Origin: Acidiphilium sp. PA
Lineage (GTDB): Bacteria; Pseudomonadota; Alphaproteobacteria; Acetobacterales; Acetobacteraceae
Direction: 5' to 3'
NCBI RefSeq assembly: GCF_026191915.1
Contig: NZ_JAIMBY010000003.1
Coordinates: 62,001 to 126,000 of the forward strand
Length of the DNA: 64,000 bases
Below the pieces are notes generated by a model. It ran no database searches, had not been told where the DNA came from, and worked only from the letters and a program-made list of their open reading frames with translations. The translations under genes were made by a program, and so were the position numbers. This document shows positions 1-64,000 of this stretch, piece by piece. The stretch's first letter is position 1, and every line of letters starts with the position of its first letter.

Positions 1-25
1 GGCTTTGAGGCGAAGCGCTGCTGGC

Positions 26-985
26 TTATCCGCGCAATGCCCGAACGGTGTGGGCGATGCCCGACCATTGCTGGGCCAGATAAGTCCCAGTGGCCATGGC
101 TTCGGGGGCGGTCGGATCGCCGGTGGGCGTTGGAGGCCGGGCGAAGTCGGCGGTTTTGAAGATGATATCCCAGAGCGGGAAGACGGCGCCGTAGTTGCAG
201 GATTTCTGGCCGGCGGCGAGGATGCCGTGGTGGGTGCGGTGAAAGCGTGGCGAGACGAGCAGGCGATCGCCGATTTTACCGAAAGACAATGTCGTGTTGG
301 CGTGGCTGAGGCTTTCGACGAAGCGCAGCATCAGGATCAGCAGCGGGAACTGCAGGGGTGGGATGCCGATCAACAGGCCGATGAGCATGAACCAGAGGAA
401 GCTCAGGACTTCATCGATGACGTGGTTCCGGTCGTCGGACCAGAAGGTCATCTGGCGCTGGGCGTGATGGACCGCGTGGAGCGCGTACCAGATCGAGAAC
501 CGGTGCGAGAGACGGTGGCGCCAGTAATCGGTGAAATCGAGGATGAGGGCGTAGAGCGCGAAGGTGACGACGGGGTGGCCGAACAAGGCCGGGATGATGG
601 TTTCGAGCATCGGCGGCACATAGCCGCGGTCCGCGAGGAAGCCATCGAGTTGAACCTGGGCGGCGTAGAACAGCACGAAGGTCATGATGGGAAGGACGCC
701 GACACGCGCGAGGAAGGTATAGAACACGTCGACCAGGACGGGTTTGCTCGTGGTCCAGCGTTCCAGCGGGTGGAAGCGTTCGAGCGGGACGCAGACGGCG
801 TAGGCGAGGATCATCTGCGTGATGCCGTAGACCGCAACGAGGGTCCAGCCGAAGGACAACTCGCTCCATTGCATGAGACCGGCGCGGTAGAGGAGGGGCA
901 GGACGGCGGTTTGCTCGATCCAGCCCGCGACGTCGTTGAACGGGTGGGCGGGTACGTGCGAGAGAACCTGTGCCATCATTTGCAT
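26..985 (-). CDS. Sterol desaturase / fatty acid hydroxylase family membrane protein
   Basis: A 319-residue integral membrane protein of the fatty acid hydroxylase superfamily, di-iron enzymes that hydroxylate or desaturate lipids. The histidine boxes are visible as DYWRHRLSHR, ALHAVHHA and RFHRTHHG, separated by hydrophobic segments. The reading frame is open further upstream, but that part is arginine-rich and lies inside the next gene, so I start at the MQMMAQVLSH methionine. Its ATG shares one base with the stop of the upstream beta-propeller gene (TGATG), indicating translational coupling. It is the last gene of a minus-strand operon. The substrate cannot be told from sequence; a membrane lipid such as a sterol, hopanoid or fatty acyl chain is inferred from the family. 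Confidence 0.85.
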   Translation of the reverse strand: MQMMAQVLSHVPAHPFNDVAGWIEQTAVLPLLYRAGLMQWSELSFGWTLVAVYGITQMILAYAVCVPLERFHPLERWTTSKPVLVDVFYTFLARVGVLPIMTFVLFYAAQVQLDGFLADRGYVPPMLETIIPALFGHPVVTFALYALILDFTDYWRHRLSHRFSIWYALHAVHHAQRQMTFWSDDRNHVIDEVLSFLWFMLIGLLIGIPPLQFPLLILMLRFVESLSHANTTLSFGKIGDRLLVSPRFHRTHHGILAAGQKSCNYGAVFPLWDIIFKTADFARPPTPTGDPTAPEAMATGTYLAQQWSGIAHTVRALRG

Positions 986-1989
986 CAGGCGAGGCGCATT
1001 GCGGCGAGGGCCGGCCGGTCGGTCAACAGGGTGGAGATGAAAATGCCGTGGGGCGAGCGGCCGACGCTGATGTGGTCGGTGGCGCCGGTGACGGGGTCGT
1101 GGACGGCGACACGCGACGCGAAGCGCAGCGCGATCCAGAGTTTGCCGTCGGGCGCGAAGCACAGATCGTCCGGGCCGCCGGGCATGGCGATACGCTTGAC
1201 GAAGCCGAGGGTCCTGGCATCGAGCACCGTGAGGGAGCCGGCGACGCGGTTGGTGACGTAGAGCTGGGTACGATCGGGCGTGAGGAAGATGTTGTGGGCA
1301 CCCTTGTCGGTCAGGATGGTGCGGGTGATGCGGCCGGTTGCGGGGTCGAGCACGGCGACATGATCGCTGCCCATGATGGCGGTGAGGACGACGCCGTCGT
1401 GCCACATGACGCCGGCGGGGGTTTTGCCGACTTTGGTGGTCCAGCGCGGGGTCATATTCGCAAGATCGATCGCGACCAGGGTGCCGCTGTCCTGCATCGA
1501 GACGAAGACGGTCCTGGAATCGGGCGTGTAGCTGAGGTGCGAGGGCATCGATCCGAGTTTGAAGCGGTGCGCCAGGGTGAGGCTGGCGGCGTGGTAGACA
1601 TCGACGTGGTTGAGGCGGAGGCAGGTGATGGTGAGGTACGTGCCATCCGGGCTGAACCAGAGCTGGTAAGGGTCGGGGATGAGTTTATGGCCGAGTTCCG
1701 TGCCGGTCGCGGGGTCGAGAAAGAAGAGGGCGTTGCCGGAGGAATCGGCGATCAGCAGCTTTTTGTGATCGGGCGTGAGGGCCCAGTGGCTCGGTTCGCG
1801 GAAGGTGGGCTCGTCGCGCAGGATTTTGCGGGTGGTCATGTCGATGACCGAGACGGTCGCGCCGCCGGAATTCAGGACGATGGCAATGGGCGGCTGCGCC
1901 GCCGATGCGGCGCGCGCGCGCGTAGGCAGGGCCAGCAGGGCCGGTGCGGCGAACAGTGTGCGGCGGGGGAGCGAGGCTGGACCGGTCAT
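985..1989 (-). CDS. Tat-exported YncE-like beta-propeller protein
   Basis: A 334-residue protein with an N-terminal twin-arginine signal (RRTLFAAPALLALP, then an Ala-rich cleavage region). Repeated blades follow, with motifs such as VSVIDMTTRKIL, VDVYHAASL, VAVLDPATGRI and LTVLDARTLGFV. This is the pattern of YVTN/YncE seven-bladed propellers, which act in the periplasm as binding or scaffold domains, often without a known ligand. It overlaps the upstream membrane protein gene by four bases (ATGA) and the downstream hydroxylase by one, so the three genes form one operon. The function is unassigned; a role with the lipid or polysaccharide proteins encoded beside it is inference. Confidence 0.8.
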   Translation of the reverse strand: MTGPASLPRRTLFAAPALLALPTRARAASAAQPPIAIVLNSGGATVSVIDMTTRKILRDEPTFREPSHWALTPDHKKLLIADSSGNALFFLDPATGTELGHKLIPDPYQLWFSPDGTYLTITCLRLNHVDVYHAASLTLAHRFKLGSMPSHLSYTPDSRTVFVSMQDSGTLVAIDLANMTPRWTTKVGKTPAGVMWHDGVVLTAIMGSDHVAVLDPATGRITRTILTDKGAHNIFLTPDRTQLYVTNRVAGSLTVLDARTLGFVKRIAMPGGPDDLCFAPDGKLWIALRFASRVAVHDPVTGATDHISVGRSPHGIFISTLLTDRPALAAMRLA

Positions 1990-3311
1990 GTGGGCGGCGG
2001 GCTTTCATCGGGGTTCACGAAGACCGCGCGCGCCCAGGTGAAGAACACGAGGCTAGTCGTTGCGATCAAAGTATTGTCAGTGAAGGATTGCACGGCGAAG
2101 GCGAGAAAGACAAGCCGGATGATGCGGCGCTGGGCTGTCGGCAGAGCAGCGCTGCCCCGCCATAGCCAGAGGGTGAGCATGGCGAACAGCAGGAGCGCGC
2201 CAAGCACGCCGCCTTCCACCGTGATGCGCAGATATTCGTTGTGGGCCGCGTTGGTGCCGAGCAGGCGGCCGATGTGCGATTTCATCGAGACGACGACTTT
2301 GCCGGCGCCGACGCCCCAGCCGATCCAGGGGGAATGGCGGGCGGCGGCTTCAAAGAAGGGCCAGATCAGCTGGCGGTTGGACAGGCTGGCGGCATCGCCG
2401 AGGTTGATCAGATCGACAATGCGGATGATCCGCAGGGCGGAGGCGGCCATCAGCACGATTCCGAGGCTGGCGCTGCCGAAGGCGAGGATTGCGAAGCGGC
2501 GGGCCGGGGTGAGGAAGGGCGAAGGTGTGATCAGCAGTGTAGCGAGGGTGATGAATCCGGCCATGGCGAGCGGTGAGCGGGCGCCGGTGGCGATCAGGAT
2601 GAGGTAGTTTACGGCGATCCAGAGCATGTGGCGGGAATTGCCGTTGCGCAGATATTCGATCAGGCCGGCGAAGATGGCGATCATCGCGAAACCGCCCAGA
2701 AAGGCGGGGGCGCTGGAGGCGGCGAGGCGGATGGCGCCGAGTTGGGTGCTGTAAAGCGGGCGGATGCCGGGGGCGGCGAGGGCGATGCCGAAGCCGACCG
2801 TGACGGAGGGACCGATGATGGTGCAGCGGATGATGGTGGTACGCATCGCCGCGCTGAGGCGGAGGTAGCCGGCAGCGAAGGGGGCAGCCGAGCCAATCAG
2901 CGAGCGGAGCGAGGCCATCGGGGTCAGGCCGGGCCAGAGGCCGTGGATCGCGCCATCGATGAACATGACGATGAAGGCATAGGAGGGGTTGAAACGGTCG
3001 GCGCGCGGGCCGGTGCGCAGGGCGGCGAGGGCGATGATCAGCAGGCCGGCGGATTTGAGGAGGGCGATGATGAGCTCGTGTGCGCCGATCAGGTCGGACA
3101 GCCACATCTCCGGGGTGGTTTCGACCAGGATCAGCCAGAGCGCCATGGCGGCGACCGGGCGGGCGTAGGCGATGGTGGCGGCAACGGCGAGGGCAAGGGT
3201 GACCAGGAGCGGGATGATCAGCGGCGGCATCAGCCAGACGATGGCGCCGACGCCGAGCAGGGCGGTGATGGCAGCCGTGGCGATCGGGTCGCGCCGGGCA
3301 ATTGTGATCAT
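1986..3311 (-). CDS. O-antigen ligase-like polytopic membrane protein
   Basis: A 441-residue protein made almost entirely of hydrophobic segments, roughly ten or more membrane spans. It has a larger loop towards the C-terminal half containing WPFFEAAARHSPWIGWGVGAG and AHNEYLRITVEGG, the style of the periplasmic loop in O-antigen ligase/polymerase (Wzy_C, RfaL) proteins; the HNEYL element is typical. Such proteins transfer or polymerise lipid-linked glycans in the inner membrane. It overlaps the next gene by four bases and follows the methyltransferase gene by ten, all on the minus strand. No glycosyltransferase lies directly beside it, so ligase versus polymerase cannot be decided. Confidence 0.75.
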   Translation of the reverse strand: MITIARRDPIATAAITALLGVGAIVWLMPPLIIPLLVTLALAVAATIAYARPVAAMALWLILVETTPEMWLSDLIGAHELIIALLKSAGLLIIALAALRTGPRADRFNPSYAFIVMFIDGAIHGLWPGLTPMASLRSLIGSAAPFAAGYLRLSAAMRTTIIRCTIIGPSVTVGFGIALAAPGIRPLYSTQLGAIRLAASSAPAFLGGFAMIAIFAGLIEYLRNGNSRHMLWIAVNYLILIATGARSPLAMAGFITLATLLITPSPFLTPARRFAILAFGSASLGIVLMAASALRIIRIVDLINLGDAASLSNRQLIWPFFEAAARHSPWIGWGVGAGKVVVSMKSHIGRLLGTNAAHNEYLRITVEGGVLGALLLFAMLTLWLWRGSAALPTAQRRIIRLVFLAFAVQSFTDNTLIATTSLVFFTWARAVFVNPDESPPPT

Positions 3312-3321
3312 GGCGGGGCGA

Positions 3322-3900
3322 TCATGGGATAGCGGTGATGGTGTAATGCTCGTCGGGCGCCGCAGTCTGAGCCTGGATGGTGAAGCCGGCGGCGGCGAGT
3401 AATGCGGTGGCCGTTGCGGGGGCGGTGCGGCGACTCAGTTTCGCACCCATGGCACCGGCGCCGGCGGGGTCGTATTCCGCGATGAACAGGATAGCGTGGG
3501 GCGGCATGATCGCGTGCAGGCGGCGCAGGGCGGTGGTCGGGTCGTTCATGTGGTGCAGCGCATCGGTCAGCATGACGCGATCGGGCGGTGCTGGCAGGGG
3601 CGGCAGGGCTTCGGCGGTGCCGGTGATGGCGTGCAACGGCAGCGCGCGGTTGGTGGCTTGTTCGTTGATGTGGGCGATACATTCGGCATCGGGGTCGATC
3701 GCGATGATCCGGCCGCCGGGGACGACCAGGGCAGCGTATTCGAACGAGAGCGCGCCCGAGCCGGCACCGATGTCGAGCACGATCATGCCCGGGGCGATGC
3801 CGGCGGCTGCGGCCCAGCAGGCGGCGAGGTGGCGCTTCTGCGCCTGGCGGGTGATCAGGCGGGCGAGGCGGGTGGCGTCGGCTTGCATTGCGGGGTTCAT
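3322..3900 (-). CDS. Class I SAM-dependent methyltransferase
   Basis: A 192-residue Rossmann-fold methyltransferase of the UbiE/COQ5-like type. Motif I is VLDIGAGSGALS at about residues 41-52, the acidic residue ending strand 2 is in IIAIDPDAE, and DALHHMNDP matches the region after strand 4. The start is the ATG of MNPAMQADAT; a longer frame exists but runs into the A+T-rich repeat upstream. It is the first gene of the minus-strand operon that continues with the O-antigen-ligase-like gene. The methyl acceptor is unknown; a quinone, lipid or sugar intermediate are all possible. Confidence 0.8.
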   Translation of the reverse strand: MNPAMQADATRLARLITRQAQKRHLAACWAAAAGIAPGMIVLDIGAGSGALSFEYAALVVPGGRIIAIDPDAECIAHINEQATNRALPLHAITGTAEALPPLPAPPDRVMLTDALHHMNDPTTALRRLHAIMPPHAILFIAEYDPAGAGAMGAKLSRRTAPATATALLAAAGFTIQAQTAAPDEHYTITAIP

Positions 3901-3984
3901 GAGGTGACTCTAGCTTGGTGGGGATTAGTTTCAAGCGAATTCAACTTTAAGGCGAGGGTAAGGATGAGGAAGGATCGGGGTAGA

Positions 3985-4100
3985 CTTCTTTTTTTGAAAA
4001 AAAAGAAGCAAAAAAACTTTATTTGTCTGGGCCCATGCCGGTGAAACCGCCCATGCCCCCGAGTCAAAAAGTTTTTTGCTTCTTTTTTCCAAAAAAGAAG
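3985..4100. repeat. A+T-rich paired-hairpin repeat, copy A
   Basis: Two A/T hairpins, at 3985-4008 and 4079-4100, each with stems of the form CTTCTTTTTT/AAAAAAGAAG. They flank matching arms, CAAAAAAACTTT at 4009-4020 and AAAGTTTTTTG at 4068-4078. Between them is a G+C-rich core containing two GGCATGGGC units when read on the minus strand. The copy lies between divergent genes. The same layout recurs at 30933, 44116 and 51494, with half or decayed copies at 54967 and 53406. Confidence 0.9.
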
Positions 4101-4138
4101 TCTTTCGCTTGCCTTTCTTGCCGCTGGACGCGCGGCTG

Positions 4139-4924
4139 ATGCGCCTCCAGGCAACCATCACCGGCACGGGGCCGGATGTGGTGTTGTTGCACGGCCTGTT
4201 CGGCTCGGGCCGCAATCTGGGCGTGATCGCGCGCGGTTTGGCGGGGCGGTTCCGGGTGATTGCGCTCGATGCGCGCAATCATGGTGCGAGCGGTCATGCC
4301 GCGGACATGCGGTATGCGACGATGGCGGCGGATGTGGCGGAGACGATGGCGGCGCTGGGGGTGGGGCGGGCGCGGGTGGTCGGGCATTCGATGGGCGGCA
4401 AGATCGCGATGATGCTGGCCTTGGTGCATCCGGCGCTGGTCGAGCGGCTGGCGGTGCTGGATATTGCGCCGGTCGCGTATGGGCATGAGCATGATTTGTT
4501 TGTCGCTTCGATGCGGGGCTTGGCGTTATCGCCGGATTTGACCCGGCAGCAGGCCGATGCGGCGTTGGCGGGGGCGATCCCTGATCCGGCGTTGCGGGGG
4601 TTTCTGCTGCATAATCTGGTGCTGGGTGCCGCGCCGCGCTGGCGGTTGGGCCTGGATGAGATTGCCGGGGCCATGGGCGATCTGGTTTCGTGGCCGGAGG
4701 GGGTGGCGGGATCGTATCCGGGGGGTGCGCTGTTCTTGCGGGGGGCGCTGTCGTCTTATGTGCCGGCCTCGGCATATGGTGCGATTCGGCGATATTTTCC
4801 GGCCGCGATGATCGAGACCATCGAGGGGACCGGGCATTGGCTGCATGCGGAGAAGCCGCAGGCGGTGGTGGCGGCATTGGCAGGGTTTTTGGGGTCGGGG
4901 CGCGCGATTCCGGCCGAGCCATGA
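4139..4924 (+). CDS. Alpha/beta-hydrolase, YbfF-like esterase
   Basis: A 261-residue alpha/beta-hydrolase. The oxyanion region is VVLLHGLFGSG (residues 14-24), the nucleophile elbow is GHSMGG with Ser84, and the final histidine is in GTGHWLHAEKP near the C-terminus. The pattern LFGSGRNLG and DARNHGASGHA is that of YbfF-type short-chain acyl esterases. The open frame extends 21 residues further upstream, but that stretch is translated from the arm of repeat copy A, so I place the start at the MRLQATITG methionine. No clear ribosome binding site is seen. It converges on the EVE-domain gene with a 24-base gap. Confidence 0.8.
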   Translation: MRLQATITGTGPDVVLLHGLFGSGRNLGVIARGLAGRFRVIALDARNHGASGHAADMRYATMAADVAETMAALGVGRARVVGHSMGGKIAMMLALVHPALVERLAVLDIAPVAYGHEHDLFVASMRGLALSPDLTRQQADAALAGAIPDPALRGFLLHNLVLGAAPRWRLGLDEIAGAMGDLVSWPEGVAGSYPGGALFLRGALSSYVPASAYGAIRRYFPAAMIETIEGTGHWLHAEKPQAVVAALAGFLGSGRAIPAEP

Positions 4925-4948
4925 TATCGCGCGCACCGGGTGGGTGCG

Positions 4949-5377
4949 TCAGGCGCGGTAGCCGCCCAGTGTGCAGATATGCGCCCAGTGTTCGGGGCTG
5001 ATCGGGCAGACCGACAGGCGGGACAGGCGGATCAGGGCGATGCCGGCGAGGGCGGGGTCGGATTTGATGGTGGCCAGGGTGACCGGGTGGGGCAGCGGGG
5101 CGCGGGCCTGCATATCGACGGCGACCCAGTCCTGCGGTTTGGGCCCGGGCTCCATGCTGGGGTCGGGGTAGGCTTCGCGCACAATCTCGACCACGCCGAC
5201 GATCTCGCGGCCGATGTTGGAGTGGTAGAAGAAGGCGAGATCGCCCAGCCGCATGGCTTTGAGGTTGTTTTTCGCCATGTGGTTTCGCACGCCGGTCCAG
5301 GGCTCGATGCGGTTGGCGACCTGCTGGTCCCACGAGAACGCATCGGGTTCTGATTTGACCAGCCAGTAGTTGGGCAT
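4949..5377 (-). CDS. EVE domain-containing protein
   Basis: A 142-residue single-domain EVE/PUA-like protein. It begins MPNYWLVKSEPDAFSW and has WTGVRNHMAKNNL, LGDLAFFYHSN and WVAVDMQA in the order typical of this family. EVE domains bind modified bases in DNA or RNA; the bacterial role is usually unknown. It is encoded eight bases downstream of the YCII gene on the same strand, so the two are probably cotranscribed. Confidence 0.88.
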   Translation of the reverse strand: MPNYWLVKSEPDAFSWDQQVANRIEPWTGVRNHMAKNNLKAMRLGDLAFFYHSNIGREIVGVVEIVREAYPDPSMEPGPKPQDWVAVDMQARAPLPHPVTLATIKSDPALAGIALIRLSRLSVCPISPEHWAHICTLGGYRA

Positions 5378-5385
5378 CGGGCGGC

Positions 5386-5679
5386 TCAGGGTGTGATGGC
5401 GCCGTCGCGCACGACGGTGCGGAACGCGCGGATTTCGACGCGATCGAACAGGCGGGCGCGGGAATAGGGGTCGTTGGCGACCAGGGTTTCGGCCATCGCG
5501 CGATCGGGCACTTCGTAGATGATGGTCGAGCCACAGGGATTGCCGTCGTCATCGAGCAGAGGACCGCCGAAGACGATGTTGCCGGCGATTTCGGTGAGGT
5601 AGGCGATGTGGTCCGGCCTGGTCTGTTTGCGGATGGGCAGACCATCGGCGCGGTCGTGGGCGATCAGGATGAATTGCAT
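5386..5679 (-). CDS. YCII family protein
   Basis: A 97-residue YCII-domain protein with the ferredoxin-like fold. It starts MQFILIAHDR; the family's His/Asp pair is in AHDRADG, and NIVFGGPLLDDDG and ANDPYSRARLFDRVEIRAF are the usual later strands. YCII domains are small enzyme-like domains whose reaction is generally unknown. A ribosome binding site AAGGA lies seven bases before the ATG. It is probably cotranscribed with the EVE gene and is divergent from ccmC. Confidence 0.88.
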   Translation of the reverse strand: MQFILIAHDRADGLPIRKQTRPDHIAYLTEIAGNIVFGGPLLDDDGNPCGSTIIYEVPDRAMAETLVANDPYSRARLFDRVEIRAFRTVVRDGAITP

Positions 5680-5819
5680 GGCGATATCCTTTTATTTTCG
5701 GTCACGCCGTGTTTGCCACGATTGTATGATATATAACAACGCCAAGATGTGATCGGCATGGCCGGCGCAAACGCGGCAAAGGGGATGGCAAAGCGTCGGT
5801 TTCGTATTAGACCTTGTGC

Positions 5820-6632
5820 ATGGGACGGACAGGAATGCCGGATTACACCGGAGATATCGCGGCCAGACCGATCGGCGCACCGCAGTCGAAGGCGGGGGCT
5901 TGGCTGCATCGCTTTGCAAATCCGGGACGGTTCCAGCGCCTGGTGCAACCGGTTTTGCCATGGTTGACGGTGGTGGCCTTTCTGACCACGGTTATCGGCT
6001 TGGTGTGGGGGTTTTTCTACGCGCCGGCGGACTGGCAGCAGGGCATCGCGTCACGCATTATGTATGTGCATATCCCGTCGGCCTGGGTGGCGATGAACGG
6101 GTATGCGGCGCTGGCGATCTGTTCGCTGCTGTCGATCGTGTGGCGGCATCCGCTGGCGGATATCGCGGCCAAGGAAATCGGGCCGGTGGGGGCAGGATTT
6201 ACCGCGCTCTGCCTGATTTCAGGCTCGCTGTGGGGACGGCCGGAATGGGGGACATACTGGGTTTGGGACGCGCGGCTGACCTCGGTGCTGATCCTGTTGT
6301 TTCTGTATCTCGGGCATATGGCGCTGATCCGCGCGTTCGATAATCCGCAACACGGCTATCGGGCAGCGGCGATTCTGGGGCTGGTGGGTGCGGTCAATCT
6401 GCCGATCATCGTGTTCAGCGTCTACTGGTGGAACACGCTGCATCAGGGTAATTCGATTTCGGTGACCGGGCCGTCGAAAATTTACGTGACCATGCTGTAC
6501 CCGCTGATCGTCTGCACGATCGGATTCTATCTGGCGTTCGCGGCGATGTGTCTCGGGCGGATTTCGAGCGGGATCATGGAGAACCGGGCGCGCGCGCTGC
6601 TGCTGGCGCAGGCCGAGCGGGGTGATGCATGA
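5820..6632 (+). CDS. ccmC: Heme exporter protein CcmC
   Basis: An inner-membrane protein of about 270 residues and six membrane spans. It carries the tryptophan-rich heme-handling motif WGTYWVWDARLT and the conserved histidines in YVHIPSAW and near NTLHQGNSIS. CcmC loads heme onto the chaperone CcmE in system I cytochrome c maturation. Possible starts are TTG 5814, ATG 5820 and ATG 5835; none has a well-placed Shine-Dalgarno site, so the N-terminus is uncertain by about five residues. It is the first gene of a ccmCDEFGHI operon; ccmA and ccmB are not in the window. Confidence 0.93.
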   Translation: MGRTGMPDYTGDIAARPIGAPQSKAGAWLHRFANPGRFQRLVQPVLPWLTVVAFLTTVIGLVWGFFYAPADWQQGIASRIMYVHIPSAWVAMNGYAALAICSLLSIVWRHPLADIAAKEIGPVGAGFTALCLISGSLWGRPEWGTYWVWDARLTSVLILLFLYLGHMALIRAFDNPQHGYRAAAILGLVGAVNLPIIVFSVYWWNTLHQGNSISVTGPSKIYVTMLYPLIVCTIGFYLAFAAMCLGRISSGIMENRARALLLAQAERGDA

Positions 6633-6802
6633 TTAAACATGTCATGCCCTATGTAGCTGGCAGTTATGGGGCCACCATTCTGATTCTGGGGGGTTTGTCG
6701 CTGACCTCACTGCTGCGCTATCGCGCGGCGCGGCGGCGGCTGGCCGCGGTGGAGCCCCGCGGGCGGCGGAGGCGGGATGCGATGCAGGATGAACAATCAT
6801 GA
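6629..6802 (+). CDS. ccmD: Heme exporter protein CcmD
   Basis: A 57-residue protein, MIKHVMPYVAGSYGATILIL onwards, with one membrane span at about residues 8-28 followed by a strongly basic tail. This is the size and topology of CcmD, which helps release holo-CcmE from the CcmABC complex. The ATG overlaps the ccmC stop by four bases and its own stop overlaps the ccmE start by four. Identification rests mainly on position, length and topology, since CcmD is poorly conserved. Confidence 0.85.
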   Translation: MIKHVMPYVAGSYGATILILGGLSLTSLLRYRAARRRLAAVEPRGRRRRDAMQDEQS

Positions 6803-7320
6803 TGAATCGCAAGACGCGCCGGTTGTGGCTGGTGATCGCGTGCGGCGCGGGGGTTTCGTGCGCGACGGCGCTGATGCTGGTCGCGTTTCGGTCCAGCCTG
6901 TCGTTTTTTCTCTCGCCGCAGGAGGTGGTCGCGAAACATCCCGCGCCGGGCATGGTGTTCCGCCTGGGCGGGGTTGTTCAGGCCAATACCGTCGTGATGG
7001 GCACGCGTGACAACCGGCCCTACACGACGTTTCGGATCACGGATGGCCAGGCCTCGATCCCGGTGGTGTTTACCGGTGTGCTGCCCGGGCTGTTCCGCCA
7101 GGGGCAGGGGGTGGTGACGGTGGGGGCGATGGCCAAGGGCGATCGGGAATTCGTGGCCAGTACCGTGCTGGCGAAGCATGGTGCGAGCTATATGCCGGCG
7201 CCGGTCGAGCAGGCGTTGCGCAAGGCGGGCAAGTGGAACCCGAAATTTGGGCCGGCACCCAATGCGGCAACCTGGGATGACAAATCACCGCGCACCATCG
7301 AGGCTGATAACAATGGATGA
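6799..7320 (+). CDS. ccmE: Cytochrome c maturation heme chaperone CcmE
   Basis: A 173-residue periplasmic heme chaperone anchored by one N-terminal membrane span (about residues 9-31). The C-terminal OB-fold domain ends in LAKHGASYMP, whose histidine is the covalent heme attachment residue of histidine-type CcmE and whose tyrosine is the usual axial ligand. Early FRLGGVV and the later IPVVFTGVLPGLFRQGQGVV also match. It receives heme from CcmC and passes it to CcmF. Confidence 0.93.
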   Translation: MMNRKTRRLWLVIACGAGVSCATALMLVAFRSSLSFFLSPQEVVAKHPAPGMVFRLGGVVQANTVVMGTRDNRPYTTFRITDGQASIPVVFTGVLPGLFRQGQGVVTVGAMAKGDREFVASTVLAKHGASYMPAPVEQALRKAGKWNPKFGPAPNAATWDDKSPRTIEADNNG

Positions 7321-7353
7321 TCGATCGATCGCACCGACCCGCGGGTTGACGCC

Positions 7354-9327
7354 GTGATCCCCGCGCTGGGTCATTTTGCGCTGGCGCTGGCGCTGGCGAT
7401 TGCCGGGGCGCAGGCGGTGATCGGGCTGTTCGGGCCCATGCTGCGGGACCGGATGGTGCTGCGGGCGGCGCCAGCACTGGCTATCAGCCAGTTCATCATG
7501 CTGGGTCTCGCGTTTGCGGCGCTGGTGTGGTCGGGCGTGGTGTCGGATTTCACGGTGCGCAATGTCGCCGAATTTTCATCGAGCACGACGCCGCTGTTTT
7601 ACCGGATCACCGGCACCTGGGGCAATCATGACGGCTCGATGCTGCTGTGGTGCCTGATATTGTCGCTGTGCGGCGCGACGGTGGGGGTGTTCGGCAACAA
7701 TATTCCGACCAGCCTGCGCGCCCGCGTGCTGGGCGTGCTCGGGCTGGTTTCGGGCGGGTTTTTGCTGTTCACGCTCGCCGTATCCGACCCGTTCCGCCGG
7801 ATCTGGCCGCCACCGCTGCATGGCGCGGGGGTGAACCCGATTTTGCAGGACCCGGGGCTCGCGGTGCATCCGCCTATTCTCTACACTGGTTATGTCGGCT
7901 TTTCGATCGCGTTTGCCTTTGCGGTGGCGGCGTTGATCGAGGGGCGGGTCGATGCCGCCTGGGGGCGCTGGGTGCGGCCGTGGACGCTGGTGTCTTGGAT
8001 CTTCCTGACCTGCGGCATTTGTTTCGGATCGCTCTGGTCGTATTACACGCTGGGCTGGGGCGGGTTCTGGTTCTGGGACCCGGTCGAGAACGTGGCGTTG
8101 CTGCCTTGGCTGACCGGCACCGCGTTACTCCATTCCGCGATCGTGGTCGAGAAGCGGGAAGCACTGAAAACGTGGAGCGTGCTGCTGGCGATCGCGACGT
8201 TTTCGCTCAGCCTGTGCGGCACCTTCCTGGTGCGCTCGGGATTGTTGAACTCCGTGCATGCGTTCGCGGCTTCGCCGAACCAGGGCCTGTTCATTCTGGT
8301 ACTGCTGGCGCTGACCATCGGCGGGTCTCTGCTGTTGTTTGCAATCCGCGCGCCGGTGCTGGCGGCCACGGGGATATTCGCGCCGGTGTCGCGCGAGGGC
8401 GCGCTGATCTTGAACAATGTGTTCCTCTGCATCATCGCGGCGGTGGTGTTCACCGGCACGATGTATCCGCCGTTCGTCGATCTGGCGTTCGGGATGCAGA
8501 TTTCGGTGGGCGCGCCGTTCTATGACCAGGCGGTGTTGCCGATGGTCGCACCGCTGATCCTGGCGATGGCGGTGGGACCGATGCTGCCGTGGAAGCGCGG
8601 CGCGATCGGGCCGGCGCTGGTCAAGGTGTGGTACGCCGCCGTCGCGGCGCTGATCGTGTTCGCCTATTACGCGTTCCAGCGCCATTTTATTGCCGCGCTC
8701 GGGCTGGCCGGTGCGGTGTGGGTGATGATCGGCGCGTTGATCGACATCGGGGAGCGGGTGCGGCTGTTCCGCGTGCCGCTTGGGCAATCGTTCGCGCGGC
8801 TGGGCACGATCCCGCGGGCGTCGGTGGGTGCGGCACTCGGGCATTTCGGGTTCGGGGTGGTGGTGCTCGGCATCGCGGGGATGACGTTGCGGGTGCATGA
8901 CGTGACGGTCCTGCATCCTGGCCAGTCGGTTGCGCTGGGCGGGTTCAACTGGAAGCTCGATTCGATCGTGCCGGCCACCGGGCCGAATTATACCGCCCGC
9001 AAGGCGACGATTACCGTGACGCGGCATGGCAAGCTGGTGATGGTGCTGAAGCCCGAGCGGCGCTATTTCACGGCGCAGAAGGTCAAGACCGTGGCGGCGG
9101 CGATCCGCACCAATGGCGTGCGCAACATGTTCGCGACATTTGCCGGCGAGGATAATTCCGGCGGTGGCGAGTTCCGGTTCAATGTGCACCCGTTCGCCCC
9201 CGAGATCTGGCTGGGGGGGTTCATCATGGCGCTGGGCGGAGCGATTTCGTTGAGCGACCGGCGGTTCCGCATCGGCGCGCCGGCGCGGGCGAAGTTACGC
9301 AAGCCGGCCGGTTCGGCCACGGTCTAG
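7354..9327 (+). CDS. ccmF: Cytochrome c heme lyase subunit CcmF
   Basis: A 657-residue multi-spanning protein. It has the WGGFWFWDPVEN tryptophan-rich motif at about residues 234-245, GNHDGSMLLW and HPPILYTGYVG, all characteristic of CcmF. CcmF takes heme from CcmE and, with CcmH/CcmI, attaches it to apocytochromes in the periplasm. I use the GTG at 7354; no other start fits with the upstream gene 33 bases away. Confidence 0.94.
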   Translation: MIPALGHFALALALAIAGAQAVIGLFGPMLRDRMVLRAAPALAISQFIMLGLAFAALVWSGVVSDFTVRNVAEFSSSTTPLFYRITGTWGNHDGSMLLWCLILSLCGATVGVFGNNIPTSLRARVLGVLGLVSGGFLLFTLAVSDPFRRIWPPPLHGAGVNPILQDPGLAVHPPILYTGYVGFSIAFAFAVAALIEGRVDAAWGRWVRPWTLVSWIFLTCGICFGSLWSYYTLGWGGFWFWDPVENVALLPWLTGTALLHSAIVVEKREALKTWSVLLAIATFSLSLCGTFLVRSGLLNSVHAFAASPNQGLFILVLLALTIGGSLLLFAIRAPVLAATGIFAPVSREGALILNNVFLCIIAAVVFTGTMYPPFVDLAFGMQISVGAPFYDQAVLPMVAPLILAMAVGPMLPWKRGAIGPALVKVWYAAVAALIVFAYYAFQRHFIAALGLAGAVWVMIGALIDIGERVRLFRVPLGQSFARLGTIPRASVGAALGHFGFGVVVLGIAGMTLRVHDVTVLHPGQSVALGGFNWKLDSIVPATGPNYTARKATITVTRHGKLVMVLKPERRYFTAQKVKTVAAAIRTNGVRNMFATFAGEDNSGGGEFRFNVHPFAPEIWLGGFIMALGGAISLSDRRFRIGAPARAKLRKPAGSATV

Positions 9328-9334
9328 CGGCGTC

Positions 9335-9895
9335 ATGGCCACGATGCTGACCCGACGGCTGATGTTCGGCCTGCCGCTCGTTGCGGTGGCGGCGGGGGGT
9401 GTTGCATCCTATGCGCTGCTGGAGCGGATGGGGCGGGGGACATATAATCCGCAGGCGTTCAACAATCCCCTGGTCGGGCACAAGGTGCCTGATTTTTCGC
9501 TGCCGGGGCATGACGGGCACGCCGGGTTCGACCAGGCGGCGATCATGGCGCAGAAGCGGCCGTTGCTAGTGAATTTTTTCGCCTCCTGGTGTGTGCCGTG
9601 CGTCGAGGAAGCGCCGTATCTGGATGCGATCGCCAAATCCGGGCTGGATATCTGGGGCATCGCTTATCAGGACAAGGCGGCCGCACTCGATCTGTATCTG
9701 GCGAAGAATGGCGATCCGTACCGACGGCTGGCGAGCGATGCGGAGGGGCGGGTTGCGATCAACTGGGGGGTGTACGGCGTGCCGGAGAGTTTCCTGATCG
9801 CGCCGGGCGGCGAGGTGCGCTGGCATACCGCCGGGCCGCTGTTCCCGGAGATCATCGAGGATCAGCTCAAGCCGGCGCTGCAGCGGCTGACATGA
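9335..9895 (+). CDS. ccmG: Thiol:disulfide oxidoreductase CcmG (DsbE)
   Basis: A 186-residue membrane-anchored thioredoxin with an N-terminal anchor at residues 8-28 and the active site WCVPC in LLVNFFASWCVPCVEEAP. The GVYGVPESFLI segment is the family's cis-proline region. CcmG reduces apocytochrome c cysteines before heme ligation. The gene follows ccmF by seven bases and overlaps ccmH by four. Confidence 0.93.
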   Translation: MATMLTRRLMFGLPLVAVAAGGVASYALLERMGRGTYNPQAFNNPLVGHKVPDFSLPGHDGHAGFDQAAIMAQKRPLLVNFFASWCVPCVEEAPYLDAIAKSGLDIWGIAYQDKAAALDLYLAKNGDPYRRLASDAEGRVAINWGVYGVPESFLIAPGGEVRWHTAGPLFPEIIEDQLKPALQRLT

Positions 9896-10356
9896 AACGC
9901 CTGGTGGTCATGGCGCTCGTCGGGCTGGGTCTGGCGCTCGGGATTGCAGCGGCTGACACACCCACCACGATCCGGCGCGACGGGGTGGTGCTGACGATTC
10001 CGCAGGAAAAGCGGGCCGAGGTGATCGGCGATCGCCTGCGGTGCCTGGTCTGCCAGAACGAGACGGTGGAGAATTCGCAGGCCGGGCTTGCCAAGCAGTT
10101 CCGCGGCATCATTCGCCGGCGGGTGGTGAAGGGCGAGACCAACCAACAGATCATCGATTTCATGGTGCATCGCTATGGGATTTTCGTACTGCTGAAGCCG
10201 CCGTTGATCCCGCTGACCTGGCTGCTGTGGTTTTCGCCGGCGATCGCGCTGGCGTTGGGCCTGCTGGTGCTGCTGTTGGCGCGCCGGCGTAGACAACAGG
10301 GGCCACCCCCGCTTTCGCCCGACGAGCATGATCGTCTGAAGGAATTGCTGTCGTGA
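9892..10356 (+). CDS. ccmH: Cytochrome c maturation protein CcmH (CycL)
   Basis: A 154-residue protein with a signal peptide, the redox motif LRCLVCQN, and a C-terminal membrane span (about residues 105-127) followed by a basic stretch. This is the short alphaproteobacterial CycL form, in which the TPR part of the E. coli CcmH fusion is a separate protein (CcmI). It handles apocytochrome thiols with CcmG. The ATG overlaps the ccmG stop; an upstream extension of the frame lies within ccmG and is rejected. Confidence 0.92.
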   Translation: MKRLVVMALVGLGLALGIAAADTPTTIRRDGVVLTIPQEKRAEVIGDRLRCLVCQNETVENSQAGLAKQFRGIIRRRVVKGETNQQIIDFMVHRYGIFVLLKPPLIPLTWLLWFSPAIALALGLLVLLLARRRRQQGPPPLSPDEHDRLKELLS

Positions 10357-11105
10357 TCTGGCTATGGATGGCGGTGCTGTCGCTGGTGGCGGTGGCACCG
10401 GTGTTGGTTATATGGCTGCGGCGCGGCACCATCCGGTATCGGCGCGATACGGCGGTGGCGCTGCATCGGTCCCAGCTCGACGAGATCGAGCGCGACCGGG
10501 TGGATGGGCGGCTGCCCGAGGCCGAGTTTCAGGGCGCGAAGCTTGAGGTGCAGCGCCGGCTGCTGGTGGCGGACTCGATTCCCGAGCCGGCGGCGGATGG
10601 GCAGGCACGCGGCCTGCTGATTGCGACGCTGGTGGCGATTCCGGTCGCCGCTGTGGCGTTGTTCGTGCCGGGCGGCTTGCCGTTCGTACCATCGGAGCCG
10701 CATTCGGCAGTGCTGCACGCGCAATCGGCGGCGCGGGCGCAGGATGATGCGCTGATTGCGAAGCTGGAGCAGAAATTATCGCAGATTCCCCCGCATTCCG
10801 AGCAGGCGCGGCAGGGGTATCTGCTGCTGGGCCAGGCGCTGGTGAGCCAGAACAAACTGGCGGCGGCGGCGAAGGCGTGGACCGTCGCGTTGGGGCTGAA
10901 GTTCAACGCGACCCTGGCGGCGGAGACCGCCGAGGCGGAGACCGAGGCGGCGGGGCATGTGACGCCGACGGCACTGAACCTGTTTCATCAGGCGCTGGAC
11001 AAGGCGCCGGCGAATGCGCCGTGGCGCTCGCTCGCCGAACAGAGGCTGCGCGAGGCGGCGGTAACCTTGCCGGCGCCGCAGGGCGATGCCACATCCAAAC
11101 CATGA
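10353..11105 (+). CDS. ccmI: Cytochrome c biogenesis protein CcmI
   Basis: A 250-residue protein with an N-terminal membrane span, a cytoplasmic segment containing HRSQLDEIERDRVDGRLPEAE, and a second span near residues 89-108. A periplasmic helical part carries TPR-like repeats (GYLLLGQALVSQNKLAAAAKAW). The ALHRSQLDEIERD segment is typical of CcmI/CycH, which presents apocytochrome c to the heme ligation complex. It overlaps ccmH and the following small gene by four bases each. Confidence 0.88.
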   Translation: MIWLWMAVLSLVAVAPVLVIWLRRGTIRYRRDTAVALHRSQLDEIERDRVDGRLPEAEFQGAKLEVQRRLLVADSIPEPAADGQARGLLIATLVAIPVAAVALFVPGGLPFVPSEPHSAVLHAQSAARAQDDALIAKLEQKLSQIPPHSEQARQGYLLLGQALVSQNKLAAAAKAWTVALGLKFNATLAAETAEAETEAAGHVTPTALNLFHQALDKAPANAPWRSLAEQRLREAAVTLPAPQGDATSKP

Positions 11106-11236
11106 CCGAAACGACGAAACCGACCGAGACCAAACCCGAACCGAAGCCGATGCCCAAGGAGATCGGTGGCCCGAAAGGCCCGGAGCCGACGCGGTACGGC
11201 GATTGGGAACGCAACGGGCGGTGCACGGATTTCTGA
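11102..11236 (+). CDS. DUF1674 / SdhAF4-like small protein
   Basis: A 44-residue soluble protein rich in Thr, Lys and Pro, ending in RYGDWERNGRCTDF. This is the diagnostic C-terminus of the DUF1674 family, which includes the mitochondrial succinate dehydrogenase assembly factor SDHAF4. SDHAF4 binds flavinated SdhA before its assembly with SdhB. The gene is coupled to ccmI by an ATGA overlap, so it is the final gene of the ccm operon. Confidence 0.85.
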   Translation: MTETTKPTETKPEPKPMPKEIGGPKGPEPTRYGDWERNGRCTDF

Positions 11237-11246
11237 GCGTTCGTCG

Positions 11247-11756
11247 ATGAGCCGGGTGCATCAGTATCGCACCCGCCTGCACTGGACTGGTAACGCCGGT
11301 TCCGGCACCAGCGCCTATCGCGCCTACGGACGTGATCATGCGGTGGGGGCTGCCGGGCGGCCTGATTTGGCGCTGTCGTCCGACCCGGCATTTCGGGGTG
11401 ATCCGGCACGGTGGAACCCGGAATTGTTGCTGCTGGCGGCGATATCGTCGTGTCATCAACTCTGGTATCTGCATCTGTGCGCGGAGGCCGGTGTTGTCGT
11501 GCTGAATTATGAGGACGATGCCGATGCGATCTTGACCGAGGAGGCGTCCGGCGCGGGGCAGTTTACTGCCGTGACGCTGCGGCCGCGCGTGACGATCGCT
11601 GCGACATCGGATGCGGCGGCGGCACTTCGATTGCACCATGATGCCAATGCGATGTGCTTCATCGCGCGCTCGCTCAACCTTCCGGTGCATCACGAACCGT
11701 GCATTGTGCGGGCGGATGCGGCGGATATTCATGAAACTTTAACTTCTAGGATTTAG
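11247..11756 (+). CDS. OsmC family protein
   Basis: A 169-residue OsmC-fold protein beginning MSRVHQYRTRLHW. The central conserved cysteine is in AAISSCHQLWYLHLC, and a second cysteine occurs near the end in AMCFIARS. OsmC/Ohr proteins reduce organic peroxides with paired cysteines; this subgroup has the SSCHxLWYLHL signature and its substrate is not established. The start was chosen at the methionine 11 bases after the DUF1674 stop rather than inside that gene. It is two bases upstream of the next gene. Confidence 0.85.
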   Translation: MSRVHQYRTRLHWTGNAGSGTSAYRAYGRDHAVGAAGRPDLALSSDPAFRGDPARWNPELLLLAAISSCHQLWYLHLCAEAGVVVLNYEDDADAILTEEASGAGQFTAVTLRPRVTIAATSDAAAALRLHHDANAMCFIARSLNLPVHHEPCIVRADAADIHETLTSRI

Positions 11757-11758
11757 AC

Positions 11759-12628
11759 ATGGCTCAAGTGGCGTTCATCGGCCTCGGCGTGATGGGATTT
11801 CCGATGGCGGGGCATCTGGCCGCCGGTGGGCATGACGTGACGGTGTATAATCGCTCGGCGGCGAAGGCCGAGGCGTGGGTGGCCAAACACGGTGGGCGGG
11901 CGGCGGCGACGCCGCGTGCGGCGGCCGAGGGGCAGGAGTTCGTGTTTGCCTGCGTCGGCAACGATGATGATCTGCGCTCCGTCACGATCGGGGCGGATGG
12001 CGCGTTTGCGGGCATGGCGGCGGGGGCGTTGTTCGTTGATCACACTACCGCTTCGGCGACCGTGGCGCGGGAATTGGCGGCGGCGGCGGACGGAAAATTC
12101 GGCGTGCTGGATGCGCCGGTTTCCGGCGGCCAAGCCGGGGCGGAGAACGGCCGGCTGACCGTGATGATCGGCGGCGGTGCTGATGATTTCGCGCGCGCGA
12201 AGCCGGTGATCGGGTGCTATGGCGCCAATATCAGCCATATCGGCGCGGCCGGTGGCGGGCAGTTGGCGAAAATGGTCAATCAGATCTGCATCGCCGGCGC
12301 GGTGCAGGGGCTGGCCGAAGGGCTCGCCTTCGCGCAGGCGGCGGGGCTCGATCCCGAGGCGGTGATCGGCGCGATTTCGAAGGGTGCGGCGCAAAGCTGG
12401 CAGATGGAAAACCGCTGGAAAACCATGGTTTCCGGCACATTCGACTTCGGCTTTGCGGTGGACTGGATGCGCAAGGATCTGGCCATCTGCCTGGAACAGG
12501 CGAAGGAGACCGGTGCGCGCCTGCCGCTCACCGCGCTGGTTGATCAGTTCTACGCTGATGTGCAGGCGATGGGCGGGCGGCGGTGGGATACGTCGTCGCT
12601 GATCGCGCGATTGGGTGCACCGAAATAG
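11759..12628 (+). CDS. NAD(P)-dependent beta-hydroxyacid dehydrogenase
   Basis: A 289-residue enzyme of the 3-hydroxyisobutyrate dehydrogenase family. The dinucleotide motif is FIGLGVMGFPMAGHL at the N-terminus, the substrate loop is DAPVSGGQAGAENG, and the catalytic lysine is in GGGQLAKMVNQ. Such enzymes oxidise short beta-hydroxyacids such as 3-hydroxyisobutyrate or tartronate semialdehyde derivatives. The exact substrate cannot be set from sequence. It converges on the small lipoprotein gene with a four-base gap. Confidence 0.88.
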   Translation: MAQVAFIGLGVMGFPMAGHLAAGGHDVTVYNRSAAKAEAWVAKHGGRAAATPRAAAEGQEFVFACVGNDDDLRSVTIGADGAFAGMAAGALFVDHTTASATVARELAAAADGKFGVLDAPVSGGQAGAENGRLTVMIGGGADDFARAKPVIGCYGANISHIGAAGGGQLAKMVNQICIAGAVQGLAEGLAFAQAAGLDPEAVIGAISKGAAQSWQMENRWKTMVSGTFDFGFAVDWMRKDLAICLEQAKETGARLPLTALVDQFYADVQAMGGRRWDTSSLIARLGAPK

Positions 12629-12632
12629 CGGG

Positions 12633-12830
12633 TCAAAATAGCTGGGCGTTGATCGCCAACGCCTTGCGGCAGCGGGGTGTGTTGGCCAATGCGCCGCCAT
12701 TGTTCTCACAATTGACGACCTCACGCATCAGTTGATGCGGATGTTTATGGTAGTAGGTGGTGGTGCTGTCGGCGCAACCGGACAGGATCAAGCTCGTAAA
12801 CAACGCCAGAATAAAAGCGAGCGGTTTCAT
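12633..12830 (-). CDS. Small EexN-like lipoprotein
   Basis: A 65-residue protein with a type II signal peptide and lipobox LSGC at residues 17-20. The mature part is HQLMREVVNCENNGGALANTPRCRKA. The spacing of the two cysteines around the N-N-G/L-A-N-T-P element resembles EexN-family lipoproteins, first described as entry-exclusion proteins of conjugative plasmids but also found singly on chromosomes. No conjugation genes are nearby, so its role here is unknown. Recognition is from motif similarity only. Confidence 0.65.
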   Translation of the reverse strand: MKPLAFILALFTSLILSGCADSTTTYYHKHPHQLMREVVNCENNGGALANTPRCRKALAINAQLF

Positions 12831-12990
12831 GCGACTAACGGTAACACTTCAGATGGCATCGGCGCAATCGTTACGATAAAGGCAGCAGGGATGGCCCGGG
12901 GCATATCTGTTACGATTTATTACCAAACCGCCTCATCAGCGCCATGATTGATCTCGAAAGACGTTTTACTGCACTAACAACGACTGGAGA

Positions 12991-13239
12991 ATGGCGATGA
13001 ATTTGAGCAAGACGCGTTTGGCTGCGATTGTCGGGGCGACGCTGGTGGCGGGGAGTGTGATGGGTGGCGTGGCGATGGCGTATCAGAGCCACATGTTCGC
13101 GGCGCGCAGTGCGCTTTACACCGCAAGGTCACAGCTTCTGGTGGCGCTGCATAACAAGGGCGGCCACCGGATTGCGGCGCTGAATGCGGTGGACGGCGCG
13201 ATCCGGCAGGTCAATCTCGGCATTCAAGCCGGCCGATAG
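12991..13239 (+). CDS. Small exported hypothetical protein
   Basis: An 82-residue protein, MAMNLSKTRLAAIVGATLV onwards, with an N-terminal signal or anchor segment ending near VAMAYQSH. A short helical part containing KGGHRIAALNAVDGAIRQVNLGI follows. A good ribosome binding site (GGAGA) lies directly before the ATG, supporting expression. I do not recognise the family. The upstream 160 bases hold no other gene. Confidence 0.65.
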   Translation: MAMNLSKTRLAAIVGATLVAGSVMGGVAMAYQSHMFAARSALYTARSQLLVALHNKGGHRIAALNAVDGAIRQVNLGIQAGR

Positions 13240-13286
13240 GCCGCCGCCGCTTGCCGGGGCGGGGCGGTGCGCGTATTTTAGCGGTC

Positions 13287-13820
13287 ATGAAACACGCCCC
13301 CGCCCTTTTTCTTGCCCTGACGGTTCTGGCCGCCCCCGGCTGCGCGCTCGCCGCGACCACGACCGCTCCCGCCACCAATGCGCCGAAACCACTCGGTGTC
13401 TTCAAATCCTGGACCGCCGCAACCTATGGCAGCGGTGCGGATCGGGCCTGTTACGCCTTCACGACCAGCAAGTTGCCGAAAGGCAGCAAGGCCACGCCCG
13501 CGATGCTGACGGTGACCGAGCGTACCGGGTTTCGCGACGAAATCTCGCTCAGCCAGGGCATTACCTACACCAAGGACGCCAAGGTGACGCTCGCGGTCGG
13601 CAGCAACAAGCTCGCGTTCTTCACCAAGGATAATATGGCCTACGCCATGAAGGGTGCCGCGACCACGCAGGCGTTTCTCGGCGGTTCCTCGGTGGTGGCA
13701 ACCGCGACCGCACCGGCGGGCAAGCCGGTGACCGATACGTTCGGGCTCGATGGCTTCTCCGACGCCTATAAGGCGATCGAGAAGGCCTGCCCGGCGAGCG
13801 CCGCGCCGAAAAAGAGCTAG
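13287..13820 (+). CDS. IalB-like (invasion-associated locus B) family exported protein
   Basis: A 177-residue protein with a signal peptide ending around CALAATTT. The mature sequence contains FKSWTAATYGSGADRACYAFT, LTVTERTGFRDEIS and, near the end, TFGLDGFSDAYKAIEKACP. The Cys-Tyr after the first tryptophan and the final GF-x-AY-x-C match the IalB family, widespread in alphaproteobacteria as secreted proteins; no reaction is established. The start was chosen at the methionine of the signal peptide. The rlmN gene follows after three bases. Confidence 0.75.
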   Translation: MKHAPALFLALTVLAAPGCALAATTTAPATNAPKPLGVFKSWTAATYGSGADRACYAFTTSKLPKGSKATPAMLTVTERTGFRDEISLSQGITYTKDAKVTLAVGSNKLAFFTKDNMAYAMKGAATTQAFLGGSSVVATATAPAGKPVTDTFGLDGFSDAYKAIEKACPASAAPKKS

Positions 13821-13823
13821 ATC

Positions 13824-14990
13824 ATGTCGATCACGCTCGATCTCGACGAGGCCGAGCGCACGCGCATTCTGGCCAAGGCCGCCTTGTTCGCGCCGCCGCC
13901 GGCCTTGCTGGCGGATGGCCGGCGTGACCTGGTTGGACTGTCACGCGCAGAGCTTGGCGAGGCGGTCGCCTCGATCGGCGAGGCGGCGTTTCGCGCCAAG
14001 CAATTGTGGCACTGGATCTATCACCAGGGCGTGACCGATTTCGCCGCAATGGTGAATATCGCCAAGCCGCTGCGTGAAAAACTCGCCGCGCATTTCGTGA
14101 TCGGCCGGCCGGCGGTCGCGGCGGATCAACTCAGCGCCGATCAGACGCGCAAAATGCTGTTCCGGTTTCGCGATAACGAGGCGGTCGAGACCGTCTATAT
14201 CCCCGATGTCACCGAGGATCGGGGTGCCGTGTGCATATCATCGCAGGTGGGCTGCACGCTGTCGTGCCGGTTCTGCCATACCGGCACGCAGCGGCTGACG
14301 CGTAATTTGTCGGCCGCCGAAATCGTCGGACAGTTCATGGCGATGCGGGACGCCTATGGCGAATGGCCGAGCCCGAAAGGCGAAACGCCGCGCCTGCTCT
14401 CGACCATCGTGCTGATGGGGATGGGCGAGCCGCTGTATAATTACGAAAACGTCGCCGCGGCAGTGAAGATCATCATGGACGGCGAAGGCATCGGCCTGTC
14501 GCGCCGGCGCATTACGCTTTCGACCTCCGGTGTGGTGCCGATGATGGATCGGTGCGGTGAGGAACTTGGCGTTAACCTTGCGGTTTCGCTGCACGCCGTG
14601 CGCGATGAGGTGCGCGACGTGATCGTGCCGCTCAACCGCAAATACAATATCGCCGAACTGATCGCCGCCTGCCGGCGCTATCCGGCCGCCTCGAACGCCA
14701 GACGCATCACGTTCGAATACGTCATGCTCAAAGGCATCAATGACAGCGAGGCCGATGCGCGGGAACTGGTGCGGTTGATTGCCGGGATTCCAGCCAAGGT
14801 GAACCTGATCCCGTTCAATCCATGGCCGGGGTCGACCTATGAAACCTCGAGCGGCAATGCGATCCACCGCTTCGCCGACATCGTGATGAACGCCGGCTAC
14901 GCGGCACCCGTGCGCACGCCGCGCGGCCGCGATATTCTCGCCGCCTGCGGCCAGTTGAAATCGAGCGTGGCGGCGGGTGAGGCGGCTTAG
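13824..14990 (+). CDS. rlmN: 23S rRNA (adenine(2503)-C(2))-methyltransferase RlmN
   Basis: A 388-residue radical SAM enzyme that methylates C2 of A2503 in 23S rRNA and A37 in some tRNAs. The [4Fe-4S] cysteines are in GCTLSCRFC at about residues 144, 148 and 151. The methyl-carrying cysteine is expected in DILAACGQL near the C-terminus, and [12 protein letters not shown] and [10 protein letters not shown] match the family. Length is normal. Confidence 0.95.
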
Positions 14991-14993
14991 CCG

Positions 14994-15028
14994 GGTGGCA
15001 ATGCTCCTCTGGTCTGAGGTCAGCCACC
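14994..15028. terminator. Possible bidirectional terminator
   Basis: Outer arms GGTGGC (14994-14999) and GCCACC (15023-15028) enclose a second CCTC/GAGG pairing between the convergent rlmN and lysR-type genes. There is no T-run, so intrinsic termination is uncertain. Confidence 0.35.
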
Positions 15029-15038
15029 AGCCGGCGGG

Positions 15039-15917
15039 CTAGCGGCCGTCCACACCACAGCGGGCGCGGCATAGTTTCACGAACCCGGACACCGCCGCAC
15101 CCTGTGGGCGGCCCGCGATCGCGACCAGCCGGACTCGCCGGGTCAGTGCGGGTTCGGTGATCGGCAGTCCGATCAGTGTTGCGGGCAGAACGATGCGTTC
15201 GGAGAGCAGGGCGACGCCGAGACCCGCATGGACCAGGTCGAGTAGATGCCCGATCGCGCCGTCACAACGCCGCAGCCGGGCCTGGCCCTGGCACATGGTG
15301 TCGAACAGGGCCGCGAAGCCGCCGCAACGTTCGCCGTGCAGCAGGGTTTCACCGTGCAGATCCCCAGCGGTGAGCGAGGTTCGCTCAGCCAGGGCGTGCG
15401 AGACCGGCAGGACTGCCACGGCGCGATCATCGTACAATGGCCAGTGGTTGAACCGGTCCGGCAGATCGCAATCCTCGGGCAGCAAGGCGCAATCTAGCAT
15501 GTCGGTCAGCATCGACTCGATCAACATGGCGGCGGCTGCTTCGTCGAGCCGGATCATTAAATCGGGCAGGATGGCGGCGACTTCGCGCACCGCGAAGGCG
15601 ATCGCGCCGCAGCCGATGCCCGGTGCGAGCCCGATTTTCAGACTCGCAATCGGCTGGCGCCGGCGCGCATCGGCCAAGGCCGCCGCGCTGTCTGCGGCCA
15701 TCAGCATCGCATCCAGATGCGGCAGCATGGTGCGGCCGAGTTCGGTCAACTGGGTCGTGCTGCGTTCACGAAACAGCAAGGGGCCGCCGAGTTCGTCTTC
15801 AAGCCGCTGGATCGCGCGGGTGAGGGCCGGCTGGGTGACATTGCAGGCCTCGGCCGCGCGGGTGAAATTCAGCGAGCGGCTGAGAGCAACGAAATAACGA
15901 ACCTGCGTCAGTTCCAC
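15039..15917 (-). CDS. LysR-type transcriptional regulator
   Basis: A 292-residue LysR regulator. The N-terminal winged helix-turn-helix is residues 1-60 (FVALSRSLNFTRAAEACNVT and QPALTRAIQRLEDELGGPLL). The substrate-binding domain starts near SLKIGLAPGIGCGAIAF. I choose the GTG start giving VELTQVRYFVALS, the usual LysR N-terminus; the frame continues upstream only inside the peroxiredoxin-like gene, whose stop is five bases away. Regulator and peroxiredoxin-like gene therefore share a transcript, unlike the more common divergent arrangement. Two cysteines in the ligand domain (ERCGG, DTMCQG) could be redox-active in an OxyR-like way, which is speculation. Confidence 0.88.
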   Translation of the reverse strand: MELTQVRYFVALSRSLNFTRAAEACNVTQPALTRAIQRLEDELGGPLLFRERSTTQLTELGRTMLPHLDAMLMAADSAAALADARRRQPIASLKIGLAPGIGCGAIAFAVREVAAILPDLMIRLDEAAAAMLIESMLTDMLDCALLPEDCDLPDRFNHWPLYDDRAVAVLPVSHALAERTSLTAGDLHGETLLHGERCGGFAALFDTMCQGQARLRRCDGAIGHLLDLVHAGLGVALLSERIVLPATLIGLPITEPALTRRVRLVAIAGRPQGAAVSGFVKLCRARCGVDGR

Positions 15918-15921
15918 GGCG

Positions 15922-16572
15922 CTAATCCGGTGCGGCCAATTGGCGCAACGCCGCCACGATGCGTTCGGGCGCCGCACGCCGCGTGAAATCGACATCGGCA
16001 AACCGCCAGGCGACCCGACCTTCGCGATCGAGCAGGAAGGTCGCAGGGATCGGCAGGAACCACGCGTCGTTGCCGTGTCGGCCAGGAACATCGAGCCCGA
16101 CCGTCTGCAGCCGGGCCTTATAGAGTGGCGGCAGGCGGAACACGACGCCGGCGGCGAGCCCCACCCCGCAGTCGATGTCCGACAGCACCTCGAATGCGGC
16201 GCCATGATTGATCTTGGCGTCCCGCGCCGGTAGGCCGGTATCGGGTGTTAGGGCGACCAGCGATGCGCCAAGCGCCTCGATTTCCGGTAGAAGAGTAACG
16301 AGCGCGTCAAGCATCAGGCGGCAATACGGGCACCATTCGCCGCGAAAAAACTGAACAATTACCGGACCACGCGCGAGCAGGGCAGACAGTGATACGAGTC
16401 TACCCTCGGTGTTGGGCAAGATGAAGTCGGGAAACGGCGCTTCCTCGACCAATACGCCGGGCATCAACCCGTTGCGGCTCAGCGTCGCGACGGTTTCCTC
16501 GTAGGCGGCGCGCACCGTCTCATTGACCAGACGGAGGTTGCGTTCGGCATCGAGCTTGTCCTGTAGGCTCAT
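15922..16572 (-). CDS. Peroxiredoxin-like (AhpC/TSA family) protein
   Basis: A 216-residue thioredoxin-fold protein of the AhpC/TSA or alkyl hydroperoxide reductase-like class. The active-site region is QFFRGEWCPYCRLML, and ATFLLDREGRVAWRF is the later strand. The WCPYC motif with two cysteines is as in the peroxiredoxin-like group with an N-terminal helical extension. Likely activity is thiol-dependent peroxide or disulfide reduction in the cytoplasm; no signal peptide is present. It is transcribed together with the LysR-type gene. Confidence 0.82.
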   Translation of the reverse strand: MSLQDKLDAERNLRLVNETVRAAYEETVATLSRNGLMPGVLVEEAPFPDFILPNTEGRLVSLSALLARGPVIVQFFRGEWCPYCRLMLDALVTLLPEIEALGASLVALTPDTGLPARDAKINHGAAFEVLSDIDCGVGLAAGVVFRLPPLYKARLQTVGLDVPGRHGNDAWFLPIPATFLLDREGRVAWRFADVDFTRRAAPERIVAALRQLAAPD

Positions 16573-16630
16573 GTCCTGATCATACGCCGTTCCGAAACTC
16601 TGCCATAGATCGGCCTCCGGGTTGGATGGT

Positions 16631-16668
16631 GCCCCGATCGGCCCGGATTCTCCCCGGCCGATCGGGGC
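16631..16668. terminator. Hairpin terminator after the Met/His pentapeptide gene
   Basis: A perfect 13-bp stem, GCCCCGATCGGCC (16631-16643) with its complement at 16656-16668, and a 12-base loop. It sits nine bases beyond the stop of the pentapeptide gene. No T-run follows on either strand. Confidence 0.6.
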
Positions 16669-16676
16669 GGAGAGGG

Positions 16677-16904
16677 CTATTGCGCGGGTGTGTGGCTCAT
16701 GGTGCTGTGCTTCATGGTGTCATGCTTCATGGTGTCATGCTTCATTGCGCTGTGCTTCATGGTGTTGTGCGTCATCGTGCTGTGGCTCATCGCGTCTGGC
16801 TTGGCCGTGCTACTGGCGGACTGGGCCTGGGCGATGCCACCGGTGGCGAGGGCGAGGGTCAGTGTGCCCAGCGTCAGTGCGCGAGCGATCAGATTTCGGT
16901 TCAT
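16677..16904 (-). CDS. Met/His-rich pentapeptide (MXKDX-type) repeat exported protein
   Basis: A 75-residue protein with a signal peptide cleaved near AQAQ (residues 25-28). Seven exact five-residue steps follow, with Met at 39, 44, 49, 54, 59, 64 and 69 and His two residues after each; units read MSHST, MTHNT, MKHSA, MKHDT, MKHDT, MKHST and MSHTP. This is the architecture named pentapeptide MXKDX repeat protein. A GGAG ribosome binding site precedes the ATG. At DNA level the repeat region (about 16690-16790) is a run of diverged 15-base units. It is divergent from the cytochrome b and molybdoprotein genes. Candidate roles are a sacrificial methionine pool for oxidants or MxH copper binding; neither is shown. 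Confidence 0.82.
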   Translation of the reverse strand: MNRNLIARALTLGTLTLALATGGIAQAQSASSTAKPDAMSHSTMTHNTMKHSAMKHDTMKHDTMKHSTMSHTPAQ

Positions 16905-17099
16905 TGCAATCTCCGTGCGGTTGATGGTCGGGTCCGATGCGGCGGCGACCGCTGGGGCCGTCCGACGCCTCGATGATGTGCCGCGGCGACGCGCTGACGG
17001 CCAATGCCGATTGAGCATGGTTTCGATACCTCGACGCGGGCGGTGCCCCGCGTGCATGAAGGGCAGGCAGACCTCGCCACGATTTCAGGAGAACGACCC

Positions 17100-17723
17100 A
17101 TGGCGCATCGCAGACCGATCCACCCGCTCGCCTTGCGGGTGATGCACTGGCTCAACGCCATCGCCATCGTGACTCTAATTGGCAGTGGCTGGGAAATCTA
17201 TGACGCGTCGCCCTTCCTGCCCTTTACCTTTCCGCAATGGGCCACGATCGGCCAATGGCTTGGCGGTGCGATTGCCTGGCATCTGGCCGCGATCTGGCTG
17301 CTGATGCTGAACGGGGCGCTCTATCTCGGCTGGGGGCTCGTGACCGGCCACTTCCGGCGCAAGCTGCTGCCGCTGAGCCTGCGCGCGGTGCTGCGCGACA
17401 CGATTGCGGCGGCGCGATTTCATCTACCGCACCGGCCGGGCGTTTACAATGCGGTGCAACGGCTGCTCTACCTCGGCGTGATCGGGCTCGGCGTGCTGGC
17501 GGTGCTGAGCGGCCTCGCGGTGTGGAAACCGGTGCAACTCTGGCCGCTGTCCGATCTGTTCGGCGGATTTTTCGTCTCGCGGGTCATCCACTTCATCGCC
17601 ATGGCGGGGATCGTCCTGTTCCTGGTCGTTCATCTGCTGCTGGTGGCCCTGGTGCCGCGGGTGTTGCCCGCGATGATCACCGGCGGACACCTGCCGAACC
17701 CTGAATCGGAAGCCGCGGAGTAG
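17100..17723 (+). CDS. Cytochrome b561-type membrane subunit
   Basis: A 207-residue membrane protein with four or five spans and histidines placed for two b-type hemes: HPLALRVMHWLNA near the N-terminus, AIAWHLAAIW, and RVIHFIAMAG with VVHLLLVALVPRV at the C-terminal end. It matches the Ni/Fe-hydrogenase-cytochrome-b561 domain used to pass quinol electrons to periplasmic enzymes. An AGGAG site precedes the ATG. The next gene, five bases on, encodes a Tat-exported molybdopterin protein, so this is probably its membrane electron donor, analogous to but not homologous with MsrQ/YedZ. Confidence 0.85.
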   Translation: MAHRRPIHPLALRVMHWLNAIAIVTLIGSGWEIYDASPFLPFTFPQWATIGQWLGGAIAWHLAAIWLLMLNGALYLGWGLVTGHFRRKLLPLSLRAVLRDTIAAARFHLPHRPGVYNAVQRLLYLGVIGLGVLAVLSGLAVWKPVQLWPLSDLFGGFFVSRVIHFIAMAGIVLFLVVHLLLVALVPRVLPAMITGGHLPNPESEAAE

Positions 17724-17727
17724 ACCA

Positions 17728-18450
17728 ATGCCAGCCCTCACCCTCAACCGCCGCAACCTGCTTGGCCGCGCCCTCGCGCTTGGTGCCGCCACGACGCTGA
17801 CCGGCTGCGATTTCGATGATCCGTCGCACCCCGATGTCGCGGATCGTGTGCTCAACGCCATGTCGCACTGGAACGACGAGGTGCAGGCCGCCCTGTTCAA
17901 CCCGCACACGCTGGCTCCGACATTCCCCGCCTCCGCCATCACCCGGCCGCCGCGCTTCAATGCGTTTTACGATATCGACAAGGCGCCACAGGTCGACCTT
18001 GCAACCTGGCGGCTGGGTCTGACCGGACGGATCGGCGACAAGCAGCCCTGGCGGATCGCCCAGCTGCGCGCCTTGCCGCAGGAAAGCCAGATCACCCGGC
18101 TGATCTGCGTCGAAGGCTGGCGCGTCGTTGGCCAGTGGAGCGGCGTGAGGCTTGGCGACTTCCTGCGCCGGATCAACGCCGATACCAAGGCGCGCTACGT
18201 CTCGTTTCAGTGTGCCGATGGGTATTTCGAGAGTATCGACATGGAATCGGCCCTACATCCGCAAACCATCCTTGCGCTCGACTTTCTCGGCGCGCCGCTC
18301 ACGGCGCCGTTCGGCGCACCGCTGCGGCTGCGGATTCCAACCAAACTCGGCTACAAGAACGCCAAATCAATCGTCGCCCTCGGCGTGACCAACCAGTTTC
18401 CCAGCGGCTACTGGGAAAAACAGGGCTATAACTGGTTCGGTGGCTCATGA
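17728..18450 (+). CDS. Tat-exported molybdopterin-dependent oxidoreductase (sulfite oxidase/MsrP-like)
   Basis: A 240-residue protein with a twin-arginine leader (NRRNLLGRALALGAATTLTG) and an oxidoreductase molybdopterin-binding domain. The molybdenum-ligating cysteine is expected in RLICVEGWRVVGQWSGV. LRLRIPTKLGYKNAKSIV and the C-terminal GYWEKQGYNWF match the SuoX/YedY fold. It lacks the dimerisation domain of true sulfite oxidases. It is encoded with a cytochrome b561-type partner and overlaps the DUF1223 gene by four bases. Methionine sulfoxide reduction (MsrP role) is plausible from the neighbouring Met-rich protein but not proven. Confidence 0.85.
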   Translation: MPALTLNRRNLLGRALALGAATTLTGCDFDDPSHPDVADRVLNAMSHWNDEVQAALFNPHTLAPTFPASAITRPPRFNAFYDIDKAPQVDLATWRLGLTGRIGDKQPWRIAQLRALPQESQITRLICVEGWRVVGQWSGVRLGDFLRRINADTKARYVSFQCADGYFESIDMESALHPQTILALDFLGAPLTAPFGAPLRLRIPTKLGYKNAKSIVALGVTNQFPSGYWEKQGYNWFGGS

Positions 18451-19142
18451 AGGTCCGGCGCGCTTGGCTCGCAATCGTCGCGGCTGCCGCGTTCGGCGCA
18501 CCGGCCGCTGCGGCCCGCCCCGTAGTGGTCGAATTGTATACCTCGCAATCCTGCTCCGACTGTCCGCCGGCGGAGGCGTTGATGGCGCGGTTGCAGGCCG
18601 CCGATCCTGCCATTCTGGTGCTCACGGAGCATGTTGGCTATTTCGATGGTCCGCGCTGGACCGACCGGTTCGCCCTGGCCGCCGCAACCGCACGGCAGAA
18701 ATGGTATGCAGCAATGCATGGCGCGCATGATGTCTATACACCGCAGGCGATCATCGATGGTCGCAGCGTTGCGGTCGGCTCGGACCGACCCGCCGTAACC
18801 GCCGCCATCGCTGCGGATCTAGCGCGGGCGGCGCAGCCGGCGGTTCACATCGCGATCGACCGCGCGGCGCTCGGCTGGCGCATCTCGATCACCGGTGCGA
18901 TGCCCGATCATGCAGCAAAAATCGAGGTTTTTCACTATGATGCGGTCGATCGTACCGCAATTGGTGGCGGTGAGAACCGGGGTGCGGATCTGCGGCAAAT
19001 CCATGTCGTGCGTGCCATCACCACGCTCGGCGCCTGGACCGGCCCGATGTTCGAGCAGCGCATTGCACCAGGTCCGGCGCGCCATATCGCCGTGGTGGTG
19101 CAGCAGGATAACGGCACCATCCTGGGCGCCGCCGCGCAATAA
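18447..19142 (+). CDS. DUF1223 exported thioredoxin-like protein
   Basis: A 231-residue protein with a signal peptide ending near AAAARP. VVVELYTSQSCSDCPPAEALM follows; the CSDCPP motif corresponds to a thioredoxin-type CxxC, and HVGYFDGPRWTDRF and YTPQAIIDG are the other DUF1223 signatures. The family is periplasmic with no fixed biochemical role; redox activity is inferred from fold and motif. The ATG overlaps the molybdoprotein stop, so the three genes from the cytochrome b gene onward are one operon. Confidence 0.85.
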   Translation: MKVRRAWLAIVAAAAFGAPAAAARPVVVELYTSQSCSDCPPAEALMARLQAADPAILVLTEHVGYFDGPRWTDRFALAAATARQKWYAAMHGAHDVYTPQAIIDGRSVAVGSDRPAVTAAIAADLARAAQPAVHIAIDRAALGWRISITGAMPDHAAKIEVFHYDAVDRTAIGGGENRGADLRQIHVVRAITTLGAWTGPMFEQRIAPGPARHIAVVVQQDNGTILGAAAQ

Positions 19143-19275
19143 ACTGTCCGGCAGCCGCACCAAGACGGGGCGCACCGCAGGTTTTTATCCGCCGCCGATC
19201 ACAAGGGAGTGTAAATCCCCGCCGAATCGCCTATCACCCCGAGCGTCCGTGAAATAAATCGTCTTGGGAGATATT

Positions 19276-20874
19276 ATGTTCCATCAGCTACTCACTCCGG
19301 TCGGGGGCAGCCTCGGGCTGTCCTTCGTTGTCGCCGCCGTGCCCATCGCTGTTGTGCTGGTCATGCTTGGTGTGCTGCGCCGCCCGGCCTGGCAATCGTC
19401 GCTGGGCGGGCTGATCGCCGCTCTGGTGATCGCGATCGTCGTCTGGCGCTTTCCGACGTTTCTGGCACTCGACAGCGTCGCCGCCGGCGTGGTGTTCGCG
19501 CTCTGGCCGATCATGTGGATCGTCGTCAACGCACTGCTGCTCTATAACATTGCGGTCGACTCCGGCCATTTCGATGCGTTCCGCGAATGGATCATCGAGC
19601 ATCTGCCGAACGATCGCCGTGTGGTGCTCGTGGTGGTGGGTTTCTGCTTCGGCTGTCTGCTCGAAGGCATCGCCGGCTTCGGCACGCCGGTCGCCATCAC
19701 CAGCGCGTTGCTGATCATGGTCGGCTTTCCGACACTGGAAGCGCTCACGTTCACGCTGATTTTCGATACCGCCCCGGTCGCATTCGGCGCGTTGGGCGTG
19801 CCGATCACGGTGCTCGGCCAGGTGACCGGGCTGCACGCTGTTACGTTGGGCCAGATGGTCGGCCGTCAGTTGCCATTTTTTGCCTTCCTGCTGCCATTCT
19901 ATGTGGTCGGCGTGTATGGCGGCATGCGCTCGATCAAGGCGCTGTTCCCCATGCTGCTGGTCGCCGGCGCGAGCTTTGCGGTCACGCAGTTCGTGACCTC
20001 GAACTATATCAGCTACGCGCTGACCGACGTGCTGGCCTCGCTGGTGTCGCTGGTCATCACCATCGGGTTCCTGCAGGTCTGGCGCCCGGCGCCGGACGCG
20101 CAATTCGCGATCCGCGCCGAGGCGCTCGCCGGCCACCGCGCCAGCGGCATTCCGAGCTGGCGCGGCTGGATCCCCTGGGTCGTGGTGTCCGCCGTCGTCA
20201 TCATCTGGACCGATCTGAAAATATTCGCGATCGGCCAGCAGGTGATCAAATGGCCCGGGCTGAACAATGCCGTATTCATCTCGCTGTATCATAAGCCCTA
20301 CGCAGCACTCTGGGTGTTCCAGCCGCTGGCGACCGGCACGGCCATTCTGCTCGCCGCGGTGATCACCGCCGCCCTCGTCGGCGTCGGGCCTGCCGGCTTC
20401 ATCAAGGCGATCGGCACCACCTGGCGGCAGAGCCGCCTCGCGATCTTCACGGTGGCGCTGATCATCGGCCTTGCCTATCTGATGAATTATTCCGGCATGA
20501 ATTACACGCTCGGCCTCGGCGTCGCCTCGATCGGCGTGCTGTTCCCGCTGGTCTCCCCGTTCCTGGGCTGGGTGGCCGTGTTCCTCTCCGGCAGCGATAC
20601 CTCGGGCAATGCCCTGTTCGGCAATCTGCAGGTCGTCGCCGCCAATCAGCTGCACCTCAACCCGGTCCTGATCGCCGCGACCAACTCATCGGGCGGCGTG
20701 ATGGCGAAAATGATCTCGCCGCAGAACATCTCGACCGGCGTTTCGACCACCGACCTCAAAGGCAAGGAAGGCATCGTCTTTGCCCGCACGTTCAAGCATA
20801 GCGTTCTCTTGACCGCTTTGCTTGGCGTGATGGTGATGGCGCAACAATATCTGGTGCCATGGATGATCCCGTAA
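19276..20874 (+). CDS. L-lactate permease (LctP/LldP family)
   Basis: A 532-residue polytopic transporter. Conserved blocks include GCLLEGIAGFGTPVAI, FDTAPVAFGALGVPI, the central LMNYSGMNYTLG and FLSGSDTSGNALFGNLQ, followed by NSSGGVMAKMISPQNI. These define the lactate/glycolate:proton symporter family. The start is the ATG preceded by GGGAG; an upstream in-frame TTG is not needed. It stands alone; no lactate dehydrogenase gene is adjacent. Confidence 0.92.
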   Translation: MFHQLLTPVGGSLGLSFVVAAVPIAVVLVMLGVLRRPAWQSSLGGLIAALVIAIVVWRFPTFLALDSVAAGVVFALWPIMWIVVNALLLYNIAVDSGHFDAFREWIIEHLPNDRRVVLVVVGFCFGCLLEGIAGFGTPVAITSALLIMVGFPTLEALTFTLIFDTAPVAFGALGVPITVLGQVTGLHAVTLGQMVGRQLPFFAFLLPFYVVGVYGGMRSIKALFPMLLVAGASFAVTQFVTSNYISYALTDVLASLVSLVITIGFLQVWRPAPDAQFAIRAEALAGHRASGIPSWRGWIPWVVVSAVVIIWTDLKIFAIGQQVIKWPGLNNAVFISLYHKPYAALWVFQPLATGTAILLAAVITAALVGVGPAGFIKAIGTTWRQSRLAIFTVALIIGLAYLMNYSGMNYTLGLGVASIGVLFPLVSPFLGWVAVFLSGSDTSGNALFGNLQVVAANQLHLNPVLIAATNSSGGVMAKMISPQNISTGVSTTDLKGKEGIVFARTFKHSVLLTALLGVMVMAQQYLVPWMIP

Positions 20875-20889
20875 CACGGGAGCGCGAAA

Positions 20890-20913
20890 CCCGGCCCATG
20901 ACAATGGGCCGGG
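20890..20913. terminator. Hairpin between lactate permease and tRNA-Tyr
   Basis: A perfect 10-bp stem, CCCGGCCCAT (20890-20899) and ATGGGCCGGG (20904-20913), with loop GACA. It lies 15 bases past the permease stop and converges with the tRNA gene. No T-run follows. Confidence 0.6.
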
Positions 20914-20953
20914 ATATCGGCGCCGGACGGTTGATATTTCAGAATTCCGGTGA

Positions 20954-21039
20954 TGGTGGAAGGGGTTGGATTCGAACCAACGTAGGCGTACGCCAGCGGA
21001 TTTACAGTCCGCCCCCTTTAGCCACTCGGGCACCCTTCC
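20954..21039 (-). tRNA. tRNA-Tyr (anticodon GTA)
   Basis: An 86-base class II tRNA with a long variable arm. The acceptor stem GGAAGGG pairs with CCCTTCC, the anticodon loop is CTGTAAA (GTA), and the T arm contains GGTTCGAATCC. The discriminator A and the 3' CCA are encoded in the genome. Confidence 0.96.
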
Positions 21040-21046
21040 GCCGCCC

Positions 21047-21075
21047 GTAATCTGCGATCAGCGCAGCCTTGTCAA
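21047..21075 (-). promoter_or_regulatory. Promoter of tRNA-Tyr
   Basis: On the minus strand, TTGACA (21070-21075) and GATTAC (21047-21052) are separated by exactly 17 bases. The expected start point falls at about 21040, next to the mature tRNA 5' end at 21039. Confidence 0.65.
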
Positions 21076-21236
21076 CGCCGCCACGCGCATTGATGCGCCC
21101 ACGCGTTGAAAGCGCGGAGCCGTCCTTCCCAAAAATTTTCCGCCCTTTTTGAGTGAAAATGGCACCCGCCGGTCTTCGTTGACGCCGGTCGGGCCGCATC
21201 GTTGTCAACGCGGCGATCCACAGGCTAGACAGCCGC

Positions 21237-22040
21237 ATGGATCAGCGCGACCCCCACCGTAAACCGAAGCCACGCCACTCTGGCCCGCCCCCGCAGCGTG
21301 GCCGCCACGAGGGCGAACGCCGGCCCGCCGCCGCATCCGGCCTATGGCTTTACGGCATGCATCCGGTCGAAGCAGCCCTCGCCAACCCCGCCCGCCGCGT
21401 GCGCCGCCTGCTACTGACCGAGGAGGCCGAAGCCGCTCTTGCCGCACGCCTGCCGAAACCCTGGGCGATCCAGGCGGAGCGAATCGATCGCGACCGGCTC
21501 GACGCCATGCTCGGCCGCGGCATCGTGCATCAGGGCATGGCGCTGCAGACCGACCCGTTGGCCTCGCCCAGCCTGGCCGACGCACTCAAGCGCCCCGGTC
21601 CGGTGCTGGTGCTCGATCAGATCACGGATCCGCGCAATGTCGGTGCGATCATGCGCTCCGCCCAGGCGTTCGGCGCGGCGCTGGTGATCGCGCAGGAGCG
21701 CAACGCGCCCGAGGAGGGCGGTGCGCTCGCCAAGGCCGCGTCCGGCGCGCTGGAACGGATTCCGCTGTTGCGCACGGTGAACATCGCGCGCGCGCTGATC
21801 GCGCTGAAAGCCGCCGATATCTGGGTGATGGGGCTGGATGCGGCCGGTGCCACCCGCCTGTCCGGCCCCGGGCTCGGCGGACGCCGCGCCGCTTTGGTGC
21901 TGGGCGCCGAGGGCGAGGGCCTGCGCCGCCTGACCCGTGAGACCTGTGATGAACTGGTCTCGCTCGCCATGCCCGGTGGCATGGAGAGTTTGAACGTTTC
22001 AGCCGCCGCCGCCGTCGCGCTTTACGAGATCATCCGGTAG
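21237..22040 (+). CDS. rlmB: SpoU/TrmH family 23S rRNA 2'-O-methyltransferase (RlmB-like)
   Basis: A 267-residue protein with a basic disordered N-terminus of about 33 residues. A substrate-binding domain follows (LYGMHPVEAALANP), then a SPOUT methyltransferase domain with the signatures DQITDPRNVGAIMRSA, LVLGAEGEGLRRL and SLNVSAAAAVALYE. RlmB methylates G2251 of 23S rRNA; close relatives modify other positions, so the site is inferred. Its 3' end overlaps the convergent pqqE gene by 19 bases. Confidence 0.88.
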   Translation: MDQRDPHRKPKPRHSGPPPQRGRHEGERRPAAASGLWLYGMHPVEAALANPARRVRRLLLTEEAEAALAARLPKPWAIQAERIDRDRLDAMLGRGIVHQGMALQTDPLASPSLADALKRPGPVLVLDQITDPRNVGAIMRSAQAFGAALVIAQERNAPEEGGALAKAASGALERIPLLRTVNIARALIALKAADIWVMGLDAAGATRLSGPGLGGRRAALVLGAEGEGLRRLTRETCDELVSLAMPGGMESLNVSAAAAVALYEIIR

Positions 22041-23134
22041 GCGAAATCATCGACCGCCGCGCCGCTTTCCGCGATCGCCAGCGCCGCCATCATGGCGTGA
22101 TCGGGCGACAGCCCGCAGGCCGGATCGGTCGCGCCGGCATCGCCGGTCAGGGCGAGCGCCTGGCAGCGGCAACCGCCCCAGTCGATTTCGGCGCGTTCGC
22201 AACCCTGGCAGGGCGCGGCCATCCAGCCAGTGCCCCGATATTTTTCGAACGCGGGTGAGTTCGCCCATATCTCACCGACGCTGCGCTCGGTCACGCGCTC
22301 GAACACCAGACCCGGCAGCGTCTCCGCCGCGTGGCAGGGCAGCATCTTGCCGGAGGGTGTGACGTTGAAAAACTGCCGCGCCCACCCGCCCATGCAGGCC
22401 TTCGGCCGCGCCGCATAATAGTCGGGCACCACGTAATCGATGGTGAGTATGCCGGCGAGGTTTGTGCGGGCCGCCGTGACGATGCGGGTCGCCTCGTCAA
22501 GCTGCGCCCGCGTCGGGATCAGCGCGGCGCGATTTTTCAACGCCCAGCCATAATACTGGACATGCGCGACCTCGATCCGCTGCGCGCCGGCGTCGACCGC
22601 CAGATCGATCATGGCGCTGAGCTGATGCAGGTTCTGGCGGTGCACCACGGCGTTCAGGGTCAGCGCCAGCCCGGCGTCGCGCACCAGGCGCGCCGCGGCC
22701 AGTTTTTTCTCATGGGCATCGCGAAACCCGGCGACATGGTCGGCCACCGCCGCATCGGCGCCCTGAAAACTGATCTGCACATGGTCGAGCCCGGCCTCGG
22801 CCAGTTCGGCCATCCGCGCCGCATTCAGCAGCACCGCGGAGGTGATCAGATTGGTGTATAGTCCCTCGGCGCGGGCGTGGCGCACGAGCTCCGGCAGATC
22901 GGACCGCACCATCGGCTCGCCGCCGGAAAAATGCGCCTGGAGGATGCCGATGCCGGCCGCCTCGGTGATCACGCGCTTCCAGGTCGCGGTATCCAGCTCG
23001 TCGCGTGCCCGCTCCAGCGCCAGCGGGTTGGAGCAATAGGGGCATTTCAGCGGGCAGCGATGGGTCAGCTCCATGAGCATTGCCAAAGGCGGGGCCAAAG
23101 GCGGAGCCAGGCTCGGTGCCACACGGTCGTTCAT
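22022..23134 (-). CDS. pqqE: PQQ biosynthesis radical SAM enzyme PqqE
   Basis: A 370-residue radical SAM/SPASM enzyme that crosslinks Glu and Tyr of PqqA. The SAM cluster cysteines are in RCPLKCPYC (residues 27, 31, 34). The SPASM cysteines are visible as ACMGG, MLPCHAAE and PCQGCERAEIDWGGCRC. FSGGEPMVRSDL and HVQYYGWALKNRAAL are typical. The start is the ATG overlapping the pqqD stop by four bases. The N-terminus carries an APPL duplication not needed for function. Confidence 0.95.
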   Translation of the reverse strand: MNDRVAPSLAPPLAPPLAMLMELTHRCPLKCPYCSNPLALERARDELDTATWKRVITEAAGIGILQAHFSGGEPMVRSDLPELVRHARAEGLYTNLITSAVLLNAARMAELAEAGLDHVQISFQGADAAVADHVAGFRDAHEKKLAAARLVRDAGLALTLNAVVHRQNLHQLSAMIDLAVDAGAQRIEVAHVQYYGWALKNRAALIPTRAQLDEATRIVTAARTNLAGILTIDYVVPDYYAARPKACMGGWARQFFNVTPSGKMLPCHAAETLPGLVFERVTERSVGEIWANSPAFEKYRGTGWMAAPCQGCERAEIDWGGCRCQALALTGDAGATDPACGLSPDHAMMAALAIAESGAAVDDFAYRMIS

Positions 23135-23406
23135 GATGCGATCATACTCTTGTCGGCAAGGTCGTTGAGCATTTCGAGGCAATCGGCCAGCACCGCATCG
23201 CGTGGCGCTTCGTAACGCGTGGCGAGACGATCCGCGATCTCGGCCACATTCACCACGCCATCGCAGCATTCCAGCACCGCAACCGCGATCGCATCCGGCA
23301 TGATCACCCGCTCCGGCGCCAGCAGCACGTGGCAGTTGCGCGCCGCATCGAACCGGAAACGCACATGCCGCGCGAGACGTGGAACACTGGTCGCGGTCAG
23401 GCTCAC
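23131..23406 (-). CDS. pqqD: PQQ biosynthesis peptide chaperone PqqD
   Basis: A 91-residue winged-helix PqqD/RRE domain that binds PqqA and presents it to PqqE. It reads VSLTATSVPRLARHVRFRFD through LAPERVIMPDAIAVAVLECC and ends in DLADKSMIAS. The start is the GTG of a GTGA overlap with the pqqC stop; a longer frame enters pqqC and is rejected. It overlaps pqqE by four bases. Confidence 0.92.
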   Translation of the reverse strand: MSLTATSVPRLARHVRFRFDAARNCHVLLAPERVIMPDAIAVAVLECCDGVVNVAEIADRLATRYEAPRDAVLADCLEMLNDLADKSMIAS

Positions 23407-24143
23407 GACCAGTCGCCGCCATGGCCGAACGCACCCGGCGGGACCATGCCGGGCAGCACATAGGCATGGTGCAAGGCGTCGAGCTGCGCCCACAGGACAT
23501 CGCATTTGAAGCCGAGAGCCGCGATTACCGCGCGCTGCTGCTCGGGCGTGCGGGCGTGGCGCTTGACGTAATCGAGCGCGAAATCCGCATCGCGCGGCGC
23601 CTGATCGAGCCGCGCGTTGAAATAGGCCAGCGTTTCCTTGGTGATGAACGAATAGCTTGCCAGCATGCCGGAGACGCGCTCGGAGATGATGCTGGGCGAG
23701 AACATTTCGGTCAGCGACGAGGCGACAGCTTCCAGCAGCGGCTTGTCGCGCACGAAATCGATATAGGCCTGCACGGCAAACCGTGTTGCCGGCAAGGCGC
23801 GGGTGCGGCTGGTCACCATGTCACGATCGAGGCCGAGCCCTTCGGTCAGTGCGATCCAGCGCACGATGCCGCCCTCGCCTTCCGCCATCCCGTCGTGATC
23901 GACCAGCCGTTGGCGCCATAAGCGCCGCAGATCGGCGTCCTCGGTGCGGGCGATCAGCGTTGCATCCTTGATCGGGATCGCCGCCTGATAGCAGTATCGG
24001 TTGAGCGCCCAGGCCTGGACCTGACGCTTGTTCAGCGCGCCGCCGTGCAGCAACTGATGAAACGGATGCCGATTGTGGTATCGCGCGGCGCCGAGGGCGC
24101 GGAGTTCGGCTTCGAGTTCATCGGGGCTCATCAGTACGGTCAT
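23403..24143 (-). CDS. pqqC: Pyrroloquinoline-quinone synthase PqqC
   Basis: A 246-residue all-helical oxidase that carries out the last ring closure and eight-electron oxidation in PQQ synthesis. The family patterns YHNRHPFHQLLHGG, NRYCYQAAIPIKDA, RLVDHDGMAEGEGG and FSPSIISERVSGML are all present, including the active-site histidines and arginine. It overlaps pqqB and pqqD by four bases each. Confidence 0.95.
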   Translation of the reverse strand: MTVLMSPDELEAELRALGAARYHNRHPFHQLLHGGALNKRQVQAWALNRYCYQAAIPIKDATLIARTEDADLRRLWRQRLVDHDGMAEGEGGIVRWIALTEGLGLDRDMVTSRTRALPATRFAVQAYIDFVRDKPLLEAVASSLTEMFSPSIISERVSGMLASYSFITKETLAYFNARLDQAPRDADFALDYVKRHARTPEQQRAVIAALGFKCDVLWAQLDALHHAYVLPGMVPPGAFGHGGDWS

Positions 24144-25063
24144 AGGCTCAGTTCCAGTCCGTCATGGGCGATGGTCCATCCGGCGCGTTCCGCCTGCTCA
24201 CGCTCGGGCGAATCATCCAGGATCATCGGGTTGCTGTTGTTGATGTGAACGAAAATCTTGCGGCCGATGTCGAGCCCGGCCATTGCGGCGAGTGTACCGT
24301 CAGGACCGCCGACGCTGATATGCCCCATGCGGCGGCCGGTTTTCGGCAGCAAACCGGCATCGATCATCTCGTTATCATGCCAGAGCGTACCATCGAACAA
24401 CACGACCGGCGCGCCCCGCAGGCGGGCCGCCAGGTCTGGTGTGACCGCTGCACAGGCCGGGATGTAATAGACGCAGCCGCCGTCAGCGCTGGTGATTTTC
24501 ACACCCAGCGTATCGCCCTCCGATGAGCCGAGATCGGCCCGGCTGGTATCCTCGGCATAGAGGGCCACCTTGCCGGGCACCGCGAACGGCTCGACTGTGA
24601 TGCCCAGATCCTGTCCCCCCGCGGTCTGCAAAGGCGTCGTTCGATCCTGGTCGAGCCGCCGGCGCGGTACCAGATCGGGGGCGAGCACCCGGAAAATCAC
24701 GCTGGCGTCGAGCAGATCGAGGATCCGCTGCCCGGCGTACAAAGCGAATTGCTGACCCTCGCGCAGGTTGAGCAGCCCAGCCGTGAAATCGACATCGCCG
24801 CCCGTCAGCACGACCGCGGCAATCGGGCTATCGCGCAAGCCGTGGCGCGGATGCAGCGCGGATGTTGCCAGAATCTGCGCGCGCAGGTCGGGGGAGGCGT
24901 TGAAGACCACGTAATCCGATCCGTTGCTGCTGACCGCAATGGCGGCCTGCGTGCGCGGCCGCGCCGCAGGATCGCCGGCACGCGCGCGGGCGCAGTTGCG
25001 GCAGGCGCAATTCCACTGCGGAAAACCGCCACCCGCGGCCGCACCAAGGATAATCAGTTTCAT
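24140..25063 (-). CDS. pqqB: PQQ biosynthesis metallohydrolase-fold protein PqqB
   Basis: A 307-residue metallo-beta-lactamase-fold protein beginning MKLIILGAAAGGGFPQWNCACRNC. That CxCxxC cluster is a PqqB zinc site, and DGTLWHDNEMI and FVHINNSNPMI are later signatures. PqqB hydroxylates the tyrosine-derived part of the crosslinked intermediate. The frame continues upstream, but the MKLIILG start is the family norm. A hairpin lies between it and pqqA. Confidence 0.95.
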   Translation of the reverse strand: MKLIILGAAAGGGFPQWNCACRNCARARAGDPAARPRTQAAIAVSSNGSDYVVFNASPDLRAQILATSALHPRHGLRDSPIAAVVLTGGDVDFTAGLLNLREGQQFALYAGQRILDLLDASVIFRVLAPDLVPRRRLDQDRTTPLQTAGGQDLGITVEPFAVPGKVALYAEDTSRADLGSSEGDTLGVKITSADGGCVYYIPACAAVTPDLAARLRGAPVVLFDGTLWHDNEMIDAGLLPKTGRRMGHISVGGPDGTLAAMAGLDIGRKIFVHINNSNPMILDDSPEREQAERAGWTIAHDGLELSL

Positions 25064-25079
25064 GGTTGGATGAAAATCG

Positions 25080-25108
25080 CCGGAACCGATAACGTGCACC
25101 GGTCCCGG
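25080..25108 (-). promoter_or_regulatory. Hairpin between pqqA and pqqB
   Basis: On the minus strand CCGGGACCG pairs with CGGTTCCGG (nine base pairs, one of them G-U) around an 11-base loop. It lies 15 bases after the pqqA stop and 17 before the pqqB start. It could stabilise the short pqqA message or attenuate readthrough to pqqB-E; this is inference. Confidence 0.45.
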
Positions 25109-25122
25109 CGCCTGTCAGTCAA

Positions 25123-25200
25123 TCAGTCGATATCGGCGCAGGCGTAGCAGTTGATCTCGGTTCCAACGGCGATTTCGACCAGTTTCGGTTTCGTCCACAT
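25123..25200 (-). CDS. pqqA: PQQ precursor peptide PqqA
   Basis: A 25-residue peptide, MWTKPKLVEIAVGTEINCYA followed by CADID. Glu15 and Tyr19 have the E-x3-Y spacing of the residues crosslinked by PqqE and converted to PQQ. An AGGAGA ribosome binding site stands seven bases before the ATG. It heads the minus-strand pqqABCDE operon. Confidence 0.96.
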   Translation of the reverse strand: MWTKPKLVEIAVGTEINCYACADID

Positions 25201-25330
25201 GGTTGTTTCTCCTAGATGTTGCGTTAGCGGCGGTGTTGCCCACCTTGTCCCCACGTATGCGGAGATATGCAACCATAAGACGACAAATTTTCTATGCAAG
25301 CCCCGATCGCGGCGAGGCTGGCGGCGGCGT

Positions 25331-26074
25331 TTATCGGTGGAATGTGTTGACCATGCAGCAGGTGAAACGAGTGGGTTGCGCGTTGGCTTCGGCGGTAGTG
25401 GGAAAGAACTGGTTCGGCGTGAAATGTTTGGCCTGAAAAAACGAGAGCAGTCCGAGATAGTGGGGTAGATCCTCGAATTGCCGGTCGGTGTAGAGTTCGG
25501 TCTGGATGGCCGCGATGGTGCCGAGCGCGTGCTCACCCCCATGCAATATGGCGCGATCGCGCGCGTTGGTATCGAGTTTCAGAAAGATGTGTCTTGCCTT
25601 GGTGCGTGTCCGCAGCGCGGGGACAATGTCGTCGAGCGTGCGGACCGGGATCGTCTGGCGTTTGATCTTGGCCGTGTGCCGGGCCGGTGCGCGTTGAGCG
25701 TGCGGCGGGGCGGCCGGTCGGAAATTCTGCAGGTCGATCACGTTGAGCGGCAAATCGCCGAGGGCCTCGCCGAGGACCGCATGTTCAACCTGCCACATCG
25801 GGTCGATGCTGGCGCGGTGCTGAAGCGTGGCAAAGGAGGCGGGGATCGGTTCGAACGAGGCGATCGGGCCAGTGTAGCCGACATGATCGCGCAGCAGCGT
25901 GCCGAACTGGCCCTGATCCGCCCCGACATCGATCACGAGGTCGATTTTCAGGGATTTGAACAGCACGGCAAGGTGGGCGGCCATGGCGATATCGCCGGAC
26001 GGCGGGGTGGTGGCGCGGTGTGCGCCGAAAGTTTCGAACATGGCGCCGAGGGTGGATTTCAGGGTCGGTCTCAT
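25331..26074 (-). CDS. FkbM family methyltransferase
   Basis: A 247-residue SAM methyltransferase of the FkbM type. Motif I is VIDVGADQGQFGTLL, followed by ASFEPIPASFATL and the C-terminal family element FLKLDTNARDRAILHGG. FkbM enzymes methylate hydroxyl groups of sugars, polyketides or lipids. The start at MRPTLKSTLG is preferred; an upstream ATG at 26176 would add 34 residues of low similarity. It is 130 bases upstream of pqqA on the same strand but is not known to act in PQQ synthesis. Confidence 0.82.
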   Translation of the reverse strand: MRPTLKSTLGAMFETFGAHRATTPPSGDIAMAAHLAVLFKSLKIDLVIDVGADQGQFGTLLRDHVGYTGPIASFEPIPASFATLQHRASIDPMWQVEHAVLGEALGDLPLNVIDLQNFRPAAPPHAQRAPARHTAKIKRQTIPVRTLDDIVPALRTRTKARHIFLKLDTNARDRAILHGGEHALGTIAAIQTELYTDRQFEDLPHYLGLLSFFQAKHFTPNQFFPTTAEANAQPTRFTCCMVNTFHR

Positions 26075-26341
26075 CCGTAAAGAATGACCGGAATAGATAA
26101 AGATTTCGTAAAGATCCGTCCTTGAATTTGCAAAATTGCGGTCGGACCAATGGCCCAACGACGGAGACGAATTCAAAGCGTCCGGCGTTCAGAGAGAGCG
26201 TCACCCGGTGCGGCGCGGTCTTGACCGGCATGTGGGGGCTGAATGGAGACCGATCACGGTTTCCCGAACCCCATTGCCGCGAGGGTTGGAAACGGCGCCG
26301 GCGCTGGCCATGTCCTGCACGAATGACAAGGGGGGTGAGCC

Positions 26342-27055
26342 ATGGATCATGCACAGCGGGTTGCTCTGGTGTCCGGTGGCGGACGTGGCATCGGTGCCGC
26401 GATCGCGGCGCGCCTGGTGGCTTCGGGTCATGTTGTGATCGCGGCGGATCGCAATATCGCGGGGCTTGCGGCCCCGCCGGGGGTGCGGTTGGTGGCCTGC
26501 GATGTAGGCGATGAAGCAGCCGTGGCGGCGTTGATCGAGGGTGTGCGTGCCGCGCATGCCCGGCTCGATGCGCTGGTGTGCAATGCCGGGTTCATGATCC
26601 GCAAGCCGATCCGCGAGCTTAGTCTGGCGGAGTGGCGATCGGTGATCGATACGCATCTGACCAGTATTTTTCTGCTGGTGCGGGCGGCCGAGCCGCTGCT
26701 GCGTGCGGCGAAGGGTGCGGTGGTGACGATGGCATCGACCCGGGCGCGCATGTCCGAGCCGGACACGGAATCCTACGCGGCAGCCAAGGGCGGCATCGTC
26801 GCGCTGACTCATGCGCTGGCGATGTCGCTGGGGCCGGACGTGCGGGTGAACTGCATCAGCCCAGGGTGGATCGATACACAAGGGCATGAACTGTCCGCGC
26901 GCGATCATGCGCAACACCCGGTCGGGCGCGTCGGGGTGGTCGATGATATCGCGGCGCTGGCGGCGTTTCTGCTCGGGGCCGAGAGCGGTTTCATCACCGG
27001 GGCCGAATTCGTCGCCGATGGCGGCATGACGCGCAAGATGATCTATGCGGAATAG
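26342..27055 (+). CDS. SDR family oxidoreductase
   Basis: A 237-residue classical short-chain dehydrogenase. The cofactor motif is GGGRGIG (residues 12-18), NAG is at 81-83, and the catalytic set is Ser132, Tyr145 and Lys149 (YAAAK). ISPGWIDT and FVADGGMTRKM complete the family. Cofactor and substrate are not determinable. A GGGGGTGAG ribosome binding site precedes the ATG. It overlaps the next gene by 11 bases. Confidence 0.9.
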   Translation: MDHAQRVALVSGGGRGIGAAIAARLVASGHVVIAADRNIAGLAAPPGVRLVACDVGDEAAVAALIEGVRAAHARLDALVCNAGFMIRKPIRELSLAEWRSVIDTHLTSIFLLVRAAEPLLRAAKGAVVTMASTRARMSEPDTESYAAAKGGIVALTHALAMSLGPDVRVNCISPGWIDTQGHELSARDHAQHPVGRVGVVDDIAALAAFLLGAESGFITGAEFVADGGMTRKMIYAE

Positions 27056-27536
27056 TCTGGTGGTGGCGGCAATCCTGGCGTCAACCCTAACTGCGGCGGC
27101 ACAAATACCCTATGGCGCGGGGCCGACCGCGCAATTGCCGCCGCCACCGCCGGTCGTGCTGCCACCCCAACCCAAGCCGCCGAAACTCGAGCATCTGCCC
27201 AAGGTTCACGCCGAGGGCCTGCTCGGCCAGCCGGTCGTGGATGCGAAAGGCGCGGTGATTGGCCATGTGGTCAATGTGCTGATCGACCAATCCGGCCAGC
27301 CGAAGGCCGCGGTCGTGGAGTTCGCCGGGTTCCTGGGCGTTGGCGATCGCAAGATCGCGGTCGCGTGGAGCGCGTTGCGGTTTTCCGTGGTGAAGGAACA
27401 GATCGCGATCATGGTGACGCTGGATGCCGCGAAGCTCAAGGCATTGCCGGAATATCAGGAGGCCGACCGTTCGGTGCCGGTTGCTGTGGCCAGGTCCCGG
27501 AAGCCGCCGCCGTCCGATACCAAAGCGACGCCTTGA
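27045..27536 (+). CDS. Exported PRC-barrel domain protein
   Basis: A 163-residue protein with a signal peptide (MRNSLVVAAILASTLTAAA), then a proline-rich linker of about 35 residues. A PRC-barrel domain follows from about residue 58 (LLGQPVVDAKGAVIGHVVNVLID through IAVAWSALRFSV). PRC-barrels are small beta-barrel interaction domains; the exported form is common in alphaproteobacteria with no set function. It is coupled to the SDR gene (11-base overlap) and the MFS gene (four-base overlap). Confidence 0.82.
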   Translation: MRNSLVVAAILASTLTAAAQIPYGAGPTAQLPPPPPVVLPPQPKPPKLEHLPKVHAEGLLGQPVVDAKGAVIGHVVNVLIDQSGQPKAAVVEFAGFLGVGDRKIAVAWSALRFSVVKEQIAIMVTLDAAKLKALPEYQEADRSVPVAVARSRKPPPSDTKATP

Positions 27537-28780
27537 CCGGCGGAAAGGGCGCGCAACGCAGCCTGCGCGGGCTGGACTGGCTGAATTTTTTCGTGGCCGA
27601 TGTGCAGACCGGTTTTGGCCCGTTCATCGCGATCTATCTCACCACCCAGCGTTGGACTGATCTCGCCATCGGTAGCGTGCTCTCGCTCGGCACGCTGGTC
27701 GCCATGGCCAGCCAGCTGCCGGCCGGGGCGCTGGTGGATTGGATGCCGAGCAAGCGGCTGGCGGCTGGCATGGCGATCGGCGCGATCACCGCAAGCGCGC
27801 TGCTGTTCGTGCTGCTGCCGAGCCATTTCGGGATCGGCCTCGCTGAGGTGATGCATGGATTCGCCAGCTGCATGCTCAACCCTGCGATCGCCGCGCTGAC
27901 CATCACGATGGTGGGGTCCGCCGCCCTCGGGGAGCGACTGGGGCGGAATGCGCGCTATGCCTCCCTCGGCAACGGTGTCGCGGCGGCGGTGATGGGGGCC
28001 TGCGGCTATTATTTCGCGCCGGGCTCGGTATTCTGGCTGACCGCGCTGCTTGGCGCGCCATCGCTGTTCGCCCTCTCGCGGATCGAGCCGCAGCGTACCG
28101 CGCGGGCGCGGATGGCGGCGATGCGGCCGCAGCGTGGCACGCTCGGCGAATTGCGCGCGCTGTTCCTCGATCGACGGTTGCTGGCGTTCATGGCCTGCAT
28201 CGTGATGTTTCAGATGGCGGATGCGGCGATGCTGCCGTTCGTCGGCAGCGAACTGGCGGCGAAAGCGGGCAATATCGCCAATCTGGTGATCGCGGCCTGC
28301 ATCGTCACGCCGCAGGCGGTGGTGGCGCTCATGTCGCCCTGGGTCGGCCGCGCGGCGCAGCGCTACGGCCGGCGGGCGGTGCTGCTGCTGGGGTTCGGCG
28401 CCGAGCCGGTGCGCGGCGTGTTGTTCGGCCTGGTCACGGCGCCGGTGCCGGTGGTGCTGATCCAGTCGATCGATGGGATCAGTGCGGCGGTCATCGGGGT
28501 GCTGCTGCCATTGATCGCGGCGGATATCGCGCGCGAGCGGGGGCATTTCAACCTGATCATGGGGGCGATCGGGCTGGCGGTCGGGCTTGGCGCGACGGTG
28601 AGCACGGCGGCCGCCGGAGCAATCGCCAGCCGGATCGGCGATCACGCGGCGTTCTTTGCGCTCGCCGCGGCCGGGTTGATCGCGACCGTGCTGGTCTGGC
28701 TGCTGATGCCCGAGACCGAGCCGGCTCAGCCGACGATGACGCCGCCTTGCGTGCGCGTGAACGACAACGCGACCTTCTGA
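27533..28780 (+). CDS. MFS transporter
   Basis: A 415-residue transporter of about 12 membrane spans. LPAGALVDWMPSKRLAAG after span 2 is the MFS loop motif, with its partner WVGRAAQRYGRRAVLL in the second half. I choose the TTG of a TTGA overlap with the previous stop, since the frame upstream lies inside the PRC-barrel gene. Its last 55 bases overlap the convergent glucosidase gene. The substrate is unknown. Confidence 0.82.
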   Translation: MTGGKGAQRSLRGLDWLNFFVADVQTGFGPFIAIYLTTQRWTDLAIGSVLSLGTLVAMASQLPAGALVDWMPSKRLAAGMAIGAITASALLFVLLPSHFGIGLAEVMHGFASCMLNPAIAALTITMVGSAALGERLGRNARYASLGNGVAAAVMGACGYYFAPGSVFWLTALLGAPSLFALSRIEPQRTARARMAAMRPQRGTLGELRALFLDRRLLAFMACIVMFQMADAAMLPFVGSELAAKAGNIANLVIAACIVTPQAVVALMSPWVGRAAQRYGRRAVLLLGFGAEPVRGVLFGLVTAPVPVVLIQSIDGISAAVIGVLLPLIAADIARERGHFNLIMGAIGLAVGLGATVSTAAAGAIASRIGDHAAFFALAAAGLIATVLVWLLMPETEPAQPTMTPPCVRVNDNATF

Positions 28781-30849
28781 CCCGCGAGACCGAGGTTTTC
28801 GATTATCAGCCGGTCGATGCCGGCGGGCAGCACCGGCCTGTCAACATTGGCCCGACCGCTGGCCGGATCGAACATGATGCCGAGGCAGGCATCGAGCAGC
28901 GCAGGCAGCGTGCCGGCCGCCCAGGCCTGCGGCGCGCAGGCAACCGGATAGGCGGTTGGCGCATGGTTGGGTTTCCGCGGAAAGCCGCAGAACAATTCCG
29001 GCAGCCGGTAGCGCTCGGCCCAGGTGCTGGTCGCGAGCATGGCGTCGAACAGACGCGCCGCCGACGCCCGGTAGCCGTAGCGGGCGAGGCCAAGGCCGAT
29101 CAGCGCATTGTCGTGCGGCCAGACGGAGCCGTTGTGATAGGACATCGGGTTGAAGCGGGGTTGGCCGCGTGCGAGCGTGCGAATGCCCCAGCCGGAGAAG
29201 AAATCGGGCCCCATCAAGCGGGTCGCGACGGCTTCAGCGCGGCCGGGCAGGGCGATGCCGGTGAACAGCGCGTGGCCGGCGTTGGAGGCGAGCACCCGGC
29301 AGGGTCGTTTCGCGCCATCGAGGGCGAGCACGTAGAATTGTCGTTCATCATCCCAGAACCCGGCGTCGAACCGGGCCCGCAACCCGGCCGCCTGGCTGGC
29401 AAGGGATGTCGCGCGGTCAGCATCGCCCAGGGCCGCAGCCATGCCGGCGGCTGCGTTTTTTGCGCCGTAGACGTAAGCCTGCACCTCGCATAGCGCGATC
29501 GGGCCGGTGGCGAGCGTGCCATCCGCGTGAAAGATGGAATCGCGACTGTCCTTCCAGCCCTGGTTGGCGAGGCCGTGGCCGGTCTTGCGGCCGTATTCGA
29601 CGAAACCATCGCCGTCTTCATCGCCTGGCCCGTCGATCCAGCCAAGGGCGGCTTCGATGTTCGGCCAGATGCCGCGGATGAACGCGGTATCGCCCGTGCG
29701 CGCGTGGTAGGCGCCGGCGAGCATGACGAACAGCGGCGTGGCATCGACCGAGCCGTAATAGCGGCGGAACGGCACTTCGCCGAGGCGGGCCATTTCACCG
29801 TCACGGCATTCGTGCAGGATTTTGCCGGGTTCGGCATCGGCGCTGGCGTCGGTCGTGGTCGCCTGATTGGCGGCGAGAAAGCTGAGCACGCCGCGCGCGA
29901 GGTCAGGGGCCAGCCAGAGCACCTGCAGCGCGGTGATGATCGCGTCCCGGCCGAAGGCGGTGGAGAACCACGGGACACCGGCATAGGGATACGGGCCGTG
30001 TTCGGTCGCGGTGGTCAGCATGATCAGATCATCCCGGGCGCGCAGCAGGGCCGTGTTCACCAGGGCATTGCCGGTGATCACGCTCGCAGCCTGCCGGCGC
30101 AGGGCGCGCCGGCCGTGCGCGGCGGCCTTACGGGCGGCACGGTAGTTTTCGATGCTGGCCTGATCGTCATCGGCACCGCATTGCGCCGCGATCGCAATGC
30201 GCGCTGTGGCACCCGGCGCCAGGGTCAGGTTGTATTGCGCTTCATCCACCCCGATCCGCGCCGGTTTGGGGTCGAAATCCAGCCGGGTCCAGCGGCGCAC
30301 GTCATCGAGGCCGCGGCAGGCGAGCGTCACGCAATGGGCGGTAGTGCTCGGCGCCTCGAGTATACCATGGCGGGCGCGCTTGGTGCCGCGAACCTCGAAC
30401 AGATCGGCAAAATCGGCCGCGAAACCGATCCCGATGGTAAGGGTCTGGGGTGTGCGCGACCAGTTGCCGAGGGTGAGCGCATCATGGCGGGTACCATGCC
30501 AAAGGAAGGTTTCGCGCCGAAGCGAGATTTCGTTGGCATCGTCCCCCATGTCGGTCACGCCATCCGGCGCGGCGGCGGCCAGATCGCAGACCAGGGTCGC
30601 ATTGTCGGTGCTCATCGCGCCGCTCAACAGGCGTGGCCGGGCGCCGTTCAATGTGACAGTGAGGCGCGATAGATGGCGGGTGTCGTGGAAATAGACCCCT
30701 TCACTGCCGGCGCTCATGTCGCCGGTGATGCCGAGAATGGCGAAACAATCGTCAGATTTCAGCGTATAGGGACGATCTTCGGCATGGATGGCGTCGGCCG
30801 CGACGGGGAAAGTCTGGTCGCCCAGCGGGTTCGGATTGGTCACGCGCAA
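28726..30849 (-). CDS. Amylo-alpha-1,6-glucosidase family protein (glycogen debranching-like)
   Basis: A 707-residue protein. An N-terminal beta-sandwich of about 230 residues (GDMSAGSEGVYFHDTRHLSRL) is followed by a GH-type (alpha/alpha)6 barrel with PWFSTAFGRDAIITALQ, GDGFVEYGRKTGHGLANQGWKDS and MSYHNGSVWPHDNALIGLG. These match bacterial glycogen-debranching-type glucosidases acting on alpha-1,6 links or related oligosaccharides. The presumed catalytic acids are in the DEDGDGFVEY and later segments. It stands alone, convergent with the MFS gene and divergent from rpmB. Confidence 0.88.
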   Translation of the reverse strand: MRVTNPNPLGDQTFPVAADAIHAEDRPYTLKSDDCFAILGITGDMSAGSEGVYFHDTRHLSRLTVTLNGARPRLLSGAMSTDNATLVCDLAAAAPDGVTDMGDDANEISLRRETFLWHGTRHDALTLGNWSRTPQTLTIGIGFAADFADLFEVRGTKRARHGILEAPSTTAHCVTLACRGLDDVRRWTRLDFDPKPARIGVDEAQYNLTLAPGATARIAIAAQCGADDDQASIENYRAARKAAAHGRRALRRQAASVITGNALVNTALLRARDDLIMLTTATEHGPYPYAGVPWFSTAFGRDAIITALQVLWLAPDLARGVLSFLAANQATTTDASADAEPGKILHECRDGEMARLGEVPFRRYYGSVDATPLFVMLAGAYHARTGDTAFIRGIWPNIEAALGWIDGPGDEDGDGFVEYGRKTGHGLANQGWKDSRDSIFHADGTLATGPIALCEVQAYVYGAKNAAAGMAAALGDADRATSLASQAAGLRARFDAGFWDDERQFYVLALDGAKRPCRVLASNAGHALFTGIALPGRAEAVATRLMGPDFFSGWGIRTLARGQPRFNPMSYHNGSVWPHDNALIGLGLARYGYRASAARLFDAMLATSTWAERYRLPELFCGFPRKPNHAPTAYPVACAPQAWAAGTLPALLDACLGIMFDPASGRANVDRPVLPAGIDRLIIENLGLAGQKVALSFTRTQGGVIVG

Positions 30850-30932
30850 CTCCTGTGACGGGGGTTGAGCGGATCATGTAACACGCATCAGCCTCGGGGC
30901 CGATTCTGATAAAAGTAAGGTAAAGGGACGCA

Positions 30933-31054
30933 CTTCTTTTGTGAAAAGAAGATGCAAAAAACTTTTTAAATCCGGGGCACGGGCGGTTTTACCGGCACGC
31001 GCCCGGATTACCAAAGTTTTTTTGCGTCTTTTTGGTTCACAAAAAAAAGAAGAC
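30933..31054. repeat. A+T-rich paired-hairpin repeat, copy B
   Basis: The left hairpin is CTTCTTTT/AAAAGAAG at 30933-30951. The right one is GTCTTTTT with AAAAAGAAGAC around GGTTCAC at 31026-31054. The core has GGGGCACGGGCGGTTTTACC then GGCACGCGCC. The orientation is opposite to copies A and D. It lies between divergent genes. Confidence 0.9.
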
Positions 31055-31093
31055 CTTACTCCTGACCTGCGGTCACCTTATTTCGCCGGGCGC

Positions 31094-31122
31094 TTGACCC
31101 GCGCGGCGGATTTGGCGATATA
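31094..31122 (+). promoter_or_regulatory. Candidate rpmB promoter
   Basis: TTGACC (31094-31099) and GATATA (31117-31122) are separated by 17 bases. This would give a leader of roughly 90 bases before rpmB. Confidence 0.4.
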
Positions 31123-31220
31123 GCGGCGCAACACCGCGTCACGGCCTCCGTAGCGCGGGTGATCTTGTATTATCTATCACCGACCCGGCATGAGCTGGGC
31201 ATTGGATCGAGGCCTGCGTT

Positions 31221-31523
31221 ATGACCCGTCGCTGCGAAATCACTGGCAAGAGCGTGCTTACCGGCAACAATGTCAGCCATGCGAACAACAAATCGCGCCG
31301 GCGGTTTCTGCCGAACTTGCAGGACAGCTCGGTGCAATCCGAAGCGCTGGGCCATTCGGTGCGCCTGCGCGTCACGCCGCGCGGGCTTTCGACCATTGAG
31401 CACAAGGGTGGCCTCGATGCGTTTCTGCTGACCACACCGAACCGCAAGTTGACCGAGGAAGCGTTGACGCTGAAGCGCCGCGTGATCAAGGCCGCCGCGA
31501 AGCGGGAGACGAAATCGGCCTGA
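31221..31523 (+). CDS. rpmB: 50S ribosomal protein L28
   Basis: A 100-residue basic protein starting [20 protein letters not shown], then [11 protein letters not shown] and [21 protein letters not shown]. This is standard bacterial L28 with the alphaproteobacterial C-terminal extension. It is monocistronic, with an intrinsic terminator just downstream. Confidence 0.97.
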
Positions 31524-31556
31524 GCTGCCGATATCTCCGCCCGGACCCGCGAAAAG

Positions 31557-31590
31557 ACCCGCCCTTCGTGGCGGGTTTATTGTTTTGTAA
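31557..31590 (+). terminator. Intrinsic terminator of rpmB
   Basis: Stem ACCCGCC (31557-31563) pairs with GGCGGGT (31570-31576), loop CTTCGT. It is followed by a T-rich run (TTATTGTTTTG) and preceded by A residues. Confidence 0.85.
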
Positions 31591-31716
31591 CTTTTACCTG
31601 ACATACGGTGATACATACGGTGATTGCGGTGCGGCGCGAAATTCCGGTAGACTCCGATTCGGCACCGGCGATCCCGCCGTCAGCTAGACTTCCGTATTCA
31701 GGAGGAGACCCCGCGT

Positions 31717-32220
31717 ATGACCTCCCTGGCCTCCCAGACCGCCGATCCGGTCGGAAATCCCCTCGATATCGTCGAACAAGTGATCGCCGCCAATGATTGG
31801 GCGTTCGATCGGCGCAGCGACAGCGAAATCGCCGCCGAGGCGCCCGGCCGCTGGTGCGACTACGGCCTGTATTTTTCCTGGTCGCACGAAATTTCCGTGA
31901 TGCATTTTTCCTGCGCATTCGATTTGAAGGCGCCTGAGCGCCGCCGCAAGGCGCTGTACGAATTGCTGGCACGCGCCAACGAAAAACTCTGGATCGGCCA
32001 TTTCGGCATGGATCAGGACGATGGCATGCCAGTGTTTCGCCACTCGGTTCTCCTGCGCGGCGCGACCGCGGCCTCCGCCGAAAGTGTCGAAGACATGGTC
32101 GATATCGCCGTCACCGAATGCGAGCGGTTTTTCCCCGCGTTCCAGTTCGTGCTGTGGGGCGGCAAATCCCCCGATGACGCCCTGGCAGCCGCCATGCTGG
32201 AGTGCGTCGGCGAAGCATGA
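31717..32220 (+). CDS. YbjN domain-containing protein
   Basis: A 167-residue cytoplasmic protein of the YbjN / type III chaperone-like fold. DIVEQVIAANDWAFDRRSD, WHDYGL-like WCDYGLYFSW and FGMDQDDGMPVFRHSVLL are the family features. YbjN proteins are of uncertain function. A GGAGGAG ribosome binding site lies upstream. It overlaps proC by four bases. Confidence 0.82.
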   Translation: MTSLASQTADPVGNPLDIVEQVIAANDWAFDRRSDSEIAAEAPGRWCDYGLYFSWSHEISVMHFSCAFDLKAPERRRKALYELLARANEKLWIGHFGMDQDDGMPVFRHSVLLRGATAASAESVEDMVDIAVTECERFFPAFQFVLWGGKSPDDALAAAMLECVGEA

Positions 32221-33032
32221 CAGACAGACTGCCACCGCTGCTGCTGGTCGGCGGCGGTAAAATGGGCGCCGCAATGCTCGCCGGTTGGCGCGAGCGCGGC
32301 ATTACCCGCGTCGTCGTGATCGATCCCGGCGACAGTGCCCGCGCGCTCGCGGGGGAGGGCGTGGAAATCGTTGCATCACTCGCCGATGTGCCGGCGGAGT
32401 TTGCTCCCCAGGCCATCGTGCTCGCCGTAAAGCCCCAGATCGCTCCCCTCGCCGTGCCGCCGCTGGCACGTTTCGCCGGCAGCGCCCTGTTCGTCTCGAT
32501 CATGGCCGGCAAAACCATCGATTGGCTCGCCGCCCGCCTGGGAGGCAACGCCGCGATCGTGCGGGCCATGCCCAATACCCCGGCCGCGATCCGCCAGGGC
32601 ATCACGGTCGCCTGCGCCGGACCCACCGTTGCGCCTGCGCAACGCGATCTGGCGGAAACGCTGCTCGCAGCCGTCGGTGCGATTGAATTCGTCACCGCGG
32701 AAAAATTGCTCGACCCCGTCACCGCCGTCTCCGGCGGCGGCCCCGCCTACGTGTTCCTGCTCGCCGAACTGCTCGAAGCCGCCGCAATCGAGCAAGGCAT
32801 TCCGGCACAACTGGCGACGCATATGGCACGCCAGACCATCATCGGTGCCGCAGGACTCCTCGCCGCCAGCCCCGAACCGGCTGCCGACCTGCGCCGCGCC
32901 GTCACCAGCCCCAACGGCACCACCGAACGCGCCCTGGCAATCCTGATGGCCCCCGATGCCTGGCCACATGCCATCAGCACCGCCATCGAGGCGGCAACCG
33001 CCCGCTCCCGCGCCCTCGGGCAGGAGGGTTAA
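32217..33032 (+). CDS. proC: Pyrroline-5-carboxylate reductase
   Basis: A 271-residue enzyme catalysing the last step of proline synthesis, NAD(P)H reduction of pyrroline-5-carboxylate. The Rossmann motif is LLVGGGKMGAAMLAG, the middle signature is VRAMPNTPAAIRQG, and the C-terminal signature is TAVSGGGPAYVFLLAE with LRRAVTSPNGTTE. The ATG overlaps the YbjN gene stop. Confidence 0.94.
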   Translation: MTDRLPPLLLVGGGKMGAAMLAGWRERGITRVVVIDPGDSARALAGEGVEIVASLADVPAEFAPQAIVLAVKPQIAPLAVPPLARFAGSALFVSIMAGKTIDWLAARLGGNAAIVRAMPNTPAAIRQGITVACAGPTVAPAQRDLAETLLAAVGAIEFVTAEKLLDPVTAVSGGGPAYVFLLAELLEAAAIEQGIPAQLATHMARQTIIGAAGLLAASPEPAADLRRAVTSPNGTTERALAILMAPDAWPHAISTAIEAATARSRALGQEG

Positions 33033-33052
33033 GGCAATCTATTTTCTGTCAT

Positions 33053-33079
33053 AAGGCCAGGGGACAGTCCCCTGGCCTT
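33053..33079. terminator. Bidirectional terminator between proC and serA
   Basis: A perfect 12-bp stem (AAGGCCAGGGGA at 33053-33064 with its complement at 33068-33079) and loop CAG, between convergent genes. It belongs to the same GGCCAGGGG palindrome type as 36880-36906 and 47819-47837. Confidence 0.8.
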
Positions 33080-33109
33080 CTGCGTCCACGTCCAATCCAA
33101 CCTCAACTC

Positions 33110-34696
33110 TCAGAACGCCAACTGGGTCGCCTGCATGACCTGGGGGAGGTGGCGGATGGCGGTGAGGGCGGGGTCGGGCAGGGTTTCGTCGATCGAGATC
33201 AGGCAGACGGCGTCGCCGCCCTGGGTGGCGCGGCCGAGGTGGAAGGTGGCGATGTTGATGCCTTGATCGGCCAGGATGGCGCTGCATTTGGCGATGAAGC
33301 CGGGTTTGTCCTGGTTGGTGACGTAGAGCATGTGCCGGCCGAAATCGGCTTCGACCTTGATGCCTTTGACTTCGACGAGGCGCGGTTTGGCCCCGCCGAA
33401 CAGCGTGCCGGAGACGGTACGGGTCTGATCGCCGGTGGTGACCGAGATTCGGACGAGGGTTTGGTATTCACTGTCACGGTCGTGCACGGTTTCGGACATG
33501 TCGATGCCGTGATCGCGCGCGAAGACGGGGGCGTTGACCATGTTGACGCCTTCCATCATCGGCGCGAGCAGGCCGGCGAACAGGGCGGCGGAGAGCGGGC
33601 GGTGGTTGAGGTGGGCGGCGGCGCCCTCGTATTCGATGCCGACTTTGGTGATGACGCCGTGGCGCGCTTCGGTGAGTTGCCCGGCGAAGCTGCCGAGCAA
33701 CTGGCACAGCTGCATGTAGGGTTTCAGCCTGGGCGCGTCTTCGGCGGAGACCGATGCCATGTTGACGGCGTTGGTGATGGCGCCGGTGAGCAGGAAATCG
33801 CTGATCTGTTCGGCGACCTGCAGGGCAACGTTCTCCTGTGCTTCGGTGGTGGCCGCGCCAAGATGAGGGGTGCAGACCACGTTGTCGAGCGTGAACAGCG
33901 GGCTCTCGGTCGCGGGTTCGACCTCGAACACATCGAGGGCCGCGCCGGCTACCTGGCCGGATTGCAGGGCGTCGTAGAGTGCGACCTCGTCGATCAGCCC
34001 GCCGCGGGCGCAGTTGACGATCCGCACGCCTTTTTTGGTTTTGGCGAGGTTTTCACGCGAGAGAATGTTGCGCGTCTGTTCGGTGAGCGGGGTGTGCAGC
34101 GTGATGAAATCGGCGCGGCCGAGCAGGGTGTCGAGATCGACCTTCTCGATGCCGAGCACGGTGGCGCGGGCTTCGGTGAGGTAGGGATCGTAGGCAACGA
34201 CGCGCATTTTCAACCCGACCGCGCGGTCCGCGACGATCGAGCCGATATTGCCGGCGCCGATCAGGCCGAGCGTCTTGTTGGTGAGTTCGACGCCCATGAA
34301 GCGGTTTTTCTCCCATTTGCCGGCCTTGGTCGAGGCGGAGGCTTCGGGCAGTTGCCGGGCGAGCGCGAACATCAGGCCGATCGCGTGTTCGGCGGTGGTG
34401 ATGGCGTTGCCGTAGGGCGTGTTCATCACGACCACGCCGCGGGCGGTGGCGGATTTGACATCGACGTTATCGATGCCGATGCCGGCGCGGCCGATCACTT
34501 TCAAATTGGTGGCGGCATCGAGCAATTCGCGGGTCACTTTGGTGGCGGAGCGGATTGCCAGACCATCGAACTCACCGATGATCGCGCGCAGTTCGGCCGG
34601 TGTGAGGCCGGGTTTGACGACGACCTCGACGCCGCGCTGCTTGAAGATGTCGATGGCGGCGGGCGACAATTTGTCGCTGATCAAAACTTTGGGCAT
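33110..34696 (-). CDS. serA: D-3-phosphoglycerate dehydrogenase
   Basis: A 528-residue long-form SerA, first enzyme of serine synthesis. The NAD motif is [17 protein letters not shown], the catalytic Arg/Glu/His are in [20 protein letters not shown] and CTPHLGAAT. The allosteric substrate-binding domain and C-terminal ACT domain follow ([20 protein letters not shown]). A GAGGA site precedes the ATG. It is the third gene of serC-phzF-serA. Confidence 0.96.
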
Positions 34697-34725
34697 GGGA
34701 AATCCTCGGGGGGAAAGGGAAAGTC

Positions 34726-35616
34726 TCAATCGATCGAGAGATGGCCTTCGGCGATGACGACGCAGGTACCGCCGATGGTGACGGTGCCGTCGGGGTCGAC
34801 GGTGGCGCGCAGGCGGCTGGGCCGGCCCATCGCATCGCCCTGGGCGATCCGCAGTACCAGATCGGCGGGTGGCCGGGTCGAGGCGATCAATGCGGCGAGT
34901 GCTGCGTTGGCGCTGCCGGTCGCCGGGTCTTCGGCAATGCCATCGAGCGGCGCGAACATCCGGCAATGAATGTCGATGCCGGTGTGCGCGGCGTCCGGGT
35001 CCCAGGCATACACATGCAGCCCGCGCGCGAGGGGCGGGAAGGCGTGGAATGCAGATGTGTTCACCGTGATGCGGTCGAGCGTGGCCCGGTCGCGCAGTTC
35101 GGCGAACACCAGATCGGCGCCGACCGAGGCGATGCAGGGCGCATGGGTCTTCGTGACGATGTCGCTATGGTCGAGCCCAAGGCAGGCGGCGATGGCGTCG
35201 ACCGGGATGGTCTCACCGCGCGTCAGGCGCTTCGGCGCGGTGACATCGGCGCCGACCGCATTGCCCTCGTGGCGGATCGCGGTGATCGGCACCAGGCCGG
35301 CCAGTTCCTCGAACACCAGGCGATCGCCCAGACCCTTGCCAAACGCCTCGCCCTGGCGGGCAAGCCAGAATCCGGTGCCGACATTCGGGTGCCCGGCGAA
35401 CGGCATTTCCATCACCGGATTGAAAATCCGCACGTTTGCCGTGTTCGCCGGATCGGCCGGCGGCAGCACGAAGGTGGTTTCGGAATAATTGAACTCTCTG
35501 GCAATCGCCTGCATCGTCGCCGTGCCGAGTCCTTCGGCATCCAGCACGATCGCCAGCGGATTGCCGCCGAACACCCGATCGGTGAAGACATCGACCGTCG
35601 CGAACCGGCGTTTCAT
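34726..35616 (-). CDS. PhzF family isomerase/epimerase
   Basis: A 296-residue protein with two diaminopimelate epimerase-like halves. [20 protein letters not shown] and the catalytic Glu in [12 protein letters not shown] mark the N-terminal half. [20 protein letters not shown] and [16 protein letters not shown] complete the PhzF signature. PhzF acts in phenazine synthesis, but homologues without phenazine genes have unknown substrates. Its position between serC (four-base overlap) and serA (29-base gap) suggests a link with serine or phosphoserine metabolites. Confidence 0.88.
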
Positions 35617-36794
35617 CGCGCGCCCGCCTCGGCCGCCACCCGATCGATCGCCCAGTCGATCCAGGGCAGCAGCGCCTCGATATTCGCGGTCTCCACCGTC
35701 GCGCCGCCCCAGATCCGCAGGCCGGGCGGTGCATCGCGGTAGGCGGCGATATCGTAGGCCACGCCTTCGGCTTCCAGCAGCGCGGCGATCCGTTTTGCCG
35801 CCTTGGCCTTGCCCTCCGCATCGCGGGCGGCGAACCACGGCGCCGCAATCGTCAGACAGATCGAGGTGCAGGAGCGGATCGCCGGATCGGTCGCGAGAAA
35901 CGCAACCCGGTCGTTCGCCGCCACCCATGATGCAACCGCCGCGAGATTGGCCTCGCTGCGCGCGATCAGGGCCGGCAGACCGCCGATGCCCTCGGCCCAG
36001 CGCAACCCATCGAGCGCATCCTCGGCGGCCAGCATCGAGGGCGTGTTGATGGTCTCGCCGATGAACAAGCCTTCGGTGAGTTTGCCGCCGGAGGTCATGC
36101 GGAAGATTTTCGGCAGCGGCCATGCGGGCTTGTAGGTGGTCAGGCGCTCGACCGCGCGGGGGCTCAGCGCGAGCATGCCATGCGCCGCCTCGCCGCCCAG
36201 CACCTTCTGCCACGACCAGGTCACCACATCGAGTTTCGCGAACGGCAAATCCATCGCGAACGCCGCCGACGTGGCATCTGCGATCACCAGGCCGGTGCGG
36301 TCATCGGCAATCCAGTCGCCATTGGGGATGCGGGCGCCGGAGGTGGTGCCGTTCCAGGCGAGGACGACATCATGGCTGAAATCGACCGCAGCCAGGTCGG
36401 GCAATTGGCCATACGGCGCGGCCAGCACCCGCGCATCCGCGAGTTTCAGCTGCTTGATGACATCGGTGGCCCACGCCTCGGAAAAACTCTCGAACGCCAG
36501 CACATCGACCGGGCGTGCCCCCAGCATCGACCACAGCGCCATCTCGACCGCCCCGGTATCGGACGCGGGTACGATGCCGAGGCGCCAATCGGCCGGCAGG
36601 CCGAGGATGGCGCGCGACCGCGTAATGATCTCGGCGAGCTTCGCCTTGGGCTCCTTCGCCCGGTGGCTGCGGCCGAGCAACGCACCGCTCAGCGCCTCCA
36701 ACGCATAACCAGGGCGTTTGGCACACGGGCCAGACGAAAAATTGGGATTGGCAGGACGCACGGCAGGCTTCGCCGGCACGGAAATATCCATCAT
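35613..36794 (-). CDS. serC: Phosphoserine aminotransferase
   Basis: A 393-residue PLP enzyme of the class V aminotransferase fold, alphaproteobacterial SerC type. It starts with [14 protein letters not shown], has [15 protein letters not shown] and [15 protein letters not shown], and the PLP lysine is in [17 protein letters not shown]. It converts 3-phosphohydroxypyruvate to phosphoserine. It is the first gene of the serine operon. Confidence 0.94.
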
Positions 36795-36879
36795 CGGTCT
36801 CCCTTGCAGAAGAAAAGCGTCCCGGTGGGGGGACGTGACCCGCTGCGGGCCTTAGCCGATGATGGTGGGGAACGCAACC

Positions 36880-36906
36880 AGGCCAGGGGGCCGGGCCCCC
36901 TGGCCT
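36880..36906. terminator. Terminator after the glucan synthase-like gene
   Basis: A perfect 11-bp stem AGGCCAGGGGG (36880-36890) with its complement at 36896-36906 and loop CCGGG. It lies just beyond the minus-strand stop at 36911 and before the serC leader. It shares the GGCCAGGGG stem with two other sites. Confidence 0.7.
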
Positions 36907-36910
36907 GCAA

Positions 36911-39637
36911 TCAATCGCCCGCCGCGGTGCGGGCCGAGATCGGCATGCGTGACACGGGGAGCAGCGCGGGCGCCGGCGCCGGCAAACTCTTGACGACTTT
37001 GGCCGGCAGCGCCGCCACGATCGAGACGCCGACCGAGGCAAGGTAGGGCAGCGACTGGGTGAACAGCACGACGCACCATAATTTGCTTTCCGGCGTCGCC
37101 CAGTGATGCCCGATGCCGACGCCGAGCAGCGCGCCCCAGGTGAGGGCCAGCAACACGAGTTCTTCCCGCGCCATCACCAAACCCTGCACCAGGGCGGGCG
37201 CATCCTTCATTTTCGGCGTCCGCAGGAACGGCAGTTTGTTGGTGAACAGCCCCTTCCAGACCGCTTTGCCGATCGTGTGCGACAGGGCGAGCCCTGCGAT
37301 GGCGGCACCGATCCGGTCGCGCAGGCTGCAGTTCACCCGCGCCGCGTAGAGCGCGAGGATCTGCACGATCTTGAAGACAAACAGACCGACCGAGGGCAGC
37401 ATGAACAGGATGATCGGGAACTCGAAGCGCACCGGGTCCAGGATCAGCCCGGCCGACCAGGCAAGGCCGAGGAACAGGAAGGCCAGGCCGAGCGCATCGC
37501 CCATCCAGGGCAGCCAGCCGGTCACGAAGTGCCAGCGCTGGCCGAGCGTGAGGGTGCGATCGAACGGCGAGAGCAGGGCTTTCCAATGCTTGCGGGTGAT
37601 GCGCATGGCACCGTAAGCCCAGCGATAGCGCTGCTTGCGGAAGGCGTTGAAATCATCCGGCATCACGCCGCGGCCGAAGCTGCGCTTGGAATAGACCGCC
37701 TCATACCCGTCGCGGAACAGGCGCATGCCCAGTTCGCTGTCCTCGGTGATGCACCATTCGGCCCAGCCGCGCGTGTGATCGGCCGTGTCCTTGAGCAAGG
37801 CTTCCTTGCGGACCAGCGTCATCGTGCCGTGCTGGATGATCGCGTTGCGCTCGTTGCGATTGACCATGCCGATCTGGAAGAACCCGGCATATTCCCAGAA
37901 CATCATGCGCTTGAAGATCGAGCCGTCGTTGTCGCGGTAATCCTGCGGCGATTGGGTGAAACCCACCACGGGGTCGGCGAAGGCCGGCACCATGCAGCGC
38001 AGCCAGTCGGGATCGACGATGTAATCGCTGTCGAGCACGCCGATGATCTCGGCATCGGGCGCGGTTTCACGCAGCGCGAAGTTGAGCGCGCCCGCCTTGA
38101 AGCCGGGATACTGGCCGAGGGTGAAGAAGCGGAATTTCGCGCCCAGCCGCGCACAATGCGCCGCCACCGGCTCCCACACGGCGCTGTCCTTGGTGTTGTT
38201 GTCGATCACCAGCACTTCGTAATCCTCGTAGTCGAGGGCGGCGAGCGCGTTGAGCGTCTGCTTCACCATGTCTGCCGGTTCGTTGCAGATCGGCAGATGT
38301 AGCGAGACTTTCGGCAGTTTCATGCCATGCGGTGCCGGCACCGGCTCGAAATGGCGCTTGCGCACCCGGCCGAACAGCGTCTCGGTCAGGTCGAAACTAT
38401 CGGCGATCAGCAAAAACAGCAGCAGCGCCTGGCCCAGCGCGAGGGTGGACCACACCGCGGCGGCCGACCAGGACAGGTAGGTCTCGCCCATCGTCATCAG
38501 CAGCATCGCGAGCGCGGTGCCGAAACCCTGCACCAGCCCGGCAAAGATCAGCTTCCCGGCGATCCGCATATCCGGCCGGCGCGACAGCAGACCGATGGCG
38601 ATCAGCAGCCCCAGCAGCGAAGCCCCGGCTGCCCAGGGCAACCACGCGCGGTTCTCCAGCACAGGGCCCGTCAACGACCATTTCGGTGCGCGCGACTGCG
38701 ACCACATCCCCCAATACCCGGCGGCACGGCCTTCGAAGCTCGTCTTCCAGGGTTGGTCGAACGCTTCCATCACGAAATACGTCAGGTGTTTTTTCTGGGC
38801 GATATTGAAAAAGTCTCGCAGGAACGCCGCCTGATAGACGCGCGACGCCCGCGCGCCGCCGATATCGATCCCATCGGACGGCCAGCCGATCTCGCCAATC
38901 ACGACGCGCTTGCCCGGAAACGCGCGCTGCACCTGATGCAGCCGGTGCAACGCGTATTGCACGGCGGTCTTTTCCGGCACACCTTCCCAGTACGGCAGCA
39001 GATGCACGGTGATGAAATCGACCGATTTGGCGAGTTCCGGGTGATGCAGCCAGGTGTGCCAGGGCTCGGCGGTCGAAACCGGCACATGGACGCGGGATTT
39101 GACGTAATCGATATCCGCCGCAAGCTGCGAAACCGTCAGGTTGCGGCGCAGGATCACCTCGTTGCCGACCATCACGGCTTTGACGTCGCGGTTGGCGTTG
39201 GCGACTTTCACCACTTTCCGCAACTCGGCCTCGTTGGCCTTGGGATGCTGGTCGAGCCAGGCGCCGAGCGTGACGTTCAGATGATAGCGCGCGGCCAGCG
39301 CCGGAATCTCGCCGAGATCGTTCTGCACGGTGTAGGTGCGGATGTTATGGGTCTTCGTGGCAACCAGCGCGAGATCGGATTTGATCTGCTTGATCGAAGG
39401 ATACACGTTGCTCTGCGGGCTCTCGCCGGCATGGAACGGTGAAAACGCAAAGCCGCCGATCTCACCCGTATAGGGCGGAATATCGGTCACCGGCCGGTTC
39501 AGCGCCGCCCAGATGCCGAAGGTCGCTCCGGCCGTAGCAAAAGCCGCCAGCCACGAGGCGGGATTGCGCCAGCCCGAGCGGGCGCGCGGCCGGCTGACCT
39601 GGGGAGCGAGAGCGCGAAGCTGCGATTGATGCGTCAT
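36911..39637 (-). CDS. GH17-GT2 fusion, beta-glucan synthase-like membrane protein
   Basis: A 908-residue protein. Residues about 60-330 form a GH17 glucanase/transglycosylase-like domain with both expected glutamates, Glu160 in MVGNE and Glu249 in VIGEIGWPSDG. After two to four membrane spans comes a family 2 glycosyltransferase from about residue 465 (LPICNEPADMVKQTLNALAA, DSDYIVDP, CITEDSELGM, QRYRWAYG), then further C-terminal spans. GH17 plus processive GT2 recalls the Bradyrhizobium NdvB/NdvC system for beta-1,3/1,6 glucans. Product and export route are inferred. The gene is monocistronic and divergent from the CNNM gene. Confidence 0.85.
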   Translation of the reverse strand: MTHQSQLRALAPQVSRPRARSGWRNPASWLAAFATAGATFGIWAALNRPVTDIPPYTGEIGGFAFSPFHAGESPQSNVYPSIKQIKSDLALVATKTHNIRTYTVQNDLGEIPALAARYHLNVTLGAWLDQHPKANEAELRKVVKVANANRDVKAVMVGNEVILRRNLTVSQLAADIDYVKSRVHVPVSTAEPWHTWLHHPELAKSVDFITVHLLPYWEGVPEKTAVQYALHRLHQVQRAFPGKRVVIGEIGWPSDGIDIGGARASRVYQAAFLRDFFNIAQKKHLTYFVMEAFDQPWKTSFEGRAAGYWGMWSQSRAPKWSLTGPVLENRAWLPWAAGASLLGLLIAIGLLSRRPDMRIAGKLIFAGLVQGFGTALAMLLMTMGETYLSWSAAAVWSTLALGQALLLFLLIADSFDLTETLFGRVRKRHFEPVPAPHGMKLPKVSLHLPICNEPADMVKQTLNALAALDYEDYEVLVIDNNTKDSAVWEPVAAHCARLGAKFRFFTLGQYPGFKAGALNFALRETAPDAEIIGVLDSDYIVDPDWLRCMVPAFADPVVGFTQSPQDYRDNDGSIFKRMMFWEYAGFFQIGMVNRNERNAIIQHGTMTLVRKEALLKDTADHTRGWAEWCITEDSELGMRLFRDGYEAVYSKRSFGRGVMPDDFNAFRKQRYRWAYGAMRITRKHWKALLSPFDRTLTLGQRWHFVTGWLPWMGDALGLAFLFLGLAWSAGLILDPVRFEFPIILFMLPSVGLFVFKIVQILALYAARVNCSLRDRIGAAIAGLALSHTIGKAVWKGLFTNKLPFLRTPKMKDAPALVQGLVMAREELVLLALTWGALLGVGIGHHWATPESKLWCVVLFTQSLPYLASVGVSIVAALPAKVVKSLPAPAPALLPVSRMPISARTAAGD

Positions 39638-39809
39638 GAACCAACATCCGGTTGAGCGCAGAACCATCCTGCGTTGGGACCCAGATGCGTGTGCAGTGCG
39701 GCATCGCACGGGCCGGATTGTGGCGAAACCGGGGCATTTATAACGGTTTCGGCACGTCTGCCGTGCTAGAACGGCGCCGGGTTATTCTGATCGCGATATC
39801 GGCTATGCT

Positions 39810-41135
39810 ATGTCCAGCTTACTGCTTTATCTCAAGGTCTTCATGCAAATCTTTGCAGAAATTGGTCTTTTATTTTTCCTGATCCTGCTGAACGCCGGGT
39901 TCTCCCTGGCCGAAATGGCGCTGGTGTCGTCCCGCCGGGCGGCGCTTGCGCTGATGGCGCAAAAACAAATGTCCGGCGCCGCCCGAGCGCGCGCCCTGGC
40001 CGACAAGCCGGACCGGTTCCTGCCGACCGTGCAGATCGGCATCACCGCCATCAGCGTACTGACCGGCGTGGTCGGCGGCGCGCAACTCGCGCAAGCCCTG
40101 ACGCCCGAACTCAGGCACATCACCCTCATCGCACCGGTCGCGAGCACGCTGTCGCTGACCATCACGGTGGTCATCGTGACATTCCTGACCCTGGTGTTCG
40201 GCGAACTGGTGCCCAAACAGCTCGCCTTGCGCAACGCCGAACGCATCGCCTGCCTCGTCGCCCTGCCGCTCGATCTGTTCGCCCGCATGGCCGGCCCGCT
40301 GGTGCTGCTGCTGCGCGGGACCACCCATATCGTGCTGCAGGCGTTCGGCCCGGTCGATCCGCACCGCCGGGCGGTCAGTGAAGAGGAACTCAAAGCCATC
40401 CTTGCCGAAGGCACCGAATCCGGCATGCTGGAATCCGAGGAACGCGACATGATGGAACGCGTCATGCGCCTCGCCGACAAGCCGGTTCGCGCCATCATGA
40501 CCCCACGCCAGGATATCGCCTGGCTCGACCGCACCGCGCCGCGCGGCCAGGTTATCACCGCGCTCAAATCGGCGCCCCATTCCCGCTTCGTGGTATGCGA
40601 CCGCAGCATCGACAACGTCGTCGGCATCGTCCAGGCCAAGGATATTCTCGACCGCATGCTCGACGGCAAGGATATCTCGATCGCCACTTCACTCCGCCAG
40701 CCCCTCGCCGTGCCCGATGCCATCTCGGCACTCGATGCGCTCGAACGCCTGAAATCAGACCCGCTCGGCGTCGCCTTCGTGCTCGATGAATATGGCAGCT
40801 TCGAGGGCATGGTCACCGTCGGCGATTTGCTCGAAGCCATCGTCGGCGATGTCGAAGAACCCTCCCTCACCGAAACCGGCGAGGACGTGCCGGACCGTTT
40901 CGACCTCGACGGCCTCGAACCCGTCGATGAAGTGGCACACCGCCTCAAACTCGACGACCTGCCGGCCCATGGCTCCTACCACACTCTCGGCGGCTTCCTG
41001 CTCGCGCTGCTGAAACGCGTGCCCCGCCAGGGCGACGCCATCGCCTACGGCGGCTGGCGCTTTGAAGTCCTCGCCATGAATGGCCGCCGCGTCGAACGTG
41101 TCCGCATCAGCCGCGACCCCACCGTCGTTCCCTGA
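39810..41135 (+). CDS. CNNM/CBS/CorC-domain membrane protein (hemolysin C family)
   Basis: A 441-residue protein. The N-terminal CNNM transmembrane domain of about 190 residues includes GFSLAEMALVSSRRAAL and VFGELVPKQLALRNAE. A pair of CBS domains follows (IMTPRQDIAWLD, FVLDEYGSFEGMVTVGDLLEAIVGD), then a CorC_HlyC domain to the C-terminus. Members are linked to magnesium, cobalt or sodium transport; hemolysin is a historical name. An alternative start at ATG 39843 would remove eleven residues. Confidence 0.9.
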   Translation: MSSLLLYLKVFMQIFAEIGLLFFLILLNAGFSLAEMALVSSRRAALALMAQKQMSGAARARALADKPDRFLPTVQIGITAISVLTGVVGGAQLAQALTPELRHITLIAPVASTLSLTITVVIVTFLTLVFGELVPKQLALRNAERIACLVALPLDLFARMAGPLVLLLRGTTHIVLQAFGPVDPHRRAVSEEELKAILAEGTESGMLESEERDMMERVMRLADKPVRAIMTPRQDIAWLDRTAPRGQVITALKSAPHSRFVVCDRSIDNVVGIVQAKDILDRMLDGKDISIATSLRQPLAVPDAISALDALERLKSDPLGVAFVLDEYGSFEGMVTVGDLLEAIVGDVEEPSLTETGEDVPDRFDLDGLEPVDEVAHRLKLDDLPAHGSYHTLGGFLLALLKRVPRQGDAIAYGGWRFEVLAMNGRRVERVRISRDPTVVP

Positions 41136-41235
41136 ACCGTCGGGGCGATCGCCGAGGGACGAGGCGCGGGGATCAAGCAAGGTGAGGGGCGGGGTCTTTG
41201 TGCTGCCTAACCCGAACTTGCGCAAACCTCCGACA

Positions 41236-42045
41236 TCACGACGCCACTTCGTCGGTGACAACCGTGAAGCCGGTGAGGATGCATTGGCCGAAGGTGGTGG
41301 TGATCGCGACGTCCGTGGCATCGCGACCCCGGGCCATCAGGATGCGCCCGATGCGGGGATGGTTGTGGCGGGCATCGCAGGTGTACCAGCGGCCGCCGAG
41401 GTAGACGTCGAACCAGCCGCTGAAATCCATCGGGTCGGGTGAGAGTGGTACGCCGATATCACCGAGGTAGCCGGTGCAATAGCGCGCGGGGATGTTCATG
41501 CAGCGGCAGAAGGTGATGGCGAGGTGGGCGAAGTCGCGGCAGACGCCGCGTTGTTCCATGAAGGCGTCCCACGCGGTTTTGGTCGGCCGCGCGCTCTGAT
41601 AATCGAACGTGATGCGGTTATGGACGTATTCGCAGATCGCCTGCACGCGTGGCCAGCCGGGCTCGATATGGCCGAACAGCGAGATGGCGGTATCCGAGAG
41701 CCGGTCGGTCTCGCAGTAGCGGCTGCCCAGCAGGAACACCAGGATATCGGTCGGCAGATGTTCGACGGCGATCTGCGGCGCGCCATGGGGCTCGATGTCG
41801 GGGTCGCCGTAATCGCGGATCAGAAAGTCGCTGCGCATCGTCTGGCGGCCCGGCATGGCAACGATCCGGCTGCAGCAATTCCCGAACCCGTCGATATAAT
41901 GGGTGACGGGCACAGGCGGGTCCAACACCAGGCGACCGTCCGTCAGCAGATCCGGCTCGCGCGAGGGGTGCAGGTTCAGCATCAACAGCATCGGAATCGG
42001 GGTCGGACAGTCGAACGAGATTTCAAAGCCAGCGCGGATTTTCAT
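41236..42045 (-). CDS. Transglutaminase-like protein, first of four in the cluster
   Basis: A 269-residue papain-fold transglutaminase-like protein. An N-terminal beta domain (FDCPTPIPMLLMLNLHPSRE) is followed by the core with nucleophile Cys169 in QRGVCRDFAHLAI, and MDFSGWFDVYLGGRWYTCDARHNHPRIGR later, split here as MDFSGWF and RWYTCDARHNHPR. The usual catalytic His position holds Ser-Gly; Asp224 is present. Such enzymes cleave or form amide bonds. It is encoded 28 bases downstream of the next transglutaminase gene, same strand. Confidence 0.85.
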   Translation of the reverse strand: MKIRAGFEISFDCPTPIPMLLMLNLHPSREPDLLTDGRLVLDPPVPVTHYIDGFGNCCSRIVAMPGRQTMRSDFLIRDYGDPDIEPHGAPQIAVEHLPTDILVFLLGSRYCETDRLSDTAISLFGHIEPGWPRVQAICEYVHNRITFDYQSARPTKTAWDAFMEQRGVCRDFAHLAITFCRCMNIPARYCTGYLGDIGVPLSPDPMDFSGWFDVYLGGRWYTCDARHNHPRIGRILMARGRDATDVAITTTFGQCILTGFTVVTDEVAS

Positions 42046-42073
42046 AATAAGGTCGCTCCTTGCGAAAATGGGG

Positions 42074-43048
42074 TCAACGAGGCTGCGGGCCGGGGTCGAA
42101 GGGCGGCGGGTCCATTCTGGTGACGGTCACCGCGACGTTCATCGCGAGGTGATCGGACGGGGTACCAACCCAGGTGCCGGAGAGCGGGACGGCCTGCGCC
42201 GGTTCGCGGACCACAGCGACACGGATCAGATCACGATTGCCGACGATGCCGTTGGTGGGATCGAATTCCACCCAGCCCGCCCCTGGCAGAAACACCTGCA
42301 GCCAGGCGTGGGTGGCGCCGCCGCCTACGTTTGTAAGGTTGCCGCGACCCGGCACGTGCAGATAACCCGACACAAACCGGGCGGCGAGGCCGAGCGCGCG
42401 CACCGCTTCCATCATCAGCAGGGCGAAGTCGCGGCAGCTGCCGCTGCCGAGTTTCAGCGTGGTGGTCGGTTCCTGCAAGCCCTTTTCCTCGCGCGCGACA
42501 TAGGTGAAACCCTGCCAGATGGCCTGGTTGATGCCGCGCAGCAGGGCACTGGTATTGGTCGGACCGTTCGGCGACAGGAATCGGCGTGCCCACCGATCGA
42601 CCTCATGATGCGGGTCGCGGTTGTGCCGCTCGATCAGGCGCATCAGATCCGGCATTTCATCACCGCCGTAGGTGAAGGGGTAGGTCAGGGCATAGTCTTC
42701 GAGCGTCAGGTCCGGCACCGTGCCGTCTTCGGCGTGGCTCGGGCTGTGTTGCAGCGTCACGGAGCTGTCGAAGCATAATTCAGTGGTGCGGGCGCCGAAA
42801 CTTGCATAACCCACGTGATTGCCGAACACATCGAGCATCCAGCGCTGACGGATCGGCGCGGGGTTGATGATGAGGTTCGCGTTCAGAACGCGCTGATCGT
42901 GGCCTTCACGCGGGCGGAACATCATGCGGTGTTCCCCCAGCGCAACCGGCTGGCGGTAACGATAGGTGGTGACGTGGCGGACTTCGAGAACGGGCAAGAT
43001 CAGGCGCGACCGGACGGTGCGCCGGATGACCGGACGGTTCTGACGCAT
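42074..43048 (-). CDS. Transglutaminase family protein with bacterial N-terminal domain
   Basis: A 324-residue protein with a bacterial transglutaminase N-domain at about 20-100 (VRHVTTYRYRQPVALGEHRM). The catalytic core has Cys205 (GSGSCRDFAL), His247 (THAWLQVF) and Asp263 (FDPTNG). There is no signal peptide, so it is probably cytoplasmic. GAGGGGAG lies upstream of the chosen ATG at 43048, while the frame extends a further 23 residues. It is divergent from the third transglutaminase gene. Confidence 0.88.
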   Translation of the reverse strand: MRQNRPVIRRTVRSRLILPVLEVRHVTTYRYRQPVALGEHRMMFRPREGHDQRVLNANLIINPAPIRQRWMLDVFGNHVGYASFGARTTELCFDSSVTLQHSPSHAEDGTVPDLTLEDYALTYPFTYGGDEMPDLMRLIERHNRDPHHEVDRWARRFLSPNGPTNTSALLRGINQAIWQGFTYVAREEKGLQEPTTTLKLGSGSCRDFALLMMEAVRALGLAARFVSGYLHVPGRGNLTNVGGGATHAWLQVFLPGAGWVEFDPTNGIVGNRDLIRVAVVREPAQAVPLSGTWVGTPSDHLAMNVAVTVTRMDPPPFDPGPQPR

Positions 43049-43229
43049 GATGCGCCAGCTCCCCTCACGAGGGGTCGATAGAAGATCTGCATGGGGTCCT
43101 GCCAGCTGCGCCAGCACGGTATATGTGACGCGCCTCTGCGGGTTTCCACCGGAATCGGCGGTAAATCGCGGCTATCGGCGGGGCGGACGGAATGATACTG
43201 TCATCAAACAAACCGTCTGGACGATCTGA

Positions 43230-44096
43230 ATGATTCGCTACCGTCTGACCCATCGCACGACTTACACGTACCAGACTCCAGCGATCCGCGCCCGGCATTT
43301 TCTACACCTGCTGCCGCGGGTGCGACCGGGACAGGCGCTGGCAGCATCCTCACTGGCGATCGAACCCGCGCCGTCGAACCGATGGGACGAGCTCGATTAT
43401 TTCGGCAATCATATCACATCGGTCGAGCTCGATCGGCCGCACGATGAATTCGTCGCCACGCTGGAAGCGGCCATTGAACTCACCCCGCCCCACCCGATCG
43501 CTCACGCCGGCCTCCCGTGGGAGGCGGTCGCGGCGGCGGCGGCGAGCACGGCGGATGTCGCCGAATTCCGTCTGCCGACCAAACTGACCGGCACCGACGA
43601 AGCGGTGCTGAGCTATGCCCGCAGCCACTTCACCCCCGGTGCCGACATGATGGCGGCGACCACGGCGATGATGCGCGATCTCTACGCGCGTTTCCGCTAT
43701 CGCCCCGGCTCGACCACGACAACGACCACCGGCCCGGCCGCGTTGGCGCGGCGTGAGGGCGTCTGCCAGGATTACAGCCACGCGATGCTGGCCAGCCTGC
43801 GCGCGCTGAAGCTGCCGGCGCGCTACATATCGGGCTATCTGCGCAGCCAGATCGTCGGCGGCGAGACCGCCTATTCCGGCGCCGAGCAGACCCACGCCTG
43901 GGTTTCGGTCTGGCTCGGCTGGCGGCACGGCTGGGTGGATTTCGACCCGACCAACGATCTGATCGTGTCCGACGAGCACGTAACCCTCGCCTGGGGCCGC
44001 GACTTCACCGATGTCAGCCCGACCTGCGGGATCATTCTCGGCGGGCGGCGGCATACGCTCAAGGTGAGCGTCGTGTTGGCACCGGCAGAGCCATAG
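43230..44096 (+). CDS. Transglutaminase family protein
   Basis: A 288-residue protein starting MIRYRLTHRTTYTYQTPAI, a bacterial transglutaminase N-domain. The core carries Cys179 (REGVCQDYSHAML), His222 (THAWVSVW) and Asp239 (VDFDPTND), so the triad is intact. This is the short form often found beside DUF2126 proteins, alpha-E proteins and ATP-grasp proteins. It is followed by repeat copy C and then the DUF2126 gene on the same strand. Confidence 0.88.
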   Translation: MIRYRLTHRTTYTYQTPAIRARHFLHLLPRVRPGQALAASSLAIEPAPSNRWDELDYFGNHITSVELDRPHDEFVATLEAAIELTPPHPIAHAGLPWEAVAAAAASTADVAEFRLPTKLTGTDEAVLSYARSHFTPGADMMAATTAMMRDLYARFRYRPGSTTTTTTGPAALARREGVCQDYSHAMLASLRALKLPARYISGYLRSQIVGGETAYSGAEQTHAWVSVWLGWRHGWVDFDPTNDLIVSDEHVTLAWGRDFTDVSPTCGIILGGRRHTLKVSVVLAPAEP

Positions 44097-44115
44097 CGTG
44101 AAACATAGGAAAGCG

Positions 44116-44234
44116 CTTCTTTTTTGTAAAAAAGAAGCAAAAAACTTTCTAACTCTTGTGCACGGGCGGTTTCGAGGGCACGGGCCTAAATTAACAAAGT
44201 TTTTTTTGCTTCTTTTTTGTTCACAAAAAAGAAG
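44116..44234. repeat. A+T-rich paired-hairpin repeat, copy C
   Basis: Hairpins at 44116-44137 (CTTCTTTTTT/AAAAAAGAAG, loop GT) and 44209-44234 (same stem, loop GTTCAC). The core has GCACGGGCGGTTTCGAGGGC continuing ACGGGCC. Same orientation as copy B. It lies between two same-strand genes. Confidence 0.9.
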
Positions 44235-44356
44235 ACCTTCCTTTCCCTTGCTCATCTCGGCCCCATCGGCACCAGCTCTCGGATTGTCAGGCGTACCGCA
44301 ATGCGCCATGCGATGAATCAGGAACTCCCGATCCCCTTGCGTTGCGAAGGACCCTT

Positions 44357-47300
44357 ATGTCGATCCATGTCGCGCTGACCCACCGCACCAGCTACCAGTA
44401 TGATCGGCCGATCCGTCTCGGGCCGCAGACCATCCGCTTGCGCCCGGCGCCCTACACCCGCACCCCCATTCTCGCCTACACGCTCAAAATCGAGCCGAAG
44501 CCGCATTTCCTGAACTGGCTGCAGGACCCGCAAGGCAATTTCCTGGCGCGCGTCGTCTTCCCCGAGCCGGTGACCTCGTTCGTCGTCACGGTCGATCTGA
44601 TCGCCGATATGGCGACGATCAACCCGTTCGACTTCTTCCTCGAACCCGAGGCGGAAACCTGGCCATTCACCTACGACCCCGTACTGGAGCAGGAATTGGC
44701 CCCGTTCCGCCGCACCCAGGCACCGGGACCGCTGCTGTCGGCGCTGATCGAACAGGGAAGGGCGATCGAGGCAAGCACGGTCAACAAGCTGGTTGCCCTC
44801 AATGCCCTGGTGCAGTCGCGCGTCGCCTATGTGGTGCGGATGGAGCCGGGCGTCTGGACGCCGGAACAAACGCTGGGTGAGGGCCGGGGGTCCTGTCGCG
44901 ACTCCGCCTGGCTGCTGGTGCATCTGCTGCGGCATCTGGGTTTCGCCGCCCGCTTCTGCTCGGGCTATCTGATCCAACTGGTCGCCGATGTGAAGCCGGT
45001 CGAAGGCCCGGCCGGGCCTGCTCAGGACTTCACCGATCTGCACGCCTGGGCCGAGGTCTATCTGCCCGGCGCCGGCTGGATCGGGCTCGATGCGACCTCC
45101 GGCCTGCTGACCGGCGAGGGGCATATTCCCCTGGCGGCAAGCCCGGACCCGATTTCGGCGGCACCGATTTCCGGCGGGGTCGAGCCCAGCGGCGTCGTGT
45201 TCGATTTCGCCATGGAAGTCCGGCGCATCGAACAAACGCCGCGGGTGACCAAACCCTATAGCGAGGCGGTGTGGCAGGATATTCTCGCTACCGGCGCGCG
45301 GGTCGACGCCGCCCTGCTGATCGGCGACGTACGGCTGACCATGGGCGGCGAACCGACCTTTGTCTCCGCCACCGATATCGATGCGCCGGAATGGAATATC
45401 GACGCACTCGGCCCGACCAAGCGCACCATGGCGGGCCGGCTGCTGCGCCGGTTGGCACCGGCCTGGGCACCGGGGGCGGCGCTGCAATACACCCAGGGCA
45501 AATTATACCCCGGCGAGCAATTACCGCGCTGGGCGCTGCACGCCTATTGGCGGGCCGATGGCGAGCCGGTCTGGCAGGATCAGACGTGGCTCGCAAGCGA
45601 TGACGATACCGACTCCGCAACCGCCGAGGACGCCGCGCGGTTCTGCGCCGCACTGGCCGAGACCCTGCACATCGACCCCGCCCTGGTGATGCCGGCCTTT
45701 GAAGATATCCATTACTACCTATGGCGCGAATCCCGCCTGCCCGCCAATGTGCGCGCCGAAGCGAGCAGGATTGCCGATCCCATCGAGCGTGCCCGCCTGG
45801 CCCGCCTGTTCGCCGGCGATCTCGGCCAGTCCGTCGGCAGCGTGCTCCCGCTGCGCCGCGTGGCGGACGGTGCCGGTCGCCAATGGCAGTCGGCGCGCTG
45901 GAAGTTTCGCGGGGGCGACCTGGTCCTGGTGCCCGGCGACTCACCGATCGGGCTGCGCCTGCCGCTCGACAGCCTGCCCTGGGAAGACCCGGCCGCCACC
46001 GAAATCGACGCCCCGCCCGATCCGTTCGCACCGCGCGAAGCATTGCCGAGTGCCGCCGCCCTGCGCGAATTCGTGCCGGCCGGCCGCCCTGCTCCCGGCA
46101 GTGTAAAATTGCGGGGCGAGGCGCCCGGCATCGTCCGCACCGCCCTGGCCGTCGAGGCGCGCGGCGGCATGCTGCACGTGTTTTTGCCGCCGCTCTACGA
46201 GGTCGAGGATTTTCTCACCCTCGTCGCGGCGATCGAACGCGTCGCCGCCACGCAAAGCCGCAAGATTTTTCTCGAAGGCTACCAACCGCCCGACGATCCG
46301 CGGCTGCTGAGCTTCTCCGTCACCCCCGATCCCGGCGTCATCGAGGTCAATCTGCCGCCCGCCGCCACCTGGGCCGAGCACGTCGGCCGCACCCTGCAAC
46401 TCTACGAACTCGCCCGCGAAACCGGCCTCGCCGCCGAGAAATTCATGCTCGATGGCCGCCATGTCGGCACCGGCGGCGGCAATCACGTCGTGATGGGCGC
46501 AGCCGAAGCGACCGACAGCCCGTTTCTGCGCCGCCCCGATCTGCTGAAATCCCTGCTCGGCTTCTGGCACAATCACCCGAGCCTGTCGTATTTGTTCTCC
46601 GGCCTGTTCATCGGCCCCTCCAGCCAGCACCCCCGCATCGACGAGGCACGGGAGGATACGCTGCTCGAACTCGAAACCGCGTTCCGCCAGATCAAGCCCG
46701 GCGCCGAAACCCCGCCCTGGATCATCGACCGCCTGCTCCGCAACATCCTGACCGACATGACCGGCAACGGCCATCGCACCGAATTCTGCATCGACAAGCT
46801 CTACGCCCCCGGTTCCGCCTCCGGCCGCCGGGGTCTGGTGGAGTTCCGCGCCTTCGAAATGCCGCCGGATGCGCGCATGGCGGTCGCCCAGGCCCTCTTG
46901 ATGCGCGCCTGCGTCGCGGCCTTCTGGCAGACCCCCTACGAGCGTCGGCTGATCCGCTGGGGTACCCGGCTGAACGACCAGTTCATGCTGCCGCACTACG
47001 TGGCCGAAGACCTGCGCGATGCGCTGGAGGAGCTGGCCGTCCGCGGCTTCGCGATCGACCCGGCCTGGTTCGTACCGCATCAGGAGTTCCGCTTCCCGAA
47101 ATTCGGCGCGGTCACCGTCGCCGGGATGGAACTCGAACTGCGCCACGCGCTGGAACCCTGGCACGTGCTGGGCGAGGAACAAACCATCGGCGGCACCGCC
47201 CGCTACGTCGATAGCGCGGTGGAACGCGTCCAGATCGCGGTCTCCGGTTGGGTCGATGAACGCTTCGCCCTGACCTGCAACGGCATCACAGTGCCGCTCA

Positions 47301-47635
47301 CACCCACCGGCGAGGCCGGCGGCTTCGTCGCCGGCGTGCGGTTCAAGGCATGGTCGCCCCCATCCTCACTGCACCCGCTGATCCCGCCGCAAACGCCGCT
47401 GGTGTTCGACGTGATCGACCGCTGGTCCGCCCGCGCCCTCGGCGGCATGACCCATCACACCATCCACCCCGGCGGCCGCGGCTACGAGACATTTCCCGTC
47501 AACGCAAACGAGGCGGAAGCCCGCCGCCGCTCGCGCTTCTTCGCCTTCGGCCACACCCCGGGACCGGTCGATCCCGCACCCCCCGGCACCAGCCTCGAAC
47601 ACCCCACCACACTCGACCTCCGCCGGTTTGTGTGA
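44357..47635 (+). CDS. Transglutaminase-DUF2126 (putative amidoligase) fusion protein
   Basis: A 1092-residue protein. Residues 1-85 are a bacterial transglutaminase N-domain, and residues to about 270 a transglutaminase core with Cys180 (GRGSCRDSAW), His229 (LHAWAEVY) and Asp245 (GLDATSG). From about 280 to the end is a DUF2126 domain, described in Pfam as a putative amidoligase, with LTMGGEPTFVSATD, HVGTGGGNHVVMGA and NPSLSYLF-like HPSLSYLFSG. It is predicted to form or remodel amide bonds on an unknown peptide. An AAGG site precedes the ATG. It ends at the inverted repeat region. Confidence 0.92.
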   Translation: MSIHVALTHRTSYQYDRPIRLGPQTIRLRPAPYTRTPILAYTLKIEPKPHFLNWLQDPQGNFLARVVFPEPVTSFVVTVDLIADMATINPFDFFLEPEAETWPFTYDPVLEQELAPFRRTQAPGPLLSALIEQGRAIEASTVNKLVALNALVQSRVAYVVRMEPGVWTPEQTLGEGRGSCRDSAWLLVHLLRHLGFAARFCSGYLIQLVADVKPVEGPAGPAQDFTDLHAWAEVYLPGAGWIGLDATSGLLTGEGHIPLAASPDPISAAPISGGVEPSGVVFDFAMEVRRIEQTPRVTKPYSEAVWQDILATGARVDAALLIGDVRLTMGGEPTFVSATDIDAPEWNIDALGPTKRTMAGRLLRRLAPAWAPGAALQYTQGKLYPGEQLPRWALHAYWRADGEPVWQDQTWLASDDDTDSATAEDAARFCAALAETLHIDPALVMPAFEDIHYYLWRESRLPANVRAEASRIADPIERARLARLFAGDLGQSVGSVLPLRRVADGAGRQWQSARWKFRGGDLVLVPGDSPIGLRLPLDSLPWEDPAATEIDAPPDPFAPREALPSAAALREFVPAGRPAPGSVKLRGEAPGIVRTALAVEARGGMLHVFLPPLYEVEDFLTLVAAIERVAATQSRKIFLEGYQPPDDPRLLSFSVTPDPGVIEVNLPPAATWAEHVGRTLQLYELARETGLAAEKFMLDGRHVGTGGGNHVVMGAAEATDSPFLRRPDLLKSLLGFWHNHPSLSYLFSGLFIGPSSQHPRIDEAREDTLLELETAFRQIKPGAETPPWIIDRLLRNILTDMTGNGHRTEFCIDKLYAPGSASGRRGLVEFRAFEMPPDARMAVAQALLMRACVAAFWQTPYERRLIRWGTRLNDQFMLPHYVAEDLRDALEELAVRGFAIDPAWFVPHQEFRFPKFGAVTVAGMELELRHALEPWHVLGEEQTIGGTARYVDSAVERVQIAVSGWVDERFALTCNGITVPLTPTGEAGGFVAGVRFKAWSPPSSLHPLIPPQTPLVFDVIDRWSARALGGMTHHTIHPGGRGYETFPVNANEAEARRRSRFFAFGHTPGPVDPAPPGTSLEHPTTLDLRRFV

Positions 47636-47640
47636 CGCTG

Positions 47641-47843
47641 GGAAGGAAGCAAGGCGAGGGGCTTTGTCCCCTCGACCCTCACTAAGGGCTTAGCCCTTAG
47701 AACCCGCTAGTTTTAGGCAAGGGGACGGCGTTATCTCGGTGATTCAGCTGATCTGGCCTGGAGAGCCCTCCCCTTGCCTAAAACGAATGGATTTTAAAGG
47801 CTCCGCCTTTAACGGGGTCCAGGGGCAGAGCCCCTGGCCTTGC
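47641..47843. repeat. Two inverted copies of a double-hairpin element in a convergent gap
   Basis: The left copy (47641-47725) and right copy (47769-47843, inverted) end in a perfect 16-base inverted pair GTTTTAGGCAAGGGGA (47710-47725 / 47769-47784). Each has two hairpins. The first is CGAGGGG/CCCCTCG (47655-47674) versus CCAGGGGC/GCCCCTGG (47819-47837). The second is CTAAGGGC/GCCCTTAG (47682-47700) versus TTAAAGGC/GCCTTTAA (47794-47812). The stems differ by paired changes. The element fills the whole gap between convergent genes and probably terminates both transcripts. Confidence 0.85.
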
Positions 47844-47848
47844 TTGCT

Positions 47849-49669
47849 TCACTCACCCGACAACTCGCGGCGGCGTTGGTCGAGTTCTTCGCTATAGCGT
47901 CGCAGCGCGTATTGTTCGGTCAGCACGCCCAGCACGCGCCTGGTTTCCGGTCCGTCGAGCACCGCGAGCACGTCGCATTCCGATCGTTCGAAGGCTTTGA
48001 TGGCTTCTTTGACGGTTGCCTGGGGCAGCAGGAAATCGTCCTGGTGGCGCAATATGTCGTGGATGGTGTGGGGATCGTCTTCGCCGGGGGTTTGCGCTTC
48101 GGATGGATAGGCAAGGCCGACGTATTTGTCATCGACATCGAGCACCACGACGTATTGCGTCCGCCCGAGCGGATATTCGGATTTGAATGCCGGAATATCC
48201 ATCTCCTCGTGCACGGTGTACTGTGTGCGCCGCATCATGCGGCCGACCGTAAGGTTATGGATCCAGCCGATATCGACAGCGCTGCGAATGCTTTCGCCGC
48301 GCAGGTGGAATCGCCAGGTGGTGAAGGAATAGCCGAACACGCGCCGCACGGTGAGTGAGGCGGCGATGGCGGCGGCGAGCACGGCCACGGTGATGCTGAA
48401 ATTATTGGTGCTTTCGAGCACGAGAAAGGTCATCGTCATGGGGCCGCCGACGATGGCCACCGCCAACGCGGCCATGCCGACCACGGCGTAGAAACCAATC
48501 GGCACACCGTGTGCGAAGGGCAGCAGCACCGCAATATCGCCATACGCCCGGCCGAGCAGCGAGCCCATGAACAGCGCGGCAAAGAACAGGCCGCCGCGGA
48601 AGCCCGAGCCGATCGAGAAGGCCGAAGCGGTCGATTTCATGACCAGCAGCGTGACCGCGAGCAGCAGCGGGTAGACCACGGCCAGCTGGGTATGGAGCGA
48701 TGAATTGCCCGAGGCCATCACTTTCGGCGTGATGCTGCCCAGCAACCCGACCACCACGCCGCCCAGGATCGGCCGCAGCCAGATCGGCACGCCGGCCCGG
48801 CGGAACCCCGCCTCGATCGACGTCACCCCGCGCATGATCGCGATGCCGACGAACCCGGCCGTAACCCCCAGAATGATCGCGAGCGGATAGGCGTAGCCCG
48901 GCACCACGTTCGGCAGCACCACGTCGAGCGATTTGACCCCGCCATCCATCAGCATGTCGGCGACCAGCGTGCCGGTCAGTGACGCGATGATGATCAGCGG
49001 CAGGCTGGTCATCGAATAGGTGCCGATCACCAGTTCGATGCCATAGAACGCACCGCACAAAGGGGCGTTGAACGCGCCGCCGATCGCGGCGGCGGCGCCG
49101 CAGCCCACCAGAATGCGCAGATCGTTGCGCCGCAGGCGGAATTGCTGACCCACCCAGGAGGCAAGCCCGCTGCCGAACTGTGCATAACCCGCTTCCATCC
49201 CGACCGATCCGCCCACCCCGTTGGACAGTACGGTCTGTGCCGCGACGATCACGGAATCCCGCAACGACAATTTGCCGCCGTACAGCGCATTAGCCTCGAC
49301 CGGATCGATGAAGTTACCCGGCCGGTATTTCGCGAGCAGCCAGGTGATCGAGCCGAGCAGCGCGCCGCCCAGGATCGGCACGAACATCGCGCGGATCGGG
49401 TCGATATGGGTTTGTTGCGATAAGCCCTCACCCAGATGGGGCAGCGCAAAAAACCAGAAATGAAAATGATGGCTGAAAAAATCCATCACGAAGACCGCGA
49501 TACCGCCCAGCACACCGACCAGGATGGCCAGCGCCGCAAGCCACAGTTCATCGGTCCGCACCAGCGCGCGCAGATGCATCGGTGCATCGATGGTGACGGC
49601 GCTCAACCGGCGCTTCAAACCGACAATGAAACCCTGCGAGCTATCGCGGCGAACGGTGGAACTGGCCAT
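47849..49669 (-). CDS. ClC-type chloride channel/transporter with C-terminal CBS domains
   Basis: A 606-residue protein with the voltage-gated chloride channel core. GVGGSVGMEAGYAQ is the GxExP-type region with the gating glutamate kept, and GSGFRGGLFFAALFMGSLLG is the later selectivity segment. A pair of CBS domains spans about residues 470-600 (MMRRTQYTVHEEMDIPAFK, LRHQDDFLLPQATVKEAIKAF). Whether it is a channel or an H+/Cl- exchanger cannot be told. It is convergent with the DUF2126 gene. Confidence 0.9.
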   Translation of the reverse strand: MASSTVRRDSSQGFIVGLKRRLSAVTIDAPMHLRALVRTDELWLAALAILVGVLGGIAVFVMDFFSHHFHFWFFALPHLGEGLSQQTHIDPIRAMFVPILGGALLGSITWLLAKYRPGNFIDPVEANALYGGKLSLRDSVIVAAQTVLSNGVGGSVGMEAGYAQFGSGLASWVGQQFRLRRNDLRILVGCGAAAAIGGAFNAPLCGAFYGIELVIGTYSMTSLPLIIIASLTGTLVADMLMDGGVKSLDVVLPNVVPGYAYPLAIILGVTAGFVGIAIMRGVTSIEAGFRRAGVPIWLRPILGGVVVGLLGSITPKVMASGNSSLHTQLAVVYPLLLAVTLLVMKSTASAFSIGSGFRGGLFFAALFMGSLLGRAYGDIAVLLPFAHGVPIGFYAVVGMAALAVAIVGGPMTMTFLVLESTNNFSITVAVLAAAIAASLTVRRVFGYSFTTWRFHLRGESIRSAVDIGWIHNLTVGRMMRRTQYTVHEEMDIPAFKSEYPLGRTQYVVVLDVDDKYVGLAYPSEAQTPGEDDPHTIHDILRHQDDFLLPQATVKEAIKAFERSECDVLAVLDGPETRRVLGVLTEQYALRRYSEELDQRRRELSGE

Positions 49670-49843
49670 AACGCGTCCCGGATTGGGGAAATCGAAATCA
49701 CGGACGGACCACCCGCCCAGCGGTCACATGCCGTCAGTCTGTGTCAGCATCATGGCTCCTCATTGTTGCCGCACTCAAAAACCGCGGTCAACCGCCGAAT
49801 CCATCGATTGCGACGATTGAACCGATCCCACGCAAGGATATGA

Positions 49844-51382
49844 TTAAATCGTTAATAATTCGATAAGAAATGGCCCTTTTCGTTCGAAACTCGCCGCGAG
49901 CAGCGCGTTCAGCGTCTTCATATCCGCCGCCTGGGCGCCGGCGACGCCCATACCCTCCGCCAATTTCACGAAATCGAGATCGGGATTACCCAGGTCGAGC
50001 ATATCCATCGCGGTGCGGCCCGGATTGGCACCGACGCCCGCGTATTCATGCAGCAGGATCGCATATTTGCGATTGGCCAGGATGACGAAGGTGATGTCGA
50101 GCTGCCGCCGCGCCGCCGTCCATAACGCGGCGATGCTGTACATCGCCGAGCCATCGGCCTGGATGGCCACAACCCGCCGCCCGCTCCCCGCGAGCGCAAC
50201 CCCCGCGCCGATCGCCATCGGCAAGCCACCGCCGATCGCCCCGCCCGGCACCTGCATCCATGTGTGCGGCGCCGCCCCGTGGGTGAAGCGCGAAAACCCA
50301 CGGCCAAACGAAATCCCTTCATCGATGATGACACTATCCGCCGGCAGCAGGGCGGCCAGCGACGTCGCCACCGCCTCCGGCGCAATCGCCCCGGTATCCG
50401 GCGCGGGCTTCGGCGTGACGGCGATATCAACCGCCGTCACACCGAGCGCCGCCTGCAACGCTGCGATCGCGGCAGAACCATCCTGATCGATCGGCGCTAG
50501 CACATGAATGGCGCAGTCCGCCGGCGCAAGCGGCCCCGGCTTGCCCGGATAGGCGAAAAATCCGACTGGTGCTTTCGCTTCGACCAGTATCAGGTGCTTG
50601 ATCCCCGCGAGCGAGGCGATAGCCGCGTCGATCGGGTAGGGGATGCGCTCGATGGGCGGACGCCCCTGGCCGCGCTCCATGCGCGCATTGAACACTTCGG
50701 CGAGCATTCTGGCGCCGGTGCCGGCTACGATCGCGCTCGCTGCACGCAACGTGGCGTCGTTCAGCGTCCGCCCACCCATCAGCAGCATCGCGGGTTCGCC
50801 GGAGCGCAGCACGTCCGCCACCGCGGCAATCGTCGCCGCGGCCGGCACTGGCCGCGCCACCACCGGCCGCGGGGCGCCGATCACGCCGCCCTCGGTCCAG
50901 GCGGTGTCGGCCGGGAGGATCAGTGTTGCGATCGTACCGGTACAGGCCGCCGCGACCGCATCCGCCGCGTCACGCCCGACCGTCGCGGCGCTGGTCGCGG
51001 TGCGCAGAAACCCCGAGATCGAGCGCGCCCAACCCTCGGTATCGGCGGTCAGCGGCGCGTCCAGCGGCCGATGATAGGTCGCCTGATCGCCCACGATGTT
51101 CACGATGCCGGACCGGCCGCGCCGGGCGTTGTGCAGATTGGCCAGCGCATTGCCGAGGCCGGGACCACAATGCAGCAGCGTCGCCGCCGGTCGCCGGTTC
51201 ACCCGCCAGAACGCATCCGCCGCCCCCGAGGCCACGGTTTCATCGAGGCACAGCACACAGGTTATCCCTGGAATCCGGTCCAGCGCCGCAACGAAATGCA
51301 TCTCGCTGGTGCCCGGGTTGGCAAAAACCGTATCGATTCCGCAGGCGATCAGCGTGTGAACCAGAGATTCCGCACCGTTCAT
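49844..51382 (-). CDS. ThDP-dependent acetolactate synthase large subunit-like protein
   Basis: A 512-residue thiamine diphosphate enzyme. The N-terminal PYR domain has DTVFANPGTSEMHF and the activating Glu in CLDETVASGAADA. A central domain follows, then a C-terminal PP domain with VPGGAIGGGLPMAIGAGVAL and the metal/ThDP motif QADGSAMYSIAALWTAARRQ continuing to ANRKY. It belongs to the IlvB-like group that lacks a small subunit partner; there is no ilvH nearby. The reaction could be decarboxylation as in benzoylformate decarboxylase. Confidence 0.85.
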   Translation of the reverse strand: MNGAESLVHTLIACGIDTVFANPGTSEMHFVAALDRIPGITCVLCLDETVASGAADAFWRVNRRPAATLLHCGPGLGNALANLHNARRGRSGIVNIVGDQATYHRPLDAPLTADTEGWARSISGFLRTATSAATVGRDAADAVAAACTGTIATLILPADTAWTEGGVIGAPRPVVARPVPAAATIAAVADVLRSGEPAMLLMGGRTLNDATLRAASAIVAGTGARMLAEVFNARMERGQGRPPIERIPYPIDAAIASLAGIKHLILVEAKAPVGFFAYPGKPGPLAPADCAIHVLAPIDQDGSAAIAALQAALGVTAVDIAVTPKPAPDTGAIAPEAVATSLAALLPADSVIIDEGISFGRGFSRFTHGAAPHTWMQVPGGAIGGGLPMAIGAGVALAGSGRRVVAIQADGSAMYSIAALWTAARRQLDITFVILANRKYAILLHEYAGVGANPGRTAMDMLDLGNPDLDFVKLAEGMGVAGAQAADMKTLNALLAASFERKGPFLIELLTI

Positions 51383-51493
51383 CGTTCAACATCCCCCATC
51401 TGTCGCACCCGTTCGATGCGTATGACAGGGAAACTGCCCGGTCCGGCATGGCCCGGCAAGGGGCGGTGCGCGCGGGGAAGGGGAGGGAAGAGT

Positions 51494-51610
51494 CTTCTTT
51501 TTTGCGAACAAAAAAGAAGCAAAAAAACTTTCTTGATTTGGCCCATGCCGCCCAAAACGCCCGCGCCCCAGATAAATGAAAGTTTTTTGCTTCTTTTTTC
51601 AAAAAAGAAG
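51494..51610. repeat. A+T-rich paired-hairpin repeat, copy D
   Basis: Hairpins at 51494-51519 (loop GCGAAC) and 51590-51610 (loop C) have the same CTTCTTTTTT/AAAAAAGAAG stems. Arms CAAAAAAACTTT and AAAGTTTTTTG sit inside them. Read on the minus strand, the core gives GGGGCGCGGGCGTTTTGGGC then GGCATGGGCC. Orientation as in copy A. It lies between same-strand genes. Confidence 0.9.
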
Positions 51611-51644
51611 ATCTTGCTTTATCTTTCCCTGCTCCGCACGCCTC

Positions 51645-52595
51645 TCATCCGCCCGGCAGCGGCGCCGTGGCCAGCGGCTTCAGCCAGATATCCGGCATCG
51701 TCGCAATGAATTCCGCGCGGAGCGTTGTAACCCTTGCGTGGGACAGCCCGACCACGCCGGCGCGAAAGAATTCCCTGTCGCGCGTGAACACAAGATAGGC
51801 CAGTGTCTCGTTCACGATCAGGCCGTGCGCGTCGCCATCGTACCCCTGCCGGACCAGGAACGCTTTAAAGGCGGCCTGCTCCGCCGGGGTCAGGGCGGTG
51901 TTGTAGAAATGATGCACGAAGGCCCGATAGGCGGGGATCGTGAAATAGGCGCCGTGCGACAATTCGTGACGCAGAATAACCGCCCGTGCGCGCAGGCCAA
52001 CCCGATGGGCACCACCCGCCTGCGGGATCGAGATGACGGCACCAGCCGCGCCTGGTTTCAGAAAACCGGCGGCCGCCGCGATGGTGCGCAGCCGCTGCTC
52101 CTGCAGGTTGAGATGCCGGTGCTCGGCCTTCGCCAGGCGGAAAAATTTCCGCAGCGCGCGCGCGGGATAGTCATTACCGTAATAGTATGTGCCGATTGTC
52201 AGGTCGGCCGCGACGAGGGCCGCATGGAACGCCGCAGCGCTCAGCACCCGGTCTTTCGGCGCGCCGGCCTTTTCGATCAGGGCAGCGACGCGGTCGAACA
52301 TCAAGCCCTGGGCGTGCAGATCCGGGCAGTCGACCACGAGGACCAATCTGTCATCGGCGAAGCGGAATACGGTGAAATGCCGGCCGATGTGATGATAGAT
52401 TGCGGATTCACCCGCGACCGGGAGCGGCGCTTGCCGTGGCCAGAGCGCTATGACCGCAACGATGATCCCGGCAACAACAAGTCCGCCAGCGCCAAGCCAG
52501 ATGCGCCAGCCGGGACGCACCCGCGCCGGCGGCCGAATCCGCACCGTATCATCATCCGCCCGAGGCTCGCGCCGGTTCGGCTTCAGCGGCGCCAT
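51645..52595 (-). CDS. Membrane-anchored HExxH putative zinc metallopeptidase
   Basis: A 316-residue protein with a basic cytoplasmic N-terminus, one membrane span at about residues 33-52 and a periplasmic domain. The zinc motif HELSH is at residues 210-214 (ILRHELSHGAYFTIP). NETLAYL at 262-268 supplies a Glu that could be the third ligand, as in gluzincins. I do not recognise the family. A 27-base gap separates it from the upstream OmpA-family gene on the same strand, so the two are probably cotranscribed, which fits an envelope role. Confidence 0.7.
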   Translation of the reverse strand: MAPLKPNRREPRADDDTVRIRPPARVRPGWRIWLGAGGLVVAGIIVAVIALWPRQAPLPVAGESAIYHHIGRHFTVFRFADDRLVLVVDCPDLHAQGLMFDRVAALIEKAGAPKDRVLSAAAFHAALVAADLTIGTYYYGNDYPARALRKFFRLAKAEHRHLNLQEQRLRTIAAAAGFLKPGAAGAVISIPQAGGAHRVGLRARAVILRHELSHGAYFTIPAYRAFVHHFYNTALTPAEQAAFKAFLVRQGYDGDAHGLIVNETLAYLVFTRDREFFRAGVVGLSHARVTTLRAEFIATMPDIWLKPLATAPLPGG

Positions 52596-52622
52596 CGCCC
52601 TAAGTCCGGCGCCGCCGATCGA

Positions 52623-53216
52623 TCATTTGCCCAGGTTGATGACCTGAACACGGCGGTTGGCGCGCTCCGGCGTATTCGGCCCGGTCGGCACCAGCAGATC
52701 CTTCTCCCCCACGCCCGTCGCCGCGAGGCGCGTGGGCGCGATGTTGAATTTCGACTGCAGATACTGGTCGACGGTTTTCGCCCGCGCGTTCGACAGCGCC
52801 AGATTGGTTGCAGGCGTGCCGGTCGTGTCCGTGTGGCCGACCAGCTTGAACTTGTACGAGGCCAGGCTGGGGTCGGTCAGCGCGTGTCCCAGGCGATCGA
52901 GCTCAGTGATCGCCTGTGGCGTCAGTTGCGCCGAGCCAAGTGCGAAATCGATGTTCAGATTGATCGATGGCGCGGTGTGCCGTGCGCTGCTCATCCGCGC
53001 GGCCGCCGGCGCGCTTGCGGTACCGGGCAGTTTCGGCGCGGGTGCCGTGCTGCCGGGCTGCAACGGCACGATCCCGCGTGTCGTTGCCGACAGATGACTG
53101 GATGGCTTCAACGCCTGAATGATCTGCAAGGCCGAGGGCCCGGTCGACTGTCCCCACGCCGCAGGGGCGACAAAGGCGCCGGCAAATGCAACACTTAAAA
53201 ATCCGATGGTACGCAT
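52623..53216 (-). CDS. OmpA family protein
   Basis: A 197-residue exported protein with a signal peptide (MRTIGFLSVAFAGAFVAPAA) and a linker rich in Ala, Pro and Ser. An OmpA C-like peptidoglycan-binding domain follows from about residue 85 (IDFALGSAQLTPQAI, KLVGHTDTTGTPATN, LSNARAKTVDQYL, ERANRRVQV). It is predicted to anchor to peptidoglycan in the periplasm. The start is the ATG seven bases after a GGAGG site. Confidence 0.9.
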   Translation of the reverse strand: MRTIGFLSVAFAGAFVAPAAWGQSTGPSALQIIQALKPSSHLSATTRGIVPLQPGSTAPAPKLPGTASAPAAARMSSARHTAPSINLNIDFALGSAQLTPQAITELDRLGHALTDPSLASYKFKLVGHTDTTGTPATNLALSNARAKTVDQYLQSKFNIAPTRLAATGVGEKDLLVPTGPNTPERANRRVQVINLGK

Positions 53217-53218
53217 AA

Positions 53219-53434
53219 TCAAATCCTCCACGGTAATGCGCCCGCACTATGGCCGCCACGCTTATAGGCGCCGCGGCGCGACAGTTCCAGCATCTCTAAC
53301 ATGGCTGGCAATCCTTTGGCCACGAAATCCGTTATATCGTCGTGCGGGGGCACGAATGATGCAGAACAAGCGGCAAGGGGTGCGGCACCTCCCGACCAAC
53401 AAACGAGCAGAAAAACAAACACCACCGGGGGCAT
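53219..53434 (-). CDS. Candidate small lipoprotein upstream of the OmpA gene
   Basis: A 71-residue frame, MPPVVFVFLLVCWSGGAA onwards, has a hydrophobic leader with an APLAAC lipobox at about residues 18-23. A mature part with DDITDFVAKGLPAMLEMLEL follows. It stops two bases before the OmpA-family ATG and contains that gene's ribosome binding site, which would allow coupling. Codon use is less GC-biased than neighbours and no strong Shine-Dalgarno site is seen, so it may be spurious. Confidence 0.35.
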   Translation of the reverse strand: MPPVVFVFLLVCWSGGAAPLAACSASFVPPHDDITDFVAKGLPAMLEMLELSRRGAYKRGGHSAGALPWRI

Positions 53435-53496
53435 TCCGGCCGGTGAATCACCCCCGGCACCAGATCAGCGAAAGTTTTCCGCTGCTTTTTTTTAAA
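53406..53496. repeat. Decayed copy F of the paired-hairpin repeat
   Basis: The right arm AAAGTTTTCCGCTGC followed by eight T residues (53471-53493) matches AAAGTTTTTTGCTTCTTTTTT with changes. A left arm AGCAGAAAAACAAAC (53407-53421) and a GGGGGCATTCC core remain. The outer hairpins are lost. Confidence 0.55.
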
Positions 53497-53549
53497 CGAG
53501 ACGCCCGCCCTCGAGGCCATTACCCGGCCCCCTCTGCCGCGGCGCCACG

Positions 53550-54959
53550 ATGAGCATGTCGCTCCGCACCCGCCTGTTCGGCCTGTGGCTGATGTCGCTG
53601 TTCGGCTCGCTGGTCGTCGCGGTGTTGATCATCGGCCTGTTCCGGCAAACCGCCGCGGCGCATCGCGAGCGCGACCGCGCGGTCGCCGCCCGCGCCTGCC
53701 AGGCGATCACGGCGCACTATGATTTCTACACCGCAAACATGGATGCCGCGCCCAATGCCGCCGCCTTCCGCGCGGGTATGCGTGTGGTATTGCTGGTCGC
53801 GCTGCGCCGCGAGCGCCATATCGCAGCCGCGATCGAACCGGCCGATCCTTCGGTCAATCCCGGCATGGCCGCCAGGTTGGGCACGATTCCGGCCACGCTC
53901 TCGACGGTGGTGGCCGACCAGATCAACGATGCCATCGCGGCCGATCGTTTGATCGTGACCACCAAGGGCGGGTTTCTCAACCGCACCACCATTGCGACCT
54001 GCCCGCTCGGCGGCCCGCTCGGCACACCGGTCGCCAACATCGCCGCGGTCACGGTGCTGCAGGCGGATCTGTTGCGATCCGCCTTCACCCGCTTCGCCTT
54101 CGGCGGCCTTGCCGTCCTGCTCGCGACCATGCTGGCGTCCGCCGGATTTCTGGCCCGGTTGGTGCTGGGCTTTTCCCGCCGCCTTGCCGGGGTCGAGGCC
54201 GCCCTCGCGTCCGACCAACCCGGCACGCTCAACCTTACCGGCGAAGCCGAGCTCGACCGTCTGATCACAGCCCTGAACGCCGCAACCACGCGGCTCGATG
54301 CCGCTCGCACCAGGATCGCGCAATCCGAACGCCTCGCCGCCCTCGGCCGGATGGCGGCCGGCCTCGCCCATGAAATCCGCAACCCGCTCGGCGCCATCCG
54401 CCTGCGGGCGGAAACCGGTCTCGCCGCCGCCGATCCTGCCCGCCAGACCGCGGCGCTCGATCGTATCCTGGTCGAAGCCGCGCGGCTCGAAGCCCTCACC
54501 ACCAGCCTGCTCGGTTTTGCCGCCACGCCATCGCCACAGCCTCGCGCCACCGATCTCGATGCCCTGATCACCGCCGCAATCGGCGGCCCCGTCGCCGTCA
54601 GCATTGCCGCCGAGCCAACCGGGATCGTCTGGCCGCTCGACCCCATCCTCACGCGCGGCGCGCTCGAGAACCTGCTGCGCAATGCCATAGCGGCCTGTGG
54701 CCCGGCGGACCGCATCACCATCACGGCCCAGGCCAGCAAAAACCTCACCATCACCATCGCCGATACCGGCCCGGGCATCGACCCCGCGCTCGGCGATCCG
54801 TTCGAGCCTTTCACGACGGGCCGCGCCGACGGCATCGGCCTCGGTCTCGCCATCGCGCGTGATATGATACGCGCGCAAGGCGGCACGCTGGTGCAGGCGC
54901 CGACCACGGTGGGGGCTGCGTTTGTCATTACACTGCCGGAGGGTACGGATGAAACGTAA
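53550..54959 (+). CDS. Membrane sensor histidine kinase
   Basis: A 469-residue sensor kinase. Membrane spans lie at about 10-30 and 183-205, flanking a periplasmic domain of about 150 residues with no recognised fold. A HAMP-like linker leads to a HisKA dimerisation helix with the phospho-accepting His274 in AAGLAHEIRNPLGAIRL. The ATPase domain has LENLLRNAIAAC, IADTGPGIDP, FEPFTTGRADGIGLGLAIA. The FTT-GxGLGLA form is typical of NtrB-class kinases that pair with NtrC-type regulators. The regulator gene follows, separated by half a repeat (copy E). Confidence 0.92.
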   Translation: MSMSLRTRLFGLWLMSLFGSLVVAVLIIGLFRQTAAAHRERDRAVAARACQAITAHYDFYTANMDAAPNAAAFRAGMRVVLLVALRRERHIAAAIEPADPSVNPGMAARLGTIPATLSTVVADQINDAIAADRLIVTTKGGFLNRTTIATCPLGGPLGTPVANIAAVTVLQADLLRSAFTRFAFGGLAVLLATMLASAGFLARLVLGFSRRLAGVEAALASDQPGTLNLTGEAELDRLITALNAATTRLDAARTRIAQSERLAALGRMAAGLAHEIRNPLGAIRLRAETGLAAADPARQTAALDRILVEAARLEALTTSLLGFAATPSPQPRATDLDALITAAIGGPVAVSIAAEPTGIVWPLDPILTRGALENLLRNAIAACGPADRITITAQASKNLTITIADTGPGIDPALGDPFEPFTTGRADGIGLGLAIARDMIRAQGGTLVQAPTTVGAAFVITLPEGTDET

Positions 54960-54966
54960 AGAAGCA

Positions 54967-55000
54967 GTTCTTTTTTGTAAAAAAGAACCAAAAAACTTTT
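54967..55000. repeat. Half copy E of the paired-hairpin repeat, inside the two-component operon
   Basis: One hairpin GTTCTTTTTT/AAAAAAGAAC with loop GT (54967-54988), then the arm CAAAAAACTTTT (54989-55000). The core and second half are missing. The outer stem pairs carry a matched change (CTTC to GTTC, GAAG to GAAC) relative to other copies. Confidence 0.85.
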
Positions 55001-55043
55001 GGACGCCGGGACCGCGCCTGAGCGACGATCTTGGCTCGCGTTG

Positions 55044-56405
<1,362 letters not shown>

Positions 56406-56417
56406 TCGCGACATAAA

Positions 56418-56430
56418 AATCAAGCAATTT
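56418..56430 (+). promoter_or_regulatory. Candidate IHF site
   Basis: AATCAAGCAATTT matches the IHF consensus WATCARNNNNTTR at all but the last base. It lies in an A+T-rich stretch between the candidate enhancer and the sigma54 promoter, the usual place for an IHF bend. Confidence 0.4.
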
Positions 56431-56445
56431 CAACAGGATAAAACT

Positions 56446-56461
56446 TGGCACGGCGCATGCA
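56446..56461 (+). promoter_or_regulatory. Sigma54 promoter
   Basis: TGGCACG, four bases, then ATGCA. The invariant GG (56447-56448) and GC (56459-56460) are separated by exactly ten bases. The start point is expected near 56472, giving a leader of about 35 bases to the next ATG. Confidence 0.8.
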
Positions 56462-56506
56462 ATGCCCGGTTCAGGCCGGACTCTCCCGGCCGTAAGGAGA
56501 CCAGAC

Positions 56507-57304
56507 ATGACACGGATAAAATCCCTACTCCTCGCCGGCGCCGCCGCGGGCCTGCTCGGCACCGGCGTCGCCAGCGCCGCCACCACGCCGACCGGCGCGG
56601 ATGCCCTGCCCAGCTACACCGGCACGGTCAAGCACTTCACCATCACCCCGCGCGGCGCGATCGACGGCATCATCCTGTCGAACGGCACGGACGTGATGTT
56701 CCCGCCCTATCTTTCGACCCAGATCGCCTACGCGGTGAAAACGGGTGACAGCGTCACCATCCATGGCCTGAAAGCCGCGAAGGAACCGGTGGTGCAGGGC
56801 GTCTCGATCACCGACGGCAGCCACACCGTCACCGACAACGGCCCCCCCGCCGGCTTCGGCCCGCACCACCACGGCGCGCCGACGCGCATGATGGTGCAGG
56901 GCAAGGTCGCGCAATATCTCTATGGCCCGCGTGGCGAGAAGAACGGCGTCCTGCTCGATGACGGAACCGCCCTGCACATGCCGCCCCCGGCGATCGCCAA
57001 GGCCTCGGTCGCCAACATGCTCAAGCCGGGTGACAAGATCGCCGCGGTCGGGTTCGGCACGACCAACGCGCTCGGCTCGGTGGTGATGGTCCAGCAGATC
57101 GGCACCGATTTCAAGGATCTGACGCGCATCGCCATGCCCCGCCCGCCGCACGGCCCCGGCATGGGCCCCGGACCGGGCTGGCGCCACGGCCCGCACGGCG
57201 GCCCCGGCATGCGCCATGCCATGATGCGGCCGATGGGTGGGCCAAACGGCGGTCCGGGCGCGCCGCCCCCGCCGCCGGCCGATGCCGGCACGACCTCGAA
57301 GTAA
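56507..57304 (+). CDS. Exported protein with two OB-like repeats and a Gly/Pro/His/Met-rich tail
   Basis: A 265-residue protein with a signal peptide (ending near GVASAATTP). Two similar beta-rich segments follow, SYTGTVKHFTITPRGAIDGI onwards and MMVQGKVAQYLYGPRGEKNG onwards, each containing a DG-x-x-(M/H)-x-PP element. A low-complexity tail (about 200-265) is rich in Gly, Pro, His and Met. The tail and an earlier GPHHHGAP could bind metal ions. An AGGAG site precedes the ATG. It is the apparent target of the adjacent two-component system through the sigma54 promoter. The family is not recognised beyond a DUF5666-like look. Confidence 0.75.
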   Translation: MTRIKSLLLAGAAAGLLGTGVASAATTPTGADALPSYTGTVKHFTITPRGAIDGIILSNGTDVMFPPYLSTQIAYAVKTGDSVTIHGLKAAKEPVVQGVSITDGSHTVTDNGPPAGFGPHHHGAPTRMMVQGKVAQYLYGPRGEKNGVLLDDGTALHMPPPAIAKASVANMLKPGDKIAAVGFGTTNALGSVVMVQQIGTDFKDLTRIAMPRPPHGPGMGPGPGWRHGPHGGPGMRHAMMRPMGGPNGGPGAPPPPPADAGTTSK

Positions 57305-57312
57305 CCGCCTGA

Positions 57313-59745
57313 TCAGGATCGTGGCCGCCGCGGCAATGCCGGGGCGCGCCACGGTTCCTCCGGCCATTCATGCTTCGGATAGCGCCCGCGCATGTCCTTG
57401 CGCGCATCCAGCCAGCCGCCGCGCCAGAACCCCGCCAGATCCCCCGTCACCGCAATCGGCCGCTGCGCGGGTGACAGCAGCGCAATCTGCAAGCCGATCC
57501 GCCCATCCGCCAGTTTCGGGGTGGCATCCAGCCCATAGAACACCTGCGCCCGCGCGGAGGCGACCGGTACCGGCGCCTCATAATCGATCGTCGCCATGCC
57601 CCCGGGTGCGGCAATCTGTTCGGGCAGCGCCCGGGCTAGCGCGCGAACCCGCTCATGCCCCAGCACATCGCGCAAAATCGCCGCCAGATCGAGCCCGGCG
57701 ACCTCCTTCAGGCGCGACAGTCCGGCCAGGTAGGGAAACAGCCATGTCTCGAAATCCGCGATCAGCGCCGCATCGGTGAAATCAGGCCAGCCCCCGGGCT
57801 CGATCGAGCGCATCCAGCCGACCCGGGCCTGCAATTGCCGTACCGCGCCGCTCCAGCCGAGCAGCGCCGGCTTTGCCGCCACCGCCGCCCGCAGCGCCGC
57901 CGCGATCTCCGCCGCGCTGGCCGGCAGGCTCCGATCCGACAGCACGATGGTGCCGAACCGCCGCCGTTCGCGCAGCATCACCGCGCCGGACGTGCCCTCG
58001 AGCGCGACATCGCGGCTGGTCGTCACCAGCCCCGCCAGCCGCGTCTCCAGCACCGCCGGGTCGAGCGGTGTCGCCAGCCCGATCCTCGGCGCGCCGCGCC
58101 CGCCGAGCGATGCCACCGCCAGCATCGGCGCCCGCGCCAGCGGATCGGCCAGATCCAGCCGCGCGCCACCGCCATCCGCCAGCCGGAAACTGCCCGGCTC
58201 GCCGCGTCGGGTTGCCACCCGGTCGGGAAATCCCGCCGCGATCAGCACGGCTGCATCGCCCGCAGCGGCCTCATCACGCCCGAGCCCGAGCCGCGCCCGA
58301 TAGGTCGCGCCAGCCTGGCGGATGCGCGCCAGTGCGGCCCGATCGCCCGCGCCGCGCCCGGCAATCGCGTCCAGCCGGAGCAGAATCTCCGCACTGCCCG
58401 CTTCTCGCAGCGGATCGCGCTCCTCCAGCAGCGCCGCAATATCGGCGGCGAGCGCCTGTTCACCCGCTGTGGTCGCCGCCAGCATCAAAGCGGCCAGCCG
58501 GGGCGCAGCGCCCAGCGCCGCCATCTGCCGGCCGCGCGCGGTGATTGTTCCGCCCGTATCCAGCGCGCCGAGTTCGCCCAGCAGCGCCTGCGCCGCCGCC
58601 ACCGCGCCATCCGGCGGCGGATCGGGAAACGGCAGGTCGCCGATCCGCTCGCCCCAGGCGGCGCAGGCCAGCGCGAGCGATGACAATTCCGCCTCCATGA
58701 TCTCCGGCCGGTCGAACTCCGGCAGACCGCGCTGCAACGCCTCCGTCCACAGCCGGATCGCAACGCCCGGCGCCTCGCGCCCGGCGCGGCCGGCCCGCTG
58801 GACGGCCGCCGCCTTGCTGATCCGCCGTGTCACCAGCCGGGTCAGCGCCCGCCCGGCATCGAACTGCGGCGCGCGCCGATAGCCGCCATCCACCACCACC
58901 CGCACCCCCGGCACGGTCAGCGAGGTTTCGGCGATACTGGTCGCCAGAATCACGCGCCTCGTGGCGGCGGGTGCCAGAACCCGCGCCTGCTCACCCGGCG
59001 GCAGATCGCCGAACAACGGCAGCACGGTCACACCCACCCCGGCCAGGGCCGCCTCGGCGCGGCGGATTTCGCCCACCCCGGGCAGAAACGCCAGAATATC
59101 GCCCCGATGCGCCGCCAGCGCCGTGCGCACCACACGCGCCAGCGCATCCGGCAGATCGCGCGGATCGGCAAGGTCGCGCGCCGCGTATTCAATGCTGACC
59201 GGATACATCCGTCCCGCGCTTTCGATCACCGGCGCCTGCAGCAAACCGGCCAGCCGCACACCGTCGATCGTGGCGGACATCGCGAGCAGCCGCAGCTCCG
59301 GCCGCAAGCCGCGCTGCAGATCGAGCGTCAGCGCCAGCGCCAGATCCGCCTCAAGGCTGCGCTCATGGATTTCATCGAAAATCACGCAGGCGACCCCGTC
59401 GAGCCCGGGATCGGTCAGCAATCGCCGGACCAGCAACCCCTCGGTGATCACCTCGATCCGCGTGCGCGGCCCAACCACGGCCTCCAGCCGGGTCCGATAG
59501 CCGACCAGCCCGCCCGGCGCCTCGCCGATCAACGCGGCAATCCGCTCCGCCGCCGCCCGGGCAGCGAGGCGGCGGGGTTCCAGCATCACAATCCGCCCCT
59601 CGCCCACCCAATCCGCCGCCAGCAGCGCCGGCGGCACCAGCGTCGTCTTGCCGGCGCCGGGGGGGGCGATCAGCACCGCGTTCGGCTGCGCAGCGAGAGC
59701 GGTTTGCAGCGCGGGCAGCATGGCGGCGACGGGCAGATCATCCAT
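57313..59745 (-). CDS. hrpB: ATP-dependent helicase HrpB
   Basis: An 810-residue DEAH-type helicase. Motifs are Walker A APPGAGKTT, VIFDEIHERSLEADL (DEIH), MSATIDG, ILATSIAETSLTVPGV and QRAGRAGREAPG, with the HrpB C-terminal domain ending in LSPAQRPIAVTGDLAGFW. The start at MDDLPVAAML gives the usual N-terminus; six extra residues upstream are possible. The cellular role of HrpB is poorly defined. It is divergent from the DsbD-like gene. Confidence 0.94.
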   Translation of the reverse strand: MDDLPVAAMLPALQTALAAQPNAVLIAPPGAGKTTLVPPALLAADWVGEGRIVMLEPRRLAARAAAERIAALIGEAPGGLVGYRTRLEAVVGPRTRIEVITEGLLVRRLLTDPGLDGVACVIFDEIHERSLEADLALALTLDLQRGLRPELRLLAMSATIDGVRLAGLLQAPVIESAGRMYPVSIEYAARDLADPRDLPDALARVVRTALAAHRGDILAFLPGVGEIRRAEAALAGVGVTVLPLFGDLPPGEQARVLAPAATRRVILATSIAETSLTVPGVRVVVDGGYRRAPQFDAGRALTRLVTRRISKAAAVQRAGRAGREAPGVAIRLWTEALQRGLPEFDRPEIMEAELSSLALACAAWGERIGDLPFPDPPPDGAVAAAQALLGELGALDTGGTITARGRQMAALGAAPRLAALMLAATTAGEQALAADIAALLEERDPLREAGSAEILLRLDAIAGRGAGDRAALARIRQAGATYRARLGLGRDEAAAGDAAVLIAAGFPDRVATRRGEPGSFRLADGGGARLDLADPLARAPMLAVASLGGRGAPRIGLATPLDPAVLETRLAGLVTTSRDVALEGTSGAVMLRERRRFGTIVLSDRSLPASAAEIAAALRAAVAAKPALLGWSGAVRQLQARVGWMRSIEPGGWPDFTDAALIADFETWLFPYLAGLSRLKEVAGLDLAAILRDVLGHERVRALARALPEQIAAPGGMATIDYEAPVPVASARAQVFYGLDATPKLADGRIGLQIALLSPAQRPIAVTGDLAGFWRGGWLDARKDMRGRYPKHEWPEEPWRAPALPRRPRS

Positions 59746-59792
59746 GGCTCGGCCGGTTAGCACCGAACCGCGTCCCGTGCGATAATCGACCG

Positions 59793-61826
59793 ATGCGATC
59801 GATCCATTGCCTGATCCCTCTGTTCGCCCTCTGGCTGCTCGCGCCGATCCTCGCCCATGCCGCCGAAAGCAACCGGGTCACCTCATCGCGCGCGACCGTC
59901 TCCCTGGTATCGGCGACCAATGCCGCCACCGGAACCAGCCTGAAACTCGGCCTGCTGTTCCGCCTCAAGCCGGACTGGCACATCTACTGGTCCGATCCCG
60001 GCGACGCCGGCGAGCCGCCGGGCATCACGATCACCAGCCCCAAGGGTGCGACGTCCGGCCCCTTCGCCTATCCCGCGCCACACTGGCTGGTGGCGAGCGG
60101 CGTGGGCGATTACACCGAAACCGGAAACGCCCTGCTGCCCTTCACCCTGCATCTGCCGCAAGCCGGAACCACCCGGATCACCGCGACGGCGGACTGGCTG
60201 GTCTGCAACCCGCAAATCTGCGTCCCCGAGCACGGCGCCTTTACCCTCACGCTGCCCGGCGGTGCCGGCGCGTCACCCCAGGCGCCGCTGTTCGCGCAGG
60301 CCGCCGCCGAAATGCCGCGCCCCTCGCCGTTCCACGCCACCATCGCGCCCGATGGCATCCTCGCGATCACCGGGCCCGGTCTCGATCGCGCCGCCGTCCG
60401 GACCGCGCATCTCTTCCCCGACGATCCGGCGGCGATCGCCAACGCCGCCCCGCAGACCCTCGGCTTCGTCAAAGGCGGGTTCACCCTCGCGCTGCACCCG
60501 GCGGATGCCAAGAAACCGCTGAAATCCCTGGCGGGCGTGCTGGAAATCACCGACCCCTCGGGCCAGACCCAGGCGCTGCGCATCGCGGCGCAACCGGGCG
60601 CGCCCCCGCCGCCACTGACCCGCACGCCCTGGTATGTCTGGATCGGCGGTGCCCTGCTCGGCGGGTTGATCCTGAACCTGATGCCCTGCGTGTTCCCGGT
60701 GCTGGCGATCAAGGCGCTCGCGGTGGCGCGCCTCGGGCATGACGACCGGGCCCGCGCGCGCGCCGAATCGCTCGCCTATACTGCCGGCGCCATCCTCGCG
60801 ATGCTTGCCCTCGGCGGCGTGCTGCTCGCCCTGCGCGCGGCGGGCTCGGCGGTCGGCTGGGGGTTTCAGTTCCAGTCCCCCGCGTTCATCGCGGTCATGG
60901 CCTGGCTGATCTTTACGGTCGGGTTGAATTTTGCCGGCGCGTTCGAAATCGCCGGTCTGGAAAATCTCGGCGCCGGCCTCGCCGCGCGCGGCGGCCTGAT
61001 CGGCAGTTTCGCGACCGGCCTGCTGGCGGTGGTGGTCGCAACCCCCTGCACCGCCCCCTTCATGGCGGGTGCGCTGGCCGCCGCCCTGGCCGCGCCGGTG
61101 ATCCTCGGGCTGAGCATTTTCGCGGCCCTCGGCCTCGGCATCGCGCTGCCGTTCCTGCTCATCGCGCTCAGCCCCGGCATCGCCCGCCTGCTGCCGCGCC
61201 CCGGCGCGTGGATGGATGTGCTGCGCCAGTTCCTCGCGTTCCCGATGTTCGCGACCGTGATCTGGCTGCTCTGGGTCATGGCGCTGGAAGCGGGCGCGGG
61301 CGGCGTGCTGATCGTCGGTGCCGGCGCCGTGCTGATCGGCTTTGCGGTCTGGCTGCTGCGGTTCCGCCGGCGCGCGGCGCGCAGCCTTGCCATCGTCGCG
61401 CTGATCGCGGCGGCGCTGCTGCTGCCGCGCATCATCCCGGCCGGTGCAACCGGGCGGGCAACCAGCGCAGCCCTTCCCTCGGCCGTCGCGTTTTCGCCCG
61501 AAACCCTCGCGCGCCTGCGCGCTGCCGGCAAGCCCGTGTTCATCGACATGACGGCGGCATGGTGCATCACCTGCCAGGTGAACGAGCGTGTGGCGCTCGC
61601 CCCCGCGCGCGTGCAGGCCGCCTTCCGCGCGCATCACGTGACATTGATGACCGGCGATTGGACCCGGCGCGATCCGGCGATCACGCGCTATCTCGCCGCG
61701 CATGGGCGCGACGGCGTGCCGCTCTACCTGTTTTATCCGCCCGATCACGCACCGCCCGAAATCCTGCCGCAGATCCTGACGCCATCGATCGTCACATCGG
61801 CAATCGCCGGGTCATGGACGAAATGA
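59793..61826 (+). CDS. DsbD/ScsB-like thiol:disulfide interchange protein
   Basis: A 677-residue protein: signal peptide, an N-terminal periplasmic domain with WLVCNPQICVPEHG (DsbD-alpha/ScsB type), and an eight-span membrane domain. The membrane domain carries the electron-carrying cysteines in LNLMPCVFPVLAIKAL and VVATPCTAPFMAG. A C-terminal thioredoxin domain has AAWCITCQVNE. It moves reducing power from cytoplasmic thioredoxin to periplasmic thiols, which system I cytochrome maturation requires. It overlaps the next gene by four bases. Confidence 0.92.
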   Translation: MRSIHCLIPLFALWLLAPILAHAAESNRVTSSRATVSLVSATNAATGTSLKLGLLFRLKPDWHIYWSDPGDAGEPPGITITSPKGATSGPFAYPAPHWLVASGVGDYTETGNALLPFTLHLPQAGTTRITATADWLVCNPQICVPEHGAFTLTLPGGAGASPQAPLFAQAAAEMPRPSPFHATIAPDGILAITGPGLDRAAVRTAHLFPDDPAAIANAAPQTLGFVKGGFTLALHPADAKKPLKSLAGVLEITDPSGQTQALRIAAQPGAPPPPLTRTPWYVWIGGALLGGLILNLMPCVFPVLAIKALAVARLGHDDRARARAESLAYTAGAILAMLALGGVLLALRAAGSAVGWGFQFQSPAFIAVMAWLIFTVGLNFAGAFEIAGLENLGAGLAARGGLIGSFATGLLAVVVATPCTAPFMAGALAAALAAPVILGLSIFAALGLGIALPFLLIALSPGIARLLPRPGAWMDVLRQFLAFPMFATVIWLLWVMALEAGAGGVLIVGAGAVLIGFAVWLLRFRRRAARSLAIVALIAAALLLPRIIPAGATGRATSAALPSAVAFSPETLARLRAAGKPVFIDMTAAWCITCQVNERVALAPARVQAAFRAHHVTLMTGDWTRRDPAITRYLAAHGRDGVPLYLFYPPDHAPPEILPQILTPSIVTSAIAGSWTK

Positions 61827-62329
61827 TCAGACCGCCTAGATACATCGGCATGGCATCATCCATGATCCGCGCCGCCGCCGCAGTGGGCCTCGCCGCCGGG
61901 CTGACCGGCACGGCCTTCGCCGCCGCGCTGCCACCGGTCGGCCTGTGGCAGGGGCGCTACAAATGCGCCCAGGGCCAGACCGCGCTCGCGCTCCAGATCA
62001 CCGCGACCAGCCCGACCCGGGTGCACGCGGTCTTTTACTTTCATGCCCTCGCGAGCAATCCGCACGTGCCGCAGGGATGTTTCTCGATGCAGGGTCGTTT
62101 CGACCCCGCCACCAGGCGCCTGCACCTGAGCCCGATCCGCTGGCTGTCGCAACCGCCGTTCTATGTGTGGACTGGCCTGTCCGGCACGGTGGGGGCGGGC
62201 GGTACCGTCCTGACCGGCACGATCCAGGGGCCGGCCTGCACCGGTTTCGCACTCAAACCGAGCGCGACGCTGCCAGTGCCGCCCGCGCCGCCGGCCTGCC
62301 GGATGGATCAGAACGGGCCGACGGTGTAG
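61823..62329 (+). CDS. Small exported hypothetical protein
   Basis: A 168-residue protein with a signal peptide ending near GTAFAAALPP. A compact domain with four cysteines follows (RYKCAQGQT, VPQGCFSM, GPACTGF, APPACRMD), compatible with two disulfides. The ATG at 61823 overlaps the DsbD-like stop; later starts at 61850 or 61862 would give a more standard signal peptide. Coexpression with a thiol interchange protein fits its cysteines. The family is not recognised. Confidence 0.65.
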   Translation: MIRPPRYIGMASSMIRAAAAVGLAAGLTGTAFAAALPPVGLWQGRYKCAQGQTALALQITATSPTRVHAVFYFHALASNPHVPQGCFSMQGRFDPATRRLHLSPIRWLSQPPFYVWTGLSGTVGAGGTVLTGTIQGPACTGFALKPSATLPVPPAPPACRMDQNGPTV

Positions 62330-62362
62330 GGACACGCGTAATCGTTACAGGGGATAAATCGC

Positions 62363-62995
62363 ATGAACGGTTTCAAGGCTGGGTTCGTCGCGCTGCTGGG
62401 CATCGCTGCCGGCATCGGCATCGCACAGGCCGCACCGCCGCCGCAGGTGGCACAATGCGCCGGCTGCCATCAGGCGAACGGCATGGGCAATCCGGTGGCG
62501 GGATTCCCCGCCCTGGCCGGCCAGCCGACCGCCTATCTGCAAGCCCAGTTGTACGCGTTCAAACACGGCACAAGGCACAACGGCATGATGAGCAGTTTCG
62601 CAAACAGCCTGACCGCGGCCGACCGCAAGGCGATCGCCGCCTATTATCATAGCCTGCCGGTGGTCGCCCCTGCCGCGCTGCCCGCCGCCCCCACCGATAC
62701 CATCGGCGCGAAGCTGGCCGTCCAGGGTGCGGACATCGGCACCACCCATGCAATTCCGGCCTGCGATTCATGCCACGGCGCGGGTGGCCTCGGCATCGCC
62801 CCGGCGTTTCCGCGCCTTGCCGGCCAGCCGGCCCAATATCTCGAAAATCAGCTGACGGATTGGCAGAAAGGCTCGCGCAACGAGAGCAATCTGCACCTGA
62901 TGCGCAATGTCGCGGTGCTGCTCAGCCCGGCCCAGATCAAGGCGGTCGCCGCCTATTTCGCGGCATTGCCGCCGGTCGCCAAACCCGGCTCATAG
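62363..62995 (+). CDS. Diheme cytochrome c (c4-like)
   Basis: A 210-residue periplasmic protein with a signal peptide and two class I cytochrome c domains. Heme sites are CAGCH (residues 32-36) and CDSCH (134-138). Repeated FPALAGQPTAYLQAQLYAFK and FPRLAGQPAQYLENQLTDWQ are typical of cytochrome c4 and its relatives, and MMSSFA and LMRNVA could supply the axial methionines. It shuttles electrons to oxidases or from periplasmic dehydrogenases. Its end overlaps the convergent gene by six bases. Confidence 0.92.
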   Translation: MNGFKAGFVALLGIAAGIGIAQAAPPPQVAQCAGCHQANGMGNPVAGFPALAGQPTAYLQAQLYAFKHGTRHNGMMSSFANSLTAADRKAIAAYYHSLPVVAPAALPAAPTDTIGAKLAVQGADIGTTHAIPACDSCHGAGGLGIAPAFPRLAGQPAQYLENQLTDWQKGSRNESNLHLMRNVAVLLSPAQIKAVAAYFAALPPVAKPGS

Positions 62996-64000
62996 GCTGG
63001 TGATCGGCCGCGCGGCGCCGGCGATGGTCGGGTCGACCGTGATCAACCGCCCGCCGCGCCACTGCTGCAAGGTCGCGAAACTCGCCCGGTTCTGACCCTG
63101 GCCGTTGAACGCGCAGCCCCAACCGTTGGCGAGCGCGCCCCGCGGCCGGTCGGTCGCGAGCAGCGCGGCCATCACCGGCTTGTCCTGCCCGAGGGCAGCC
63201 GCCACCAGCTGCGCGCCCACATAGCCGGTCAGGCTCGCGCTGCCGCGCGGCGGGGCCGCATAGCGCGCCTGGTAGGCCCGGGCGATGGCCGCCGCCGGGC
63301 CTGACGTTGTATAAAGCGGCGTATCGACCACCATGGTGTTCTCGATCGCCCGGCCCAGCGCGAACCCGATCCCCGTCATCGCATAGCCGCCGCCCGCGCC
63401 GATGATCATGCGCGGCCGCCAGCCCGCCGTCGCCATCGCCGCATAGGCGAGCAGCACGTGCTCGGCGCGACCGGCATGGACCAGCAGGTCGATCTTGGCC
63501 CGCCGCATCCGGCCGATCTCGCTGGCCAGATCCATCGTGTCGGTCGCATAGCCGAGCGTCAGCACCACCGGCAGTCTGGTCGCGCGGGCCAGATCGAGCA
63601 TGGCCGCCGCGAAGGAGCCATTGGTCGCGCCGTCATCGAACAACAGCGCGATCCGCAGTTCGCCCGCGGCCTTGCGCCAGGATGGCGCGATCTGCCCGGC
63701 GATCGCCGTGGTCGCGGTCGCGGCCAGCGTCGCGCTGGTCAGGCCGGTGCGCGCGAGCATCTTGAAGCCGCGGGTGGTGATGGCATCGGCCGGCGCATCG
63801 ATCTCGACATACGGTATATTGGCGAGTTCCGCCGCCGCCGTGGCCACGAACGACAGGGTCGATGAGCTGGTGCCGATGAAGGCGGCCGGTGGATCGGTTT
63901 TGGCCAGTGACGCGATCGCGCGCGACGGATCGGCCGCATCGGCGCGGATCAGGCGGATCTTCTGGCTGCGGCCCCGGTTGGCATCGGCGATCGCGAGCGT
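62990..64000 (-). CDS. ABC transporter substrate-binding protein, LivJ-like (5' end outside window)
   Basis: The last 336 residues of a type 1 periplasmic binding protein are present; the N-terminus and signal peptide lie beyond the window edge. Recognisable features are AAFIGTSSSTLSFVATAAAE, RIALLFDDGATNGSFAAAML, LASEIGRMRRAKIDLLVHAG and GWRPRMIIGAGGGY. These match the Leu/Ile/Val-binding family used for amino acid or amide uptake. The ligand is not predictable. No transporter genes are visible in the window. Confidence 0.82.
   Translation of the reverse strand, partial: TLAIADANRGRSQKIRLIRADAADPSRAIASLAKTDPPAAFIGTSSSTLSFVATAAAELANIPYVEIDAPADAITTRGFKMLARTGLTSATLAATATTAIAGQIAPSWRKAAGELRIALLFDDGATNGSFAAAMLDLARATRLPVVLTLGYATDTMDLASEIGRMRRAKIDLLVHAGRAEHVLLAYAAMATAGWRPRMIIGAGGGYAMTGIGFALGRAIENTMVVDTPLYTTSGPAAAIARAYQARYAAPPRGSASLTGYVGAQLVAAALGQDKPVMAALLATDRPRGALANGWGCAFNGQGQNRASFATLQQWRGGRLITVDPTIAGAARPITSL

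Follow-up and report, generated by a model that had tools for sequence, protein, structure and literature searches.

A predicted periplasmic methionine-cycling cassette in Acidiphilium sp. PA, apparently under a dedicated LysR-type regulator

The window analyzed here, a 64,000-nucleotide stretch of the Acidiphilium sp. PA genome, carries two divergent groups of genes at positions 15039-19142, and domain models together with an ORF check located every gene named by a first-pass annotation at or near its proposed coordinates. The reverse strand encodes a LysR-type regulator (15039..15917; 292 aa from a GTG start, PF00126 and PF03466; a program-listed ORF reaching 16205 starts too early), a peroxiredoxin-like protein of the AhpC/TSA fold (15922..16572; PF00578 at 69.6 bits, WCPYC motif) and an exported Met/His-rich pentapeptide protein of 75 aa (16677..16904), which at 44.7 bits narrowly passes the cut-off of 41 for the TIGR02953 'pentapeptide MXKDX' family. 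The forward strand encodes a b561-type cytochrome membrane subunit of 207 aa (17100..17723; PF01292 at 77.1 bits), an MsrP-like molybdopterin oxidoreductase (17728..18450; PF00174 at 98.5 bits) and a DUF1223 protein with a signal-type N-terminus (18447..19142; PF06764 at 168.3 bits, CSDC motif), whose gene start overlaps the stop of the enzyme gene. Between the two groups, a 5-locus alignment and a scan delineated an intergenic block (17000..17038, forward strand) that is a putative operator through which LysR would act on both groups.

The peroxiredoxin-like and LysR genes had been described as a flank; both are present, but they share the strand of the peptide gene and so do more than flank it, and the three genes, with gaps of 104 and 4 bases, are probably a single unit. 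No signal peptide was seen in the peroxiredoxin-like protein. Its WCP[YF]C motif is present in all 6 aligned members, as is CSxCPPA in all 12 aligned DUF1223 members, and both proteins may serve as accessory thiol-redox proteins. Of the named cassette loci, 9/80 also contain a DUF1223 gene, usually placed between those for the sigma factor and the cytochrome; these named loci rank as the best 80 among 573 relatives found with an enzyme profile that drew mainly on peptide-linked loci.

The peptide combines a signal-type N-terminus containing AQA with seven in-register M-x-H-x-x repeats, with 7 Met and 7 His within its last 47 residues, a composition that also fits metal binding. In a sister species the repeat is kept despite synonymous codon changes. 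A filter for exported Met-rich ORFs returned this peptide as its one match in the 64-kb window, and across 35 family cassette loci it placed 11 matches no more than 2.5 kb from the enzyme and 1 in the 114 kb outside; because of these counts, we consider the link between peptide and cassette to be more than chance. The pairing of Met with His, singled out in the first-pass annotation as special to this locus, is shared with Kozakia and other SigF/NrsF-linked Acetobacteraceae cassettes, and is thus ruled out as a private feature. A search of the window peptide against plasmids gave no match.

The membrane subunit has four conserved His (16, 61, 164 and 178) and, judging from its family, would carry electrons from the quinol pool to the enzyme. 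A b561-type partner had been read as marking a variant system with a different electron donor. The cassette survey led us to reject this: PF01292 was found in 56/56 scanned cytochromes and PF01794 in 0, with E. coli MsrQ, run as a control, scoring PF01794 only. The cytochrome alignment comprised the window and 55/58 cytochromes, omitting L049 (almost a duplicate of L048), L052 (a fragment of 40 aa) and L065 (the same place as L039). Since the partners of the examined MXKDX-linked enzymes are not MsrQ, properties derived from MsrPQ (flavin, donor, partner contacts) need rechecking. The term 'b561' is absent from the literature searched on these cassettes.

The enzyme begins with a Tat-type twin Arg plus a lipobox-like LTGC, and its Mo-ligand-type Cys127 lies in a CVEGW motif, vs. 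CVEAW in MsrP, with Cys127/Glu129/Trp131 present in 32/32 alignment rows (window, 30/57 enzymes and E. coli MsrP). Against the MsrP equivalog model it scores 100.7 bits, far under the cut-off of 207, and a separate true MsrP exists in the same genome (L005, 396.8 bits). Scores against the SorA, SorT and SoxC models (34.7, 17.3 and 29.6 bits) all fall below the respective cut-offs of 600, 570 and 420, and the MsrP model outscores SorA by 66 bits. The locus therefore differs from canonical MsrPQ in both components: the catalytic subunit lies below the model cut-off, and its partner is PF01292 and not PF01794. Structurally the enzyme adopts the SUOX fold: E. coli YedY (1xdy/1xdq) is the best Foldseek match, and the structural aligner VIA-align places a sulfite dehydrogenase level with or slightly above YedY; because YedY shares this fold, it does not discriminate a sulfite oxidase/dehydrogenase. 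In a comparison with relatives both peptide-linked and not, identities were 50-98% for 29/30 rows (34% for the truncated row L102). A further alignment covered the window and 30/80 enzymes, and the enzyme tree omitted sequences shorter than 200 aa, L065 and L102. We propose that the enzyme is a putative methionine sulfoxide reductase.

To place these genes among their relatives, we surveyed cassette loci. Among the best 80 of 573 relatives, a Met-rich exported peptide lies within 2.5 kb in 77/80 loci and a b561-type subunit in 76/80, the remaining four being cut by contig ends; the same 80 loci contain MsrA in 36, a SigF-like sigma factor in 24, a histidine kinase in 28 and MsrQ in 0. MsrA or MsrB genes adjoin the cassette in many relatives, such as Kozakia baliensis, where NrsF, sigma, MsrA, MsrB, cytochrome, enzyme and MXKDX peptide genes lie together. 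A gene-neighborhood survey of MXKDX proteins, suggested in the first-pass annotation, bore out the association in part: among the best peptide-family matches of a phylum sample, the subunit and/or enzyme lay within 1.5 kb in 17/29 new loci, but only 1/8 new loci of a class sample had the cytochrome-enzyme pair nearby. In a family sample, with regions retrieved around some of the enzyme matches, mostly the best, 24/35 cytochrome-enzyme loci lack such a peptide within 2.5 kb (contig ends truncate some of them), and a few have a different exported protein in its stead; the pair is therefore not tied to a peptide sink. Within the window enzyme's own clade of ten, a clear peptide lies near seven enzymes, L055 has a weak one, L054 has none, and the remaining enzyme is at a contig end. 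The enzyme-profile search of genome contigs returned no Azospira or Brucella among the relatives. Separately, a chlorite dismutase search of 60 genomes gave one weak match.

By its peptide family and its adjacent enzyme and cytochrome homologs, the locus belongs to a published cassette family that includes Azospira MrpX, Brucella BcrXQP and E. coli C3566-C3568, with Azospira and Brucella known here by published description. The Azospira suillum system, MrpX/YedY1/YedZ1 with SigF/NrsF, was reportedly described by Melnyk in mBio in 2015. It resembles the window in its exported Met-rich peptide, MsrP-like enzyme and membrane partner, and differs, going by that description, in being controlled by SigF/NrsF where we propose LysR. 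Methionine cycling by these three components has been proposed to act against hypochlorite (passages of PMC4623255 and PMC5748585). An Azonexus MAG (L176) carries an Azospira-like set of sigma/anti-sigma, cytochrome, enzyme and co-oriented peptide genes, and its cytochrome is b561-type and 57% identical to a Klebsiella plasmid cytochrome. In Brucella melitensis, bcrXQP is HOCl-induced and contributes to HOCl resistance; the passages available describe the genes as MsrQP homologs (PMC8315932). BcrXQP with BcrS/AbcS matches the window in having an MXKDX peptide together with a membrane subunit and an enzyme, under ECF16 sigma/anti-sigma control unlike the LysR proposed here; Brucella was compared by description, and a Rhizobium locus of Brucella layout was identified through the L102 cytochrome (80% identical), a PF01292 protein.

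In uropathogenic E. coli a single operon, C3566-C3568, encodes the same trio: cytochrome B, an MsrP-like enzyme and a Met-rich peptide. According to the parts of the paper available (PMC8550376), c3566 and c3567 mutants are sensitive to tert-butyl hydroperoxide, phenotypes that concern these two genes and not the peptide gene. Compared via description and plasmid relatives, this system differs from the window in its two-component control by OrhK/OrhR; the Klebsiella cassette had no near-identity match in complete E. coli genomes. Closer to hand, Kozakia baliensis plasmid pKB14400_3 and L048/L049 come from the same bacterial family and share a Met/His-type peptide and b561-type subunit (the L048 enzyme is 79% identical to that of the window), but they have MsrA and MsrB genes, no adjacent LysR or peroxiredoxin-like gene, and no box of the kind described below. 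E. coli MsrPQ (YedYZ) shares the SUOX-fold periplasmic enzyme and CVE(A/G)W motif, and in print its membrane partner is fed by the quinone pool. Its MsrP is longer and lacks the lipobox Cys, its MsrQ is PF01794 unlike the window subunit, and no peptide gene was found among the annotated neighbors examined. The functional analogy to MrpX/YedY drawn in the first-pass annotation is thus upheld by homology of peptide, subunit and enzyme to cassettes genetically protective against HOCl or peroxide.

What does set this locus apart is its LysR and peroxiredoxin-like genes, i.e., its control. Neither SigF/NrsF nor oxidant two-component genes adjoin the cassette, and the genome's two NrsF copies sit on other contigs. 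Exact GTAAC-N15-18-CGAA motifs were found in 9/9 other SigF-linked cassette loci scanned and in 0 LysR-linked cassettes. The window contains none, an absence that is weak alone because only 0.54 would be expected by chance, and sister loci L048/L049 likewise lack an exact motif. SigF control of the window locus was rejected on this comparison. Because control varies among cassette members, we do not take SigF/NrsF or two-component control as essential.

The intergenic block at 17000..17038 reads GCCAATGCC-N5-RGCAT, a palindrome (ATGC-N7-GCAT), followed by TTCGATACCTCGACGCG. With 0-2 mismatches, this box lies upstream of the cytochrome in 7/9 checkable loci from the enzyme's clade; both loci that lack it are SigF/NrsF-linked. 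A LysR-peroxiredoxin locus with no cassette likewise has the box upstream of its peroxiredoxin-like gene. A longer pattern has a single site in this 4.5-Mb genome at up to 3 mismatches, and across 13 genomes, at up to 2 mismatches, 7/7 sites fall in a cassette or a LysR-peroxiredoxin pair. LysR matches at E<=1e-50 were found in 9 of 13 chosen genomes, including this one, and two SigF-linked sister genomes have none at that threshold. Site conservation, co-occurrence with LysR and rarity are thus shown. The correspondence has exceptions: one genome (G068) has the box, yet searches there found neither a peptide, nor a LysR at E<=1e-50, nor a peroxiredoxin-like protein at E<=1e-25; the LysR-linked cassette of G057 has the short box with 2 mismatches and no match to the longer pattern; and short-box sites occur elsewhere, such as a perfect copy in G023 on a different contig. 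Within the window, the palindrome by itself is no more frequent than chance would predict, and the box, with its short arms, went unlisted by an inverted-repeat finder. The background scan omitted 19 individually shown loci and 9 overlapping or same-genome loci, and its 27 still contain one true site, that of G068 in L017.

The regulator has the HTH_1 and LysR_substrate domains of a LysR-type protein, and its effector-domain cysteines 143, 198, 218 and 283 are kept in 7/7 box-associated LysRs. An OxyR identity was rejected (equivalog model 90.6 bits vs. a cut-off of 329). Gene order shows that the LysR module occupies the place taken by SigF/NrsF or a two-component system in related cassettes, and the usual switch seems to have been replaced by a dedicated LysR with its own conserved DNA site. 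This LysR would bind the palindrome between the divergent units and switch both on, and we infer that it senses oxidants. In the literature searched we found no published account of LysR control for such a cassette: the term 'LysR' is absent from PMC8315932 and PMC8550376. Among the papers listed, LysR and Met-rich-peptide terms co-occur in PMC4623255 and PMC7464077.

Taken together, the locus is best explained, and we think quite probably, as a periplasmic methionine-cycling oxidant defense cassette under a dedicated LysR. Homology supports well a predicted role of the Met-rich peptide as an oxidant sink recycled by a membrane-linked molybdoenzyme: periplasmic oxidants (hypochlorite, chloramine, peroxide) would oxidize the peptide methionines, sparing other envelope proteins, and the lipoprotein-type MsrP-like enzyme would reduce the resulting methionine sulfoxides back. 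An unlikely alternative is copper/silver handling, with the peptide as a CusF-like periplasmic metal buffer, the enzyme keeping Met reduced for Cu(I), and the oxidant link secondary. The peptide's Met plus His repeats and its weak, sub-threshold similarity to the copper proteins CopI and CopL point this way, as do a Rhizobium cytochrome-enzyme pair adjoining genes annotated as a heavy-metal two-component system and, in the portion of PMC9302797 available, copper induction of E. coli MsrPQ and its repair of CusF. However, the nine scanned window proteins (12991-20874) include no copper pump, oxidase or metal regulator, and among the best 80 of 573 relatives the cassettes are accompanied by MsrA, by SigF/NrsF and by a two-component pair, and their peptides are mainly of the Lys/Asp type (M-x-K-D-x), not Met/His.

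Alternatively, the cytochrome-enzyme pair could be a respiratory oxidoreductase for a small S/N compound (sulfite, S- or N-oxide), the peptide and LysR belonging to a separate stress response. The pair's frequent occurrence without a peptide in the family sample, the other exported protein adjoining it at some of those loci, and a fold equally close to sulfite dehydrogenases and YedY are consistent with such a role, which we nevertheless judge improbable given the MsrP-like Cys motif and the MsrP model's lead over SorA, the box upstream of the pair in most checkable clade loci, and the peptides near most clade enzymes.

Extending the methionine-cycling reading, we tentatively suggest, at somewhat below even likelihood, that the MXKDX-linked enzymes constitute a second class of periplasmic methionine sulfoxide reductase, distinct from MsrPQ and composed of a short lipoprotein MsrP-like enzyme and a di-heme b561-type subunit, which in this Acetobacteraceae clade would be controlled by a novel LysR sensor that works through thiols, having four conserved cysteines in its effector domain and an operator of its own, a nested sister lineage having SigF/NrsF instead. 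The locus becomes a testable unit of one regulator, one site and two divergent transcripts, and if LysR control is true, the same methionine-recycling cassette would have come under at least three kinds of control module—SigF/NrsF, two-component and LysR.

The gene content proposed by the first-pass annotation was recovered in full in the window (G000:C23:62001-126000 of a 4.54 Mb draft genome). Three of the genes share the minus strand and encode an exported peptide rich in Met and His (16677-16904), a protein of peroxiredoxin-like type (15922-16572) and a LysR regulator (15039-15917). The other three, on the plus strand, encode a membrane cytochrome of b561 type (17100-17723), a molybdoprotein matching PF00174 (17728-18450) and a member of the DUF1223 family (18447-19142), with a lactate permease 3' of the DUF1223 gene. 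The spacing on both strands, with gaps of 104 and 4 bases on the minus strand and a gap of 4 bases followed by one overlap on the plus strand, suggests two divergent operons. The peptide has a signal-type N-terminus with AQA followed by seven in-register M-x-H-x-x repeats, carries 7 Met and 7 His in its final 47 residues, and narrowly passes the 'pentapeptide MXKDX' model (44.7 vs. a cut-off of 41); in a sister species its codons are altered and the repeat is preserved. A filter for exported Met-rich ORFs returned it as the sole ORF in the 64-kb window, and 57 kb taken from other loci gave no hit. Across 35 family loci, the same filter returned 11 ORFs within 2.5 kb of the enzyme (one of which, in L055, is weakly Met-rich and lacks the repeat) vs. 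1 in 114 kb outside, and in a set of 80 named loci it returned 2 ORFs in 182 kb distant from the enzyme.

Among curated models, MsrP is closest to the molybdoprotein, at 100.7 bits against a cut-off of 207 that the protein does not reach, with SorA at 34.7 bits. E. coli YedY is its best solved relative by phmmer (E = 1.3e-16) and the best Foldseek match of its AlphaFold2 model (mean pLDDT 81), and VIA-align on that model placed sulfite dehydrogenase (Z 17.4) and YedY (Z 16.4) about level. Cys127, Glu129 and Trp131 are present in all 32 aligned enzyme rows, E. coli MsrP included. All 31 other rows share a twin Arg together with a lipobox-position Cys (in E. coli MsrP a twin Arg occurs at another place in the alignment), so the enzyme is probably exported by Tat as a lipoprotein and kept next to its membrane partner. 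The window's genome encodes a separate true MsrP (L005, G000:C56; 396.8 bits); the one protein in it that matches PF01794 (L211, G000:C12), a candidate MsrQ, lies on a different contig, so the two do not appear as an msrPQ operon. A second copy of the enzyme is represented by a 66-residue C-terminal fragment (G000:C15:30148-30345; L007, L208) that matches the window's enzyme at 85% identity, has one reported stop and is perhaps the remnant of a lost duplicate.

The first-pass annotation had read the b561-type partner and the combination of Met with His as marks of a variant system, a reading that did not survive comparison with relatives. All 56 cytochromes scanned matched PF01292 and none matched PF01794, the only match of the control, E. 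coli MsrQ; a peptide combining Met and His is likewise ordinary for the family. Cytochrome His16, 61, 164 and 178 are invariant wherever a row has a letter (52, 56, 55 and 54 rows, respectively), and a subunit of the di-haem b561 or NiFe-hydrogenase type would be expected to have four such histidines. In a phylum sample, the peptide family occurred at E ≤ 0.001 in 54 of 398 genomes, 35 of which exceed its cut-off; among 29 new loci with the best peptide matches, none of which had an MsrQ-type match, 17 carried one or both of cytochrome and enzyme at a distance of up to 1.5 kb, and 12 carried neither, 10 of these without any marker tested. A class sample yielded the family in 9 of 289 genomes, with the cytochrome-enzyme pair at 1 of 8 new loci. 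An enzyme profile had 573 relatives, of which the best 80 are the named loci, and since that profile was built mainly from peptide-linked loci, peptide linkage is favoured among them: a Met-rich exported peptide lies within 2.5 kb in 77, a b561-type subunit is present in 76 (the other four are cut by contig ends just upstream) and MsrQ in none. These best 80 also include the repair genes MsrA (36) and MsrB (9), the control genes SigF-like sigma (24), NrsF (21), histidine kinase (28) and response regulator (29), as well as DUF1223 (9), peroxiredoxin-like (1) and weak LysR (4) matches.

Individual gene sets illustrate the range of layouts. Kozakia baliensis carries NrsF, sigma, MsrA, MsrB, cytochrome, enzyme and MXKDX peptide, with export-type signals apparent at the N-termini of both Msr proteins. 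Its enzyme is 84% identical to that of G025, a genome of the same family as the window's, which makes Acetobacteraceae the probable family of the window. Rhizobium acidisoli (NrsF, sigma, MXKDX, cytochrome, enzyme, GntR) has the Brucella bcrS-abcS/bcrXQP layout described in passages of PMC8315932, and an Azonexus MAG (L176; NrsF, sigma, cytochrome, enzyme, peptide) has the gene set that passages of PMC4623255 report for perchlorate islands. Enzymes of this type are also common on enterobacterial plasmids (134 plasmid records at E ≤ 1e-60, including 58 Escherichia and 13 Klebsiella); in K. pneumoniae pINF237_04 (L117) and E. coli pKMi006_2 from river water (L123, 4391-6058), cytochrome and Met-rich peptide adjoin the enzyme. 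On pKMi006_2 the cassette is also preceded by genes for a two-component pair and has IS26 and ErmB in its vicinity.

The function first proposed, a methionine-sink oxidant defence, is likely to hold. Passages of PMC8315932 report that HOCl induces bcrXQP, which adds to HOCl resistance, and passages of PMC8550376 describe c3566 ('cytochrome B'), c3567 and c3568 of uropathogenic E. coli as one operon, report poor growth on tert-butyl hydroperoxide of mutants in c3566 and c3567, the cytochrome and enzyme genes, and give no phenotype for the peptide gene by itself. Both sources call the pair MsrPQ homologues, at identities of 27.6% and 23.1% in PMC8550376, and a figure legend in the review PMC5748585 presents YedZ as the quinone oxidoreductase supplying YedY. 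Together with the neighbourhood, these oxidant roles make a strong case, by homology rather than biochemistry, that a methionine cycle would operate at the window locus. Copper would suit the chemistry of a Met/His peptide as well, and the copper chaperone CusF is repaired by E. coli MsrPQ according to passages of PMC9302797. The enzyme may also act on other substrates, because many pairs lack the peptide (24 of the 35 loci in the family sample, where L052 and some others are cut) and some peptide-less pairs stand beside a different exported protein of ~200 aa (L057, L068, L118). Of the three such proteins tested, the two from family loci (L057 and L068) showed sub-threshold similarity to DUF5666 and the one from a Rhizobium plasmid (L118) none; these loci perhaps form a branch with a different substrate. 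Near the L118 pair there are also genes with the annotation of a heavy-metal two-component system.

What sets the window's cassette apart is its control. Peroxiredoxin-like proteins at least 50% identical to the window's occur at 10 places in 150 family genomes: six adjoin the cytochrome-enzyme pair, a seventh precedes the cytochrome at a contig end, and the remaining three have no pair nearby within the stretches examined. The enzyme tree places the window with the LysR-peroxiredoxin loci in a clade of ten rows (support 0.98), within which two loci that have SigF/NrsF and MsrAB instead (L048, L049) form the sister group of the window's genus (support 0.96). Because SigF/NrsF loci nest in this LysR-peroxiredoxin clade, the control module was probably swapped at least once, in either direction. 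In another lineage (G008, G022, G025, G048, G079, G085, G149), peroxiredoxin-like genes at 35-38% identity lie ~6 kb from the enzyme, and both stretches examined (L209, L210) hold a SigF-linked cassette, suggesting a looser, older link there.

SigF-type motifs were scanned as a control for the alternative module. The exact GTAAC-N15-18-CGAA motif, the SigF type described in passages of PMC3511200, was absent from all LysR-linked cassettes and from L048 and L049, despite NrsF-like genes on both sides of these two, whose genomes also lack a LysR orthologue at E ≤ 1e-50; it was present in all nine other SigF-linked loci (L062, L066, L080, L086, L209, L210, L116, L122, L176). In the Acetobacteraceae SigF-linked cassettes L062, L066, L080, L086, L209, L210 and L116, an additional exact motif lies directly upstream of the separate peptide gene, which may therefore be driven by its own SigF promoter.

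Between the divergent units (window 17000-17038), the intergenic regions align over a common block, GCCAATGCC-N5-GGCAT then TTCGATxCCTxGAcGCG, whose first part is an ATGC-N7-GCAT palindrome. LysR sites obey a T-N11-A rule, which this palindrome fits as a candidate site. Allowing ≤2 mismatches, the box precedes the cytochrome gene in 7 of 9 checkable clade loci (L052, being cut, was left out), with 1 mismatch in the window, 2 in L050 and 0 in the other five, and was not found in the other two, both SigF-linked; it also precedes the peroxiredoxin-like gene of L204, a LysR-peroxiredoxin locus without cassette (2 mismatches). The palindrome alone is no more frequent in the window than by chance, and the short box at ≤2 mismatches occurs at 27 sites in 1.17 Mb of background. 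One of the 27 is the site of G068 counted a second time. Although this genome carries the box, searches gave neither a peptide nor a LysR (E ≤ 1e-50) nor a peroxiredoxin-like protein (E ≤ 1e-25), and one exact SigF-type motif lies ~3.5 kb from its cassette. A longer pattern gave one site in the window's own genome at ≤3 mismatches, at this region. Across 13 genomes, all seven of its sites at ≤2 mismatches fell at a cassette or LysR-peroxiredoxin pair, the five at exactly 3 mismatches all lay elsewhere (one, in G023, being a perfect short box), and a reversed control pattern gave none; the longer pattern had no match in LysR-linked G057, at G026's more distant LysR-peroxiredoxin pair or near that of G076.

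Effector-domain cysteines 143, 198, 218 and 283 are kept in all seven box-associated LysRs, and cysteines 143, 218 and 283 are absent from three more distant LysRs compared, making a thiol-based oxidant sensor a reasonable reading of this regulator. The LysR/peroxiredoxin control module, with its conserved and rare operator-like site, is the new element of this cassette.
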